From Zygnema cylindricum (taxonomy: Eukaryota; Streptophyta; Zygnematophyceae; Zygnematales; Zygnemataceae): a DNA stretch of 64,000 bases. The stretch is taken from contig JBBHKE010003466.1 of assembly GCA_037447655.1 (NCBI GenBank), positions 228,921-292,920 on the forward strand, written 5' to 3'. The notes under the pieces were generated by a model. That model made no database searches and had not been told where the DNA came from. It saw only the letters and a program-made list of their open reading frames with translations. This document shows, piece after piece, positions 1 to 64,000 of the stretch (position 1 is the first letter of the stretch; the number at the start of each line of letters is the position of its first letter). Position numbers and translations under genes: made by a program.

Positions 1-1584
1 ACCCGAGAATTATGGTGAGGCGATGAACAGTCCTGAGAGGAACCCGTGGAAGACAACCATTAATGAGGAGATGGCTTCGATTATGGCAGCAGATACGTGA
101 GAATTGGTGAAGTGTCCCCTTGACAGGAAGCCAATCGGGTGTAAGTGGGTATTTAAATTGAAACTCAACCCAGATAACACCATTGAGCGCTACAAGGCTT
201 GATTAGTGGCGAAAGGATTTACCAAGAAAGAGGGAATTGACTACGAGGAGACATTTGCCCAGTCGTCAAGTTCCCCTCCGTCTGGATACGTCTCAGTTTG
301 GCAACAGCAGAAGATATGGAAGTACATCAAATGGACATTAAGACGACCTTCCTACATGGAGAGTTAGAAAAAGAGATCTTTATGCAACAGCCCCCAAGAT
401 TTGTGGTGCAATGGGAGGAGAGCAAGGTATGCCAATTGATCAATCTTTGTATGGGCTGAAACACGCGCCCCGGCAATAAAATAAGAAGCTCGATTAGTTT
501 CTTACAGGTTACGGATACATTTGGATTAGTTCAAATCACTCATTTTATTTGTTTGAGGATGAGGAAGGAATTATATATATTGCAATTTATGTTGATGATT
601 TGCTTGTTGTAGGTAAATCTATGAATAAATTTAATAAGATGAAAACAGATCTAAAAAGATAGATTCGAGATGAAAGATATGGGCAACACAAGGTACATTT
701 TAGGAATTCAGGTAGAGAGAGATAGAGATAGAAAGATAATCAAATTAAATGAAAAGGAGGCCATTGGAAACATGTTGGGAAGATTCCAAATGGACAAGGC
801 TAATAGTTGTACGACTCCAATGGAACTAAAAAAGAGAAGTGAGGGGAGTGTGGAAGAGGGAGTAATAATCTTGGATGATGAGTTAGGCCCTGAAGGGAAA
901 AGATTTATGCATAGAATTCCATATAGGCAAGTAGTGGGCAGTTTGATATATTTTATGAAATGTACCAGACCGGACATAGTTGCAGCTGTAGGAGTACTAA
1001 GTAGGAGTCTGCATGCTCCCACTAAGAAAGATTGGGAGGCAGCTAAGAGAGTCCTTATATATCTCATAGGGACTAGAGATTCATGACTGCATTTGGGTGG
1101 GAACAATACCAACATCACCACTTAGAGTGATGTTAGCTATAGGGATGCTCATATGAAAAGATGCACGTCTGGGTATGTATTGTATGTGGGTGATGGTGCT
1201 TGCTTCTGGAGCAGCTAGCAGCAAAAGGTCATTGCTTAGTCCACCAAGGAGGCTGAGTACATGGCCTGAAGCTCTGCTGTAAAAGAATTAATGTCGGTAA
1301 AAACTTTGTTTGGTGAGCTTGGTCATCTTAAAATTGGTGTCCAAAAAGTGTTTTGTGATAATTAGGCAGCCATTGCCATTTCTGCCAATCCTAAACACCA
1401 CTTTAAAACAAGACATATGAACATTAGACTTCGTTTCGTTAGAGAGAAGGTAGAAGACAAAACAATCAGTTTAGAGTATTGAACAGATAGTGAAATGGTT
1501 GCACATATGATGACCAAACCTATGCCTTCCCCAAAGCTAATTTTTTGCAGGGAGAAGTGTGGTATTAAATTGAAGAGTGACTAA
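1..1584 (+). pseudogene. Ty1/copia pol fragment (RT to RNase H), decayed
   Basis: The window opens inside a copia pol gene that runs to a stop near 1582. Visible pieces are the RT core (KWVFKLKLNPDNTIERYKA at about 145-200, then the YVDDLLVV catalytic motif near 589-612), the KDMGNTRYILGIQ block at 670-715 and the RNase H end (CTRPDIVAAVGVLSRSL, then KHHFKTRHM). It is closely related to the pol of element C on the minus strand (35540-37741). It is broken by many changes: Trp or Arg codons turned to TGA, TAG stops in the RNase H part, and a one-base deletion near 261 that shifts the frame. Only a 138-codon piece (670-1086) stays open. The 5' part of the element lies outside the window. Confidence 0.9.
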
Positions 1585-1682
1585 AAGATAAAGGGAAAGG
1601 AGAAATTAAAGTTTCTTTTAAAATTTTCTAGGTTTTCTTGAAAAGAGGTAATCAATAGTTCACTTCTCTATTTTAGTTATAC

Positions 1683-1683
<1 letters not shown>

Positions 1684-1755
<72 letters not shown>
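1684..1755. repeat. (GA)n microsatellite
   Basis: This is a nearly pure run of GA dinucleotides of about 70 bases, with one GGGA interruption near the end. It separates the copia pol fragment from a family-A LTR. Confidence 0.97.
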
Positions 1756-1756
1756 T

Positions 1757-2306
1757 TTATTAATGTGTAGGGCCGCCAATGAATTTAGACGTGATAAGAA
1801 TCACCCGGATTTTTAGGTATAGATATTGTTAGTGGACAATTCTGGTCCTAACACTTAGATTTTTGTTTGTAGGGTGTTTGGTGAACCATGTACATACGTT
1901 TTAGATGTTTTCTAGATCTTTTAGATGTTTTCTAGATCTTTAGAGTATTTAGTTCAATTAGGATTGATCAATTCAATAGAGAATGTACATTCTACACAAG
2001 AATTAAAGAAATGAGAGCACTGAGTGCAGATTAAGGTGTTTTATGCTCTATTGTCTCTAATTTGCTTGTGGTACATGTTTGTTTCGTTGAAATACCTCTT
2101 TCGTTTGGAGTTACATATCTTACACTATAGATCTAGTCTTCTAGGTATTTCTCTTTGGGTTTGCTTCCGCTAACATGTGTGATAATGACTCAGCTCTTAT
2201 TCTAAGTGCTTCTATTAGCCCTAGTGCTCCACTTGCTCTTGCTGGTGCAAGTGTGACTCCTAGTGTGTGGATCATTGCCGAGTCTTAATGCCCATGACTT
2301 TCAACA
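1757..2306 (+). repeat. Copia family-A LTR, 5'-truncated
   Basis: The segment matches the 3' three quarters of the family-A LTRs at 3350-4036 and 8475-9175 (minus) and 7427-8094 (plus). Shared blocks include GGGCCGCCAATGAATTTAGA, AGATGTTTTCTAGATCTTTT repeats and GATTGATCAATTCAATA. As in other family members the gag start codon lies inside the LTR (ATG at about 2174), and the LTR ends in TTCAACA at 2306. The first ~130 bases of the LTR are missing. The base after the LTR is not a priming site but the start of a satellite array. Confidence 0.8.
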
Positions 2307-3345
2307 AAAAAAATGATTCGGAGTTTATTTTACCTTTTTTTGTGACCGCGAACGGAAAACGTTGTTTGTTACAAATATCTTTGTTAGCGCAAACTCAAAT
2401 TTGTGTTAGATACATGGTTATGGTTTTTTTAACTTTTTTTTTGAGCGCTAACAATATCAAGAGTTTGTTACCACTATTGTTGTTAGCACAAACACAAACT
2501 TGTGTTATAAACATGGTTAGAGTTTATTTTACCTCTTTTTGAGACCGCGAACAATAAACGTTGTTTGTTACAAATATCTTTGTTAGCGCAAACTCAAATT
2601 TGTGTCAAAAACTTGGTTTAGGGATTTTTTTAACTAATTTTGTGAGCGTTAACAATATAATGTGTTTGTTACCACTATTGGTGATAGTGCAAACACAAAC
2701 TTGTGTTGTTAACATGGTTCGGAGTTTATTTTACCTCTTTTTGTGACCGCGAACAACAAACGTTGTTTGTTACAAATATCTTTGTTAGCGCAAAATCAAA
2801 TTTGTGTTAGAACCATGGTTTAAGGTTTTTTTTTAACTATTTTGTGAGCATTAACAATATAAAGTGTTTGTTACCACTATTGTTGTAAGTGCAAACACAA
2901 ACTTGTGTTATTATCATGGTTTAGAGTTTATTTTACCTCTTTTTGTGACCGTGAACAATAAACGTTGTTTGTTACAAATATTTTTATTAGCGCAAACTCA
3001 AATTTGTGTTATAAACAAGGTTTAGGGTTTTTTTTAACTATTTTGTGAGCGTTAACAATGTAAAGTGTTTGTTACCACTATTGTTGTTAGCACAAAAACA
3101 AACTTGTGTTATAAACATGGTTCGGAGTATATTTTACCTCTTTTTTTGACCGTAAACAACGGACGTTGTTTGTTACAAATTTCTTTGTTAGCGCAAACTC
3201 AAATTTGTGTTAGAAACATGGTTTAGGGTTTTTTTTAACTATTTAGTGAGCGTTAACAATATAAAGTGTTTGTTACCACTATTGTTGTCAGCGCAAACAC
3301 TAACTTGTGTTTTAAACATGTTTTGTAGTTTATTTTACCTCTTTT
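2307..3345 (+). repeat. Satellite array 1, ~202-bp dimer of ~100-bp monomers
   Basis: TTTATTTTACCTC recurs at about 2523, 2725, 2927, 3128 and 3329, a spacing of 201-202 bases. Each unit has two related ~100-base halves. One reads about GACCGCGAACAATAAACG with TTTGTTAGCGCAAACTCAAA, the other about GAGCGTTAACAATATAAAG with TTGTTAGCGCAAACACAAA. This is therefore a higher-order dimer array of about five units. Short open frames inside are by-products. The array starts directly at the 3' end of a family-A LTR and is repeated in inverted orientation at 4395-5645. Confidence 0.92.
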
Positions 3346-3349
3346 AAAC

Positions 3350-4036
3350 TGTTGAAGGTCATGAGCATTCAAACTTGGCTGTGTTACACTCCCACTAGGC
3401 GTCACACTTGCACTAGCAGGGACTGAGCCTTTAGTAGATATGGCAGCAAAAGCAAACCCAAAAAGAAATACCTATTTGACTATATTTATGTTGTAAGATA
3501 TGTAGCTTTAAGTGAGAGAGGTCTTACAACCAGACAAACATATACCACAGCCAAAATAAGGACAATAGAAGAGAAAAACACCTTAAAGTGCACTTAGTGC
3601 TCTCATTTTCTTAAACTCTGTGTAGAATGTACTTTCTGTATTAAATTGATCAATTCTGATTAAAGTAAATACTCAAAAGATCTAGAAAACATCTAAAAGA
3701 TCTAGAAAACATCTAAAAGATCTAGAAAACATCTAAAAGATCTAGAAAACATCTAAAACCTATGTACATGGTTCACCAAACACCCTACTGACAAAAATCT
3801 AAGTGCTTGGACCAGAATGTCCACTAACAATATCTATACCCTAAAAATCCGGGTGATTCTTATCACGTCTAAATTCATCGGCGGCCCTACACACTAATTA
3901 ACTTAAAGATATCAATTCGTGTAGATACTTTAAAAAAATCCACACTAAATTTGGTCAATATTGAACAGTAGGTATTCCAAAAATATTCTAAGTCCTAGAC
4001 TCAAATTTCTAAGACTTACTAAAGCTTAGTTTTCAA
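3350..4036 (-). mobile_element. Solo LTR, copia family A
   Basis: A complete family-A LTR of about 687 bases lies on the minus strand with no internal region beside it. It is flanked by TAAAC on both sides (3345-3349 and 4037-4041), which fits a 5-bp target-site duplication and LTR-LTR recombination. On the minus strand it begins TTGAAAAC and ends TTCAACA. It contains four copies of AGATCTAGAAAACATCTAAA, where other family members have one to three. The in-LTR gag start codon is at about 3451. Because both flanks are repeats, the duplication could be a chance AT-rich match. Confidence 0.72.
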
Positions 4037-4394
4037 TAAACTTGATTGGTCAAGAGATCAGTAGATAGACACTCAGTGTATAAAGTTTAGGACTTAGAAA
4101 TATTTTGATATCTAGTATTGAGATAATGCAAATCTGAATACAATTTTTGTGAAACTTGCAGATGTAATATCTTATGGTTTACTAGTTCAATTGTGCTGTA
4201 ATTTTGGGAATTGACAGTTTGTATGCTTGTGATATTGTTTGCCGAATTTGGTGAGATTTGTAATTGTGAATAAGGTATTATATTTGGGGAAACATTAGTG
4301 TTTGATTGGTTTCTTGGTTAGCTTTTGTTTAAGTTATGTCTACTTCTACCACTATTGCTGTAGCTCCACCTGTATTAATATTCATAGAACAACA
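4037..4394 (+). repeat. Copia family-B LTR, 3' part
   Basis: This matches the 3' third of the family-B LTRs at 21442-22427 (minus) and 55607-56643 (plus), including GACTTAG, TATCTTATGGTTTAC and the gag start ATGTCTACTTCTACCACT (M-S-T-S-T-T). It ends in GAACAACA at 4394, exactly where family-B LTRs end. The next bases are satellite array 2 rather than a priming site. Confidence 0.75.
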
Positions 4395-5645
4395 GATATT
4401 TGTATCAAACAACGTATATCGTTCGCGGTCACAAAAAGAGGTAAAATATACTTTGAACCATGTTTATAACACAAGTTTGTGTTTGTGCTAACAACAATAG
4501 TGGTAACAAACACTTGATATTGTTAGCGCTCACAAAAATAGTTAAAAAAAACTATAACAATGTATCTAACACAAATTTGAGTTTGCGTTAACAAAGATAT
4601 TTTTAACAAACAACGTTTATCGTTCGCGGTCACAAAAAGAGGTAAAATAAACTCTGAATCATGTTTTTATCACAAGTTTATGTTTGCGCAAACAACAATA
4701 GTGGTAACAAACACTTTATATTGTTAACCCTCACAAAAATTCTAAAAAAAAACCCTAAACCGTGTTTCTAACACAAATTTGAGTTTGCGATAACATTGTT
4801 AGTTGTAACGAACAACGTTTATTGTTCGCGGTCACAAAAAGAGGTAAAATAAACTCCGAACCATGTTTATAACCCAAGTTTGTGTTTGCGCTTACAACTA
4901 TAGTGGTAACAAACTCTTTATATTGTTAGCGCTCACAACAATTGTTAAAAAAACCATAAACTGTGTACCTAACACAAATTTGAGTTTGAGCTAACAAAGA
5001 TATTTGTAACAAACAACGTTTATCGTTCGCGGTTACAAAAAAAGGTAAAATAAACTCTGAATCATGTTTTTATCACAAGTTTTTTTTTGCGGAAACAACA
5101 ATAGTGGTAACAAACACTTTATATTGTTAACCATTACAAAAATATTAGAAAAAAACCCTAAACCATGTTTCTAACACAAGTTTGAGTTTGCGCTAATAAA
5201 GATTTTTGTAACAAACAACGTTTATTGTTCGCGGTCACAAAAAGAGGTAAAATAAACTCCGAACCATGTTAACAACACATGTTTGTGCTTGTGCTAACAA
5301 CAATAGTAGTAAAAAACACTTTATATTGTTAATGCTCACAAAATTAGATAAAAAAAACCCAAAACCATGTTTCTAACACAAGTTTGTGTTTGCGCTAACA
5401 ACAACAGTGTTAACTAACTCTTTATATTGTTAATGCACGAAAAAATAGTTAAAAAAAAACATAAACCATATTTCTAACACAAATTTTGAGTTTGTGTTAA
5501 CAAAGGTATTTGTATCAAACAACGTTTATTGCTCGTGGTCACAAAAAGAGGTAAAATAAACTCCAAAACATGTTTATAACAGAAGTTTGTGTTTGCGCTA
5601 ACAACAAAAGTGGTAACAAACACTTTCTTTTGTTAGCGCTCACAA
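4395..5645 (-). repeat. Satellite array 2, inverted copy of array 1
   Basis: The same ~202-base dimer as array 1 is seen on the opposite strand, with blocks such as CGTTTATCGTTCGCGGTCAC and AGAGGTAAAATAAACTC recurring at about 200-base steps for about six units. It starts directly after the 3' end of a family-B LTR and ends abruptly inside copia pol coding sequence near 5646. Arrays 1 and 2 are divergent copies separated by about 1 kb of LTR sequence, which makes a large inverted repeat. Confidence 0.92.
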
Positions 5646-7410
5646 AATACCAAAAACTCCTCTCCCTGAAGGTGAAACCCAATCACAAGCAGAATCACTT
5701 GTATCAAGGAGGAGGACCCAACCATCTATACCAGCGATAGAATCTCCAAGTGGAGTGAGGCGAAGTGCACGACTCATAGGAGCAAATGCAGCTTTTGCTC
5801 ACTCAACACACATAGAAGAGCCTCTAACATTGACAAAAGCTTTTTCGAGTGATGAAAAGCAACATTGGGTTGAAGTGGTCAATGAAGAAATGAAGTCCAT
5901 CATGGAGGCCCAAACGTGGGGTTTGGTGGAACTTCCTCCAAGAAGGAAGGCTATTGGGAGTAAATGGGTGTTTATGTTAAAATTGAACCCAGATAATACC
6001 ATAGACAGGTATAAGGCTCGGTTGGTTGCTAAAGGATATAATCAAAAGGAGGGGATAGATTATGAAGAAACTTTCTCCCCTGTTGTAAGGTTTCCATCAG
6101 TCCGCATCTTACTTACACTAGCTACCATAGAGGATTTTGACATTCACCAAATGGATGTCAAATTTGCCTTTTTGCATGGTGATTAAGATGAGGTCATTTA
6201 CATGAAGCAACCAGAGGGTTATAAGGAAGCAGGAAAAGAAAATCTTGTGTGCAGACTTTTAAAATCTTTGTATGGCTTGAAGCAAGCCCCAAGACAGTGG
6301 AACTGAAAATTAGATTAGTTCTTGAGAGGATTAGGATTTACTAGAATTAGTTTTGATCATTCAGTTTATGTGATGTGTGGTGATAATCCTGATGAGGTGA
6401 TATTCATTGCTGTGTATGTTGATGATCTGCTACTAATCAGTAGGAACAAAGAGGGAATTGCTAGAGTAAAACACGCTCTTAATTCACAATTTGAAATGAA
6501 GGATTTGGGTGAGGCTAAATATATCATTGGAATACAAGTTGTAAGTGATAGAGAAAAGAAAAAAATTAGGCAAACTCAAAAAGAAGCGATAGGAAACATG
6601 TTGGAAAAATTTGGCTTGGCTGATGCCAAAGGTTGTGCAACTCCTATGGAGTATAAGCAGAAACTTGTAGGAATAGTGCATGAGTGTAGATTCAGAATAG
6701 ATGAGGAACTGAGTGCAGAAGAGCAAAAATTTATGTCCTAAGTACCTTATAGACAAGTAGTAAGAAGTCTGATATACTTCATGAATTGTACTAGGCCTGA
6801 TATTGTTGCAGCTGTTGGTGTATTGAGCAGAAGTCTGCAAAACCCACAAAAGAAAGACAGGGAGGCAGCAAAAAGTGTCTTAAGGTATCTTGTTGGGACT
6901 AGAAATCTTTGGCTTACTTTGGGAGGGGCCAAGGTTGGCATTAATACTTGGAGGGATGCTAGCTATGGTGATGTGTCTAGTAGGAAGTCTACAACTGGGT
7001 ATGTCATTCAGATTGGAAGTGGTACTTGTAGTTGGAGTAGTAAACTTCAGAAGCTCACGGCTCAATCTACTATGGAAGCCGAATACATGGTAGCGAGCGC
7101 AGCCTTGAGAGAGTTGCTTTGGATTAAGGCGATTCTCTAAGAATTGAGTTTTACGCAACACGGGACACAAATTATATGGTGCGACAATCAAACAACTATT
7201 TCTATGGCTACAAACCCAAGTCATCATTTTAAGAGTAAATATGTGGACATTTGGCTACATTTGGTACATGAGAAAGTATTTGCAAAAGTGGTAAAACTTT
7301 GTTTTTTGCCTGATGAGAAAATGGTTACGGACATGTTGACAAAAGCCCTTCCCGCTCCTAAGTTGGAGTACTGCAGAAAAGCATGTGGTTTAAGTGAGAA
7401 AGTCTTCTAA
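5646..7410 (+). pseudogene. Ty1/copia pol (RT-RNase H), one frame with five stops
   Basis: A single frame from about 5650 to 7410 encodes the end of integrase and linker (RRRTQPSIPAIESP), the RT (KWVFMLKLNPDNTIDRYKAR, then FDIHQMDVKFAFLHGD, SLYGLKQAPRQWN, and YVDDLLLIS near 6415) and RNase H (SRKSTTGYV, TMEAEYM, DNQTTISMATNPSHHFKSKY). The frame is kept throughout but has stops at 6184 (TAA), 6304 (TGA), 6316 (TAG), 6739 (TAA) and 7138 (TAA), at places where the intact relative in element C has sense codons. A purine tract (AAGGGGAG) and a family-A LTR follow at once, so this is the 3' end of a family-A element. Its 5' half was replaced by, or joined to, satellite array 2. Confidence 0.92.
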
Positions 7411-7426
7411 AGCTGAAGGGGAGTAT

Positions 7427-8094
7427 TGAAAAGTAAGCTTTAGTAAGTCTTAGAAATTTGAGTCTAAAACTTAGAATATTTTTGGAATACCAACTGTTCA
7501 ATATTGACAAAATTTAGTGTGGATTTTTTTGTAGTATCTACAAGAATTGATATCTTTAAGTTAATTAGTGTGTAGGGCCGCCAATGAATGTAGACGTGAT
7601 AAGAATTACCCGGATTTTTAAGGTATAGATATTGTTAGTGGACAATTCTGGTCCAAACACATAGATTTTTGTCAGTAGGGTGTATGGTGAACCATGTACA
7701 TACGTTTTAGATGTTTTCTAGATCTTTTAGATGTTTTTTAGATATTTTTGATTTTTTCTAGATCTTTTGAGTATTTAGTTCAATTAGGATTGATCAATTC
7801 AATACAGAATGTACATTCTACACAGAGTTGAAGGAAATGAGAGCACTAAATGCACTTTAAGGTGTTTTTCTATTTTATTGTCCTTATTTTGGCTGTGGTA
7901 TATGATTGTCTGGTTGTAAGACCGTTCTCACTTACAGCTACATATCTTACAACATAGATATAGTCAAATAGGTATTTCTTTTTGGGTTTGCTTCTGCTGC
8001 CATGTCTACTAATAGCTCAGTCCCTCTTGGTGCAAGTGTGACGCCTAGTGGGAGTGGAACACAGCCAAGTCAGAATGCTCATGACCTAAAATAG
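7427..8094 (+). mobile_element. Copia family-A 3' LTR, slightly 3'-truncated
   Basis: The LTR starts just after the purine tract that follows the pol frame ending at 7410. It contains the family blocks AGGGCCGCCAATGAATG, TAGATGTTTTCTAGATC and GATTGATCAATTCAATAC, and an in-LTR gag start at about 8002 reading M-S-T-N-S-S-V-P-L-G-A-S-V-T-P. The match stops at about 8094, some 12 bases before the expected TTCAACA end, where an inverted family-A gag fragment begins. Confidence 0.82.
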
Positions 8095-8474
8095 TAGTCT
8101 GAAGAAACAACCTTTTCATAACATGACAATGATCTGACATACTACCTCCAAAATACTTTATTTCAAAAATCTGAGTGGCTATGTTTGTCTGGACGATAAC
8201 ATCTAGCTGAACATACATAGCACATACACGAAACCAAACTTCAGAGGCTTTCTTCATCTCAAGTTATGACATTACAAAATCTTTTGTTATAGACTGCTTC
8301 AAGACGTTAAGGCAGTGGAGATTCTTTTTTCTCCAATCCGGCGCAGTCACATCCGTTGTTCCTTCCACAATGAGTGACAAGTCCCTCTCCTCGAAATATG
8401 AGCTCAAAATATTTTCCCACTATAAGAAGTCAGTTCCGTCAAAAATAGGAAATTTGGGCGGTGGGCCTATAACC
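8095..8474 (-). pseudogene. Copia family-A gag, N-terminal part, decayed
   Basis: The minus strand encodes the start of gag downstream of the family-A LTR at 8475-9175. The frame begins inside the LTR (ATG at about 8626) and crosses the priming site. It reads VIGPPPKFPIFDGTDF and later MKKASEVWFRVCAMYV with IFEIKYFGGSMSDHC, typical of the UBN2-type gag domain of plant copia elements. Stops interrupt it after FDGTDFL and before MKKASEV. It joins head-on to the plus-strand family-A LTR at about 8095, so the rest of the element is missing. Confidence 0.8.
8461..8474 (-). promoter_or_regulatory. Primer binding site, family A (initiator tRNA-Met anticodon arm)
   Basis: On the minus strand GGTTATAGGCCCAC follows the LTR end directly. 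It differs at one base from the 14-base complement of the plant initiator tRNA-Met anticodon arm that is found perfectly in elements C, D and N. Confidence 0.7.
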
Positions 8475-9175
8475 TGTTGAAGGTCATGGGCATTAAGACT
8501 CGGCAGTGATCCACTCCCACTAGGAGTCACACTTGCACCAGCCGGAATATTCGTCCGTAGAAGAGTAGGCGGAGCACTAGGGCTTATAAGAGCACTTGTA
8601 ACAGGAGCTGGGCCATTATCAGACATATTAGCAGAAGCAAACCCAAAGAGAAATGCCTTGTAGACTAGATCTATAGTGTAAGATATGTTACTCTAAATGA
8701 AAGAGGTCTTTCAACCAAACAAACATGTACAACAAGCAAATCAAAGACAATAGAGCTTATAACACCTGAAACTACACTTAGTGCTCTCATTTCCTTAACT
8801 CTTGTGTCGAATGTACATTCTGTGTTGAATTGATCAATCCTAATTGAACTAAATACTTAAAAGATATAGAAAACATCTAAAAGATCTAGAAAAAATCTAA
8901 AACTTATGTACAGGGTTCACCTAAATATCTACTGACAAAAATCTAAGTACTTGGACCGAATTGTCTAGTAACAATATCTAGACCCTAAAAATCCAGGAGA
9001 TATGTTTCACCTCTACATTCATAGGCGGCCGTACACACTAATTTACTTAAGATAGCTTTTTAAGAAGATACTAAAAATCCACACAAAATATAGCTAATAT
9101 TGAATAGTTGGTGGTCCAAAAATATTCTAAGTACTGGACTCAAATTCTTAAGACTTACTAAAGCTTAATTTTCAA
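8475..9175 (-). mobile_element. Copia family-A 5' LTR
   Basis: This is a full-length family-A LTR (about 700 bases) on the minus strand. It starts TTGAAAATTAAGC at 9175 and ends CTTCAACA at 8475. It is followed by the priming site and gag, so it is a 5' LTR. The in-LTR gag start is at 8626. Its outer edge touches the 40-bp satellite array at 9176. Confidence 0.8.
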
Positions 9176-10006
9176 TGAGTTAGGTAACAGTTTCTATTAG
9201 TGCTAACAGTTTGTGTTAGTTAGGTAACAATTCTTGTTAGCGTTAATAGTTTGTGTAAGTTAGGTAACAATTACTGTTAGCGCTAACAGTTTGTGTAATT
9301 TAGGTAACAATTCTTGTTAGCGCTAGTAGTTTGTGTAATTTAGATAACAATTTTTGTGACCGCTAACAAATTGTGTAAGTTGGGTTACAATACCTATCAG
9401 CGCAAACAATTTTTGTAAGATGGGTAACAATTTCTGTTAAGGCTAATAGTTTGTGTAAGTTAGGTAACAATTCCTGTTAGCGCTAACAGTTTGTATAAGT
9501 TAGGTAACAATTCTTGGTAGCGCTAATAGTTCGTGTAATTAAGATAACCATTTTTGTTATCGCTAACAGTTTGTGTAATTAAGATAAAAATTCATGTCAG
9601 CCCTAAATGTTTAAGTTATTAGATAACATTTCCTATTACCGCTAACTGTTTGTGTAATTTAGATAACATTTTTTGTTAGCGCTAACAATTGTGTAAGTTA
9701 GGTAACAATTCTTGTTAGGGCTAATAGTTTGTGTATTTAAGATAACAATTCTTGTTAGCGCTTACAATTTGGGTAAGTTAGTTGGTCATTCCCATTAGCG
9801 CTAATTGTTTGTGTAATTTAGAAAAAAATTATTGTTTGCACTAACAGTTTGTGTAAATTAGGTAACAATTCTTGTTAGCGCTTACAATTTGGGTAAGTTA
9901 GGTAACGATTCCTATTAGCGCTAATAGTTTGTGTATTTTATATAACAATTCAAGTTAGCGCTAACTGTTTGTGTAAGTTAGGTGAGATCTCTTATTAGCG
10001 CTATTG
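9176..10006 (+). repeat. 40-bp satellite array with GTTAGCGCTAAC palindrome
   Basis: About 20 copies of a 40-base unit read roughly TTAGGTAACAATTCTTGTTA followed by GCGCTAACAGTTTGTGTAAG. Starts at 9181, 9221, 9261, 9301 and 9341 show the exact period. The centre of each unit is the perfect 12-base palindrome GTTAGCGCTAAC or a close variant. The array lies between a family-A LTR and the broken 3' end of the gypsy integrase. The GTTAGCGC core is shared with the ~100-bp satellite at 2307-5645. No spacers separate the units, so it is not a CRISPR array. Confidence 0.94.
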
Positions 10007-10790
10007 CCGTCCATCTTTGGAAGGACCAGTGCTTGGGCCGAGGCAGCGCCGGGGAGAATGGGATACCGTCCAAACAAAATGATATATGGGCTCTAGGTGT
10101 GGAGGGATGCTTGCTGGCTGAATGAGTACCCCATGGCGATCCAAGGCATCCTTCTATCCCACTCTCCTAGATCCTCTTCCACAACATATTTACGTAGTGA
10201 CCACTTGACTGTCTCCACGCACCTTTCGCCCAAACCATCGGCTTGTGGGTGGTCTCGGCTAGTCAGCCGATGGTCTATGAGGCATAATTCCAACAAGTTG
10301 GAGAATTCTCTCCCAAATCCGGAGCCTTGGTCAGTCAGAACTTCGGCTGGTGCCCCAAATTGGGAAAGCACTCTTTGCAAGAATGCGTCCGCAATCGCCT
10401 TAGACTCCTTCCTCAGGAAGACCACCAATTCGATCCACTTGGAAAAATTCTCTATCATTACGAATACAAAGCGGTTCCCTCGTTTGGTAGTGGGGAGAGG
10501 ACACAGCAGATCCAGAGACCACCGATAAAACATTCCCCTGATGGGAAGGGAATGAAGTTGAGAACCTCCCTTTTTGTCAAAAGCTGCTTTGACTCTGTCA
10601 CAGGAGGAACACGTCTGCACAATCCGATTGACGTGGGTCCGCAACCCGTGCCACCATTACGATCCTGCGACCAAGGAGGTGGTCCTTTTCTACCCAAAAT
10701 GGCCACACTACTGGTGAAGGTTAAAAATAAGAGTCTCCCCGTCGGCCGGGGGACGAACCACTTTCCTTGTCCCATCAGCCCACTTCCGTA
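10007..10790 (-). pseudogene. Gypsy integrase, 3'-truncated
   Basis: The minus strand encodes an integrase. The zinc-binding end is seen as LRTHVNRIVQTCSSCDRVKA (about 10655-10590). The catalytic core follows: first Asp in YRWSLDLLCPLP, second Asp in VLTDQGSGFG, and Glu in LGERCVETVKWSLRKYV. The open piece is 10093-10644. Upstream the frame shifts near 10650, where HFGRKR and the His ligands would lie. After the core, PWIAMGYSFS leads to a partly readable tail that ends at the satellite at 10006. The C-terminal domain is missing. Confidence 0.88.
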
Positions 10791-11009
10791 TTAAGAGGCC
10801 CTTTTCGCACTCGTATGCCGCCATTCGTGTTTGCATCGGAGATAACTGTACTCCTGACAAATGCGGAAGAGGGTAACCTTGTTGGAGAGATTAGAGAGCC
10901 TCTGGATCATTCCAAATATCTTTCCTTCCGGCCCCTATTGGCGCCTGCCCCTCCACGTCCGCAGAGAAAGTGGACAATTCCCCCCCAGATTGAGGAAGCC
11001 AAATAAAGG

Positions 11010-12460
11010 GAGAGGAAGCTCAAATGAGTCCGAAACTGATTTCAGGATCCTCATCATGGCGGGCCCCGGTGGAATCTCTAGTGGAAGGGTCAGGATTTCT
11101 ACTAAGTCTGTCGGCATTCCCATGAATCTTCCCGGCCCGGTGGATTATGTCGATGTCATATTCCTGCAGTATTAACACCCACCTGGCGAGCTTGCCAGTG
11201 AGCTTGCTGTTCTCCATGATCCACTTTAGAGGTTGGTGTCTGTGATCAGAGTTAAATGGACTCCGTATAGGTATGGTCTAAAGTGTTGGATGGCCCATAC
11301 CGCCGCCTGTAATTCCTCGTGATAGCTGCACTAATTCCCCTCCGCTCGGTGATTACACCTACTGCGTAAGCTACCACATATTCGGCCCTAGCATCATCCA
11401 GTTGGGCTAGAACAGCTCCCAATCCAAACCGGCTCCAATCAGTGTAATTGAGGAAGGGTCTTTGGTGATCAGGCATTCGGTGTACTGGGTGTTGCTTCAG
11501 GGAATCCTTGAGGAACAGGAAGGCAATTTGTTGCTCCTCCATCCACTACCACTTCGGTCTTTCCGCAGCAACTGGTTCAGAGGCTGAGCGTGCCTGCTAA
11601 ATTCAGGGATGAATCTCCGATAATTGATAGCCAGGCCTAAAAATGTGAGGAGTGCAAAGACGTCCTAAGAAGGGGGTAGGGCGTCAAGGGCTGGAACTTT
11701 GACCATATGGGGACCCACTGTCCCGGTTGTAACTTCGTGTCCCAAGTAAATATTTTTTTGCACCCCAAAAATTCCCTTACCCGGGTGACATTTGAAGCTC
11801 GCTACTTAGAGAGCTCGGAGTACAATCTATATGTGCTCCAGGTGTTCCTCAAAGGTCTTCGAGAATATAATAACATCGTCCATATAGCACTTTGAATTGT
11901 CAATCCCCCAGAGCGCCTCGTCCATGGCAAGTTGGAATTTGGCTGGCGCATTCTTCAATCCGAATGGCATGTAGAGCCATTTATTCAACCTAACCCTGCC
12001 CAAAAAGTTGTCCTTTCTCGGTGCTTTGGCTCCATCCCGATCTGGTGGAACCCATTCTTCATGTCTAGTGTGGAGTAAATGGTGGCCCCTGCCAACGAGT
12101 CAAAAATCTCTTCCGGGGTAGGCATTGGGTATCGGTCAGGTATAGTTGCCATGTTAAGCATCCGGTAATCTCCACACATCCGAAAGTCTACCGTTTTCCC
12201 AGATGAGTCCTTCTTGGGTGGGAGAACAGTTGGAGACGCAAATCCATGGAGTCCGGTACTTTCTTGCACCAATCTTGCTTCTACCAGAGTTTGTACCTTT
12301 GCCATGATGAACTCCTTTTTCTTGAAACTGAGAGGGTATTGCTTCTGCCAAACAGTACACGTCTTGTCTATTAAATCAATTTGAAAAGGGGTTCTTTTGT
12401 AGATGCCTACGTCCGTATCTGACCAAGAGAACACTTGTTTGTTCTTCTCCAACTGGTTGG
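11010..12460 (-). pseudogene. Gypsy reverse transcriptase and RNase H, frameshifted
   Basis: The RT begins near 12452 with KNKQVFSWSDTDVGIYKRTP. Fingers and palm are clear: RMCGDYRMLNMATIPDRYPM, then GATIYSTLDMKNGFHQIGM with the first catalytic Asp. After a frameshift near 11990 come YMPFGLKNAPAKFQ and the catalytic YMDDVIIFS near 11890. RNase H follows, with FLNYTDWSRFGLGAVLAQLD (11470-11410) and its end KLARWVLILQEYDIDIIHRA with GNADRLSR near 11120. YMDD stands where many plant gypsy elements have YIDD. Frameshifts and stops separate the pieces. Confidence 0.9.
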
Positions 12461-12839
12461 AGAGCTAGGACTTTTGCTGAGGGTCTAACTGCTCCCCTAA
12501 AGTCCAATCCATCTTTCCGGGTTCCACCGCTGCCCAGGCAGCCGAGGGTCTACCCCAGCGGGAGATTGAATTCCATCTCTACTTGCGCGTCTACCTTGTT
12601 TCCTCCCGTTAGAATGCTGCTGCTAACAACTTCCGCTATGTTATCCCTTTTCGAGCCTCTGCTCCCATCAGTGAGGAATCCCTTAATTTCGGTAAAATTC
12701 TGGGACTAGAAAATTTTGATGATAAAAATTGTTTTCTTGCCTCCCTCCATTCCTCAAGCTGCAAGTGGGCCTGCAACGATAACAACTTTGGAGCTTGAAG
12801 GTAGCGATTCCTCGATTGCGGAGACTGTATGCTAGAGAA

Positions 12840-13816
12840 GGATAGAGAATATTTTATCACCCAAGTTATTGCATTTAGATCCATGATTTGTCCGAGTAGG
12901 CTACACCGCTGGAGGTCTGAAATACCTGGTGCCGCCGTGCTGACAGGTTGGAATCCCATGGCTTGTTCTTGTTCTTTCACCGTTGGCGTTTTCCAAGCTC
13001 CACAAATATCATTCCTGACGCGCCCTTTCGATACGCATGGCTGTTGGGGAAGGAAACCAATGTTGGCAGTGCTCGCCGTGGTGCTCTTGGTTGGTTACAC
13101 TGGAAGAACGGAGGACGATCAGCCTTAGTTATCAGAGTGGCCATCCGTCCTGGCCCTAAAGTTTGTTGCAGGGTAATCTAGGGATCTGATTGGTGGTTCT
13201 GTAAGAGCTGGTTCAAGACTGACATAGGTATCAAATTGGTCCAGTATGCCCGATCTCTGTGAGCCCTGGATCCCAGTTGCGCTACATCAAAAACAAGTGG
13301 AGCTCCTAGAATTTGCTTGACTTTATTCCTGCTATTTGCGACTTGTTTTCTCTTATCATCTCCTAGGTGGACATTCTCCAAAACGTACCCCACTGGTTGC
13401 TCTTGGGACTGCTGCAGCCAGGAAAGTAATTTGATCATCTGGAAGAAGGTTCGACTTCTGCTGTCTTGATGTCCCTCGCCTTTCCCGGCTAGAGAGTATC
13501 CTTGACATGGCCATCCTGCAATCACCAAATCCACTCGCTCCAGCATAGCGAGATGTGGCTTGAGGATATGGTCTATATTTTGCGGAACACTTTGGTGAGA
13601 TCTGCAGATGGCGGATATCGAAAGTTGCTGGGGATACAATTGGTGGAGTTGTTGTAGTCCGTATTCACTAACGGCCCAGGTATCCGGTGAAATTTCCACG
13701 GCCATATATGACTGCACTTTGTGCCCAGCTTTCAAGACAGCTTCGAGGTCCGAGCTAATTCCAGAAAATAGGGATAATATCCGGAGTCCAGAATCCGGGA
13801 TAGATAATGACACCAC
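12840..13816 (-). pseudogene. Cytosine-C5 DNA methyltransferase domain inside gypsy pol
   Basis: The domain would transfer a methyl group from S-adenosylmethionine to carbon 5 of cytosine in DNA. From 13816 an open frame of 212 codons shows motif I (LSLFSGIS, residues 14-21), motif II (VEIS, Glu41), motif IV with the catalytic Cys in GWPCQGYS (PCQ at 103-105), motif VI (ENV, 147-149) and motif VIII (RDRAYWTN, 187-194). After a single in-frame TAG at 13178 the same frame continues with ALPTLVSFPNSHAYRKG to about 12985. A one-base slip then leads to motifs IX-X as EQEQAMGF and DLQRCSLLGQIMDLNAITW (12970-12870). Motif order is the normal I to X, not the permuted order of plant DRM enzymes. The domain sits between retropepsin and RT. 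The start is uncertain, since it was probably part of a polyprotein. Confidence 0.92.
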
Positions 13817-13989
13817 TTGTTGATTGAATTTTTAATTTTCCGGCGGAACTTCCGAAGATTCCAACCGAAGTCCTTCTTCTTTCACAAAAATAGCTGTGAA
13901 GGATTTGTCCACTTCCCGCCGAAGTTTTGTTATTTGTAATAATCTGTTCTGGTATCCTTCTTCCCACCGCTTGGAAATAGGGAATTACT

Positions 13990-14797
13990 ATATTATGTTT
14001 GCGATATCGGTGGCGCTGGCAAGCAGTTCCGTTGGTGTGTGAGTTGCATAGACGGGATAACATCCTGCGACAGGAGCATTATCTTTCCCCCTATTCCATA
14101 GATCAAAGGGAACCACCACCTTGACTCCTTTTGGATCCTTAGGATCCCTTACACTAAACTCCTCCTTCCACACACTTTATCCTATATTCACCCTTGTCTA
14201 GGTGGCCATTCCCAATAAAATCTCAAAATGCTTACCTTCCACCACCAAGAAAGGAAGCTGAATTCGAACCTTTTGACGTGCGTTGTCGGCGAACTCTATT
14301 TACATAGCTTTGATTATTCCGTGGACCGGTTGGCTCCCACTACTAACAATACTTAGACAAATGTCACTGGGGAAGATTTCCGGTCGGAGTTCTTCCGGCA
14401 TTTGCTGTAGAGCCGATGTGGTGATTAGATTTAGGAGTGCTCCTGTGTCGACCACTGCGTCTTCATACCCGCCGTATCCGTTGAGTTTGAAATTCCCAGT
14501 CCGGTTGAGAATTAGAGCCACAAATAACGTTTTGTAGTCCCTATCCATCATAGGTGTTTTTGGGTCGGCTGACCAAAAAACGGATCTGTCCTGATCGGCC
14601 TGGTGTTTCTCCCCTCCTGAATGGATTTCCTCTCCGAGGGCTTGGATGAGAACTTCCTCCGGTAAGTTATGAGAAGAGGCCAGTGTTTTCACGTGTTTGA
14701 GAGTGTAAGGCATTAGATGCCTTACTAACATCACTGCTGGTTTGGAGGAAGGAGGTTGAATTTTTGGCGACGAAATGGAGGAATCTATTGGTTCCAC
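13990..14797 (-). pseudogene. Gypsy retropepsin-like protease region
   Basis: The 165-codon open piece 14300-14797 ends with the aspartic protease active site AVVDTGALLNLITTSALQQM, where Asp-Thr-Gly-Ala is the catalytic loop. Downstream in a shifted frame are VRIQLPFLVVEGKHFEILLGM (14280-14210; the ILLGM resembles the protease flap end) and, after two stops, VPFDLWNRGKDNAPVAGCYP (14100-14040). The latter links to the methyltransferase. The upstream part (LVRHLMPYTLKHVKTLA) is not recognised. Confidence 0.8.
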
Positions 14798-16383
14798 CGG
14801 TTGATTCTTCTCCCCCCCCCTGCTTCCTCAATTTCTTGGTCGGATTCTAGCATGGGCGACGTTTCTGGTGTGTTATCCTCTGGGCATTCCGCCAAGTATT
14901 TTTCGAACCAGTCTTGGTTTTCACGCGTCTCTTCCTCCTTTGGTTGTTCCTCCATCTTCCTTGTTTTTGTTGTCCTGTAATTTTCGAATCCCGAAGGCAA
15001 TTTTGTTGCAGCTGGTGGAGGTGGGTTTGTAGATTTTATTCCGAGACCTATGTTGTCGTTCACCATGACGGACTTGGGGGTGATTGATAGAGGTTTAGTA
15101 ACGTTCCTGTTGTGGTCTGTTGGTGCGAGCTTTTGCCTTCCCTTTGCTACACCAAGGTTGTGTTGCGTAGCTGCCTACAATTGTCTCCTACACTGACATT
15201 CCAGGCTCTAGAAAGGAAGGTCGTTGCGTGATGTGTTTTAGGAGGTTCCAGGTCCCATCCAATCACCTCGTCATCGTCTTCTCCAGCTGCCGTTTTCTGT
15301 TCAGGCTCCGCCAGCTTCTGTAGTAATACCTGTTTTCTCCGGTGGAGTTTCAGGGTGGCCGTCAAAGCGAGGGTCCTAGAGGGCGATCCTAGTCGCAGCG
15401 CTGCAAATTCTGTAGCCATGGCTGCCATTTGATGGCTCTACTATTGGATGATAACCTCCGAGGTTAACCGAGCTTGACTTCTTGGCTGTCGTTCTGGGTT
15501 CTCTGGGGTGCGGCGTCCCCAAGGGTAAAGAAGCTGCAATGAGAGTGGATTCACGGCAATTTCACCTTCTTCGGTGAACAGTGCATATTGCATCATCTCT
15601 TTAGGAACTCCATTCTTTCGGAAGCAAAGCCATTCTTTGTGACCCATGAAACCGCAGGCCTCACACTTGGATCCCTCGGTAGTATATTTGCCCCTCAATT
15701 CATTGGAGATTTGCGCGTCATCAAATTTTGGAAGTTTTTGGAAGTTATATTTCTCGCAACTGGGCTTGCGACATCTTTACAGTCTCATATATTGGCATTA
15801 GCCAGTAGTTGTCTTTGTTCACCGGTATTTTATTGTCTGACCCTCCTCCTTGCTTCCTTTCTTCCTGCCTCTTTATCCTTTCAGCTCTGTCCTTCTCCCA
15901 TTGTTTATGCTTAAGAGCTAATTCCGGTTTGAGCTTCCGAGGCATCGTTTCCATCCATGACCTGTTTGTTGACAGTTTAAATAGTTATAGAGGAAGACAC
16001 GGTCATCGGCTCCCATGGCAGGTTCGGATCCGCTATCCACCACCTGTTTCCCCTTGAGCTTCTGCAAGGCTAAGAGTTCGGCCGACTCTTCATTTTCGGG
16101 AGGCATTTCTCCGGCAAATCGTGCAAAGCTCCCTTGGGTTTTTCCTGGTTATCGCATTTTCTTGGGCCTCTCGGTGGACAAAGTGATCATAAAGCTTCAT
16201 TCCGGCCATAGAGATTTCTTTGGCGGTTGGATTGATGTCTTGGATGGCTTGTGCCGCAATCCAATTATCGAGGGCGGCCTGCCCCGTCGGTCTGAATGAA
16301 TTTCGGACGGCGATGAAATATTTGGTTGCCTTGGCCGGAAGATCAATGGTTGAGATTTTGGTCTTTTGACAAAGGCTAGACAA
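14785..16383 (-). pseudogene. Gypsy gag C-terminal half with CCHC zinc knuckle
   Basis: Consecutive minus-strand pieces in changing frames make the nucleocapsid part of gag. The piece 16090-16383 (KATKYFIAVRNSFRPTGQAA) looks like the end of capsid. Basic stretches follow (EKDRAERIKRQEERKQ, 15900-15850). The zinc knuckle is CEACGFMGHKEWLC at about 15665-15625, a standard C-X2-C-X4-H-X4-C RNA-binding motif. The linker 15147-15428 and 14785-15066 is charged and of low complexity (KTRKMEEQPKEEETREN) and leads to the protease. Frameshifts separate the pieces. Confidence 0.75.
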
Positions 16384-16479
16384 TCTGTTAAAAAGAGTCA
16401 GGGGTCTTTCATTCTTTTGGCAACGGAATTCTGTGAATTCCTTGATAGCAGATTCATTCCTCTCGGTGTAAAGGAGTCT

Positions 16480-17078
16480 CTAGGCATTCAAAAGAGTAGT
16501 ACAGGGGTTGGGTCTGCAACCCTTCGGGTGGCTGCCCTGGCCTCTTGGATGGTCTGAAGCTGAGCGACATATGCTCGTCCTTGTGCTTGTAGTTTCATGT
16601 CCTCTGTGAAGAGGGCGGTGATAGCAGCAGCTGTAGGAGCAGCCCAAGTCTGCTTCCACCTGCAAGACTGCCTCATTAAGGATAGGGTCTGAAATTTTGA
16701 TGCTGGGAGCCATCAAAAGAGGTTGTTGCTCCTTGTAGTCAGCCAAAGCGCCCCAAGCAAGATAGTTCACCATCATGGGAAAAAGCGTGGTCTCGAAGTC
16801 ATCTGGAATAGCTCCGGCCCTGTATTTGTTGATTTCAGATTGGGTGAACGACTTCCACAACAATTCCAAATCAGAGAAAGCGATTCCTGAGTTATCTCCT
16901 GTAAAGATCCTTGCGTCCCCCATTTCTTTTTCCTCCTCTGCCAAGTTAGTGAACTGAGAAGAGGATGGTTCGGTTGGGCTAACAAACTGAACCGGTGAAA
17001 TAACCCTTGGGTCTGCGTCGTCTGGCTCGGGCCCGCCTCATTCTCTGGTAGATGGAGTTGTTTCACGAGAGATGGCAC
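16480..17078 (-). pseudogene. Gypsy gag N-terminal half
   Basis: A frame readable from about 17050 reads PVQFVSPTEPSSSQF and then from 16944 MGDARIFTGDNSGIAFSDLE, followed by LLWKSFTQSEINKYRAGAIP and MMVNYLAWGALADYKEQQPL. This is capsid-like helical sequence for which I know no closer family. The frame slips at about 16670 and continues in the next frame as AAAITALFTEDMKLQAQGRA to 16488. An in-frame TGA at about 17042 breaks the extreme N-terminus. The gag assignment comes from position upstream of the zinc knuckle. Confidence 0.6.
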
Positions 17079-17510
17079 TCCCCCCCACTGAGGAAGTTCC
17101 GGTTACTGGTTGGATAGTGAGATGAACTGTATCTCCCTAGAGTTGGCCCTTGGGCAGCAAGAGGCTTTTCACTTTAAGAAAAGTTGCTCGAAGTCTTGCT
17201 CCTATATACCCAAGGGAGGCCCGTTCCTGTCGGCGAACTGTTTCCACCGAGGGAATGTGGAGAATATGTTAAATCACTGGTGGTCCTTGAGGGATTGGTG
17301 GAGAAAGGGATGGAGATGACTGAGGACTACGAGGGAAGGTGTCTGTCTCCGTGTACGCCTTCGGTAGGTTTTTGGTGGAGGAGTTCCTTCGCTGAAATCG
17401 GGAGATTGCAGTGAGGAGGAGAGTGGGTAGGAATGTCGTACTTGTAGGGTAAGACAGGTGGTCCCGGTGACCCACGTATTGCAGCGGCCGGAGAAACAGA
17501 AGGTGAAGGA
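17079..17510. other. Probable gypsy leader, no gene seen
   Basis: These 430 bases lie between gag and the family-C LTR. No priming site of the TGGTATCAGAGC type and no coding frame is visible. An open frame of 109 codons on minus (17269-17598) crosses into the LTR fragment and is judged accidental. Confidence 0.4.
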
Positions 17511-18131
17511 TGTAGAAACTAATGGTCTTATTAGTATTATCTAGGTCTGAAAAGAAATATAGAAGTCGAGGCAGTCTATCTCTAACTTCTCTCTCCAACT
17601 CTCAAACTTGTCGCAGTCACTGAGAAATTGGAGAGGAAGCTCGAGCCATGGCTACCTTGGCTATCCTGAGGTTTACGAGAAATTTATATTAGGGTTTATA
17701 TATTTATTTAAAAGGTATGTGCCGGCGGCAGGATTTGATCCTTGTACCTACCGGCCGGCAGACAGGAAATAGTCGGTAGCCTTAGCCGTTAAGTCTAGCG
17801 GTAGTGTTACGTATTATATAGTTTGATGTTTATTTAAATATGTATACGTGCGATAAACCATTTAACTGAAATGAATTACGGGATACATAGATCTAGTTAT
17901 ATATAATGTACGACTTACGGTACGGACTAAATCAGTACCGAGCATTTGTTTCGTAAATGAAACAAATACCGCACATGTATTTATTACGGCTACGATTAAA
18001 TCCGAATTTAATCGGACGGCCGGGATTAGCGCCGAGATCGCGGAGGAAGATTTTGGCGGTTTGTGGCCATCGCCACATCGGATGACGCGTGGCGAAATTC
18101 CGTTGGATTGTGGAATCTCCGGAGATTATAC
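17511..18131 (+). repeat. Copia family-C LTR fragment (5' ~620 bases)
   Basis: This segment starts TGTAGAAACTAATGG, the same LTR start as at 44877 on minus. It matches the first ~620 of 1049 bases of the element-C LTRs, then stops at about 18131 inside CTCCGGAGATTAT. It keeps the TATA-like TTATATATAAT at 17897-17907, the hairpin around ATTTGTTTC and GAAACAAAT (17944-17967) and the tRNA-like block at 17717-17812. The other side is directly joined to a decayed family-B gag. Confidence 0.88.
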
Positions 18132-19603
18132 ACCCTTTATTTTGTCAGCAATGACCATTTTCCTCAAACTATCATAATTAACATGGCCTTATCTTTTATG
18201 CCACAACTCATTTGAGTGCAAAACACCGGAGTACAAGACATCATTCTCCTTTGTATTAGCCATATCCATGCGATACATCTTGCTACTATCTCTAGTACCT
18301 GTAACCGCAACCTTGCCATTTTTGCTAACAACCTGCCGACCATTTTTCAAATTAACCTCAAAGCCTTTACTCTCTACCAACGACGTAGAAAACAGATTTT
18401 TCTTAAAGTCAGGTACAAATAAGAAATTGTGAAGAGTCCTTTCAATTGCTTTTCCTTCTACATCAACTAGTAAGGACACATCACCCACAGCACGAGTTTG
18501 GACACTCATTCCACAAGCATAATAAATATTTTTCTCCGGCGTTGCTTTCAGATTTTTGAAGATGGTCTTGTTCCAGCACATGTGGGTTGACGCTCATGTA
18601 TCCATTATCCATCGTGGGTCCTTCGCGCCCTCCATTGCAGCCGCCATAGCGAATAGATCCGTATCGTCCTCCGTAGAAACCGTCAAATTCTCGTCTTGGA
18701 GAGACGAAGAAGCCGAAAATAGTGCAATTCCACGAGGCGGAGTCCCCGTGAAGCCTTTGTAAAACTGGCTTTGTTGCCATCCTGGCCGGTATAAACCTGT
18801 ATCGTTAGCTTTTTTATGCTTAGGACAAAAATTTTATCCATGACCTCTCTCACTACAATAAAAGCATGCATTGTTGGATTGTCTATTTCCACTTTGATGA
18901 AAATGTCTGAACTGATTAAACTGATTCCTTTGCTGATTAATCTGTCCTTTTCTCTCAAAGTGTGAATTAAAAGCCTCTACTTGCTCAACATTGAGAATAT
19001 TAGATGTGGCTTCCTCCTCTAGTAAAATATTGATGGCTAACTGTAAAGTCTAGCTAGCTTTATCTTTCTGTTTGAGCATGTCAGATGCTCCTTTCATACT
19101 ACGAGGGAGACCCCTCATGAGCAAAGCTGCCTGTTGAAACGGAGGAAACACCCCACCTGCACAAGCATGTGCATCTACAAGGATACGAAATTTGTTAGAA
19201 TATCCTGCCATTGTACCGCCAGTGTACTTATAGTCCCAAATTTTTCCAGCCAATAGAAGCTCTTCCTGGACATTGGCCTTTTCATAATCACTTTTAAGAG
19301 ATTTCCAGATATCAATTGCTTTTTTCATCTTTATCCAGACATAGCTAAGTCCTCAGATATACAAAATTTCAGAATAGACCGAGCTTGCGTATTTTTCTTA
19401 GACCATGACGAATCAGATTCATCCAGCGAACCATCCAATATATCTAAAAGATTGACATTTTCAAAATGTGTTTCCACCATATCCGCCCAGTAAACATACT
19501 TATCCCCGGAAAAGATAGGGATTCTTGATGACAGGCCCATAACCTGTTGTTCTACAACCACCGGTGCAGGTGGAGGAGCAGCAGTAGAAGTAGAAGTAGA
19601 CAT
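18132..19603 (-). pseudogene. Copia family-B gag to pre-integrase region, decayed
   Basis: The minus strand encodes gag from the in-LTR ATG at 19603 (M-S-T-S-T-S-T-A-A-P-P-P), through the priming site (QQVMGLSSRIPIFSGDKYVY), then the UBN2-type block MKKAIDIWKSLKSDYEKANV with IWDYKYTGGTMAGYSNKF (19328-19050). Retropepsin is hardly visible. The 130-codon piece 18189-18581 ends LHSNELWHKR then GHVNYDSLRKM, the GAG-pre-integrase zinc region. The frame breaks at about 19330, 19050-18960 and 18780. The integrase and everything downstream are missing at the junction with the family-C LTR at 18131. Confidence 0.85.
19533..19544 (-). promoter_or_regulatory. Primer binding site, family B
   Basis: On the minus strand GGTTATGGGCCT follows the LTR end GAACAACA directly. 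Eleven bases match the complement of the initiator tRNA-Met anticodon arm. It is translated as V-M-G-L in gag. Confidence 0.7.
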
Positions 19604-19870
19604 GATACACTCTCAGAAGCTATCAAGAATCCTACCAAACAGCTGTTCTTAAGTGCTCACCACTTCTTATACAAGCATCCAAACCTCACAAAACTCTATC
19701 AGAATATAGAGTAGAATAAACACTGATAACTCCCAAAGTTATAGCACAATTGACCCGACAACACTCAAGATATAATACTCAGAAGTTTCCCAAAAATTGT
19801 CTGCAGTTTTACTACTTGGAAGTCTAGATACATTATATGTTATGAGTCCTAAGTCTTATACTTGTGTTGT
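19545..19870 (-). repeat. Copia family-B LTR, 3' part
   Basis: The LTR ends at 19545 with GAACAACA on the minus strand and includes the gag start at 19603. Similarity to the other family-B LTRs is clear to about 19870 (GACTTAGGACTCATAACATA region). Beyond that the sequence changes to short tandem repeats, so the true 5' end is not placed. Confidence 0.6.
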
Positions 19871-19899
19871 ACCGGCAATACTAGTGTACCTGAGAGGTA

Positions 19900-20030
19900 C
19901 GTCAAGCTGCCAAGCTAATACTATGCTACCACTGAGCTACCAGTGAGCTACCACTGAGCTACCACTAAGCTACCATTCAGCTACCACTGAGCTACCCACT
20001 AAGTTACCACTGAGTTCCCACTAAGTTGAC
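19900..20030 (+). repeat. 11-bp minisatellite (GCTACCACTGA)
   Basis: About eleven degenerate copies of GCTACCACTGA, with variants such as GCTACCATTCA and GTTACCACTGA, follow each other with period 11 and occasional 12. No coding role is seen. Confidence 0.85.
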
Positions 20031-20144
20031 TAGAATCGTATCTATCGCAGTTGCTCTATCCAGTACAGAATCACATTAAGAATATCAGACGTTGCGTTGT
20101 CCGTACGGACCATATCAAATATAATCGCGGTTGCCTTGTCCTGT

Positions 20145-20300
20145 CTGTGTTGCAGCTTCGCTGCTGCGCTGCTCTGCTCCTGCGCTGCTCTGCTGCTGCG
20201 CTGCTCTGCTGTATAGCAGCTGCGCTGCTCTGTTGTATAGCAGCTGCGCTGCTCTGTCTGTATAGCAGCTGCGCTGCTTTGTCTGTAAAGCAGCTGCGCT
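20145..20300 (+). repeat. GCAGCTGCGCTGCTCTG minisatellite
   Basis: GCTGCGCTGCTCTG recurs at first every 15-16 bases and then every ~27 bases with the insert TNTGTATAGCA. The unit is rich in GCTGC and AGCAGCTGCGCTGCT palindromes, so single strands could fold into hairpins. Open frames here (Gln/Ser/Arg-rich on minus, Ala/Leu/Cys-rich on plus) are side effects of the repeat. Confidence 0.88.
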
Positions 20301-20339
20301 GCTCTGAGACTGAAAGCTTTCCAAAAAGACAATACTTTC

Positions 20340-21500
20340 CCCCCATATCTACCATCAAAGATACATCACCCTAAGCTGAGGTTTGAACACTCATGCCAAA
20401 AGCATTGTAAATACTCTTTAGAGGTGTTTGCTGCAGATTTGTAAAAGTCGCCTTGTTCCAGCACATATGGGTCGATGCTCCTGTGTCCATGATCCATCCG
20501 CATCCTTGGGACCTTCCATGGCCGCCGCCATAGCAAATACCTCTGCCTCCTCTTGCTCATTAAAGCTCAGAGACTCATATGCATCAAATGCAGAAGCTGA
20601 AAAAAAAACATTTCCACGGGTAGGATTTCCACAAAAGCCTTTGTGATATTGGCTTTGCTGCCAACCCGACCTGTTTAAACCAGTCTCATTAGACTTTTTC
20701 AGCTTAGGATAGAACGTATATCCATGACAGTTCTCAGAACAATAAAAACAAGCAGTAGAAGTTTATCTATTTGGCCTCTGATTAAACTAATTAACCTGAT
20801 TCTGATTTTGGTTAAACTGATTCCTATTAAAATTATACTAATTTCTTTTGTTAAATTCTTTGGCCAAAGCTTCAACCTTTCCTTGTCTTTTAAGGAGTTT
20901 AGTATTGTTTTCTTCCTCTAATATAAGATTATATGCTAACTGAAATGACCAGCTAGCATTATCATGACTCTTTAGCTGAACAGACACAACTTTCATGTTA
21001 CTATGGAGACCTCTAATATGTAGAGCTACTGTTGACTCAAGAAATGACCCCGTCAGCAAAGGAGTGTGCATCAACAAGTGCAGGAAAATTGTTATAATAC
21101 TCGACCATAGTTCCCCCCGAGTATTTGTACTCCCAAATTATTCCAGCCACCATGAGCTCCTCTTCAACATTCGCTTTCTCAAAAGCCGATTTCAGTGATG
21201 TCCAAATCTCTTTTGCCTTCTTCATTGTCAGTCGTGAGATGACCAAATTTTTTGAAATACAAAGAATTTTATTGTTCCTTCCCATTCAATTCTTTTTCGC
21301 CCAACTCGGATTTGTTTCATCAAAGGAGCCATCCAAGAACCCCAAAAGTCATTAGTTTCAAACAAAGATTCAACCATCGCCGCCCAGGGCGCATACTTTT
21401 GGCAATTGAAGATAGGAATTCTTGACTAAAGTCCCATAACATGTTGTTCTACAACCACCGTTGCAGGAGGAGAACCAGCAGTAGTAGTGGAAGAAGACAT
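20340..21500 (-). pseudogene. Second copia family-B gag region, decayed
   Basis: This is a second divergent copy of the gag region at 18132-19603. The minus-strand start ATG at 21500 reads M-S-S-S-T-T-T-A-G-S-P-P and crosses a changed priming site (GTTATGGGAC). It then reads SRIPIFNCQKYAPWAAMVES, and MKKAKEIWTSLKSAFEKANV with IWEYKYSGGTMVEYYNNFPA (21225-21110). The zinc-knuckle region is poor. The retropepsin-side block at 20560-20366 aligns with 18780-18481. It has several frameshifts, and the rest of pol is replaced by the minisatellite at 20145-20300. Confidence 0.82.
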
Positions 21501-22427
21501 GATAAACAGCAAAAACTATGAAGCACCTACTCAACAACCAAATTTCAGCTGACACAAAATATGTCTCAAAAGGCCAATATGCCTTAAATTTGCCATTATG
21601 ATACATAACAAATTAAACGGACAATTCCCAAAAATTGTAGCCCAAATGACCCAATAAAACATAAGATATGATGTCTAGAAGTTTCCCAAACTGCCCTTGA
21701 AATATCATAATCCCAAAATTGGATGATACAAAATTTGTTGTCCTAAACTATATATTCACATAGAGTATCTACTCGTCACACTAATTTGGGTGGTCGTACT
21801 ACAGTACTATCCTTACTTACGACAAAGTATACAACTTGTACGTAAATGTACCGCGAGTACTTCCAAAACCCTAATTACTACTTGCCGCTAAATGAATAGT
21901 GTAACACTAAATTCTAATGCACAAAACGCCAACAATTTTTTTTCTAGATATTTTCAAATAACGTTCGTACAAATAATGTTGTCGATGCTTAGTTAACATT
22001 CATCAGACAAGTCCAAACAAATGTTGATCTCGTGGTGCGAACACCCAAAGTGAGTACGCCGCACTTACTCATTGTGGTCCCCACTTTGATCGCGTCCGTC
22101 GAGTCAGTTTTTATGGACAACCTACTTTCAATCTCTCGCAATTCTCTCCCGTATGTTCGGATTAGTCTTCGTTCGTCCGATTTCCTGAACGCGCCTGTAC
22201 CATTTGTGACACGCGTATGTGGGTGTCGGTCGCCACTCCGGAATACCTACATCGTCTCTCACTGTCGACGCGTGTCCTTGCAAAATTACAGTACACTTCT
22301 ACTGTCTATCAACTACTGTCACACTATTAAAGGTAAGTGTTACAACTGTCATAGACAAAAAATATTCTAAGTCCTCAGTCACCTCTCATAGCTTTATTTA
22401 CTGAACTAAAGATTTCAAATCTCAACA
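21442..22427 (-). mobile_element. Copia family-B LTR
   Basis: The LTR of about 986 bases on the minus strand starts TGTTGAGATTTGAAATC at 22427 and ends GAACAACA at 21442, with the gag start inside. It aligns along its length with the plus-strand solo LTR at 55607-56643 (for example ACAAGGACACG, GAGTGGCG, CAGACGAACG-like blocks). It is the 5' LTR of the gag copy at 20340-21500. Its outer end borders the GC-rich array at 22428. Confidence 0.8.
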
Positions 22428-22745
22428 CCGCCAAAGATCTGTGATTGTTCGATCACCACCGTGATCGCTCGCCGGTAACAATCCTCGATCTATCCCTCGC
22501 CGCCGACGATCCTCGATCGATTGATCGTCGTTGACGATCATCGATCATTCGATCGTCGGCGTTGATCTTTGGCTTATCTATCGCCGCCGACAATCGTCAA
22601 ACGATCCATCGCCGCCGACAACCCTCGACCGATCTATCGTCGCGGATGATCTTTGACTGATCGTTCGTCGCTCGACTGACCAATCATTCGCCGCTCGACC
22701 GATCGATCACCGCCAACGATCCTCGATCGAGAGCTCGATCGCTCG
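22428..22745 (+). repeat. GC-rich GATC/CGCCG tandem repeat (left block)
   Basis: Degenerate units of about 28 bases built from GATCCTCGATCGATCGATCG and CGCCGACGAT recur. It is the same repeat type as 24702-25800. It ends shortly before the AT-rich bacterial-like island, from which it is separated by about 65 bases of low-complexity DNA. Confidence 0.85.
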
Positions 22746-22821
22746 CTTGATTTTTTTAATAAATCATTTTTAAAAGCACCGGTAAGTATTTTGGACTCGA
22801 ATTAAACTTTCAAGAGCCTGT

Positions 22822-23771
22822 TTTTGTCATTACTTTAACTATAATTATAATCTTTTTTATCAGTGTATCATTAGATCGGATTGTATTTAAATTTCCTCAA
22901 ACTCTCGATAATTTTTTGTTAAGCATTATACTTCAAGGCCAATATATTGAACATTATTTTAGTGGGGCAATTGCCACTATTTTATCTACACCTTGTACCG
23001 CTCCTTTTCTTAGCACTGCGTTGTTTTTTACTTTTCAGCAAAGTAATTTATTTATATTTTGTACATTTACCTTTTTAGGTTTAGGTTTTTCTATGCCATA
23101 TATATTGATGCTTATCTTCGCTAAAGCTCTAACATTTGTTCCCACATCCGGTAAATGGATGAATAATTTAAAAATAATATAAGCTATTTCGTAAGTAGGG
23201 GAAATAATTAGGATACTTTATATCTTAGAGGCACAAATAAATTTAATGGTAATAGTAATTTTATTCTTTTTGCTACTATTAATTAAGTTTACCTTGGAAA
23301 ATAACATATATTTTTTGAAATATCCTCTAATAAAGTTAATTATCCTCTTTATATTAGTGTTTTTCAGTTTTTTATTGCCTTAATATAAGTTAACTTGAGG
23401 ATAAAAATTATCAAGAAAAAGTGAATAGTTTATGGCAAAAATTTGAACCTGAAAAATTTTATTCTTTAGTTAAAAGTGGAAAAATAGTTCTTGTTGATAT
23501 TACGGCTGATTGGTGTATCACATGTAAATATAATAAATATCTTGTGTTTTCTTGTGAGAAAACCATTAAAAAACTTTCTGATACTCAAATAATAGCAATG
23601 CGTGGAGATTTTTCTAATTATGATCTTCAAATACATGATTTTCTATCAAAAAGAAAAATTCCTGACATACTTTATAATGTAATATTTATCCAAAAATTCC
23701 CGGGTGGCCTAGAGCTTCTGGTTCTTCTTTACAATAAAGAAATTGAAGTTGGCGTAAAACAAGCTATGTAA
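22822..23771 (+). pseudogene. dsbD: Bacterial DsbD/ScsB-like disulfide reductase fragment, broken
   Basis: Proteins of this family pass electrons from cytoplasmic thioredoxin across the inner membrane. The first piece, in frame from about 22822 to 23182, reads a hydrophobic helix (LTIIIIFFISVSL), then QGQYIEHYFSGAIATILSTP and CTAPFL, the conserved membrane-domain Cys region, then FLGLGFSMPYILMLIFAKAL. A frameshifted hydrophobic stretch follows (23183-23420). The third piece (23421-23771) is the C-terminal thioredoxin-like domain, WQKFEPEKFYSLVKSGKIVL then VDITADWCITCK with its CXXC pair. The N-terminal part is missing. The composition is very AT-rich, unlike the flanking arrays. The family call is good; an alphaproteobacterial (Rickettsiales-like) source is my inference. 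Confidence 0.8.
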
Positions 23772-23899
23772 ATTTTGATAAACTAAATTGCCTCAAACAA
23801 AAAAAAAATATCTTTTAGAAAAAAAATATATATAATTTGGGCAAACAAGTTTTTGAAATATATTTAGTTGAGACTTATGAGTAAATGACCTTTCAAAAT

Positions 23900-24690
23900 A
23901 AATAGATTCTTGAAAATAAAAAAGTCAAGCTCTTTTTGGTGATGGAGCAGAGCGTATTATGCAACAACATCAAAAAAGCAAATTAACGGCAAGAGAACAG
24001 ATAGAAGTATTATTCGATCCTAATACTTTTCAAAAAACAGGAATGTTGGTTAACACCATTGCGATAATATTGGGATGAGAGATAAAAAAAATTCCAGTGA
24101 TGGGGTTGTTACTGGCCATGGTAATATCAACGGACACCTAATATTTGTATATAGCTAAGATTTTATTGTTTTTGGCAATTCACTTGGTGAGTATCATTCT
24201 AAAAAAAAAAAAAATTAATTGATGTAGCATTAGAAGTCGTTGCTCCGGTCATCGGCATTAATGATTTGGGCGGAGCTAGAATACAAGAAGGGGTTGATCC
24301 ATTTGGTGGATATGGCCAGTTATTAAATCGAAATACTCTTGTTTCGGGCATTATTCCGCAAATTACCTTAATAATGGGACCATGTGCCAGGGGAGTTGTT
24401 AATTTCCTTGCCCTAACCGATTTTTTGTTTATGGTAAGGGGATCTTCTTACATGTTTGTAACAGGTCCTGATGTTATAAAAACCGTAACAATAGGAGATG
24501 TAACACAGGAAAAATTGGGTAGAGCTAGAATGCACAAAACCAAATCCGGCGTGGCTTATCTTGGTTTAAACAACGATGTTGAATTTTTTTTTGAAACAAC
24601 GAGGTTTATAAATTTTTTACCACTGTCAAACCGGTATGCTATTCCCTTAAGACCTACTAGTGACGCCGCAACCGGTATGCTCTTCCTTTA
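23900..24690 (+). pseudogene. pccB: Bacterial propionyl-CoA carboxylase beta chain fragment, broken
   Basis: The carboxyltransferase subunit moves CO2 from biotin to propionyl-CoA. Pieces in three frames cover its first half: AERIMQQHQKSKLTAREQIE (23950-24010), then DGVVTGHGNINGHLIFVYS (24090-24155), then the 141-codon piece 24266-24691 with GGARIQEGVDPFGGYGQLLN, PQITLIMGPCARGVVNF, SYMFVTGPDVIKTVT, KTKSGVAYLGLNNDVEFFF and FLPLSNR. A stop (VYS then TAG-type break near 24157) and a frameshift in a run of A (24202-24215) disrupt it. GGARIQEGV and GPDV(I/V)KTVT are hallmarks of the family. The gene ends at a 41-bp duplication and the repeat array. Mitochondrial PccB of the host is a less likely source, because the gene is intron-free, AT-rich and next to a DsbD gene. 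Confidence 0.85.
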
Positions 24691-24701
24691 AGACCTACTA
24701 G
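24620..24701 (+). repeat. 41-bp tandem duplication at the end of the pccB fragment
   Basis: ACCGGTATGCT...AAGACCTACTAGTGAC occurs twice in a row with a few differences, directly before the GC-rich array starts. It marks the junction of bacterial-like DNA with the array. Confidence 0.85.
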
Positions 24702-25800
24702 TGACACGGCAGATAATCCTTGATCGATCGATCGCCGCCGACGATAATCGGTCGAGGATTGTCGGCGGCGATCAATCGATCGAGGATCGTCGGCGATCAA
24801 TCGCTTGCCTGCGGCAATCCTCGATCGATCAATCGCTGCCCACGATGTTTGATCGCCGCGACGATCTTTCATTGATCGATCATCACCGACGATCCTCGAT
24901 CAATCGATCACCGTTGACGATCCTCGATCAATTGCTCGCCGCCGACATTCCTCGATCAACCGCTCGCCGCCAACAATCCTCAATCAATCACTCGCCGTCG
25001 ACAATCCTAGATCGATCGCTCGCCGTCGACGATCCTTGACCTATCAATCGCTGCTAATCGATTGCCCCGCCGATCCTCGATCGATAGATCGCCACCGACA
25101 ATCCTCGATGGATCAATCGTTGCCGACGATCCTCGATCGATCGCTCGCCGCCGACAATCCTCGATCAATCGATCGCCGTCGACGCTCCTCAATCAAGTCG
25201 ATCCTTCCCCGTCGACAATCCTCCCTCGATCGCTCGTTGCCAACTATCGTCGCTCGATCGCTCACCGTCTACGATCCTTGCTCAATCCCTTGCCGCCAAA
25301 AATCCTCGCTCGATTGCTCGCCGTCGACGATCCTCGATCGATCGCTCGCCGTTGACAATCCTCGATCGATCGCTCGCCGCCAACGATCCTCGATGGAACC
25401 CTCGCCGCCGACAATCCTCGATCGAACACTCGCCGCCAACGATCCTGAATCGAACGCTAGACGCCAAAGATCCTCGATCGCTCGCCGCCGATGATCCTTG
25501 ATCGATCACTCGGCGCTGACGATCCTCAATCGATCGCTCGCCGCCGAGGATCCTCGATCGATCGCTCGACGCCGACGATCCTCGATTGATCACTCGACGT
25601 CGATGATCCTCGATCAATCGCTCGTTTTCAACGATCCGCGATCAGTTGCTTGCCGCCAACAATCCTCGATCGATCGCTCGTCGTCGACGATCCTCGATCG
25701 ATTGCTTGCCGCCAACGATCCTCGATCGATCAGTTGCTACCATGACTTTTTTATCCTCGATCGATCGGTCCCCGCCGACGATCCTTGATTGATCAATCTT
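24702..25800 (+). repeat. 28-bp GC-rich tandem array (GATCCTCGAT / CGCTCGCCGCCGAC)
   Basis: About 38 degenerate copies of a 28-base unit, roughly CGATCGCTCGCCGTCGAC followed by GATCCTCGAT; TCCTCGAT at 25331 and 25359 shows the period. The array is open in several frames on both strands because the unit lacks stop codons. A period of 28 shifts frame each unit, which argues against coding. It borders the pccB fragment. Confidence 0.92.
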
Positions 25801-26005
25801 TGCCATGACATTTTTTTTTAAAACAACGTTTGAGGTAGCGATTTAGATTATGAGGAGAAAAAATTAAAACTTAGTTGACGTTTTTGCCAGAAAATAAAGC
25901 ATTGTTTTTTTTGCGTCATTTTTTTTTTGCCTACTCATTTACAAGAATTAAGGTTAAACTCTTTTGTTTTTCCTATGGAATCTTTAACAAGTTTACTTAC
26001 TCAAG
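25801..26005 (+). other. AT-rich segment between two arrays, possible bacterial remnant
   Basis: The segment has the same AT-rich texture as 22822-24690. A frame from about 25927 reads PTHLQELRLNSFVFPMESLT and SLLTQAHPYA before entering the 27-bp array. It looks protein-like but I do not recognise it. Confidence 0.35.
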
Positions 26006-26383
26006 CTCACCCCTACGCTGCCGGTTCTCGAGATCGCCACCGCGCCTCTGATCTCGAGCTTGTCGTCGATCCTCGAACTCTCGCCGCGCCCCTGATCCTC
26101 GGGATCACCGCCGATCCTCGAGCTCGACGTCGCCACGTCGATCCTCGATACTGCCACCGTGCCGCCGATCCTCGAGATCGCCACCGCGCCACCGATCCTC
26201 AAGCTCGCCGTCGCGCCGCCAATCCTCGAGTTCGTCGTCGCCCCGCTGATCCTCGAGCTCAACGCCGCAGCGCCACTGATCCTTGAAACCGACGTTGTGT
26301 CGCCGATCCTCGAGACCGTCCTCACGCCGCCGATCCTCAAGACCGTCGTCACGCCATCGATACTCGAGCTCACCGCTGCCATG
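26006..26383 (+). repeat. 27-bp GC-rich tandem array (left of element D)
   Basis: Units such as GATCCTCGAGATCGCCACCG plus CGCCACC repeat with period 27, sometimes 30. Because both are multiples of three, one plus-strand frame reads as nine-residue repeats of the type ILEIATAPP. The array is interrupted by element D and continues at 32811, with CCATG duplicated on both sides. Confidence 0.9.
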
Positions 26384-27428
26384 TACAATTCTGTGTCCTC
26401 CATTGGACTACAGATTACAGGAAGCCTCTAGATAGCTATTATCTAACCCACTTTCAATGGCAACCACTGCTACACAAGCAAACAAACAGACAATTTGACT
26501 GTACCCATGTGTAGCCTAGACTCCGGTGAGTCCGTAGAAAAAAAAATCTCTGAAAACGCCCAACCAAGCGATAAGTTATAGGGTGGCAAAGATGCCAATT
26601 TATACAAACTCTCAAAGAGAGAGAGGACTATCTTCCTCATTTTTCCTAAGTCCTAATTTTTCCTAGTTCCTCTCACAGCCCCTATTGACTGCATGTACGA
26701 ACCAATCAGAACACTGTAAAGTACCAGAAAGTACTACTGCCTATGTACTTTCTGTACGGCCTCTGTACGACAAGGCCATTAGGCGGACGCGTGTCCATTT
26801 TCCACTCGTCCGTACGTTCCTCGGAATTCCCGCGACCGAATGTCGACTCTCCACGTGGCGCCAGGTCATGCCACGTCACTAAATGCCAAGGTGACCATTC
26901 CGGGATTTCGGCGATGATGTGCGCCGTCAGATTTGACGCGAAATATAATCTCAGCCGTAATAAATACTTGCGCGATATATGTTTCGATGTCGAAACAAAA
27001 TGCGCGATATGCGTTTCAATTAGTATAGTACTTCGTACTTTATCAAACAGTATATATGCATGCCGTGAAGATGTTCAGTTAAATGATTTCTGTATAGTAC
27101 AATAGTTTAAATACTAATCAAACCCTATATCACCTACCGGACTTCTACGACAGAGTGGTTAGAGCTAACGGCTACGCCGCGCTTTGCCGGTCGTGGGTTC
27201 AAGTCCTGCCGGACTCAACCTTTTGGTGAGAGTGACTTAAGTCACTCTTTAGTCCTTCCCATGGAGCTGAGGCAGCCATGGCTCCATCGCTCTCTCTCTC
27301 CTTCAGTGACTACAACAAGTATGGGGGCGAAAGAAAAGAGATGGAGGCAGGCTACCTACATTTTCAATGTATGTTTTCCGCTAATTAATTTAGACATAGA
27401 AAATACAATAAAACTACTTTTTTCAACA
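26384..27428 (-). repeat. Element D 3' LTR
   Basis: On the minus strand it starts TGTTGAAAAAAGTAG at 27428, right after the purine tract AGAAAATAAGAGGAG, and ends AGAATTGTA at 26384. It carries an antisense tRNA-like block at 27138-27216 with the B-box-like GGTTCAAGTCC, and a hairpin around TGTTTCGATGTCGAAACA near 26979-26996. The last bases repeat the gag start (ATGGAGGACAC). Confidence 0.93.
27138..27216 (+). other. tRNA-like block inside element D 3' LTR (antisense)
   Basis: GTGGTTAGAGC resembles a tRNA D-arm/A-box, and GGTTCAAGTCC at 27197-27207 fits the T-arm/B-box consensus, about 40 bases apart. The acceptor arms do not pair, so it is not a working tRNA gene. Confidence 0.5.
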
Positions 27429-29830
27429 CTCCTCTTATTTTCTAGTCTAATTTTAACTTTTCTTTTAATCCACATTTTTTTCCTACAATATTTTAACTTT
27501 GGAGAGGGCACAGGTTTGGTCATCATGTCAGCCACCATTTCCTCATCAGATCTATATACAAGATTCACTATTTTATTCTCCACTTTTTCTCTTACAAAAC
27601 TTAATCTTATGTCCATATGTTTAGCCTTAAAATGATGTTTTTGATTGGCTGCAATTCCTATGGCCGCTAGATTATCACAAAACACTTCATGCACTCCCTC
27701 CTTCACATACCCCAGTTCTTGCAGCAAGAATTTGACCCACATCAACTCTTTCACAGCAAAACAAGAGGCCATATACTCAGCCTCCATAGTGGACTGAGCA
27801 ACCACCTTTCTTTGCTTACTACTCCAACAGGAAGCACCTTCCCCAACATACAACACATACCCAGAAGTACATCGTCTCATAGGTGCGTCCCCATAATTGG
27901 CGTCACTGCAAGTAGTGATCTCAGTGTGCTTCCCTCCCAAATGCAACCATAACTCTCTAGTTCCCACCAGGTATCTCATGACTCTCTTGGCTGCCTCCCA
28001 GTCTCTCTTCCTACAATCATTAAGACTCCTACTGAGTACTCCAACTGCTGCCGCTATGTCCGGTCTGGTACAGTTCATAAAATAGATTAAACTCCCTACA
28101 ACCTGTCTATAAGGAATATAATTCATAAATTCTCTCTCCTCTGCACTCATCTGATCGTCTAAGATCATCACTCCTCCTTCTACACTCCCATCACTTCTTT
28201 TTTTCAAGTCCATCGGAGTGGTACAACTGTTAGCATATTCCATCAAGAATTTTTCAAGCATATTACCTATTGCTTCTTTCTGAGTAAGTCTGATAATCTT
28301 CTTCCCCCTATCTTTCTCCATTTGAATCCCCAAAATATATCTTGCTTCCCCTAAATCCTTCATATCAAATCAGTTTCTAAGATCTTTCTTTAACATATTG
28401 ATCTTTTCCATAGATTTACTCAATACAAGCAGATCATCCACATAAATGGCAATAAAAATGACACCATTCTCATCCTCAAACATATAGATAGAATGGTCAG
28501 AGCTGATACGGATATATCCCAAACTTGTAAAAAACTCATCTAGTTTCTTATTCCACTGTCGAGGAGCCTGCTTTAGTCCATATAAGGACTTTATGAGTCT
28601 GCAGACTTTACTCTCTTCTCGTTCTTCCACGAACTCCTCCGGTTGTCTCATAAAAATTTCTTCCTCTAACTCACCATTAAGAAAAGCAATCTTAATGTCC
28701 ATCTGGTGTATTTCCATGTCTTCTGTTGCTGCCAGACTGAGGAGAATCCTTACTGATGGGAACCGAACAACTGGAGCAAAGGTCTCCTCATAGTCAATCC
28801 CCTCCTTTTGGGTGAACCCCTTTGCTACCAATCGAGCCTTATATCTCTCAATGGTATTATCTGGGTTCAGTTTTAGTTTAAAAACCCATTTACGCCCAAT
28901 ACGTTTTCTCTCTGGAGGGCAATCCGCTAGTTCCCAAGTAGTTGCTTCCATGATAGAAGTCATTTCATCATTTATGGCTCTAATCCATCTTTCTTTCTCT
29001 ATACTATTCACTACCTCTGAGTAAGACTGAGGCTCATCTGGGTGAGATAGCTTTGTTACCTTATGAGCGGCTTGTTTTTTTTGTATCTGTTTGCTGCTCC
29101 TTCTACCTCCCTCAAACTCCGAAGCTGGAATAGATGGAAGTCTTAGATTTCTTCTCACTATCTCATGGACTCCCGTGTCCATGGAAGCTGGTTCTTGTCC
29201 CGCTTCTTCTATCTCCTCGGAGTCCATAATAGTATGTGAGGTTTCTGGTGAGTCTCCTGTATCTTGGATCACCCCTGAATCTGCAATCACGGTTTCACTC
29301 ATGTACCCTTCGGGAACGACCGAGTTCTCCTCACTTTCTGACTCAAATCTGATTCTTATCTTCTTTATATATTTGAAGGGGTCAAATGACTTCCCTTCAT
29401 CCATGACAACTAAGTGTTTGACCAGAATGATATCTTTCTTTGCTAAGTCATAGACTCTATATCCCTTAAGATCCTTATCATATCCCACAAAGTATCCAGG
29501 TTTTCCCTTAGCATCTGGCTTTCAGTTTTTCCTATCCGTGTCAAGACTGTAAACTTCGCTACCGAATACTTTAAGGTGTGAGATATCTGGTTTCTTTCCA
29601 ACCCATCTCTCATAAGGTGTCACTCCCTTTATAGCTGAGGTAAAGACTCTATTCTTAATGTAGTTAGCACAGTTCATTGCTTCTGCCCAAAATCTCTTTC
29701 CTATTTTTTTGTTTGCCAACATACTACATGCACTATCTCCCAATGTTCCATTCAACCTCTCAGCTACCCCATTTTGTTTCGGGTTATATGGTACAGTTTT
29801 GGTGCTGCACTCCCTCATCTCTCAGATATT
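27429..29830 (-). pseudogene. Element D integrase end, RT and RNase H
   Basis: A single minus frame from 29818 downward is interrupted by a stop at about 29519 (after DTDRKN, where a Trp codon is expected) and another at 28367 (LRN then FDMKDLGEARY). It holds the integrase C-terminal part (PKQNGVAERLNGTLGDSA, TPYERWVGKKPDISHLKVFG), the RT (KWVFKLKLNPDNTIERYKAR, EIHQMDIKIAFLNG, IAIYVDDLLVLSKS near 28440) and RNase H (CSDANYGDAPMRRCTSGYV, TMEAEYMAS, CDNLAAIGIAANQKHHFKAK). The 3' end is altered: after SPKLKYCRK the reading runs on to 27356 inside the LTR instead of stopping at the usual place. The C element gives the intact comparison. Confidence 0.92.
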
Positions 29831-31788
29831 CCTCAAACTGGTTAGAGGTATATTCTCCCCTATTATCACTCCTTATCCTCTTAATGGGGGTTTCATGCAA
29901 CTTCTCACTCCAGGTTTTATATTCTTTGAAGTAAGTTGATACTTCAGACTTTGTTTTTAGAAAGTAGACTCTAAAGTATATAGACCAGTCATCGGTTATT
30001 GTCATCCTAAACCTCTTTCCTCCAACCGAAGGCACTTTTGCAGGTCCCCAAATATGTGTGTGGACCAAATCTAACACTTTCTCACCTCTATATGTGGCGA
30101 CTTTGGAAAAGGGAAGTCAGTGAGTTTTACCTTGAGCACAGCCACTACAATCATCCATCATTTCATTATCCCCAAACTGAATGCCTTCTACTACTCCAAG
30201 TTTTTTCATTTCCCTCAACCTATCAAAATGCACATGCCCCAACCGCTTATGCCAAATCATAAACTTAGGAACACCAACATAGTAAGCATTCTTTTTTTCA
30301 TTACTCAGGTTTAGCCTAAACAATCCTTGGCTACCCTTATGTGCCGTGAAGTAAACTTCATCCCCATAGTTAGCTGTAAAGACTCCCTTTCTAGTGAAGG
30401 TATCAAACTCTTTGTCATCTAACACAGACGTAGAAGCAAGATTTTTACTCAGCTGAGGAATGTAGAGTACATCTGCGAATGTAAGTATAGAAGTCTTACC
30501 CTCCACTAAGATTTTTAGATCTACTGAGCCCACTAGATCTGTAGTAACCAATCTCCCATCCCCATACTCTATCTCTACAGTAGGGATCTTTCTTAACTTA
30601 GTGAAAAGTTCTTTATCACGACACATATGCATGGATGCACTTGAGTCGATAATCCATCCTTCCTGTGGAGCTTCCCGAATTGCTCCAGGGCACACTTCTG
30701 TCTCCGAGGGATCTCCTTCTCCTCAAGACTCTCGTCAAGAAGAAGCTCCCCATCCTCCTCATAAGACTCATCCTCGGTTTCTCCTGTCACTTTAGTAACC
30801 ACAAGTGCATTTTTCTTCCCTCCGGAAGAACCCCCTCCATGGTTCTCTTGAAGCCTCAGCTCCGACAGCTTGACACAATCTGCGATGAAGTGTCCCGGCT
30901 TTTTGCAAAAATGACAAAGACCGTTTGGGGGCCTCGGTCCCCTAGAATTATCTCTTTCCCCTCTATAAGGTTTTTTCGGGTCCTTCCCCCATCGGTCCCC
31001 TCCTACTGCTACAGCTTGAATGCTCTTTCCTCCTCTCCTAATCTCCGTTGTGTTTTCCTGCACAAGTATCATCCTAACCACTGTGTTCCATTTCCATGAA
31101 CTATCAGGCATCTCCTGTACTCCGTATACTATGTTCTCAAACTCATTCGGTAACTTCATGATAAGAGTGTTAACTTTCATTTTCATTGTGCCTGTCCACC
31201 CGGCACTTTCCATCTCCATATAGAAACAAGAAAGATCATTACAGTAATCTAACATCTTTCCTCATTTGTAAGTGTAACTCACTAGTTTTTGCTCAGCCAA
31301 CTGGAGCTCTTGAATAGTTTGAGCTCTATAAATCTCCACCATACTCACCCACAACTCCTCGGCCTTGTAAATGTGAAGATGAGGGGTGGCCAAAGCTTGA
31401 GTGAGGTGCCTCAAATAAAGTTCTTGGCAGCCATGTTTACATCCTCCCACATTTGAGTATCGTTCTCCACGGTCTTCACGGTCGTCGCTTCTGGTACTGT
31501 GGCAATAAGAGTGAGGGGTGTCTCCTTCCCTTTCCCTTTTTCGGACACACTGTTGTCCCCATCATCTGCCTCCTACGCTGAGGCAGCCAATGCTGTAGGA
31601 AATCTTACTCCTCCAAATCGTGGTGGAGTTCCCGAAGGTGGACGTTTCACTTGTCCACTGACGATACCCCAGTATCGTTTTTCGCACAAAGCTCCTATCA
31701 TCATGGCTTCCCAATATATCAACCCAAATCCATTCAAGGTGGGCACCCTAGAGGGTGGGCCCATAACCTGCAATTTTGTGTCCTCCAT
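29784..31788 (-). pseudogene. Element D gag, protease and integrase core
   Basis: Gag starts at the in-LTR ATG at 31788 (MEDTKLQ) and crosses the priming site as VMGPPSRVPTLNGFGLIYWE. The UBN2-type block continues at 31450 and 31255 around an in-frame TGA (31259). The zinc knuckle CHFCKKPGHFIADC at about 30920-30880 is intact. The protease part (31190-30570) shows GWIIDSSASMHMCRDKELFT, where the usual Asp-Ser-Gly-Ala is Asp-Ser-Ser-Ala. Pre-integrase MIWHKRLGHVHFDRL and CSGCAQGK are clear. The integrase core reads LDLVHTHIWGPAKVPS, with His where the first catalytic Asp belongs, and SDNRGEY. Frameshifts lie near 31500, 30690 and 29790. Confidence 0.92.
31755..31768 (-). promoter_or_regulatory. 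Primer binding site, element D
   Basis: On the minus strand GGTTATGGGCCCAC follows the LTR directly. All 14 bases are complementary to the anticodon arm of plant initiator tRNA-Met (GTGGGCCCATAACC). It is translated in gag as V-M-G-P-P. Confidence 0.85.
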
Positions 31789-32810
31789 CGGACTATTGAA
31801 TACAAGAAGCCTCTAGATAGTTATTAGCTAACCCACTTCCAATGGGAACCACTGCTACACAAGCAGACAAACAGACAATCTGACTGCACCCTTTTGCAGC
31901 CTGGACTCCCCTGAGTCCGTAGAAAAAGAAATCTCTGAAAACGCCCAACCAGGCGATAAGTTATAGGGTGGCAAAGATGCCAATTTATACAAATTCTCAA
32001 AGAGAGAGAGGACTATCTTCCTGATTTTTCCTAAGTCCTAGTTTTTTTTAGTTCCTCTCATGCCCCTATCTACTGCATGTACGAACCAATCAGAACACTG
32101 TATAGTACCAAAAAGTACTACTGCCGATGTACTTTCTGTACGGCCTCTGTACAATAAGGCCATTAGGCGGACACGTGTCCATTTTCCACTCGTCCGTACA
32201 TTCGTCGGAATTCCCGCGACCGAATGTCCACTCTCCACATGGCGCCATGTCATGCCACGTCACTAAATGCCAAAGTGACCATTCCGAGATTTCGGCGATG
32301 ATGTGCGCCGTGAGATTTGACGCGAAATGTAATCTCAGCCGTGATAAATACTTGCGCGATATTTGTTTCGATGTCGAAACAAAATGCGCGATATGCGTTT
32401 CAATTAGTATAGTACTTCGTACTTCATCAAAATGTATCTATGCATGCCGTAAAGATGTTCAGTTAAATGATTTCTGTATAGTACAATAGTTTAAATACTA
32501 ATCAAACCTTATATCACCTACCGGACTTCTACGACAGACTGGTTAGAGCTAACAGCTACGCCGCTCTTTGCCGGTCGTGGGTTCGAGTCCTGCCGACTCA
32601 ACCTTTTGTTAAGAGTGACTTAAGTCACTCTTTAGTCCTTCCCATGGAGCTGAGGCAGTCATGGCTCAATCGCTCTCTCTCTCCTTCAGTGAATACAACA
32701 AGTATGGGGGCGAGAGAAAAGAGATGGAGGCAGGCTACCTACATTTTCTTTGGATGTTTTGCGCTAATTAATTTAGACCTAGAAAATACAATAAACTACT
32801 TATTTCAACA
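31769..32810 (-). repeat. Element D 5' LTR
   Basis: This LTR of 1042 bases on the minus strand starts TGTTGAAATAAGTAG at 32810 and ends AAAATTGCA at 31769. It is the twin of 26384-27428 with scattered differences. It contains the gag start (31788), the hairpin near 32362-32379 and the antisense tRNA-like block at 32521-32598 with a perfect B-box GGTTCGAGTCC (32580-32590). Confidence 0.93.
32521..32598 (+). other. tRNA-like block inside element D 5' LTR (antisense)
   Basis: CTGGTTAGAGC and the perfect B-box consensus GGTTCGAGTCC (32580-32590) mark tRNA-like D and T arms. No pairing acceptor stem is found. It is the counterpart of 27138-27216. Confidence 0.5.
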
Positions 32811-33725
32811 CCATGCCGTCGATCCTTCTGTTTGCCGCCGCCGTCCGTCGATCCTCGAGATTGCCGCCGCCGCGCCGCTGATCCTCGAACTAGCTGTCAC
32901 GTCGCCTATCCTCAAAACCGCCGCCGCGCTGCCGATGCTCGAGACCTCCGCCACGTCGCCGATCCTCGAGATCGCCGCCACGACATCGATCCTCGATACT
33001 GCCACCGTGCCGCCGATCCTCAAGCTCGCCACTGCCGCACCGCCAATCCTCGAGCTCGCCGCCCCCACGCCGCCGATCCTCAAAACTGCCCTCGCTGCGC
33101 CACCAATCCAGGAGACCGCCGTTGAGCCGCCGAACCTCAAAACCGCCTCTGCGTCAGTGATCCTTGAGACTGTCGCCGCGCCGCCGATCCTCGAGCTTGC
33201 GGCCGCCACACATCCGATCCTTGTGCTCGCAGCCGCCGCGCTCCTGATCGTCGAGATCACCGGCGCCGCGCCACCGATCCTCGAAACCGCTGCTGCCCCC
33301 CCAATCCTCGAGCCCGCCCCCGCGTCGCTGATCCTCAAGTTTGTCGTCGTGCCGCCGATCTTCGAGATCGCCCCTGCGACGCCTATCTCAAGCTCGCCGC
33401 CGCGCGGCCTATCCTCGAGCTCTCTGCCGCGCCACCGATCCTCGAGCTCGTTGCTGCGCCGCCAATCTCAGAGGTCGTCGCTCGGCTGACAATCCTCGAG
33501 CTTGCTGCCGCGCCGTCGATCCTGAAGATCGCCGGCGCAGCCTGATCCCCGAGCTCGCCGCCGCGTTGCCAATCCTCGTGCACGCGGCCGCACCGCCAAT
33601 CCTCGAGATCACTGCCGCGCTACCGATCCTCAAGCTCGCTGCCCCCGCGCTGCTGCTCCTCGAGATTGTCGCCGTGCCGCTGATCCTCGAGCTCGCTTCC
33701 GATCCGCTTATCCTGGAGCCCAAGG
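32811..33725 (+). repeat. 27/30-bp GC-rich tandem array (right of element D)
   Basis: About 33 degenerate units of GATCCTCGAGCTCGCCGCCG plus CGCCGCC repeat with period 27 or 30. A plus-strand frame stays open through the LTR end and most of the array (281 codons, ending 33489), reading repeats like ILELAAPTPP. The minus strand is open too. It continues the array at 26006-26383. Confidence 0.92.
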
Positions 33726-34477
33726 TTTAAGCTTAAAAAAACTACGGCAACCACGTGTATATAAAATTGCTACGCGCAAGTACTTTCTCACTTCATTGAG
33801 CTCCACTGTGAAATGACTTGTTGGTTTTTAACTTAGGGTACTTTCGCATGTGCTAAAGTTAGAGTTATTTTTTCTGTTGTTTTCCTCCATAATTTCAAAA
33901 AATCGAGAAAATCCGCAGCCGTACCAAAAAAATGAAATTACCACCATACAAGTTGCGTTACCTTGAAACTTTTTAAGGACTGGAGTTTGTCGTCTAGCGC
34001 GATGAAGTTTGTCGTCTAGCGCGATGAAGTTTGTCATCTAACGCGTTTTGACCTATTTTTGCGTCCTTCCATCTCATCTTCTAACTTTATATAAAATCAC
34101 CTTACGAGCTGATTTTAAATAAATTTCCATAAGGTGAGCAAAAAGGCAGATGCTGTCGCACGTGCTGGAAGTTTTTGACAAGTTTTGTGCGCAAAGTATA
34201 AAAAATAAACCACTACACGTTTCCTGTCTCTGTGTAACACTAATAATGATCCAACTTGTTTGTAAATGGGTATTTAAGTGTTACGAATATAGAGTTTTGA
34301 ATTTGGTAGACTTCCGCGAAAGAATCGCCCGATTTGAAGTTTAATTTTAAAAGATATAGCGATTGGTGTATTTAGGCGACAGCGCAAGGTCAAAATAACG
34401 AGTGGGTGTTCATTGTAACGGGTTAAGGGTCAAACTAGCCCCGCAGTTTCAAGCACATGTTTAAAAATTACCAAATG
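33726..34477. other. AT-rich spacer, no gene seen
   Basis: No coding domain is recognised. It contains three tandem copies of a 22-base unit (GTTTGTCGTCTAGCGCGATG core) at 33984-34049. It is the pre-insertion flank of element C and is continuous with 44883 onward apart from that insertion. Confidence 0.6.
33984..34049 (+). repeat. 22-bp tandem triplication
   Basis: AGTTTGTCGTCTAGCGCGAT with two more bases is repeated at 33984, 34006 and 34028; the third copy has two changes. Confidence 0.9.
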
Positions 34478-35526
34478 TGAAACTCTGAGACCTCCATAAG
34501 TCCTCAGAGTGGACAGCTTCCAAGAAGCCTCTAGGATAATCCTGACCCCTTTGTGTTTAAGCAAAAATAACTGCCACCCTGGCAGACAAAAACTCTGACC
34601 AACTTCAGCCCTGTGAAGACAAGACTCCCCTGAGTCGATAGCAAAAAGAATCTCTGAATTTGCTCCCCTGAGCAGTAAGTTATGGAGGGTCAAAGTTGAC
34701 CTTTTGTACAGAAGCTCTCTGGGAGAGGGGGTCCTATCTTCTAATTTTTCTAAGTCCTATCTCTCTCACAGACTCTATCTACTGATGTACGGAACCAATC
34801 AGAATTGAGTTCCGTACGCAAAAGTACAGCTGCCGGTGTACTTTATGTACGGACATTGTACGACATGGCCAAAATGTCGACACATGTCAAATCCGGATTC
34901 GGTGCCATAATCTCCGGAGTTTCCACAATCCAACGGAATTTTGCCACGCGTCATCCGATGTGGCGATGGCAACAAACCGCCGAAATCTTCCTCCGCGATC
35001 TCGGCGCTAATCCCGGCCGTCCGATTAAATTCGGCTTTAATCGTAGCCGTAATAAATACATGCGCGGTATTTGTTTCATTTACGAAACAAATGCGCGGTA
35101 CTGATTTTTGTCCGTACCGTAAGTCGTACATTATATATTACTGGATCTATGTATCCCGTAATTAATTCTAGTTAAATGGTTTATCGCTTGTATACATATG
35201 TAAATAATTATCAAACTATATGCTAGGTAACACTACCGCTAGACGAAACGGCTAAGGCTACCGGCTACATTGTGTCTACCGGCCGGCAGGTACAAGGATC
35301 AAATCCTGCCGCCGGCACATACATTTTAATTAAATATATAAACCCTAATATAAAATTCCCGTAAACCTCAGGATAGCCAAGGTAGCCATGGCTCTAGCTT
35401 CCTCTCCAATTTCTCAGTGACTGCGACAAGTTTGAGAGTTGGAGAGAGAAGTTAGAGATAGACTGCCTCGACTTCTATATTTCTTTTCAGACCTAGAAAA
35501 TACTAATAAAACCATTAGTTTCAACA
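34478..35526 (-). repeat. Element C 3' LTR
   Basis: On the minus strand it starts TGTTGAAACTAATGG at 35526, just after the purine tract AAAATAAGGGGAG, and ends AGAGTTTCA at 34478. It has a TATA-like element at 35130-35140, a hairpin with stem ATTTGTTTC/GAAACAAAT (35069-35092) just downstream in the sense direction, and an antisense tRNA-like block at 35226-35322. Confidence 0.95.
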
Positions 35527-35539
35527 CTCCCCTTATTTT

Positions 35540-37741
35540 CTAGTCAATCTTTAATTTCAGACCACACTTCTCCCTGCAAAAAATTAGTTTAGGGGAAGGC
35601 ACAGGTTTGGTCATCATATCTGCTACCATCTCACTATCTGGTCTGTACTCTAAACTGATTATTTTGTTTTCTACTTTCTCTCTAACAAAGCTGAGTCTGA
35701 TGTCCATGTGTTTGGCTTTAAAATGGTGTTTAGGATTGGCAGAAATAGCGATTGCTGCCTGATTATCACAAAATATTTTCTGCACACCACTCTTAAGGTG
35801 ACCAAGCTCACCAAGCAAAGACTTGACCCACATCAATTCTTTTACAGCAGAGCAAGAGGCCATATACTCAGCCTCCATGGTGGACTGAGCAATAACCTTT
35901 TGCTGTTTGCTACTCCAACAGCAAGCCCCATCACCCACATATAATACATATCCAGAAGTACATCTCCTCATCGGAGCATCACCATAACTGTCATCACTCC
36001 AAGTAGTGATGTCAGTATTCTCCCCACCCAAATGCAACCATAGATCTCTAGTTCCTACGAAGTATCTAAGGACTCTCTTAGCTGCCTCCCAATCCTTCTT
36101 AGTGGGAGCATTTAGACTTCTACTCAGCACTCCTACAGCTGCAGCTAAATCCGGCCGGGTACAATTCATAAAATAGATTAGACTTCCCACTACTTGCCTG
36201 TAAGGAATAGTCTGCATGAACTTCTGTTCTTCAGGAGATAATTCCTCGTCTAAGACTATGACTCCTTCTTCCTCACTCCCCTCACTTCCCTTCTTCAATT
36301 CCATTGGAGTTGTACAACTATTAGCTTTATCCATTTGAAATTTTTCAAGCATGTTCCCTATTGCTTCCTTTTGAGTCAATCTTATAATTTTCCTTTTTCG
36401 GTCTCTCTCTACTTGAATTCCCAAAATATATTTTGCTTCCCCCATATCCTTCATTTCAAATCTCCCCTTAAGATCGGTTTTCAATTTATTAATTTTTTCC
36501 ATTGATTTACTTAAAACAAGCAAATCATCAACATAAATTGCAATAAATATAAAACCTTCCTCATCTTCGAAAACATAGATTGAGTGATCTGAGCTGATCC
36601 GAATATATCCTAGACCGGTAAGAAACTCATCAAGCTTCTTATTCCACTGTCGGGGCGCCTGTTTCAAACCATAAAGAGATTTAATCAGCCGGCATACCTT
36701 ACTCTCCTCTCCTTCTTCCACAAACCCTTCGGGTTGTCGCATGAAGATCTCCTCTTCTAATTCTCCATGGAAAAAGGCTGTTTTGATGTCCATCTGGTGC
36801 ACTTCCATGTCTTCCGCCGCTGCTAAACTGAGAAGTATGCGGACGGAGGGAAATCTGACCACCGGGGCAAAGGTTTCCTCGTAGTCAATTCCTTCCTTTT
36901 GTGTAAATCCCTTTGCCACTAATCTGGCCTTGTAGCCCTCGATTGTGTTATCTGGGTTCAATTTTAGTTTGAAAACCCACTTACAACCGATTGGTTTTCG
37001 GTTAGGTGGACAGTCCACCAGCTCCCAAGTATCGGCTGCCATGATTGAAGCCATCTCCTCATTGATGGCTGTCTTCCACCGGTTTCTTTCTGGACAAGTC
37101 ATCGCCTCTCGATTAGTTTGAGGTTCATCTTGATGAGATAGTTTAGTTACCTTGTTATTAACCTGTTTTTCTTGCAGTCTTTTGCTACTTCTCCTCCCTC
37201 CCTCAAAATCTGAGGCCGGAATAGATGGTTCTCGTGGATTCTTTCGAACAAACTCGGCTTCTCCCCTATCCCTTGATTCCGAATCAATTTCCACCACGTC
37301 TTCCGCTTCGAGTAGAGTTGTCACTGGAGTTTCCACAGCCGAGTCCTTTTCGGTCTGATTTGTTCCTGCAAGAATGTCATCGTCTCTAAAACCTGGATAG
37401 TTAGGAAGCTCAAAGTCATCAGAATTTTCTGACTCAAATCTGATTTTTACTGACTTTGTATATTTGAAGGGATCCACAGACTTTCCTTCATCCATAACTA
37501 CTAGATGCTTTACTAAGATTATATCTTCTCTTTTTAGATCATAAACTCTATATCCTTTAACATCCTCATCATATCCTAATAAGTATCCAGGTTTTCCTTT
37601 AGGATCTAGCTTCCAATTGGACCGATCAGTATCTAGACTGAATACTTGACTGCCGAAAACCTTTAAATGAGATAAGTCTGGTTTCCGGCCTGTCCATCTC
37701 TCATAAGGTGTTTGATCTTTTATAGCTGAAGTAAGAACTCT
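35540..37741 (-). CDS. Element C gag-pol, 3' segment (integrase end, RT, RNase H)
   Basis: The segment is the downstream half of a copia polyprotein. From RVLTSAIKDQTPYERW it covers the integrase C-terminal part (RKPDLSHLKVFGSQVFSLDT), a Ser/Glu-rich linker, and the RT: KWVFKLKLNPDNTIEGYKAR, MDIKTAFFHGELEEE with a catalytic Asp, SLYGLKQAPRQWNKKLDEF, and FIAIYVDDLLVL with the Asp pair. RNase H follows (TWSDDSYGDAPMRRCTSGYV, QSTMEAEYMASCSAVKELMW, FCDNQAAIAISANPKHHFKA) and ends at 35540. It is one open frame without stops. The upstream codons in the open frame to 37777 belong to nested element N. Its 5' half is 41692-43848, and the two halves are in register once N and one duplication copy are set aside. 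Confidence 0.95.
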   Translation of the reverse strand, partial: RVLTSAIKDQTPYERWTGRKPDLSHLKVFGSQVFSLDTDRSNWKLDPKGKPGYLLGYDEDVKGYRVYDLKREDIILVKHLVVMDEGKSVDPFKYTKSVKIRFESENSDDFELPNYPGFRDDDILAGTNQTEKDSAVETPVTTLLEAEDVVEIDSESRDRGEAEFVRKNPREPSIPASDFEGGRRSSKRLQEKQVNNKVTKLSHQDEPQTNREAMTCPERNRWKTAINEEMASIMAADTWELVDCPPNRKPIGCKWVFKLKLNPDNTIEGYKARLVAKGFTQKEGIDYEETFAPVVRFPSVRILLSLAAAEDMEVHQMDIKTAFFHGELEEEIFMRQPEGFVEEGEESKVCRLIKSLYGLKQAPRQWNKKLDEFLTGLGYIRISSDHSIYVFEDEEGFIFIAIYVDDLLVLSKSMEKINKLKTDLKGRFEMKDMGEAKYILGIQVERDRKRKIIRLTQKEAIGNMLEKFQMDKANSCTTPMELKKGSEGSEEEGVIVLDEELSPEEQKFMQTIPYRQVVGSLIYFMNCTRPDLAAAVGVLSRSLNAPTKKDWEAAKRVLRYFVGTRDLWLHLGGENTDITTWSDDSYGDAPMRRCTSGYVLYVGDGACCWSSKQQKVIAQSTMEAEYMASCSAVKELMWVKSLLGELGHLKSGVQKIFCDNQAAIAISANPKHHFKAKHMDIRLSFVREKVENKIISLEYRPDSEMVADMMTKPVPSPKLIFCREKCGLKLKID

Positions 37742-37746
37742 ATTTT
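37742..37746. repeat. Target-site duplication ATTTT, left copy
   Basis: ATTTT precedes element N here and is repeated at 41692-41696 after it. Confidence 0.9.
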
Positions 37747-39256
37747 TGTTGTTTTTGGAAGATTCATTTTCGTACATGCGTGCGCTCGCATGTTCGCATA
37801 CTTAGTAACCAAATGTAATATGGTGGTTCGAATGGATTTGTTGTTTGGGGGGGTAATTGTACGAATGAATTTAAAATGACGTAAATTACAAATTGAGTGA
37901 CGCGAAGTAGCGTACGAATAATACGGAATACAAAATGGAAATGGACGGCGGATCGCTTCGCGATCCGATTTGAAATGTTTGAAATATTTAAATTGTACGC
38001 CGGCCGTACGGAATCTAATGTGACGGGCGACAATTATGGAAAGTACGCGATGGTACAAAAGAATCTTTTTGGATAAGTATACTTCAATTTTGACGTACGG
38101 CGTATCAATTTTGGACAGTTGTACTTTTATTTGGTCAGCGACATTTATGGCGAAGTACGTAGTAACGGTACGGACTAATTTGGATGGTTTGACGAGGTTT
38201 CGACAAGTAGATTTTCATGACCACGCGGCGCGACATCAAGGGTGCCGATTAAGAGCGACGGACGGCGGATATAGGCCGCCGAGATTTTTTATGAAGTGGT
38301 GACGCGAAATCGCGTCAATCACACGATATTTATTTTTGGACGTTCCGGATTGTTTGACAAGTTAGTCATGGTACACGTGGAGGGCGAACGGCGTCTACCG
38401 ATATTTTTAAGGGACCACATTGTTTTTTATGACACATTATCTAGTGGACCGTACATATGCGATGTCGGTTCACTACGTGGATCTATCTACAAGTGACTAA
38501 GCGAGTTGTCGCTTATGACGCGTATTTTGCGGACGCGTCGGTGAAAATATTTGAAATAACATTGTTTTGTCGTATGTGTAATAATAATTTAGTATTGATT
38601 ATGACAGTTTTTATTTAGATGATCATTTAGGGTTTCGGCAGTTTAATTTGTGTGTTGTCGTACTTGCCGACAAGTGTACGCTTATGATTGGTTGACTTTC
38701 AGGTGTACACTTACAGTTAGGATTATTTGTCGTAATAGGTTCTCATGATGTAATACTACTTAGTGGAAAGTACGTTGGCTATTTTGACATGTAGCAATTC
38801 ATTGACAGCTCACAAGTGTATATATAGGAATGAGCTTTGTTAGGAATCAATAATCAATGCTGGTTAGTAAAGTGGGGACCAAAGATGTAGCATTTTAGGG
38901 TTGTCGATTAGGTCATGCACTTTGAATGATAAAATGATTATTTGATTATACATTTGTTTATGTGTGATGCATGCTTTTGTTATTATTTATTTATGTTATT
39001 TTATGTATGTTTGTTATGCATTATTTATGCATTTGTCCTAGGGTTTGCTTATGTTGATTATTCCATCAAACCTTAGATGTTGTCATAGGGTTTATTTATG
39101 TTGATTATTCCATGAAACTCTAAATGTTGTTTGTTGCGTCAGTGTACGCATATGGAGGATGCATTTCATATGATTGTTCGTCGACCTATTTTTGCTTAGC
39201 TTTTTGCATGATAGTTTGGGTTGCTTCTGCGGTCTATTTTAGACCAAAGAACAACA
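37747..39256 (+). repeat. Element N 5' LTR
   Basis: The LTR begins TGTTGTTTTTGGAAG and ends AAGAACAACA. Short open frames (38036-38302, 38296-38496) occur identically in both LTRs but resemble nothing I know. A short palindrome GGATCGCTTCGCGATCC lies at 37950-37966. Confidence 0.95.
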
Positions 39257-39270
39257 GGTTATGGGCCCAC
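39257..39270 (+). promoter_or_regulatory. Primer binding site, element N
   Basis: GGTTATGGGCCCAC follows the 5' LTR directly, identical to the sites of elements C and D and complementary to the initiator tRNA-Met anticodon arm. Here it is not in a gag frame. Confidence 0.85.
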
Positions 39271-40201
39271 ACCCCATCTATCATATGTTAGGTTAAGTCG
39301 ATGTAGGTTTTTGTCACACGCATTGTAGCGGGTTAATATTGTCCTTGCTGGTTGTATTGCAGTAATGGTGTCTGTGTACCCATGAGATCGGCCTTATCAT
39401 AGTGTTGGTATGTGCCGAGTTTAATCTTGCATCGCCCCAAGGGTTAACTTAGTGACAGTGCCGAAATGTCTACCCTCAATGAAAATGATTAATTATGAGA
39501 AATGATATTTTATTTTTGGAAAATACATATTCGTTTGATGGAGAGATGTGGAAGGTGGAGATTCGACGTTTGGGGGAGAGAGATCCGGAAGGTGGAGTTG
39601 TGACATGTGGTAGAGATATCCAAATATTGTGGATCGATGATTGTTGAAAATTGGATTTGTAATGTAGATTTTGAGTTGTTGGAAATTTTTGGGAAATGTG
39701 ACATTATTAGAATTCTTGGGAAAATACTATTTGTTAAATGTATTTTTTTTTTTTTTTTTTTTTTTAATGGGAAATTTTGGGATCAGATTATTAAATGAAA
39801 AAGAAAGAAAAATTTTTTTATTGAAATTTAGATTTGTTATAATGAGGTAGGAATTATTTGAGCTGGGATATATTATTAGTGTGATAATTTGGCTTTAATT
39901 TTTAGTTGATTTGTGATAGAATTTTGGGAATGTAGATCCGGATTTAGATATTGGAAGGAATTATTTTGTTGTAATCGGAAAATGAAAAATATATATTATG
40001 TATTATGAAATTTGGATGGTATGTGGAGGAAGCGGAAGCGATGGTGGAACAAGTGAGAAAATTCTGGCGGAGGCATTTGGTGGATTCAAATGGAGGAGGC
40101 AGCTGAAGGTGACATTGGTGACAGCTGATGACGTAGTTCTATGGAGTGTGACAGATGATGACGTGGCGTCATGGATTTACGAAACTAAATCTTCGGGGGA
40201 G
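39271..40201 (+). other. Element N internal region, non-coding
   Basis: The stretch is AT-rich with a run of about 20 T at 39741-39765. The longest plus frame (39998-40273) runs into the 3' LTR and has no known domain. No gag, protease, RT or integrase motif is seen on either strand. Confidence 0.85.
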
Positions 40202-41691
40202 TGTTGTTTTTGGAAGATTCATTTTCGTACATGCGTGCGCTCGCATGTTCGCATACTTAGTAACCAAATGTAATATGGTGGTTCGAATGGATTTGTTGTT
40301 TGGGGGGGTAATTGTACGAATGAATTTAAAATGACGTAAATTACAAATTGAGTGACGCGAAGTAGCGTACGAATAATACGGAATACAAAATGGAAATGGA
40401 CGGCGGATCGCTTCGCGATCCGATTTGAAATGTTTGAAATATTTAAATTGTACGCCGGCCGTACGGAATCTAATGTGACGGGCGACAATTATGGAAAGTA
40501 CGCGATGGTACAAAAGAATCTTTTTGGATAAGTATACTTCAATTTTGACGTACGGCGTATCAATTTTGGACAGTTGTACTTTTATTTGGTCAGCGACATT
40601 TATGGCGAAGTACGTAGTAACGGTACGGACTAATTTGGATGGTTTGACGAGGTTTCGACAAGTAGATTTTCATGACCACGCGGCGCGACATCAAGGGTGC
40701 CGATTAAGAGCGACGGACGGCGGATATAGGCCGCCGAGATTTTTTATGAAGTGGTGACGCGAAATCGCGTCAATCACACGATATTTATTTTTGGACGTTC
40801 CGGATTGTTTGACAAGTTAGTCATGGTACACGTGGAGGGCGAACGGCGTCTACCGATATTTTTAAGGGACCACATTGTTTTTTATGACACATTATCTAGT
40901 GGACCGTACATATGCGATGTCGGTTCACTACGTGGATCTATCTACAAGTGACTAAGCGAGTTGTCGCTTATGACGCGTATTTTGCGGACGCGTCGGTGAA
41001 AATATTTGAAATAACATTGTTTTGTCGTATGTGTAATAATAATTTAGTATTGATTATGACAGTTTTTATTTAGATGATCATTTAGGGTTTCGGCAGTTTA
41101 ATTTGTGTGTTGTCGTACTTGCCGACAAGTGTACGCTTATGATTGGTTGACTTTCAGGTGTACACTTACAGTTAGGATTATTTGTCGTAACTACTTAGTG
41201 GAAAGTACGTTGGCTATTTTGACATGTAGCAATTCATTGACAGCTCACAAGTGTATATATAGGAATGAGCTTTGTTAGGAATCAATAATCAATGCTGGTT
41301 AGTAAAGTGGGGACCAAAGATGTAGCATTTTAGGGTTGTCGATTAGGTCATGCACTTTGAATGATAAAATGATTATTTGATTATACATTTGTTTATGTGT
41401 GATGCATGCTTTTGTTATTATTTATTTATGTTATTTTATGTATGTTTGTTATGCATTATTTATGCATTTGTCCTAGGGTTTGCTTATGTTGATTATTCCA
41501 TCAAACCTTAGATGTTGTCATAGGGTTTATTTATGTTGATTATTCCATGAAACTCTAAATGTTGTTTGTTGCGTCTGTGTACGCATATGGAGGATGCATT
41601 TCATATGATTGTTCGTCGACCTATTTTTGCTTAGCTTTTTGCATGATAGTTTGGGTTGCTTCTGCGGTCTATTTTAGACCAAAGAACAACA
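40202..41691 (+). repeat. Element N 3' LTR
   Basis: This is the twin of 37747-39256, lacking about 20 bases near 41190 (after TTATTTGTCGTAA). It ends AACAACA at 41691 and is followed by the ATTTT duplication. Confidence 0.95.
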
Positions 41692-43848
41692 ATTTTTGAG
41701 GTAATTAGCACAGTTCATTGCTTCTGCCCAAAACCTTTTTCCTATCTTCTTATCCGACAACATACTTCTAGCACTATCACTTAGTGTTCTATTTAACCTT
41801 TCAGCTACCCCATTCTGTTCAGGAATTTCTGGCACTGTCTTTTGGTGTTGAACCCCATCTTCCCTCAAAAAATCCTCAAACTGGTTAGAAGTATACTCTC
41901 CACCATTGTCACTCCTTACTCTCTTGATTGGAGTTTCATGGAGTTTTTCGCTCCATGCTTTATATTGTCTAAAACAGTCCTCAGCCTCTGACTTGTTTTT
42001 CAAAAAATATACTCGGGAATACCGAGACCAATCATCAGTTATAGTCATCATAAATCTCTTCCCCCCCGGTGAGGGCACTCTAGCCGGTCCCCAAATATCT
42101 GTGTGTACTAGATCTAGAAGTTTTTCTCCCTTGTAGGTGGTTGTTTTTGGAAAGGGTAATCTGTGTGCTTTACCTTGAGCACACCCACTACAATCACTTA
42201 TATCATCACTCTCACTGAACTGAATCCCTTCCACCACTCCCATCTTTTTCATCTCTCTTAACTTATCTAGATTCACATGCCCAAGCCTCTTATGCCACAT
42301 CATAATATCATGAACACCAGCATAATAAAGTTTCTTCGTTTCATTACTTAAGATCAGCCTAAACATCCCATGGCTACCTTTCTCAGCAATGAAATAGACA
42401 TCCTCCTCAAAACTAGCAGTAAAGACTCCTTCCCTAGTGCTAGTGAAAAAACCCTTATCATCTAATACTGATGTAGAGATAAGGTTTTTGTTCAGCTCCG
42501 GAATAAACAATACATCGGAGAATGTTAATATGGATGTCTTTCCTTCTACTAACACTTTCAGATCTACCGATCCTACAAGAGTAGTGGTGACTATCCTCCC
42601 ATCCCCGTACTCTATCTCTACGGTGGGAATCTTTCTTATCTTAGTGAACAGGTGTATATCCTTACACATGTGCATTGAGGCACCTGAATCTATAATCCAG
42701 CCTGCTTCACCTTTCAATCCACCATAAGCACATTTCTGCCTTCGTGGAATTTCAACCTCAGTTTTCGCCTCCAACTCCTCATCCAAAAGGAGCTCATCGT
42801 CCTCGTCCTCGGATTCCGCCTCAAGTACCTGTGTGACAAGGGCCTTTTTCTTTCCTCTCGGGGTACCACCGGTCTGCCCCTCCTTTAACCGAAGCTCGGT
42901 TAGCTTGGTGTACTCTGCCATATAGTGCCCCGGTTTCTTACAAAAATGACATAAACCTTTGGGAGCCCTTGGTTCGAACTCGCCAACCTGTTTTTTTTGC
43001 TCCCTACCCCTATAGTTTCCGACTGGTTTCCGGGAATCCTTGTTCCTCCAATCGGTCGCTGTTGCCAAGGCTTGGCCACTCTTTCCTCCCCTTCGGATCT
43101 CAATCGTATTCTCTCGAACGAGAATCATCCCTACCACTGAGTTCCATATCCACCTTGAGTCCGGCAAGTCCTGCACACGGTTGACTATGTTCTCGAACTC
43201 ATCAGGTAACTTCATTAGTAAACAGTTAACTTTTTCTTTTTCACTAAAAACTTTACCCGCACTCTCTAGCTCCATGAAGAGTGTAGCAAGCTCATTGCAA
43301 AAATCCAACATATTTCCCCCTTTGTATACATACTCCTTAACTTTCTGATCAGCCAACTGTTGTTGCTGAATCGTACCACTTCGGTACATCTCTATGAGAG
43401 CCATCCAAAGATCGGATGCCCTCTCTACCTGCAAATGAGGACATGCAAGTCCTTGAGTGAGATGGCGTAGGATGAAGTGTTTTGCCGCCATATTGTTGAA
43501 GTCCCAGGTTTCAGTATCATTCTCCTCGTTCCTCGGAATAGGTGACATGAATGCTAAACCAGTTGCTATTGGTGTGGTCGCCTCCTTCTCCTTTCCTTTG
43601 TCCACCACCTCTCCTTCCTTTGTTTCCTCCGTTGAAGGTGAATCCTCTTTCCTGGTGAATCTGCTTCCTTTAAACCCTGGAGGAATTCCAAGACTTGATG
43701 GACGCCCCAATCGTCCACTCACTATCCCCCAAAACCTTTTTTCGCATAGAGCTCCTATCATCATACTTTCCCAGTATATGAAGCCAGTTCCATTAAAGAT
43801 TGGTACCCTAGAGGGTGGGCCCATAACCTGAAACTCTGAGACCTCCAT
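41692..43848 (-). CDS. Element C gag-pol, 5' segment (gag, protease, integrase core)
   Basis: The start codon at 43848 lies inside the 5' LTR (MEVSEFQ), and the frame crosses the priming site as VMGPPSRVPIFNGTGFIYWE. Then come the UBN2-type gag domain (LFMELESAGKVFSEKEKVNC), a zinc knuckle CHFCKKPGHYMAEY whose last Cys is Tyr, the protease site GWIIDSGASMHM, pre-integrase MMWHKRLGHVNLDKL with CSGCAQGK, and the integrase core with VHTDIWGP, RSDNGGEYTSNQF and QNGVAERLNRTLS (Asp, Asp, Glu). It is a single open frame until element N interrupts after CANYLKN. With the 35540-37741 segment the total is 4359 bases, 1452 codons plus stop, the usual size of a plant copia gag-pol. The knuckle change may impair RNA packaging. 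Confidence 0.95.
43815..43828 (-). promoter_or_regulatory. Primer binding site, element C
   Basis: On the minus strand GGTTATGGGCCCAC follows the LTR end TTTCA directly. All 14 bases are complementary to the initiator tRNA-Met anticodon arm, and it is translated as V-M-G-P-P. Confidence 0.87.
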
Positions 43849-44877
43849 AAGTCCTCAGAGTGGACAGCTTCCAAGAAGCCTCTAAGATAATCCTGACCCC
43901 TTTGTGTTTAAGCAAAAATAACTGCCACCCTGGCAGACAAAAACTCTGACCAACTTCACCCCTGTGAAGACAAGACTCCCCTGAGTCGATAGCAAAAAAA
44001 ATCTCTGAATTTGCTCCCCTGAGCAGTAAGTTATGGAGGGTCAAAGTTGACCTTTTGTACAGAAGCTCTCTGGGAGAGGGGGTCCTATATTCTAATTTTT
44101 CTAAGTCCTATCTCTCTCACAAACTCTATCTACTGATGTACGGAACCAATCAGAATTGAGTTCCGTACGCAAAAGTACAGCTGCCGGTGTACTTTATGTA
44201 CGGACATTGTACGACATGGTCAAAATGTCGACACATGTCAAATCCGGATTCGGTGCCATAATCTCCGGAGTTTCCACAATCCAACGGAATTTTGCCACGC
44301 GTCATCCGATGTGGCGATGGCCACAAACCGCCGAAATCTTCCTCCGCGATCTCGGCGCTAATCCCGGCCGTCCGATTAAATTCGGCTTTAATCGTAGCCG
44401 TAATAAATACATGCGCGGTATTTGTTTCATTTACGAAACAAATGCGCGGTACTGATTTTTGTCCGTACCGTAAGTCGTACATTATATATTACTGGATCTA
44501 TGTATCCCGTAATTAATTCTAGTTAAATGGTTTATCGCTTGTATACATATGTAAATAATTATCAAACTATATGCTAGGTAACACTACCGCTAGACGAAAC
44601 GGCTAAGGCTACCGGCTACATTGTGTCTACCGGCCGGCAGGTACAAGGATCAAATCCTGCCGCCGGCACATACATTTTAATTAAATATATAAACCCTAAT
44701 ATAAAATTCCCGTAAACCTCAGGATAGCCAAGGTAGCCATGGCTGTAGCTTCCTCTCCAATTTCTCAGTGACTGCGACAAGTTTGAGAGTTGGAGAGAGA
44801 AGTTAGAGATAGACTGCCTCGACTTCTATATTTCTTTTCAGACCTAGAAAATACTAATAAAACCATTAGTTTCTACA
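43829..44877 (-). repeat. Element C 5' LTR
   Basis: The 1049-base LTR starts TGTAGAAACTAATGG at 44877 and ends AGAGTTTCA at 43829 on the minus strand. A TATA-like ATATATAAT lies near 44482-44490, a hairpin (44420-44443) about 40 bases downstream in the sense direction, and a tRNA-like block at 44577-44673. The gag start is at 43848. Confidence 0.95.
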
Positions 44878-44882
44878 AAATG

Positions 44883-45612
44883 AAATAATATTTCGTTTGG
44901 TACGCACGATGGTTCGTTTCGTACAATTTTTAGTACAAAACGTCACTTTCACTTTATGGATTTTCGTAGGTAGTTTCGCGTGTGAAATTTGCGTTGCACT
45001 TTCGTGCGAAGTCGCGTTTTGTTTGGTGCACATTTCTGCACGTAAATGTTACGTAGTGAAATGTAGCGTTTGATTCGTTAGTAAATCCTACGTAGTTAGT
45101 AAGAGATTTCGCACGTTTTTGCATTGGTCATTCTGAGTTTTAGCTAATCAATAATTGGCCCAGGTAAAACCTGTTCAACGAAAAGTTGACTCTAGCTTGG
45201 CTATTCCATGGCGATGATGGATAAGTAGGGAAGTCTAAGAGAAGAGTAAACATCTTTCCTTTGGAAAAGTTTGTGGAAATTCTGAGTGATCTTGGTCTTG
45301 AGCGATTAAAACCAAATTGGAGCAATGGCATTTTTGCAATGATATCTCTTTCTATTAAGTGGTATTTAAGTAGTTAAGAGATAGAATTATTAAGAGTGGA
45401 GAGTAGTGGAAAACACTTTAAAAGAAGGGTTGAGCCACGAGGGCAAGAGACTAAGCTAATGTTATGTGGACATAAGCTTCTTCTAATTTAAAGTTTATCC
45501 TTATTTGAGTGTTTTCCAATGTGAATGTGTAATTTTCCAATGTAAAAAATGTTTGGTTGAAATTGGTTGTAGTAATGGGATTTTTATGAGAGGTAGCAAA
45601 TCCTATTAAATA
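44883..45612 (+). other. Flank and presumed 5' LTR/leader of the gypsy element at 45.6 kb
   Basis: The first ~250 bases are repeat-like with many CGTAC and GTTTCG motifs. The part after about 45130 should contain the 5' LTR of the downstream gypsy element, because a priming site lies at 45613. No second LTR is available for comparison, so its limits are unknown. Confidence 0.4.
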
Positions 45613-45624
45613 TGGTATCAGAGC
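45613..45624 (+). promoter_or_regulatory. Primer binding site, canonical initiator tRNA-Met type
   Basis: TGGTATCAGAGC is the complement of the 3' end of plant initiator tRNA-Met and is the standard plant retrotransposon priming site. It contrasts with the anticodon-arm sites of the copia elements nearby. Confidence 0.88.
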
Positions 45625-46368
45625 TTTAGTTAGAAATTAGGGATTAGCTTGCTCACCTGAAAATCGACTGTCGTGATAGATGAAGGTGCTCTGACCTGTG
45701 TCGGTGGAACCACAATGTGAACTGGTAGGGGATTGGAGTGAAACTAAGTGACCACAATGCCAGCAGTCGCTGGTTAGATGTCAGGCGGGCTTAGGTCCTA
45801 TAGAGGGTGTGGGCAGTGTAGCCACCGCTAAAGCTTACTCGAATTACCAAGACGCCGAACAAACTTGCCTTCTCCTAGCGTTGTATCTTGTGTAGAGGGA
45901 GGGCTACAAGCCATGAAGAATGAGGATGTGAGGATTTGAGAGTAAAAGATCTTGATGTAGTGGGAAATGGGAAATTTGTTAATGGAGGAGAAAGAAAGTA
46001 GGGTACTTTACTTCTTCTACAGCAAAAGAGTACATAAATGACTTAAAACTTTTCAAACCTTGAATTATTACCTTTGAGAGCTTTTCAATTTTGTTGTTGC
46101 AAAATTTATGGTTGAATTTTACCTTTGAGATCTTTCAATTTTGTTGTTGCAAATTTGTGGGGAAATTCTTACCTTTGCATTAAAGTTTGGGAAATTGAAT
46201 TTGTACTGATTTACTTTCAATGTTTTATTCATTTCTCAGATTTTGATCATTTTTAAATGATTTGTAAAGGAGAAAAGTCTTGGATTGGAGCAATTTGAGG
46301 AATTCAAATTTGCAACAAATTTCTTTTCGAAATTATATTGTATTTTCCCTTTTGCTTGATTTCATTGT

Positions 46369-47690
46369 GTGATAATGGCAAATTCTGCATCGAAACGTAA
46401 AATGGAGAATGCCTTCAATGTGTTGAAAAAACGTAGTGTGAAATTGGTCAAAAGATTTAATAGTCATGTTGCGGTTGTAGATGAAACAATTTCTAAATTG
46501 AAGAGTGAATTGATGGATGTCAAGGAAAATCAAAATGTTTCAAATCAGAAATTGGATGAACTAATTTATCTTATTCACTAGAAATGGTTTTAATGACCAA
46601 ATTGGTGAGAGTAGTAAGAGGAATGCCAGTTTTAGGGAAGATGATCAAGATAAACCTAAGAAGATAAGAGATCTCAAATTATCTATCAGTGAAACATCAT
46701 CTTTTGATGGTAACAATATTGATGAGTTGGATGCTCAGATTTTTCATATAGAGTATTTTTTGGAATGTAGGAATTACGATCGTGATGATTACATTTCTTT
46801 TGTTGTTAGTTGTTTAAAAGATGATGGTCAGATTTGGTATTACACTCAGATAATGTCTTACCTAATTCTTGATAATGATGATTGGGAAGCTTTTGAGACC
46901 CCGATAAAATAGTGTTTCTTGTCTGTCACTTATAAATCCATAATGGAAGAAAAGTGGGTGAACTGTAAGCAAACTAAATCTGTGAAAGATTATATTGTAG
47001 AATTTGACTCATCTAGCATTCATGTCATAGGTTTTAGTGATGAAATGGCTAAGTTGCATTTCTTGAACTAAATGAATCCTATACAGAAATTAGAACTGAA
47101 ACATCAAAATTTTATTAACTTGAAAGAATTACAATATAACTCATTGAAATTAGAGTATAGGTTGGGGTATAATCGGGAAACTCGATCACTAAAGGGTAAT
47201 TTGAATAAAGTATCAGAATGGGGTAAGGAGGAATTTGTGGAAGAAGGTGTGAATGCAGGTCTGGTGAATAGGTAGAATATCTTCAAAGGAAATCAAAGAG
47301 GTGGATAGAGTGTTAATACCTCAAACAAATTTAACAATAGAAGGGGATACATTAAGAGTCCTAAACAAAGTATTAATGCTCAAAAACCTAATCATACAAT
47401 TCCCACATACACTATCTATCAGAAAAGAGGCCATATGGCATTTGAGTGTGCATAAATGAAGAAAATTGACTGTTATAACTTTGGAGAGGAGGGACATTTT
47501 AGCAGAGAGTGCACAAAACCGAAAAAAAAAGTCATTTTTTTAAATGCGGAGATCCAGATCATTACGCTAAGGACTGCACAGATAAAGGATCACTTAAAAC
47601 ATTTGATGACAATCAAGGTTTTCAGAAAGATGTTGTATTATACCTAGCTGAACAAGAAGCCCACGAGGTGGGAAACCGAAAGGACTAGCT
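46369..47690 (+). pseudogene. Gypsy gag with three degenerate zinc knuckles
   Basis: The ATG at 46369 opens a Lys-rich helical start (MANSASKRKMENAFNVLKKR, 70 codons). A capsid-like part follows in pieces (46727-46912 DGQIWYYTQIMS; 47072-47275 KLEYRLGYNRETRSLKGN). Three knuckles in a row can be traced: IYQKRGHMAFEC with the first Cys pair lost, CYNFGEEGHFSREC with Phe for the second Cys, and in a shifted frame FKCGDPDHYAKDC. Several stops and a frameshift at the A-run near 47523 break the gene. Confidence 0.8.
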
Positions 47691-47702
47691 GAAATTCTTC
47701 AA

Positions 47703-48404
47703 TTGATTCGACCATATCTAGAGGTTAAGAAGTTAACTCTGGAGGGCAAGCTAATGAATGGAAATGCTAGGATGGCTGAATTTAATATGATGCAAATTAC
47801 ACTGTATAGTTTAAAGGATCATTCTAACAAAACTCTTAACAACAGACTTATGCTAGGACAGTTAAGTAACGATGACACCAGACACAGTTTGATCAGATTC
47901 GAGTCTTTAGTGGAAGGGAAACCATTGAGAGTTATGGTAGATTCAGGCGCTACACATAATTTTATTTCACATAAGTTTGTAGAGGAAAATAAAATTCCTA
48001 CAGTCATAAAGGAAAAACCTTTGCATGTTCAGGTGGCAAATGGTAATAAGTCCACATTAGATTTATAAACTGACACAATAGAAGTTGATATCCATGGTCA
48101 TAAAATGGAAATAGTGTCTGAAATAATGAATTTGGGTAGTGAGGAGCTAATACTGGGAAAGCTTTGGTTAACTGAACATAACCCTGAAATTAATAAGGAA
48201 ATTAACACCCTGAGATTGAAGTCTGAAAACGGTTGGAAGGTTTTCCAAGCATTACATTCAAAAAAGATTTATAGGAATCATAAAAATAACATAACCAAAA
48301 TAGGAGTGCAAGGTTTGATTAATGTTAAACAATTTAAAAAGCATTTAAAAGATAAAACAAATCATGCTTTCGTGTTATTAGTAATTGAGGCAGTTACTGA
48401 TTAG
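47703..48404 (+). pseudogene. Gypsy retropepsin
   Basis: The frame 47703-48068 holds LVEGKPLRVMVDSGATHNFI, with the Asp-Ser-Gly-Ala active site, and FVEENKIPTV. A stop at 48066 separates it from the piece 48105-48404, which has the flap-side motif LGSEELILGKLWLTEHNPEI. No full protease can be made. Confidence 0.85.
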
Positions 48405-48479
48405 GGGGGGGAAGAAAACATTAACATTGATGTTATTCCTAAATCGGACACCACTAAAACTCTTGAAAAATAAAAATCT

Positions 48480-50135
48480 GATATTTTAGCTGATATTATT
48501 ACATCTGATGCGGCTGTTAAAGATTTGATTTTTGAATTTATAGATGTTTTCCCAAGTGACTTACCCTCAAGGAGGGCACCTTCACGAGATGTGGAACATG
48601 TTATTAACCTTTAACCTAGATGTAATCCTCTTGTCACGGGAATTTATACGCACAGTTTCTTTGAGGACGATGAGTTAAAGAAACATATCAATGAGCTTCT
48701 AGAGAAAAGACATATTCAGCCCTGCAAATCACCGTACGGAGCACTAGTTCTCTTTTTCAAAAAGAAAGACGAAACGTTGAGAATATGTGTCGACTATCGT
48801 AGTCTAAACAAGAATACGCTGAAAGATAAGTATCCGTTACCTTTAATTTGTGATTTGATAGATCATTTAAAAGGTGCTAAATCATTTTCTTTGATTGGTC
48901 TGCGTAGTGGCTTTAATCAGTTGCCAATTAGAACCGAAGATGTTTACAAAACTGCTTTTAAAACTAGAGTTGGTCATTTTGAATAGATAGTGATGCCATT
49001 TAATTTGACCAATGCACCAATACTTAACAAATATTAATGAACCAGACCTTTTGAAATTATATAGGTAAGTTTGTTCAGGTGTTTATAGATGATATTCTAA
49101 TTTACATCGAATCTAAAGAACAAAATGTAATTCATTTAAAGAAAGTGTTGGAACAGTTAAAGGAAAGAAAATTATGTAGAAAATTGTCAAAATCCAGTTT
49201 TCTTAAAAGTGAATAGTTATTTTTGGGACATATAGTTAGTGGGGAAGGTGTTAAAACAGATCCATCCAAAATTAGTGCAATCCAACATTGGAAGCATCCC
49301 ACTAATGTCACAGAAGTTAGATCATTTTTGGGATTGGCAACTTATTACAGGGAATTTATCAAAAACTTCGGTGTGATCGTCGCACCTTTGACAGATTTAC
49401 TTCAGGAGAAAGAGACGTTTGTGTGGGGAGCCGATCAAAGAGAGATTATGAGAAACTAAAAGGGAAAATGACTTCTAACCCCTAAATAGGTGTTTCCTAA
49501 TCTTGTTGGCGAATTTGAAGTTCTAATCACTACTAATGCATGTGATTAAGGTCTAGGTGCAATCATAAGTCAAAAATTTGGCAACATTTTCATCCGATTG
49601 CTTTTGTATCCAGGAAATTCAATAATGCTGAAAAAAACTATCCAGTTGAGGAAATACAACTACTTGAAATTGCTCATGCATTCGTGAAAAGAAGTTGTTA
49701 TTTGCATAATATAGAATTTACATTTCACTGTGATAATAAAGCACTCTCCTAACTACAAAGATTAAGTGATGCACAGATTATGACTGGCAGACCGGTTAGG
49801 TGGATGCAAAAATTGGTCGAACATATTCCTAGAAAGTCAAATGTAGTCGCAAATCCATTAAGTATATGTTTTGAAATAAGTGTGATGGTTCGCGATGAAT
49901 TGTTTTTAGATGTTGTTAGAAATTGTTATGATAAAGATCTTAATTTTGTTGTGCATTGCAAGAAAATTTCGGGAGGGAATTCTAACCCATTGAATGAGAG
50001 GCATGCCAAAACTTAAGAATAGAAGATGGTTTATTGCATTTGCGAACAAGGGATATTTATTCATTCCTAAAATGGGATACTTAAGAAAACAACTTTTACA
50101 GGCGGCCCTCGAGCATTTAGGACATCTAGGTCAAG
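48480..50135 (+). pseudogene. Gypsy RT, RNase H and integrase start
   Basis: The RT shows [20 protein letters not shown] and [20 protein letters not shown], in which the first catalytic Asp (usually LDL) is Gly. After a stop at 48984 comes VQVFIDDILIYIESKEQ with the Asp pair, then [20 protein letters not shown] and [20 protein letters not shown]. RNase H is worn (TTNACD where TDAS is expected; CDNKALS), ending GRPVRWMQKLVEHIPRKSNV. The integrase zinc part begins RKQLLQAALEHLGHLGQ just before the gap at 50136. Confidence 0.87.
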
Positions 50136-50146
50136 NNNNNNNNNNT
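50136..50146. other. Assembly gap (run of N)
   Basis: About ten to eleven N interrupt the sequence in the gypsy integrase. The DNA on the other side belongs to a different element on the opposite strand, so the true gap size is unknown. Confidence 0.95.
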
Positions 50147-50158
50147 CTACAAACTATG

Positions 50159-50450
50159 TAATTACTCTATACATCTAAGTGCTAAAGTTTGAGTTAGATC
50201 ACTCTTTTCTCTTAAACGAAGTAAAAATGAAGCAAATTCTCTTTTCTCACTAGATTGAGTTTGAAATCGTGAATCTACATATCTCATTAATGTATCAAAC
50301 ATCTCCTCAAATTTTCTCTCCGTATTCCGAGTCTCCTCAAATTGAGAACCCAGAAAACTGAACTCTCTTGCTCTCTCCGAAGTCGACATGTGGGAAGGAG
50401 TATTTCTATTCTTCTTCCTCCCCATGCGCTCCCTCTCTATCTGCAAAGCA
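50159..50450 (-). CDS. Start of gag of a minus-strand LTR element (partial)
   Basis: The minus frame from 50422 (or 50446) reads MGRKKNRNTPSHMSTSERAR then FEETRNTERKFEEMFDTLMR and KREFASFLLRLREKSDLTQT, ending at 50162. It is charged and helical and lies just downstream of a priming site, which is where gag starts. No domain is recognised. It may be a short decayed gag, since the reading stops before the gap. Confidence 0.5.
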
Positions 50451-50453
50451 CTA

Positions 50454-50465
50454 GCTCCGATACCA
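50454..50465 (-). promoter_or_regulatory. Primer binding site, initiator tRNA-Met 3' end type (one mismatch)
   Basis: On the minus strand TGGTATCGGAGC lies two bases after the LTR end CCTACA. It differs by one base from the canonical TGGTATCAGAGC. Confidence 0.8.
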
Positions 50466-50467
50466 AT

Positions 50468-51140
50468 TGTAGGATCTTAAGCAAAAGAGTTTCACTTAAA
50501 ATAATTCACAAAACATAAATAATTACACAGCTGAAACTCATAAAAGACAAGATGAATATTCAGCCAAAAAGATTTATAAGTGTTATTGGCCGAAGCCTCT
50601 TTACATCATCTCTCTTGTCTCTTCTCTCTCTTCTCTATCCTCTTTAAATAATCTTTTACTCCAATATCAAATCCTCTATGATTCAATCATGTAAGATACA
50701 ATTGATAGATTCGATTAATTCGATACTCTGCACATGTACACTGCTGCCTATATATACTCGCTACTCTGCACTAAGAGACAACAAGGTAAGACAAGCAGAA
50801 CTTAGCGTAGCGACGAAGTCTGTCCCTAGCTAACTGTACACTCTTCAATGAAAGTATCACGAAGGAAGGCGCACACGCTTCTTCCTTCGAAACGACAAAC
50901 TCCAAACGTTGACTTAAACACGTGTCGCTTCACGAACACACCTGCACGCAAAATGTAACACCTGCGCACGAAATAAACAAGTGACGCGAAACGAAATAGT
51001 ATGTTTCGTTCGCAGACATCAAAAGTACTGTCGCGAAACAACATCGTACTTTTTGTATGATGACGCGACATTTCGCGTCAAACAAATTCAAGTTGGAATG
51101 ACGCTTCGCGAAATGTCGCGAAAACGACAATATCTCAACA
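50468..51140 (-). mobile_element. 5' LTR of a minus-strand LTR retroelement
   Basis: The LTR end GATCCTACA at 50468 is fixed by the priming site. A plausible start TGTTGAGATATTGTC lies at 51140, giving about 673 bases. The outer half contains several GTTTCGCG/CGCGAAAC inverted motifs. The start is not confirmed by a second LTR. Confidence 0.6.
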
Positions 51141-51412
51141 TAAACATCTTCGCTTCTCTCCTCCCTCTCCCTCTCCCTCTCCCTCTCCCTCCTCTATTGA
51201 ATATTCAAAACATGTAGAATTGATGAGGGGGAAAGGGAAAGAGGGAGGGAGGGAGGGAAAAGGAGACACGGGTGGTGGTTGACATGAAGAGAACTAGATT
51301 CGCGCTCCAATGACCTGACAATGGGAGCTGTTGACAAGACAGTCCACAACCGTCCGTTTCAGAAATCGAAACGTCGGAAAACGGTTCGAAACCGCCCGTC
51401 AAACATCTAAAG
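51141..51412. other. Spacer with (CCCTCT)n tract, no gene seen
   Basis: A pyrimidine tract built on CCCTCT (51153-51192) is followed by a purine tract (AGGGAGGGAGGG, 51240-51260), which could pair as an imperfect inverted repeat. No coding sequence is recognised. Confidence 0.6.
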
Positions 51413-51870
51413 CATAGTTCAAAAGTAGGCGTTATTTGGTAGGCTTTTTGTAGGCCGCCTTTAGCGTAAGTTGTGTTACGGGCTTTCCATGTGATCTTCT
51501 TAGATCACTACTATCATCAGTGGCCGTTCGATCGTCCGAATCTGACGATATTCCTATCGTAAGTTGTGTTATGGGCTTTTCATGTGATCTTCTTAGACCG
51601 TTACTTTCATCAAAGACCGTCAGATTGTCCAAATCTGACGGTTTAAATTAAAAGTCTCTCAAAACTCACAGAAAAAAGATTTTTTTGTCCGATTTTTTTT
51701 TCAAATTTAGACATGACGTTTAATTCTCTATCGATCCATGTGCAACTCAACCCTGTTACTATTTTATTTCATTTTGCGGCTAATACAATATGGGTCTTAA
51801 GGCCATATTGTATGTTTGGCATACAATAGGCATATTGTATGGGCGTACGGTCACCTACTTTTGAACTATG
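51413..51870. mobile_element. hAT-like MITE, 458 bp
   Basis: The ends are perfect inverted repeats, CATAGTTCAAAAGTAGG at 51413 and its complement ending at 51870. The 8-bp duplication ATCTAAAG flanks it (51405-51412 and 51871-51878), which suits hAT-type transposition. Inside, a ~90-base unit with GTAAGTTGTGTTA and CATGTGATCTTCTTAGA is tandemly doubled. There is no transposase. Confidence 0.9.
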
Positions 51871-51878
51871 ATCTAAAG

Positions 51879-52590
51879 CCGATGACTTGCCGTTGATTGA
51901 CTTTACGAACGAGAACCGCCGTCGATTCGCCCTCGAAGTACAATATACAAACCGACAATTGTACCAAATTATCACACGAGCGTAGTACCAAACCATCACA
52001 TGACCGTCCCCACCGGCCGATAAACTTCCAAAGTAGAACGTTAATAAAACAATTTCGTACCGCCGGCACAATGTAACGTTTCGAAACCGGTCGTGTAACT
52101 TCCACAGTACACCTTTAACGATACATTTTGGTTTACCGCCAACAAAATGTATCGTTTGGAAACCGCAAAAAGTGTCGTCGACGCTAGATGACGTCACGCT
52201 AAATTGTCGTGATTCCAATGTCGGCCCTATAACGTAGAGAACCATACTTTTCACTTTGACTTTAAGTTTGGTCTCCCAAACGCAAGTGTTCGAAGCGGCA
52301 AGTGCTATCGCGTCACACCATGTCACCACTATAATGTCAGTGTTGGCGTCACGTAAAATGGCCGTACAAAATGCGTACAGTACTATCGCATTACGGTGAA
52401 CTTCCATTAGAGGAAAAGTGGGGTTGTTTACTGGACGCCGTACAATTTCGTACAGATTCGTACCATTTTTTTTTTGGTCATACAAAACATGACGAAACAT
52501 GTCTACTGGATGGCTCCAATATTATAGGCGTAAATGTGAACCGTTGGATTTTTCACTTTTTTATATTCGCGAAGCAATCACACACATCGT
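51879..52590. other. Unassigned region with a 200-codon open frame on minus
   Basis: A minus frame is open from 52500 to 51769 (243 codons), of which the last 34 lie inside the MITE. The residues are Cys-, Val- and Arg-rich without a domain I recognise, and nearby DNA is full of short CGTAC repeats. I consider it an accidental or very old frame. Confidence 0.3.
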
Positions 52591-52636
52591 CCAGTGTGAA
52601 GAGACTCTCCTCGGGAGGAGAGTTTCTTCACACTGG
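52591..52636. repeat. 22-bp near-perfect palindrome with 2-base centre
   Basis: CCAGTGTGAAGAGACTCTCC begins an arm at 52591-52612. After the bases GG its complement follows at 52615-52636 with a single mismatch. It can form a cruciform or a tight RNA hairpin. Confidence 0.9.
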
Positions 52637-54040
52637 TCGCGTACCATTAGTACACGTGAAAATTAGAAATAAAATCCACCACGAATAGGCAATGTGAATC
52701 GAACACGTCATACACGCCATGTGCCTTCCGCCACGGTCTATGCAGGTCAACCAAAATATCTTCCCACGCTCCTTACATCCGCTGACCTTAAAATTTTGGG
52801 GTGCCTTTTTGACATTACGTTACGAAATTTTGATTTTCAATTTCAAAATTAAAATCTGGTCGCAAAATTTTGGTACGAGTCATTAACTACCTCCACCCGT
52901 ACAAATATTACGTACAGATTTTCAGCTTGAAGAATATTTATGGATTTTAAGAATCTGAAAACTAACCTACGTGGCGCCAATCATAATTGAGAAACGATGT
53001 CTACTAGCACGACATAATGGAAGGCCGTGCCAGTAAACATGAGAAATAGACGTATCCGCATGTTTACTGGGACCGCCTAATGTAGAACCGCCTAATGGAG
53101 AACAGGCCTTATACATAGTCCTGTACAAAATCGAAAGGCCCATTGGCAACCAAAGGGCAAAGCGCCGGGTCGCCCGCGACTATTATTTAATTCAGCCAGG
53201 GTCTTCACTACACTTTCGTGACGTTTTCAAAAGCCAATCAGAATGAAGCGTCAAGCGATAGTCAATAGTAAAAACGGAAAGTATCGTCATCCGTTCGTTT
53301 TAAGGGGACAAAAATTATTGCGTTCCTCGCGATGGGTAAATTAGAAACCTGATGAATCGCTTTGGATTGTAATGCGTTACACGGATAGACGATGTGTAAT
53401 AGGCGATACATATTGGCTGGAAATCGACACGATCTTCCGATGCGCTACGGTGCAACTTGATTTATCTGCCATCAGTGTACTGTGCGAGACACAGTTAAAT
53501 GGAGCAGTACACCGTGAATCGTTAGTAGTGTTAATGTTTTTTTTGCCACTTAAAACATATTTTCTACGTGTACACTTGTCCGATTTTCAATCTGCACCAC
53601 CTATCGGAAGATGAAAACTTTATCTTTCAATCGCAACCGTCAGATCCACAATCCAACATATGCGTACGAAGAAAAGATGTTTGAAGTGGCGAAAAAATTA
53701 TTAACCCTAATAGCGATACACAATGTACTTCTATGCAATTTTCCGGAAAAACCTTCCCGTTGTACGTGGCTTCAAGGCAGGGAAAAACTTGATTCTCTCC
53801 CGTAAACCGCGAGGTAAGGAGAAAGACCGCCTATAATAAAAGACTTACGGGTTGGGCAAAATAATTCTTTGTTGCAAAAATAGCGATACTAAAAGCATAT
53901 GTGTACAAAATGCTTGAAACTGACAAAATATTTAAATAGTACAAATGCCACAACGATGTAAGATAATTCTAAAACATTAAAACAAATAAAAGAGTACTAA
54001 TCTAAAACATATTTTACCAAAGTTGACCGCCTACAAAAAG
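52637..54040. other. No gene recognised
   Basis: The DNA is AT-rich with many GTAC/CGTAC words. Short frames such as 53372-53614 have no known domain. CAAAATTTTGGGGTGCC near 52790 and ACACCGTGAATCGTTAGTAG at 53507 are copies of motifs seen again in the MITEs after 61 kb. Confidence 0.5.
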
Positions 54041-55340
54041 AAACAAACCTACCAATAAATAGGTTGAGGTCCACAACCACGCAATTCGTGGATGAGGATA
54101 GGGTCCTTGATGAAAGTTCTCGAATATCCGTATGTCATCTGCCACCAAGCTTCATTGAAGGAAGGTTGCACCTTGGGCTTGCCGAAGGGCAATTGATACA
54201 CATCGACAGTAGAAGGCAGCCAAAGGCACGCTAGAGGACTCCACAAACCCCTGGATTTCAACATTTTTTGCGCTCACTGTCAAGGAAATCGCCAAATGAC
54301 TTGTCCAAAGATCTTAAGATCTCCACCACAAATAGGACAAATTGACCCGACTTCCGTTAGTGAGCCTATTTTCTTTCCTTGGTAGCAGTTGCGTCTTAAA
54401 TCGCCACACTTGTATGCAAAGCCGCGTTTGATGAAATATGTGTCAGAGTCGGACTCGTGAGGACCATAACGCCAAGGGTATTCCCAACACCATGGAGGAA
54501 AACCAAGTCAACTCAAGGTCTTTGAAAACCCTTAGATTGGGGTGGGGGGGGGGGGAGTATATGAAATAAAATTTGTATGACGGCGTAGCCCACTTCAGCA
54601 CCAACGATAACAATGTCATCTCGCACCAAATGATACCCGATAATATGTTCACCACTATGTGATTAGCAAAGTAAACGTGCTCCTTCAACATCATTAAGTT
54701 GGTTACCCGCACAATAGGGCTTCTCTAAAATATAAAAGTGAGGCAAACCCAGACGTAAGCGTAAAGTAAATGCAAACAGATTGTCGAAAAGGTTGGTGTG
54801 GCTTGTGGCCACCACCAGCCCTATAACACGAACTCAAACAAACACGCGGTTTAGCAAAAAGTATCGCCTCTAAGAGGTTTTCATGTTCAAAGACGACGTC
54901 TAACCCAGGTATGCATTGATGTAGTTGGAAGTTTATGTCAGAAATGAGAGATTGAAAGGATAGAAATAGGTTTCCAACGTCGAGAGGAAGTAATGCAAGA
55001 GTCGAAAGGACAGCTTATTGAAATGGTAAGAAACTATCCTCCATCTTATCGATATCTTAAGGTATAACATGTATGAAATAAAAAATAAAGGTAGGCCCCG
55101 CCAAAGCCCAGCTACCTAAAAATGTTGCTAGCGCAATGTTGGCTAAGAAAATCAAACCTATACAACCATTAATGATTGAAAGGCTAGCTTGTTGACGAGC
55201 AAACGGTCCCTCCAAACAATCAAACATCCCATCACCAGCGAGGTGGGGAAGCATACCCAAAAGATTGGTAACAAAATCCTTGATAGAAGACAAAAGAGAA
55301 ACCAATTGTGGCAAAATTTGTGCAACTTATGGATAGCTTT
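54041..55340 (-). pseudogene. Possible LINE-type remnant
   Basis: Minus frames read KRGFAYKCGDLRRNCYQGKK then ICPICGGDLKIFGQVIWRFP (54440-54290), a Cys-X2-Cys pattern resembling the zinc-binding end of plant LINE proteins. Further upstream are EGPFARQQASLSIINGCIGL and LANIALATFLGSWALAGP (55210-55090), which look protein-like but are unknown to me. Pieces are separated by stops. The LINE call is weak. Confidence 0.3.
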
Positions 55341-55606
55341 CAGCAAAATAGTGAATCAAGATTGCAAAAGCCACTTGTGAGTCAACATCTTTGAAAGGCT
55401 GTCACTGTGGGAAAGGTCTCCTAGCTACGCATCACCATCTACGTGGTTGACAAAAAAGGCGCTCCAATAAGGCAACCTAAAGTCGTTATACCATCATCTT
55501 AACGCGCAACACCAAGGTTTGTGTAGAAGAGGCGTATACAAAACAAGTAAATTTCCAAAGATAATCCGTATACGTTGGTTAGCGTGGAGGAGTTGTGAAA
55601 TACAAG

Positions 55607-56643
55607 AGTTGTAATTTAGAAATCTTTATTTCAGTAGATAGGGCTAAATTAACTTATAATATTTTCTAAGTAGTCTGATGTAATACTTACCTTAATTAGT
55701 GTTACAGTAGCAAAAGTACAATTGAGTATATTGCACTTTTACAAGGACACGTGTCGGCAAGAGAACGTATGCAGGTTTTACGGAGTGGCGCCGACAGTCA
55801 GCCACACGCGTCACGCAGTTGACGATTGGATTCACAAGATCAGACGAACGGAATCTGAACCGGGTATTCCGAAAATATGTGGTACGGTTCGACGGTACCA
55901 TCGTCGATTGAATTTTTTCCAACGGAAGCGATTCACCTGGGACCACAAGTGTAATTAACAAGGGACCACAAGCGTGATTCACGTGGGACCACAAGTGACG
56001 AAGCACTCAGGTGTTTCGTACTACACGACCACAGTCAGCTGGACTTTAGCGACTACCGCTGACTAAGCATCTGCAACGTTTTGTGTACCGTTGATATCTA
56101 AAAGTATCTGAATAAACATCATTTTAAAGGTTAGTGTAATAAAAAATAGTGTTCCATTAATTAGGTTTTTGGAAAATAGTAATTAGGGTTTTTGAGGTAC
56201 TACGGTACAATAATGTACAGGTAGGATACTTTGTCGTTAGTCAGGGTAATAACCGCAATAATAGTTACCCAAATTAGTGTAGACCAATAGATACACATTG
56301 TGAGTATATAACTTAGGACTTAGCCAATTTTGTTGTATCCAGTTTTGGGAATATGATTTTTTAAGCGCAGTTTTTGGGAAACCTCCAGACATCATATCTT
56401 ATGGTTTACGGGGTTATTTGGACTGCAATTTTAGGAATTGTCAGTTTACTCTGTTTTGTATCACTGTGAGAAATTTGAGGCATATTGGCCTTTTGAGTCA
56501 TATTTTGTGTAAGCTGAAAGTTGGCTGTTGAGTAGGTGTTTGATAGTTTCTGCTGTTTTCCATGTCTACTTCCACTACTACTACTGGACCTCCTGCTGCG
56601 GCGGTACTGGACCTCCTGCTGCGGCGGTGGTTGTAGAACAACA
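55607..56643 (+). mobile_element. Solo LTR, copia family B
   Basis: This full-length family-B LTR (about 1037 bases) has no internal region. It is flanked by ACAAG at 55602-55606 and 56644-56648. It ends GTAGAACAACA, includes the gag start ATGTCTACTTCCACTACT at 56562, and has a doubled stretch GGACCTCCTGCTGCGGCGG near 56586-56627. It aligns with the minus-strand LTR 21442-22427. Confidence 0.87.
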
Positions 56644-59213
56644 ACAAGACGGTCATATAACAACGTTCTTTTCAAGTTAGAAAGGAGGCTTGGCTCGCTG
56701 AAATGCAATAGGGATGTTTTAACAGTACAAAGTATATTAAGTGGTGGGTTTCGCCGTTACCGACTTTTTTGGCTTCAGTGAGAATCTTGACATAAAAAAT
56801 GAACGAATATCTCCAATCTGCGTTCAAGTCAATTGTGAGGAAACTTGCTTGTTTTTTTACGACTAAATAGTGGTACTAACGTGGGTAAAGAAATATGAAT
56901 GGTATTAAAAAAGTGTTCCAATAGAAAAAGACTTTATATTGATGGTACGTTACTCGATATCTACGCAAATTTTGAAGTTATTTGTATATCGATGTTCCGA
57001 GTTCTTGCTTAAATTTTTTTTATTGTAGAACCATCCCTCTCACATGGACCATACGTATATAAAAGCGAGAAAATCGCATTTTCAAGGTGCAAATTATGTC
57101 TTTGTTGTATTGAAGGCAAGACTTGGGTGATCAACGGAGCGATCTGTCTCTCGAATACACTCCTCATAAAACAAAATTTCAACATGGAAAGTTGTTACTA
57201 TGTTAGGGTTGCCACATGTGCACATGTGTATATGTTACTCTCATGAATTTTATAAATGTTTGTCAAAAAAATATACTCTTTCACGTACTTTATCACAACA
57301 AAGATTTGCCTCTTTGTCAAATCAACGGGAGCGAGCGTTGTTACCCAAACCTCAAACACGATACAAACTTTGTCTTTATTGTATGTTTTCATTAACTTGT
57401 CCCTTAGACGAAATGCACTCGATATAAAATGATCCAACTATGAATGACGAGCTACGGTGAACCTCCGTTTACCGTCACTCCAACTCTAAAGGTCTCCGAT
57501 CCCTTTGGGTTACTTTACTATTACGCAACGGTGCTGGGAGGAACCCTAATAATGTGGTTCTTATGGAACTGATTAACACACATTGAATTTCGTGCATAGT
57601 TGCATATTGTCGTGGACGAGATTCCGTGACCAAGACTTGACAATTTAGTTTCTCACTTGTAGAGCGAATATTTTTAAGCTTTAAACAAGTCTTTTCATGA
57701 CTTCCTCTGTAATTGTTACCTAAAGCCATTTGAATCCAAAGGTTTGAAGAGTACTTCGGCGGGCCTTTTACTGCTCCTTGGTCTCAACGTGTGTGATTTG
57801 CTCTTCAACAAGCCGAACAAGTCGCATTTTTTGAACAAAACAAAATGGCAAACGACGTGTAGGGGATTCAAGAACTTTGGCTTAAGGATTCTTTCCACAT
57901 CTACCATCATTTTGGATTTAGACCTTAACTTTTTAGGTTGGTGAGTAGTCATCTACCGTAGGATATTATGTTGTGGATAAAATTCTTTGGTAGTTTTAGT
58001 TATCTTTCGTCGTCGCTTGGTTTACTTGGGTAGTTTTGTTCATTCATTCGTTTTATACTCGCTTGTTTTCTTTTAACACTTGTGACCTATAAGTATTTTG
58101 GTTTTTTTTTTGCGACAATTTTACTCACGTTGTTTTTCCATCACACATTTTGCAATAGTAAATTTTACTTCAATTTTTGTTCCTTTTTCTGTCTTAAAAA
58201 ATTGTTCTGGGTAATTTATGTTATAGGGGGTATGTTTAGTTTATGGCAAAGAAAAACATAACATGAATAAAGTACGTCCAATGGTGCCCTTATATTTTGT
58301 TTACATAGTTTAACCGTGATTTTTATATCGCCGTGGCAAATTTTTCTTTCAATCTCTGCTTTTTTCTTTGAGTCCGCTATGAGATATATTTGAAAAAGTT
58401 AAGCAGTAAATGTTGGTGACTGTTCCGTGTTGTCAATGGGAACGAGGTCAAGATTGGTCCCATTCGTGTTTCTATGTGTTAAACATTGTCGCAAAGTTTA
58501 TATATAGCATTGTGTCAAATTTGATTCAATAAATCATGACTTGAAACGTAGCATCTAATGTATTGGTGCTCCCTATTGCCACCTTGCGATAGTTTGTTGT
58601 GCATGATATTCACTACATGTGACACATGATACGAGGTACATCTACGCAGTCTAACAGTTAAAGACTACAAGTATTTGTATCATAATTTTAAAGTAGTTGT
58701 TTCACAATATTTATGTTAATGCGATCATAACTATTTACAAAAAACCCCACATTGTATGTACATCGGGCACAACTTTGGTTTATATGGAAAAGTGTCACTA
58801 TTGACCGTAATGTTTTGGTGTAACGAATCCTCATAGTTGATTAGACATTCGGCACCATATTTTTTATAATAAGGCCAAAGAGAACAAATCTCATGAGAAA
58901 GGAAAACTAAAAAATGAATGGTCATGGGCGGACAATTTTTTATTATTTTTTTTGTGAACGAATGTTATTAAGACAAATACTCCTTTCGTTGTTTATCGCT
59001 CGTGACATTTTCACTTAATTTTACTCTTTTTATGTTGCTTGATTTGTCTAATCCAATTGAAGACAAATTTAACCCCCGTTTAACGTCTTAGAATAACTAT
59101 ATTTTCCTAAACTTTTTAGCCATTTTTATGCCCATTCAATCCGCCACCTATAGAACTCTAACTCTTAACTCTTAATTTTTAACCTAAAACCTTTACAGAT
59201 GTGTACATTGTAC
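56644..59213. other. AT-rich region, no gene recognised
   Basis: Open frames up to about 88 codons (for example minus 57475-57729) lack known domains. No tandem array or LTR was seen. It separates the solo LTR from a MITE. Confidence 0.5.
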
Positions 59214-59519
59214 TATAGTTCAAAAGTAGGTGAAAGTAGGCCAATACAATATGCTTATTATATGCAAAACATACAATATGACCTTAAGACCCATATTGTA
59301 TTCAGACCTATTCGGACAAATTAAAACAATCGGACCAAATATTGGACCAATTAAAACATTCGGACCAAATTTTTTTATTTACACCGTCAGATTTTGACGA
59401 TCGGACGGTCCCTGATCAAAGTAGCGATCTAAGAAGATCACATGAAAAGCCCATAACACAACTTACAATAACGGTGCCGACCAAAGGCATATTATAAAAA
59501 CGCTTACTTTTGAACTATG
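59214..59519. mobile_element. hAT-like MITE, second copy, 306 bp
   Basis: The ends TATAGTTCAAAAGTAGG and the complementary CTTACTTTTGAACTATG match the MITE at 51413-51870. The internal CATGTGATCTTCTTAGATCG block (here inverted) and the ATACAATATG motifs are shared. The flanking octamers CATTGTAC and TATTTTAC differ at two places, as an old target duplication might. Confidence 0.75.
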
Positions 59520-60729
59520 TATTTTACCATAAAACATATTGTGGGTACATCGCATGGACATTTTATATTGAAATGAAAACTAGGGAATCACTTTTTGTGG
59601 GCAAGACTTTTATTACGCGCTGGCGCGACCAACAGCAAGTACAAATATGCAAAGAATTGGTACAAGTTGTGTACGAACTGACGGCAAAATTGTTTGACAA
59701 CGTTTGGCTTTTGGAAGCAAACCTATAAACCTCACGCCGGCTAACATTTTTACCGTTAGTCGCAACTTTTCAGCTGACATTAGGTCAACAATAAAACTAA
59801 GGCAAAAAAACTCAGGGTATATCCCCATGTGCAAAAGTAAGGATATTTTTATGTCGTTTTCCTGTAAAACTTGGCGTCGTACTGCCTAAGATGCAACCGT
59901 ACGAAGGAATCGCAAATTTGTAGAGTACAATTTGCGTCATGTCGTCTTGTGTTTTTCGACCCACTTCCACGACAAAAAAAGTCATCTTCAACCTTACGTT
60001 TAAAATACATGCGCGATATGTATTAAAGCTAGGTATTTTCGATAAACAAATAGGAACATATATTCGCACGTGCCGTAATTTTCGAAATTTTTCATACGAT
60101 TTCCAAGGACAAATAAAAGTACAGAATTTGCTATGTTTTGTCCGTTTGCGTTATAATACGACGAAAAAAAGTACACAGTTTGTTTGGTTTTGTCTGTTTT
60201 CGTCCAGTACGGATTTCTTTTTTGCAAGGATCTTCAAATTTGGATGCCACTTCACGTCGACCGGATAGGAGACGCCAAGGCAAAGCGCCTCGTCTTCAAC
60301 CGTGGAACGGCACAGGCTGGAAGATGGAACGTCTACAATGTCACGGTAAGACATGCGACGTCACAAGCAGTTCCAAAAAATAACGTGCGACCACAGATTG
60401 TAGACGTTGACAACCGTCACAGGTATTGTCGACGTATACAATCGTCACAAGCGTAAGTTCCGATTTCGTCCTTACAGACATAGGGACACGTGAAAACCGG
60501 GTCCGGCGGATCCGCGCTAAAATACTAAGTAAGTTCGCTAAGCTACAAGTACATGGGGACAAACCCTAAGTTTCAAGTGCAGTCGCAGGTTACTTCTACC
60601 AATAGTGAAAGTATTACTGGATCGTAGAAATTGTTCGTTCATAATCGGACCGGCTTGCACTGAAATCTTCTGTCTCCATGTGCCAGTTTCGTCTTTAGCC
60701 GGACTGTTTTTTTTCTAAGCTCCAATTAC
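59520..60729. other. No gene recognised
   Basis: Several overlapping open frames of 60-109 codons occur on both strands (59939-60268 plus is the longest) but none shows a known domain. Confidence 0.5.
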
Positions 60730-61048
60730 TAGTTTTGGGTATCAAGGACCTTTTGCCGATATTCGATATGTATCGAATTTCAGGTACCCGATAATCGATA
60801 TATCGCTTCGACATATCGAAAACCAAATTATCGCGATATATCGCCATTATATCGAGGCATTAAAATTTTATTATCCGTACGATTATTCGTACGATTTTCC
60901 GCATTAGGAATATACGGACACCCAGTTTTTGTGATATATATCGCGATGATTTATGTTGGTCCCGGTACGATATATCGAGGAATTTGCTCGATCGATATTC
61001 GATATATCGAAATTATCTCGATATGAATTTACCCGATACCCAACACTA
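60730..61048. mobile_element. TCGATATATCGA-rich MITE, copy 1 (319 bp)
   Basis: It begins TAGTTTTGGGTATCAAGG and ends CCCGATACCCAACACTA, imperfect inverted ends of the element at 62275-63117. The interior is dominated by TATCGATATATCG-type palindromes. A flanking duplication is not visible, and its right end touches the next small element. Confidence 0.75.
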
Positions 61049-61247
61049 CACCGTGAATCGTTATTAGCCTTATGTACGCTATATCGGCACCCCAAAATTT
61101 TGACATTGATACCTTAAATATAATAAATTACACTATTTAATGACGTGGACCATAATATGCCACGTCTCTTGGCACTAAATTAGACTGAATGACGCTATTT
61201 TTTTCTTTACACTAATAATTTCTTCACGCTAATAACGATTCGGGGTG
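61049..61247. mobile_element. TA-flanked MITE with CACCGTGAATCG ends (199 bp)
   Basis: The left end CACCGTGAATCGTTATTAGC (61049) is inverted at the right end GCTAATAACGATTCGGGGTG (ending 61247) with one mismatch. TA lies on both sides (61047-61048 and 61248-61249), as in Tc1/mariner-like insertions. It is non-coding. Confidence 0.7.
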
Positions 61248-61249
61248 TA

Positions 61250-62255
61250 CCAGTTACCCTTCCCTTAACGACTCAGAGCACTTGAATGTTTTTTGTAGCC
61301 GGTCGTCAGATTAGTTTTCAGTAGTCAAGCGTAGTCGGAAAATACAAAATTCTGGCATCATTCTGTACTGTTTCTGTACGATTTGTCGTAAGCGAGAGCA
61401 CGAATCGACCCTGTGCGCACTGTTTCCTAAAACTATGATCTGTACTGTAGGCCTGTCGGCGGAAGAAAAGACAAGAGAACAATATTTTGAGCCACGTGTA
61501 ACCATTCAAAGGTAAACAATTGAGAAAACGGTCGGACTCTCGACACAATTTTCAATCGCATTTTGAACGTTGAGTGATCTGAGCCGTCTATTTGACGGTT
61601 TTGAAAGTACTTCGGGGGCTTGGTCCAATCACGGCACTTTTTTTGGGTCCAGAGACAGGATGTACGGCACGATGAGCCGATCTCAGGCCGGATGGGATGG
61701 CACGTGTGAAACTATGATATTGTACCATTCACGGATTGCCGCGTAACTTAAAGCAGCAAAATGAGAAAATATCCTGGAAGAGCAAAAACTTTTGGGATGA
61801 CTTTTTTGTCAGACTTTCGTACATGTCTCAAAAATATTATTGGGTCAACTCCCGAATGTGGACGAATCAACTTTCTGCGAGGTCGAAAATGGTTTCAGAA
61901 AAGCTACAAGGGCATTTTTCGTGAATCATGTACTTTTTATCCATTCCCATAAATAAAAAGCGTATCAAAAAAGATACATGGCTCGCTCGATACGCGGCTA
62001 TCGAAATCATTGCGCGGCATCTTGACGTAAAACCATAGATGTTTTATTCGTTCAAATTTTGAAAATTTTACGATTATGCGTTATTTTTAGGGTTTTTTGA
62101 ACTTTTCGTAAATTTCGTATAGTTTTCATGTACGGACACACCGTACGGAATGTATGTGTACGGAAGTACGAAAAGTACGGGTGTAAATTGTACGCACATG
62201 TGGTATGTACGGAATTTTAATAAAAAAATATATGTTTCACCGCGAATCGTAACTA
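61250..62255. other. No gene recognised
   Basis: AT-rich DNA has only short frames. A partial copy of the CACCGCGAATCGTAA motif at 62239-62253 lies next to the element that follows. Confidence 0.5.
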
Positions 62256-62274
62256 CACCGCGAATCGTAATTAG

Positions 62275-63117
62275 TAGTGTTGGGTATCGAGGACCAATTG
62301 CCGATATTCGATATGTACCGAATTTTAGGTACCCGATAATCGATATATCGCCTCGATATATCGATTATCGATATATCGCGATATTTATTAGATATATCGC
62401 CGATATATCGCATCGTCAATATATATCGAGGCATTTAAAAAAAAAAAAAATGAAAATTTTCACAAGTCTCCAAAGTCACGGCCTTCGGACAAGATGACCG
62501 TAAAATCTTTGACGAAAAGACATACGGTTTTTTCCTGAAAGTCAGCAGAGTGAAGGAGATCTTTGAGGTACATTGACGCGGTACACTTGCGAAGTACACG
62601 TACGTAATACGCAAGTACGGATTTCCATACGAAAATGGTCGGTTCTCAAATCTTTGACGATTTTAGAGATTTGATCGTCAACTTCCAAGGACCACTCAAA
62701 TCAAAACACGTATGTAAAAACCTGTTTACAGAAGATACGCGATGTTAACCGAGGCCTCTGTAATACAGAAATTTTGATGTCCGTACTAATACAGATACCT
62801 CCTCATGTAACCATACCCCAAATAAGTAATCATATGAATTATAGAATTTGTACTTTTTTGTCGGTTACATTTTGCGGCATCTACCTTTAAGTCACGGAAC
62901 GAAAATCACGTCGTACGTGGCGTATCAGACAATTTGTTTTTTTCGCTAAAAAAACATATTATATTAAAATATATAATATTAAATTTAAAAAAATACTATA
63001 TATCGCGATAATTTATGTTGGTCTCGGTACGATATATCGAGGAGTCTGCTCGATCGATAATCGATATATCGAATATCGAAATTATCGCGATATGAATTTA
63101 CCCGATACCCAACACTA
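62275..63117. mobile_element. TCGATATATCGA-rich hAT-like MITE, copy 2 (843 bp)
   Basis: The ends TAGTGTTGGGTATCG and CGATACCCAACACTA are perfect inverted repeats. GTAATTAG is duplicated at 62267-62274 and 63118-63125 (8 bp, hAT-like). Both ends carry blocks of ATCGATATATCG. The middle (62436-63000) is non-coding with a run of A. Confidence 0.9.
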
Positions 63118-63163
63118 GTAATTAGAGTAATGAAAAAATTAGAGTAAAAAAACAAAAAAAAAC

Positions 63164-63462
63164 AATTAGAGTAATGAACTCTAATTTATGTGATAGAACT
63201 TTTTCACAGTCGAAGTTTACTCTAATTTATTTAAGTATTCTATATTGGGTTCTGTCGGCAATAAATATCCGCGCTGAAATTATAAACACTAAATTACGTG
63301 GTTGAAAAACAGAAAAAAACAATTAGAGTAATGAACTCTAATTTATGTGATAGAACTTTTTCACAGTCGAAGTTTACTCTAATTTATTTAAGAATTCTAT
63401 ATTGGGTTCTGTCGGCAATAAATATCCGCGCTGAAATTATAAACACTAAATTACGTGGCTGT
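63164..63462 (+). repeat. 157-bp tandem duplication
   Basis: AATTAGAGTAATGAACTC starts at 63164 and again at 63321, and the following ~140 bases are identical except for about two changes, so the duplication is recent. The 79-codon frame at 63298-63537 is not thought to be real. Confidence 0.93.
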
Positions 63463-63879
63463 ACAAAATTTGTCAGTCCGTATCGTTTTGACGTCATTAT
63501 GACGCTAGTATTATTTGTCGCGCTGAATGTCAGTTAATGGTCACACTGACGACAATGCTGTCGACGGACGAGAGTTATGCGAACGGCTTTTTTTCGATAT
63601 GATTGATTTTTCGCTTAGTCTGATTTCACGTGCGAGCGCGATTGTATTAAATCATTATTTGTACTTTTTTACTTAAAAAAGTACAGTTTTGCACAGTCGA
63701 ACGTCGTCCATACTCCACACTATTTAAAATGAACCTATATTACAATTCTATTACGCTAATTAAAGTTACCTAAATTATAATAATGAAAAAATTAGAATCA
63801 TTTACTCTATTTAAAGTCATAGAGTCGAAATTTTGAGCGACCGAATTAGAGTAATTTACTCTAATTACGATTCGCGGTG

Positions 63880-64000
63880 TAGAGTTCTGTACGCTAATTC
63901 CGTCACCCCAAATTTTGACTCTATCACTATAAATAGAGTACGTTACGTTATTTAAGGTACTTTTTGAATGAGCGTTAATACTATCTCTAATACAGTTCCG
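63880..64000. other. Repeat-like end of window
   Basis: GTACGCTAATTCCGTCACCC and CAAATTTTGACTCTAT resemble the interior of the small element at 61049-61247. No coding sequence is seen. Confidence 0.45.

Follow-up and report, generated by a model that had tools for sequence, protein, structure and literature searches.

Does the cytosine methyltransferase (DNMT) domain that lies inside a gypsy-like sequence of Zygnema cylindricum belong to the retrotransposon around it, and what could a retroelement do with it? The reason to carry a self-silencing mark is the puzzle of all DNMT-bearing retrotransposons. An earlier note on this DNA proposed a gypsy retrotransposon with its own C5-methyltransferase, and this is borne out by Pfam domains, shared reading frames, and better kept copies of the same family. 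The sequence at 17510-10007 (minus strand) of the window, i.e. the whole stretch of 64,000 nucleotides that was analysed, is a dead, end-trimmed Ty3/gypsy copy with a DNMT in its polyprotein. Overall, a dead copy of a gypsy family that combines a DNMT with a PHD finger, together with the mechanism proposed below, is probably the best explanation of the locus.

The copy in the window

The domains of the window copy follow the order gag, CCHC knuckle, protease, DNMT, reverse transcriptase (RT), RNase H, and integrase (Table 1); the Ty3/gypsy order gag-PR-RT-RH-IN is found here as well as in better kept family copies. A better kept copy from the same genome, L099, is collinear with it in three DNA segments (17510-15514, 14836-12781, and 12638-10009). 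Both ends of the window copy have been lost, the 5' end being cut within gag at a copia LTR and the 3' end past the integrase at a 40-bp tandem array, and the PHD finger and terminal repeats are absent. Neither Rfam, at gathering scores, nor a tRNA scan gave a match in the window.

Table 1. Features of the gypsy-DNMT copy and its neighbour in the window; stops and slips with codon numbers are counted against L099.
Feature	Positions	Strand	Stops and slips	Basis
Degenerate Ty3/gypsy-DNMT copy, subfamily B	10007..17510	-		Collinearity with L099 and edge analysis
DDE integrase (rve) and H2C2 remnant	10033..10782	-	4 stops, 0 slips in 250 codons; one frame	Pfam rve 9.3e-12 (10644-10093); 84.8% to L099
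RNase H	11098..11554	-	2 stops, 2 slips in 160 codons	Pfam RT_RNaseH_2 1.2e-12 on 11542-11252; 83-92% to L099
Reverse transcriptase	11575..12338	-	3 stops, 1 slip in 255 codons	RVT_1 near cut-off; 92%/78% to L099 RT
C5-cytosine methyltransferase, DNMT3-like	12801..13825	-	1 stop (TAG), 1 slip in 345 codons	Pfam, PDB, Foldseek, L099 alignment
Retropepsin-like protease (VVDTGA ... EILLG)	14210..14470	-	1 stop	Translation; frame common with DNMT
CCHC zinc knuckle (C-x2-C-x4-H-x4-C)	15624..15665	-		Translation
gag remnant	15603..17509	-	Many stops (at least 9); several frames	tblastn with L099 ORF1, pieces at 40-82%
copia LTR, outside the gypsy element, adjoining its truncated 5' end	17511..18129	-		93.7-93.9% to 34907-35526 and 44258-44877

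When separate pieces were searched with profile models, Pfam matched DNA_methylase, RT_RNaseH_2, and rve, with RVT_1 (8.8e-7 on 12452-11985) falling just under its cut-off. Two motifs were placed close to their first reported positions: VVDTGA of the retropepsin at about 14455-14438 (VDTGA near 14410 before) and YMDD of the RT at 11886-11875 (near 11890 before). The protease piece of the window has no Pfam protease match; in the related copy L095 the corresponding piece reaches Asp_protease_2 at 0.0013, below the cut-off, and zf-CCHC is matched at its cut-off.

The frame that runs through protease and DNMT has 7 stops in 573 codons (the two alternative frames have 32 and 24), and the frame that joins the DNMT C-terminus with the RT has 5 stops in 368 codons (versus 19 and 10). 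Therefore, the DNMT forms part of the polyprotein, and its in-frame fusion can be regarded as practically certain. The long open frame is not decisive by itself, since open stretches of 212 codons were reached by 15 of 300 first-order random sequences; it is homology that decides.

Classification of the methyltransferase

The Pfam DNA_methylase (PF00145) match has an E-value of 1.1e-11 over 13816-13178. Motifs I, IV (PCQ), VI (ENV), and VIII lie within a single open frame (13816-13181) and the C-terminal motifs in the next frame. As had been reported from the letters alone, the motifs stand in their normal order, I to X, in the window and in the family copies; this is the order of the DNMT3 class, and the circular permutation of the DRM type is absent. 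Searched by itself, the C-terminal piece matched no DNMT in Pfam, nor in PDB up to E 10; it is accepted as DNMT since the alignment to L099 (72% over 13825-13004 and 56% over 13031-12801) covers it.

The best PDB matches of the window domain are DNMT3C, DNMT3A, and DNMT3B, and DNMT3 structures make up 50 of 50 among the Foldseek matches listed. The domain is therefore DNMT3-like by sequence and fold. In trees built without rows for plant DNMT3, DRM, CMT, or DNMT5, the retrotransposon DNMTs (retro-DNMTs) form one clade (support 100/99), within which the window groups with the subfamily B copies (94/83). A grouping of the retro-DNMTs with DNMT3 has a p-AU of 0.53 with the window alone and 0.173 with eight retro rows, so that this kinship is neither rejected nor established.

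An origin from phage methylases was also considered. Phage DNMT3-like C5 methyltransferases have the PCQ motif and are about 28-37% identical in the catalytic half, but they are free-standing and the retro-DNMTs form a clade of their own. Against viral proteins the window DNMT reaches 69.9 bits, against DNMT3A/3C 40-43, but the viral proteins had been preselected for similarity to it; a phage methyltransferase used as query likewise ranks DNMT3 first, and the trees do not settle the matter. No relative was found for the DNMT frame in collections of viral contigs and genome contigs, nor for the RT in the viral contigs.

The family in the same genome

At least 123 DNA_methylase matches are present in the same 353-Mb genome. 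Twenty-two DNMT matches besides that of the window were read, comprising 21 retro-DNMTs and one plant-type chromomethylase exon. Among the 20 loci fetched, 19 bear a DNMT, and the family RT lies downstream of it in 16. The copies fall into two subfamilies, A and B; the window copy belongs to B, and very young copies are found in A. The A copy L095 holds the domains in a single frame of 2395 codons, and its A repeats (931 bp) are 100% identical. Some family members have inserted recently. In a distant gypsy element of the same genome (L108/L131, RT 33%), a single case, no DNMT match at E below 0.6 was found from the protease-like stretch to the RT.

The window copy alone, broken and without ends, could not exclude a host DNMT gene or pseudogene lying by chance inside a gypsy fragment, but this is rejected on L095 and its kin, since L095 carries the domains in one frame, and it is further opposed by the strand and frame that the DNMT shares with protease and RT, by the RT downstream at most DNMT loci, and by the single retro-DNMT clade, which leave it hardly any probability. 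The better kept genomic copies that the earlier note had suggested looking for contain the DNMT domain, and no host gene boundary was seen.

The polyprotein of the family almost certainly reads gag - CCHC - protease - DNMT3-like methyltransferase - RT - RNase H - integrase - PHD finger, the last being present after the integrase in the better kept copies. Since searches with pieces covering the L095 frame gave rve but, at E <= 0.01, none of the tyrosine-recombinase families, the element is not a member of DIRS, whose elements use a tyrosine recombinase.

Possible role of the methyltransferase and the PHD finger

As a part of Pol, the DNMT would be packed in the particle, where it may methylate cytosines of the new double-stranded cDNA; the methyl marks would let the new copy pass as resident, already silenced DNA. 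De novo methylation of CG by a retrotransposon DNMT is described as demonstrated for SymbioDIRS-Dnmt3 (PMC5890265). It is plausible, if somewhat short of probable, that the present element methylates its own cDNA, and less so for subfamily A with its altered catalytic motif (see below). Hiding or self-restraint, which the earlier note put forward, would be hypothetical effects of such methylation.

The PHD finger might assist the integrase by reading histone H3 tails. Its best PDB matches include the PHD fingers of PHF12, KDM5, BAZ2, and WSTF, types that read histone H3, and chromoviruses carry a chromodomain at the same position after the integrase. These points also suit another reading, in which the two domains work on the host chromatin into which the element inserts, or close by, targeting and marking a safe silent niche, and not on pre-integration cDNA. 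However, the DNMT is located between protease and RT, away from the integrase, and such a role appears rather unlikely. A C-terminal PHD finger in a gypsy-type integrase protein is listed for one family of Ginger1, but these are described as DNA transposons without RT or DNMT (PMC2836005). In the literature searched, a PHD finger after the integrase, i.e. a writer and a reader in one polyprotein, was not found for DNMT-bearing retroelements. With young and old copies, PCQ and ECQ subfamilies, and a polyprotein that also holds a PHD finger, the role of a methyl mark on new cDNA becomes testable within one genome.

Catalytic motif, selection, and CpG content

In subfamily A the catalytic PCQ is replaced by ECQ in 11 of 11 copies; no ECQ subfamily was found in the literature searched. 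Since glutamate takes the place of the proline in the catalytic motif, methylase activity of this subfamily is doubtful. It may be that the A domain no longer methylates and is kept for DNA or RNA binding, oligomerisation, or blocking of host DNMTs: motifs I, VI, VIII, and X are preserved where readable, and the youngest copies belong to A. On the other hand, the Cys, ENV/ENI, and RxR are retained, and the dN/dS of the A domain is 0.16-0.17 in the two measurable of 15 pairs, which, with L095 and L096 hardly differing, amount to little more than one comparison. Such a change of role in A appears unlikely.

Between copies, the dN/dS of the DNMT is 0.12-0.37, indicating purifying selection; subfamily B covers this whole range, with a median of 0.25 (9 of 10 pairs). 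Past selection on the domain, as suggested earlier, is thereby supported, but not by the argument first given for it. One stop and one slip were counted correctly, and the stops are fewer than in gag or integrase; however, the rate in RT, RNase H, and integrase (9 stops in 665 codons) predicts about 4.7 DNMT stops where one is seen, for which a hand-calculated Poisson estimate gives a probability of about 0.05, and no pol domain has diverged further from L099 than the DNMT (72/56% identity, versus 92/78% for RT and 85% for integrase), which makes the argument from few stops weak.

CpG loss was considered as a footprint of self-methylation, and no distinctive signal was obtained in the window or in young A copies. 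Three young A copies have CpG values of 0.89-0.94, i.e. almost no depletion, and therefore no footprint of heavy CG methylation; in the window the CpG o/e is 0.64, not below that of nearby copia copies (0.37-0.56).

Terminal repeats and primer site

Plain LTRs with target duplications were found at none of the eight places examined. Instead, a layout A-coding-B-A-B is present at four of them, in L095, L100, and L101 of subfamily A and in L111 of subfamily B; it was not seen at L097, which has an A pair only, L098, L099, or L103. TG..CA termini with 4-bp target duplications (TTGG, AAGG, and CCCT, respectively) delimit L095, L100, and L101, as in typical Ty3/gypsy elements, which differ in having plain direct LTRs at both ends; in L111 no target duplication is readable. 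The B1^A2 junction has the same 2-nt GC spacer in all four copies.

In Tf1-type self-primed LTR elements, the primer site, which directly follows the left repeat, is complementary to a segment within the element. The primer site of subfamily A, at the same place, is complementary to its own repeat A over 15-21 nt in four of four copies tested, a match that none of 500 shuffles per copy gave, and the letters of the complement differ among three A lineages; in subfamily B this was found in none of three copies tested. Differences from Tf1 are that the complement begins 338-901 nt inside repeat A, that the repeats are split, and that only subfamily A is concerned. Judging from these complements, self-priming in subfamily A is likely: the 5' end of the RNA would fold onto the site immediately following repeat A and prime reverse transcription.

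An A-coding-B-A-B layout with TG..CA ends forces the integrase to act at the internal B^A junction, which suggests a circular intermediate. Purine tract and primer site would set cDNA ends B..A, and closure into a circle (or concatemer) would follow. The DDE integrase would then open the CA-GC-TG junction at which B and A meet, and insertion with a 4-bp target duplication would yield A-coding-B-A-B. Integration from a circle junction has been rejected for retroviruses and is common in other mobile DNA; the repeat anatomy suggests a retroelement integrase that uses such a junction. A circle or concatemer step before integration is somewhat favoured. Ordinary LTR recombination or tandem insertion, with no special integration route, could also be invoked, as recombination can produce odd repeat layouts and the full layout is missing at half of the places. 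However, it is identical in four copies from two subfamilies, different 4-bp duplications flank three of them while the spacer is constant, and a DIRS-like layout is named in a published legend for K. nitens (PMC5890265), all of which make this origin very improbable.

Neither these split ends with 4-bp duplications nor a self-complementary primer site was found in the literature searched. Tentatively, the family may represent a gypsy lineage that joins a DNMT3-like writer and a PHD reader, whose DDE integrase would work on circular, pre-methylated cDNA by cutting a templated CA-GC-TG inside the repeats and not at the cDNA ends, with self-priming in the youngest subfamily.

Relationship to known DNMT-bearing elements

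DNMT-bearing gypsy elements have been published as KnitGypsy-Dnmt3 of Klebsormidium nitens (de Mendoza et al. 2018, PMC5890265). Compared by description, both have the gypsy domain set, and the Pol frame of both includes a Dnmt3-type domain that is intronless and unrearranged; a DIRS-like repeat layout is likewise shared. The DNMT is under purifying selection in both, with Ka/Ks < 0.2 reported for KnitGypsy-Dnmt3, a level seen here in the two measurable A pairs but exceeded in part of subfamily B (median 0.25). The present family is set apart by its C-terminal PHD finger, the word PHD being absent from the main text of that paper, and, again by description, by its 4-bp target duplications, primer-site complementarity, and ECQ subfamily. 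The dinoflagellate elements SymbioDIRS-Dnmt3 and SymbioLINE-Dnmt also hold a DNMT within a retrotransposon, and are independent of the charophyte case according to the authors (PMC5890265); as described there, they depend on a tyrosine recombinase (DIRS) or LINE machinery, whereas a DDE integrase is present here.

Family of DNMT-bearing elements in the genome

In the genome (352.8 Mb, 2689 contigs), at least 123 places match DNA_methylase at E <= 0.001, one of them being the window; the count comes from the scoring of 123 of 782 candidates. Twenty-three of these places were examined (20 fetched loci, L090, L094, and the window), the choice favouring high scores and long open frames, and 22 of the 23 carry a retro-DNMT match. 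The sole exception, L112/L093, is an exon for which the closest PDB group (9mvy, 7ubu, and 4fsx; plant chromomethylases such as ZMET2) scores 102 bits and the next group 51, both groups being named DNMT1. This closeness suggests that the host belongs to the plant lineage. The 22 retro-DNMTs divide into subfamilies A and B with eleven members each, the window copy being counted in B. A DNMT is present in 19 of the 20 fetched loci, and the RT of the family lies downstream in 16 of these 19. A distinct gypsy lineage of the same genome (L108/L131) has a protease-like stretch and then RT, with no DNMT match in between.

The earlier note had proposed a search of this genome for intact copies. L095, a better-kept copy of subfamily A, has the DNMT, RT, RNase H, and rve in a single frame of 2395 codons. 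Searched in pieces against Pfam, L095 matched zf-CCHC, DNA_methylase, RVT_1, RNase H, Integrase_H2C2, rve, and PHD (3e-10), as well as Asp_protease_2 below the cut-off (0.0013). The best PDB matches of its PHD finger are PHF12, Lid (KDM5), BAZ2B, and WSTF. PHD matches were obtained by tblastn in 10 of 20 loci. In L099, a better-kept subfamily B copy, the Pfam PHD match fell below the cut-off (0.0041). PCQ is the usual motif of C5 methyltransferases; ECQ replaces it in all eleven subfamily A copies read (L090, L095-L097, L100-L104, L106, and L108), and the youngest insertions belong to this ECQ-bearing subfamily.

Piece by piece, the minus strand of the window copy gave Pfam matches to DNA_methylase, RNase H, and rve, with RVT_1 just below the cut-off. 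The motifs of its DNMT run in normal order, I to VIII occupying a single open frame and the C-terminal part following in the next, with one TAG stop and one slip, so that the motif order and the single stop and slip read earlier from the sequence are borne out. The protease and DNMT share a frame across 573 codons (7 stops vs 32 and 24 in the other frames), and the DNMT C-terminus and RT share one across 368 codons (5 stops vs 19 and 10). Therefore, from the protease to the first part of RT there is one net frame change, which lies inside the DNMT. At 17510 the element is truncated by a copia LTR, with no target duplication seen by eye where the two adjoin, and its other cut, at about 10007, adjoins a 40-bp tandem array; no terminal repeats of the element itself were found.

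Features located in the window and at other loci of the genome
Feature	Location	Remark
Chromomethylase-like host exon	L093/L112, G000:C514:126680-126928	PDB closeness to 9mvy/4fsx group
DNMT motifs I to VIII, open frame	window 13816-13181	minus strand
One copia LTR, three copies	window 17511-18129, 34907-35526, 44258-44877	copies about 94% alike
Long foldback-like inverted repeat	window 7425-9176	arms about 77-87% complementary; beside 40-bp tandem array
101/201-bp satellite arrays	window 2309-3345 and 4388-5647	units look like mutual reverse complements
RT and RNase H about 1.5 kb apart	L106 7012-8483	probably a nested insertion
Inverted repeat of ~890 bp	L108 1-889 and 8245-9134	97%; around subfamily A copy; layout elsewhere direct

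Terminal repeats and primer site

In the full layout, two separate terminal segments, repeats A and B, flank the coding region in the order A, coding, B, A, B. In L095, A (931 bp) is 100% and B (243 bp) 99.6% identical between copies, and the element starts with TG, finishes with CA, and has TTGG on both flanks. Two other subfamily A copies are similar, L100 with an A of about 1385 bp (99.6%; flanks AAGG) and L101 with an A of 1475 bp (99.5%; flanks CCCT). In all three, a purine tract precedes B1, and B1 meets A2 at ATGCACGACA-GC-TGTCATGCC. L111, of subfamily B, shares this layout (A 83%, B 95%) and the CA-GC-TG junction; mutation has altered its left end, and a target duplication could not be read. 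Overall, the full layout was found in four of eight places looked at. In the stretches read, L103 had no A pair, L097 had an older A pair (89%) and no B pair, and L098 and L099, both of subfamily B, had no such repeats.

The last bases of A1, together with those directly following, are a perfect complement to a segment internal to A over 18, 21, 21, and 15 nt in L095, L100, L101, and L097, respectively, a length reached in each by 0 of 500 shuffles. The letters vary among three lineages with the pairing retained, those of L100 and L101 being identical. In L111, L098, and L099 of subfamily B, the best complement is 6-7 nt, a length that most shuffles reach, the test being softer in L098 and L099, for which the end of A was placed from L111.

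The element, once integrated, begins with the TG of repeat A and finishes with the CA of repeat B, and the internal B^A junction is the one place where these two adjoin. From this repeat anatomy, a circle model can be drawn, in which the cDNA would be bounded by the purine tract in front of B, giving a left end B, and by the primer site behind A, giving a right end A. The A-coding-B-A-B layout would then follow if the two ends of this cDNA were joined and the closed form was opened at a single B^A junction. Among the titles and abstract openings listed, which leave subscription journals mostly outside, there is no report of a gypsy integrase acting on a circle junction, nor of a retroelement with both DNMT and PHD.

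Class of the DNMT

Against PDB, the top matches of the window DNMT frame are DNMT3C, 3A, and 3B, at 42.6 to 33 bits, followed by HhaI (27), with DNMT2 and 4onj, a plant DRM, at E 0.13-1; DNMT1 is absent from the 51 sequences matched up to E 10. With the L099 DNMT, DNMT3A scores 57.6 bits (E 1.1e-14), and DRM2 is matched at E 0.002. An AlphaFold model of the window DNMT (49 viral relatives as input, mean pLDDT 70) retrieved DNMT3 structures in all 50 of the Foldseek matches listed. A control phage methyltransferase also ranked DNMT3 first, and therefore the class reads as a DNMT3-like group and not as animal DNMT3 specifically.

A tree was constructed that combined DNMT3A/3C and 24 viral proteins, out of 62 that were usable, with eight retro-DNMTs, namely the window and 7 of the 11 copies free of stops. 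All eight retro-DNMTs fall into one clade (support 100/99), within which the window groups with the B copies (94/83). Their joining with DNMT3 is neither supported nor rejected by this tree (p-AU 0.173); in an earlier tree, with the window as sole retro-DNMT, the branch was very long and p-AU 0.53.

KnitGypsy-Dnmt3, as described by de Mendoza et al. 2018 (PMC5890265), has Dnmt3 inside Pol, repeats laid out like those of DIRS elements, and Ka/Ks < 0.2. A 2025 paper places DNMT3 members in streptophyte and dinoflagellate retrotransposons, and a 2019 opinion paper describes land plants such as tracheophytes as being without transposon-encoded methylases.

Selection and decay

For the stop-free copies (11 of 21 loci), DNMT dN/dS is 0.12-0.37 in B (median 0.25; 9 of 10 pairs) and 0.16-0.17 in A, where 2 of 15 pairs were measurable and amount to nearly one comparison, the remaining pairs having saturated dS or being too close. 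For RT, 10 of the 42 pairs within subfamilies gave 0.02-0.33. The DNMT of the window copy does have the fewest stops, as the earlier note had claimed: 1 in 345 codons, vs 3 in 255 for RT, 2 in 160 for RNase H, and 4 in 250 for integrase. Among the pol domains of that copy, identity to L099 is lowest for the DNMT (72/56% vs 92/78% and 85%).

Three A copies have a CpG o/e of 0.89-0.94; two B copies have 0.66-0.67 and the window copy 0.64. Where CG stands opposite TG or CA between L099 and the window, the CG is in L099 at 98 sites and in the window at 47, as would be expected if methylated CG had been deaminated in the dead copy.
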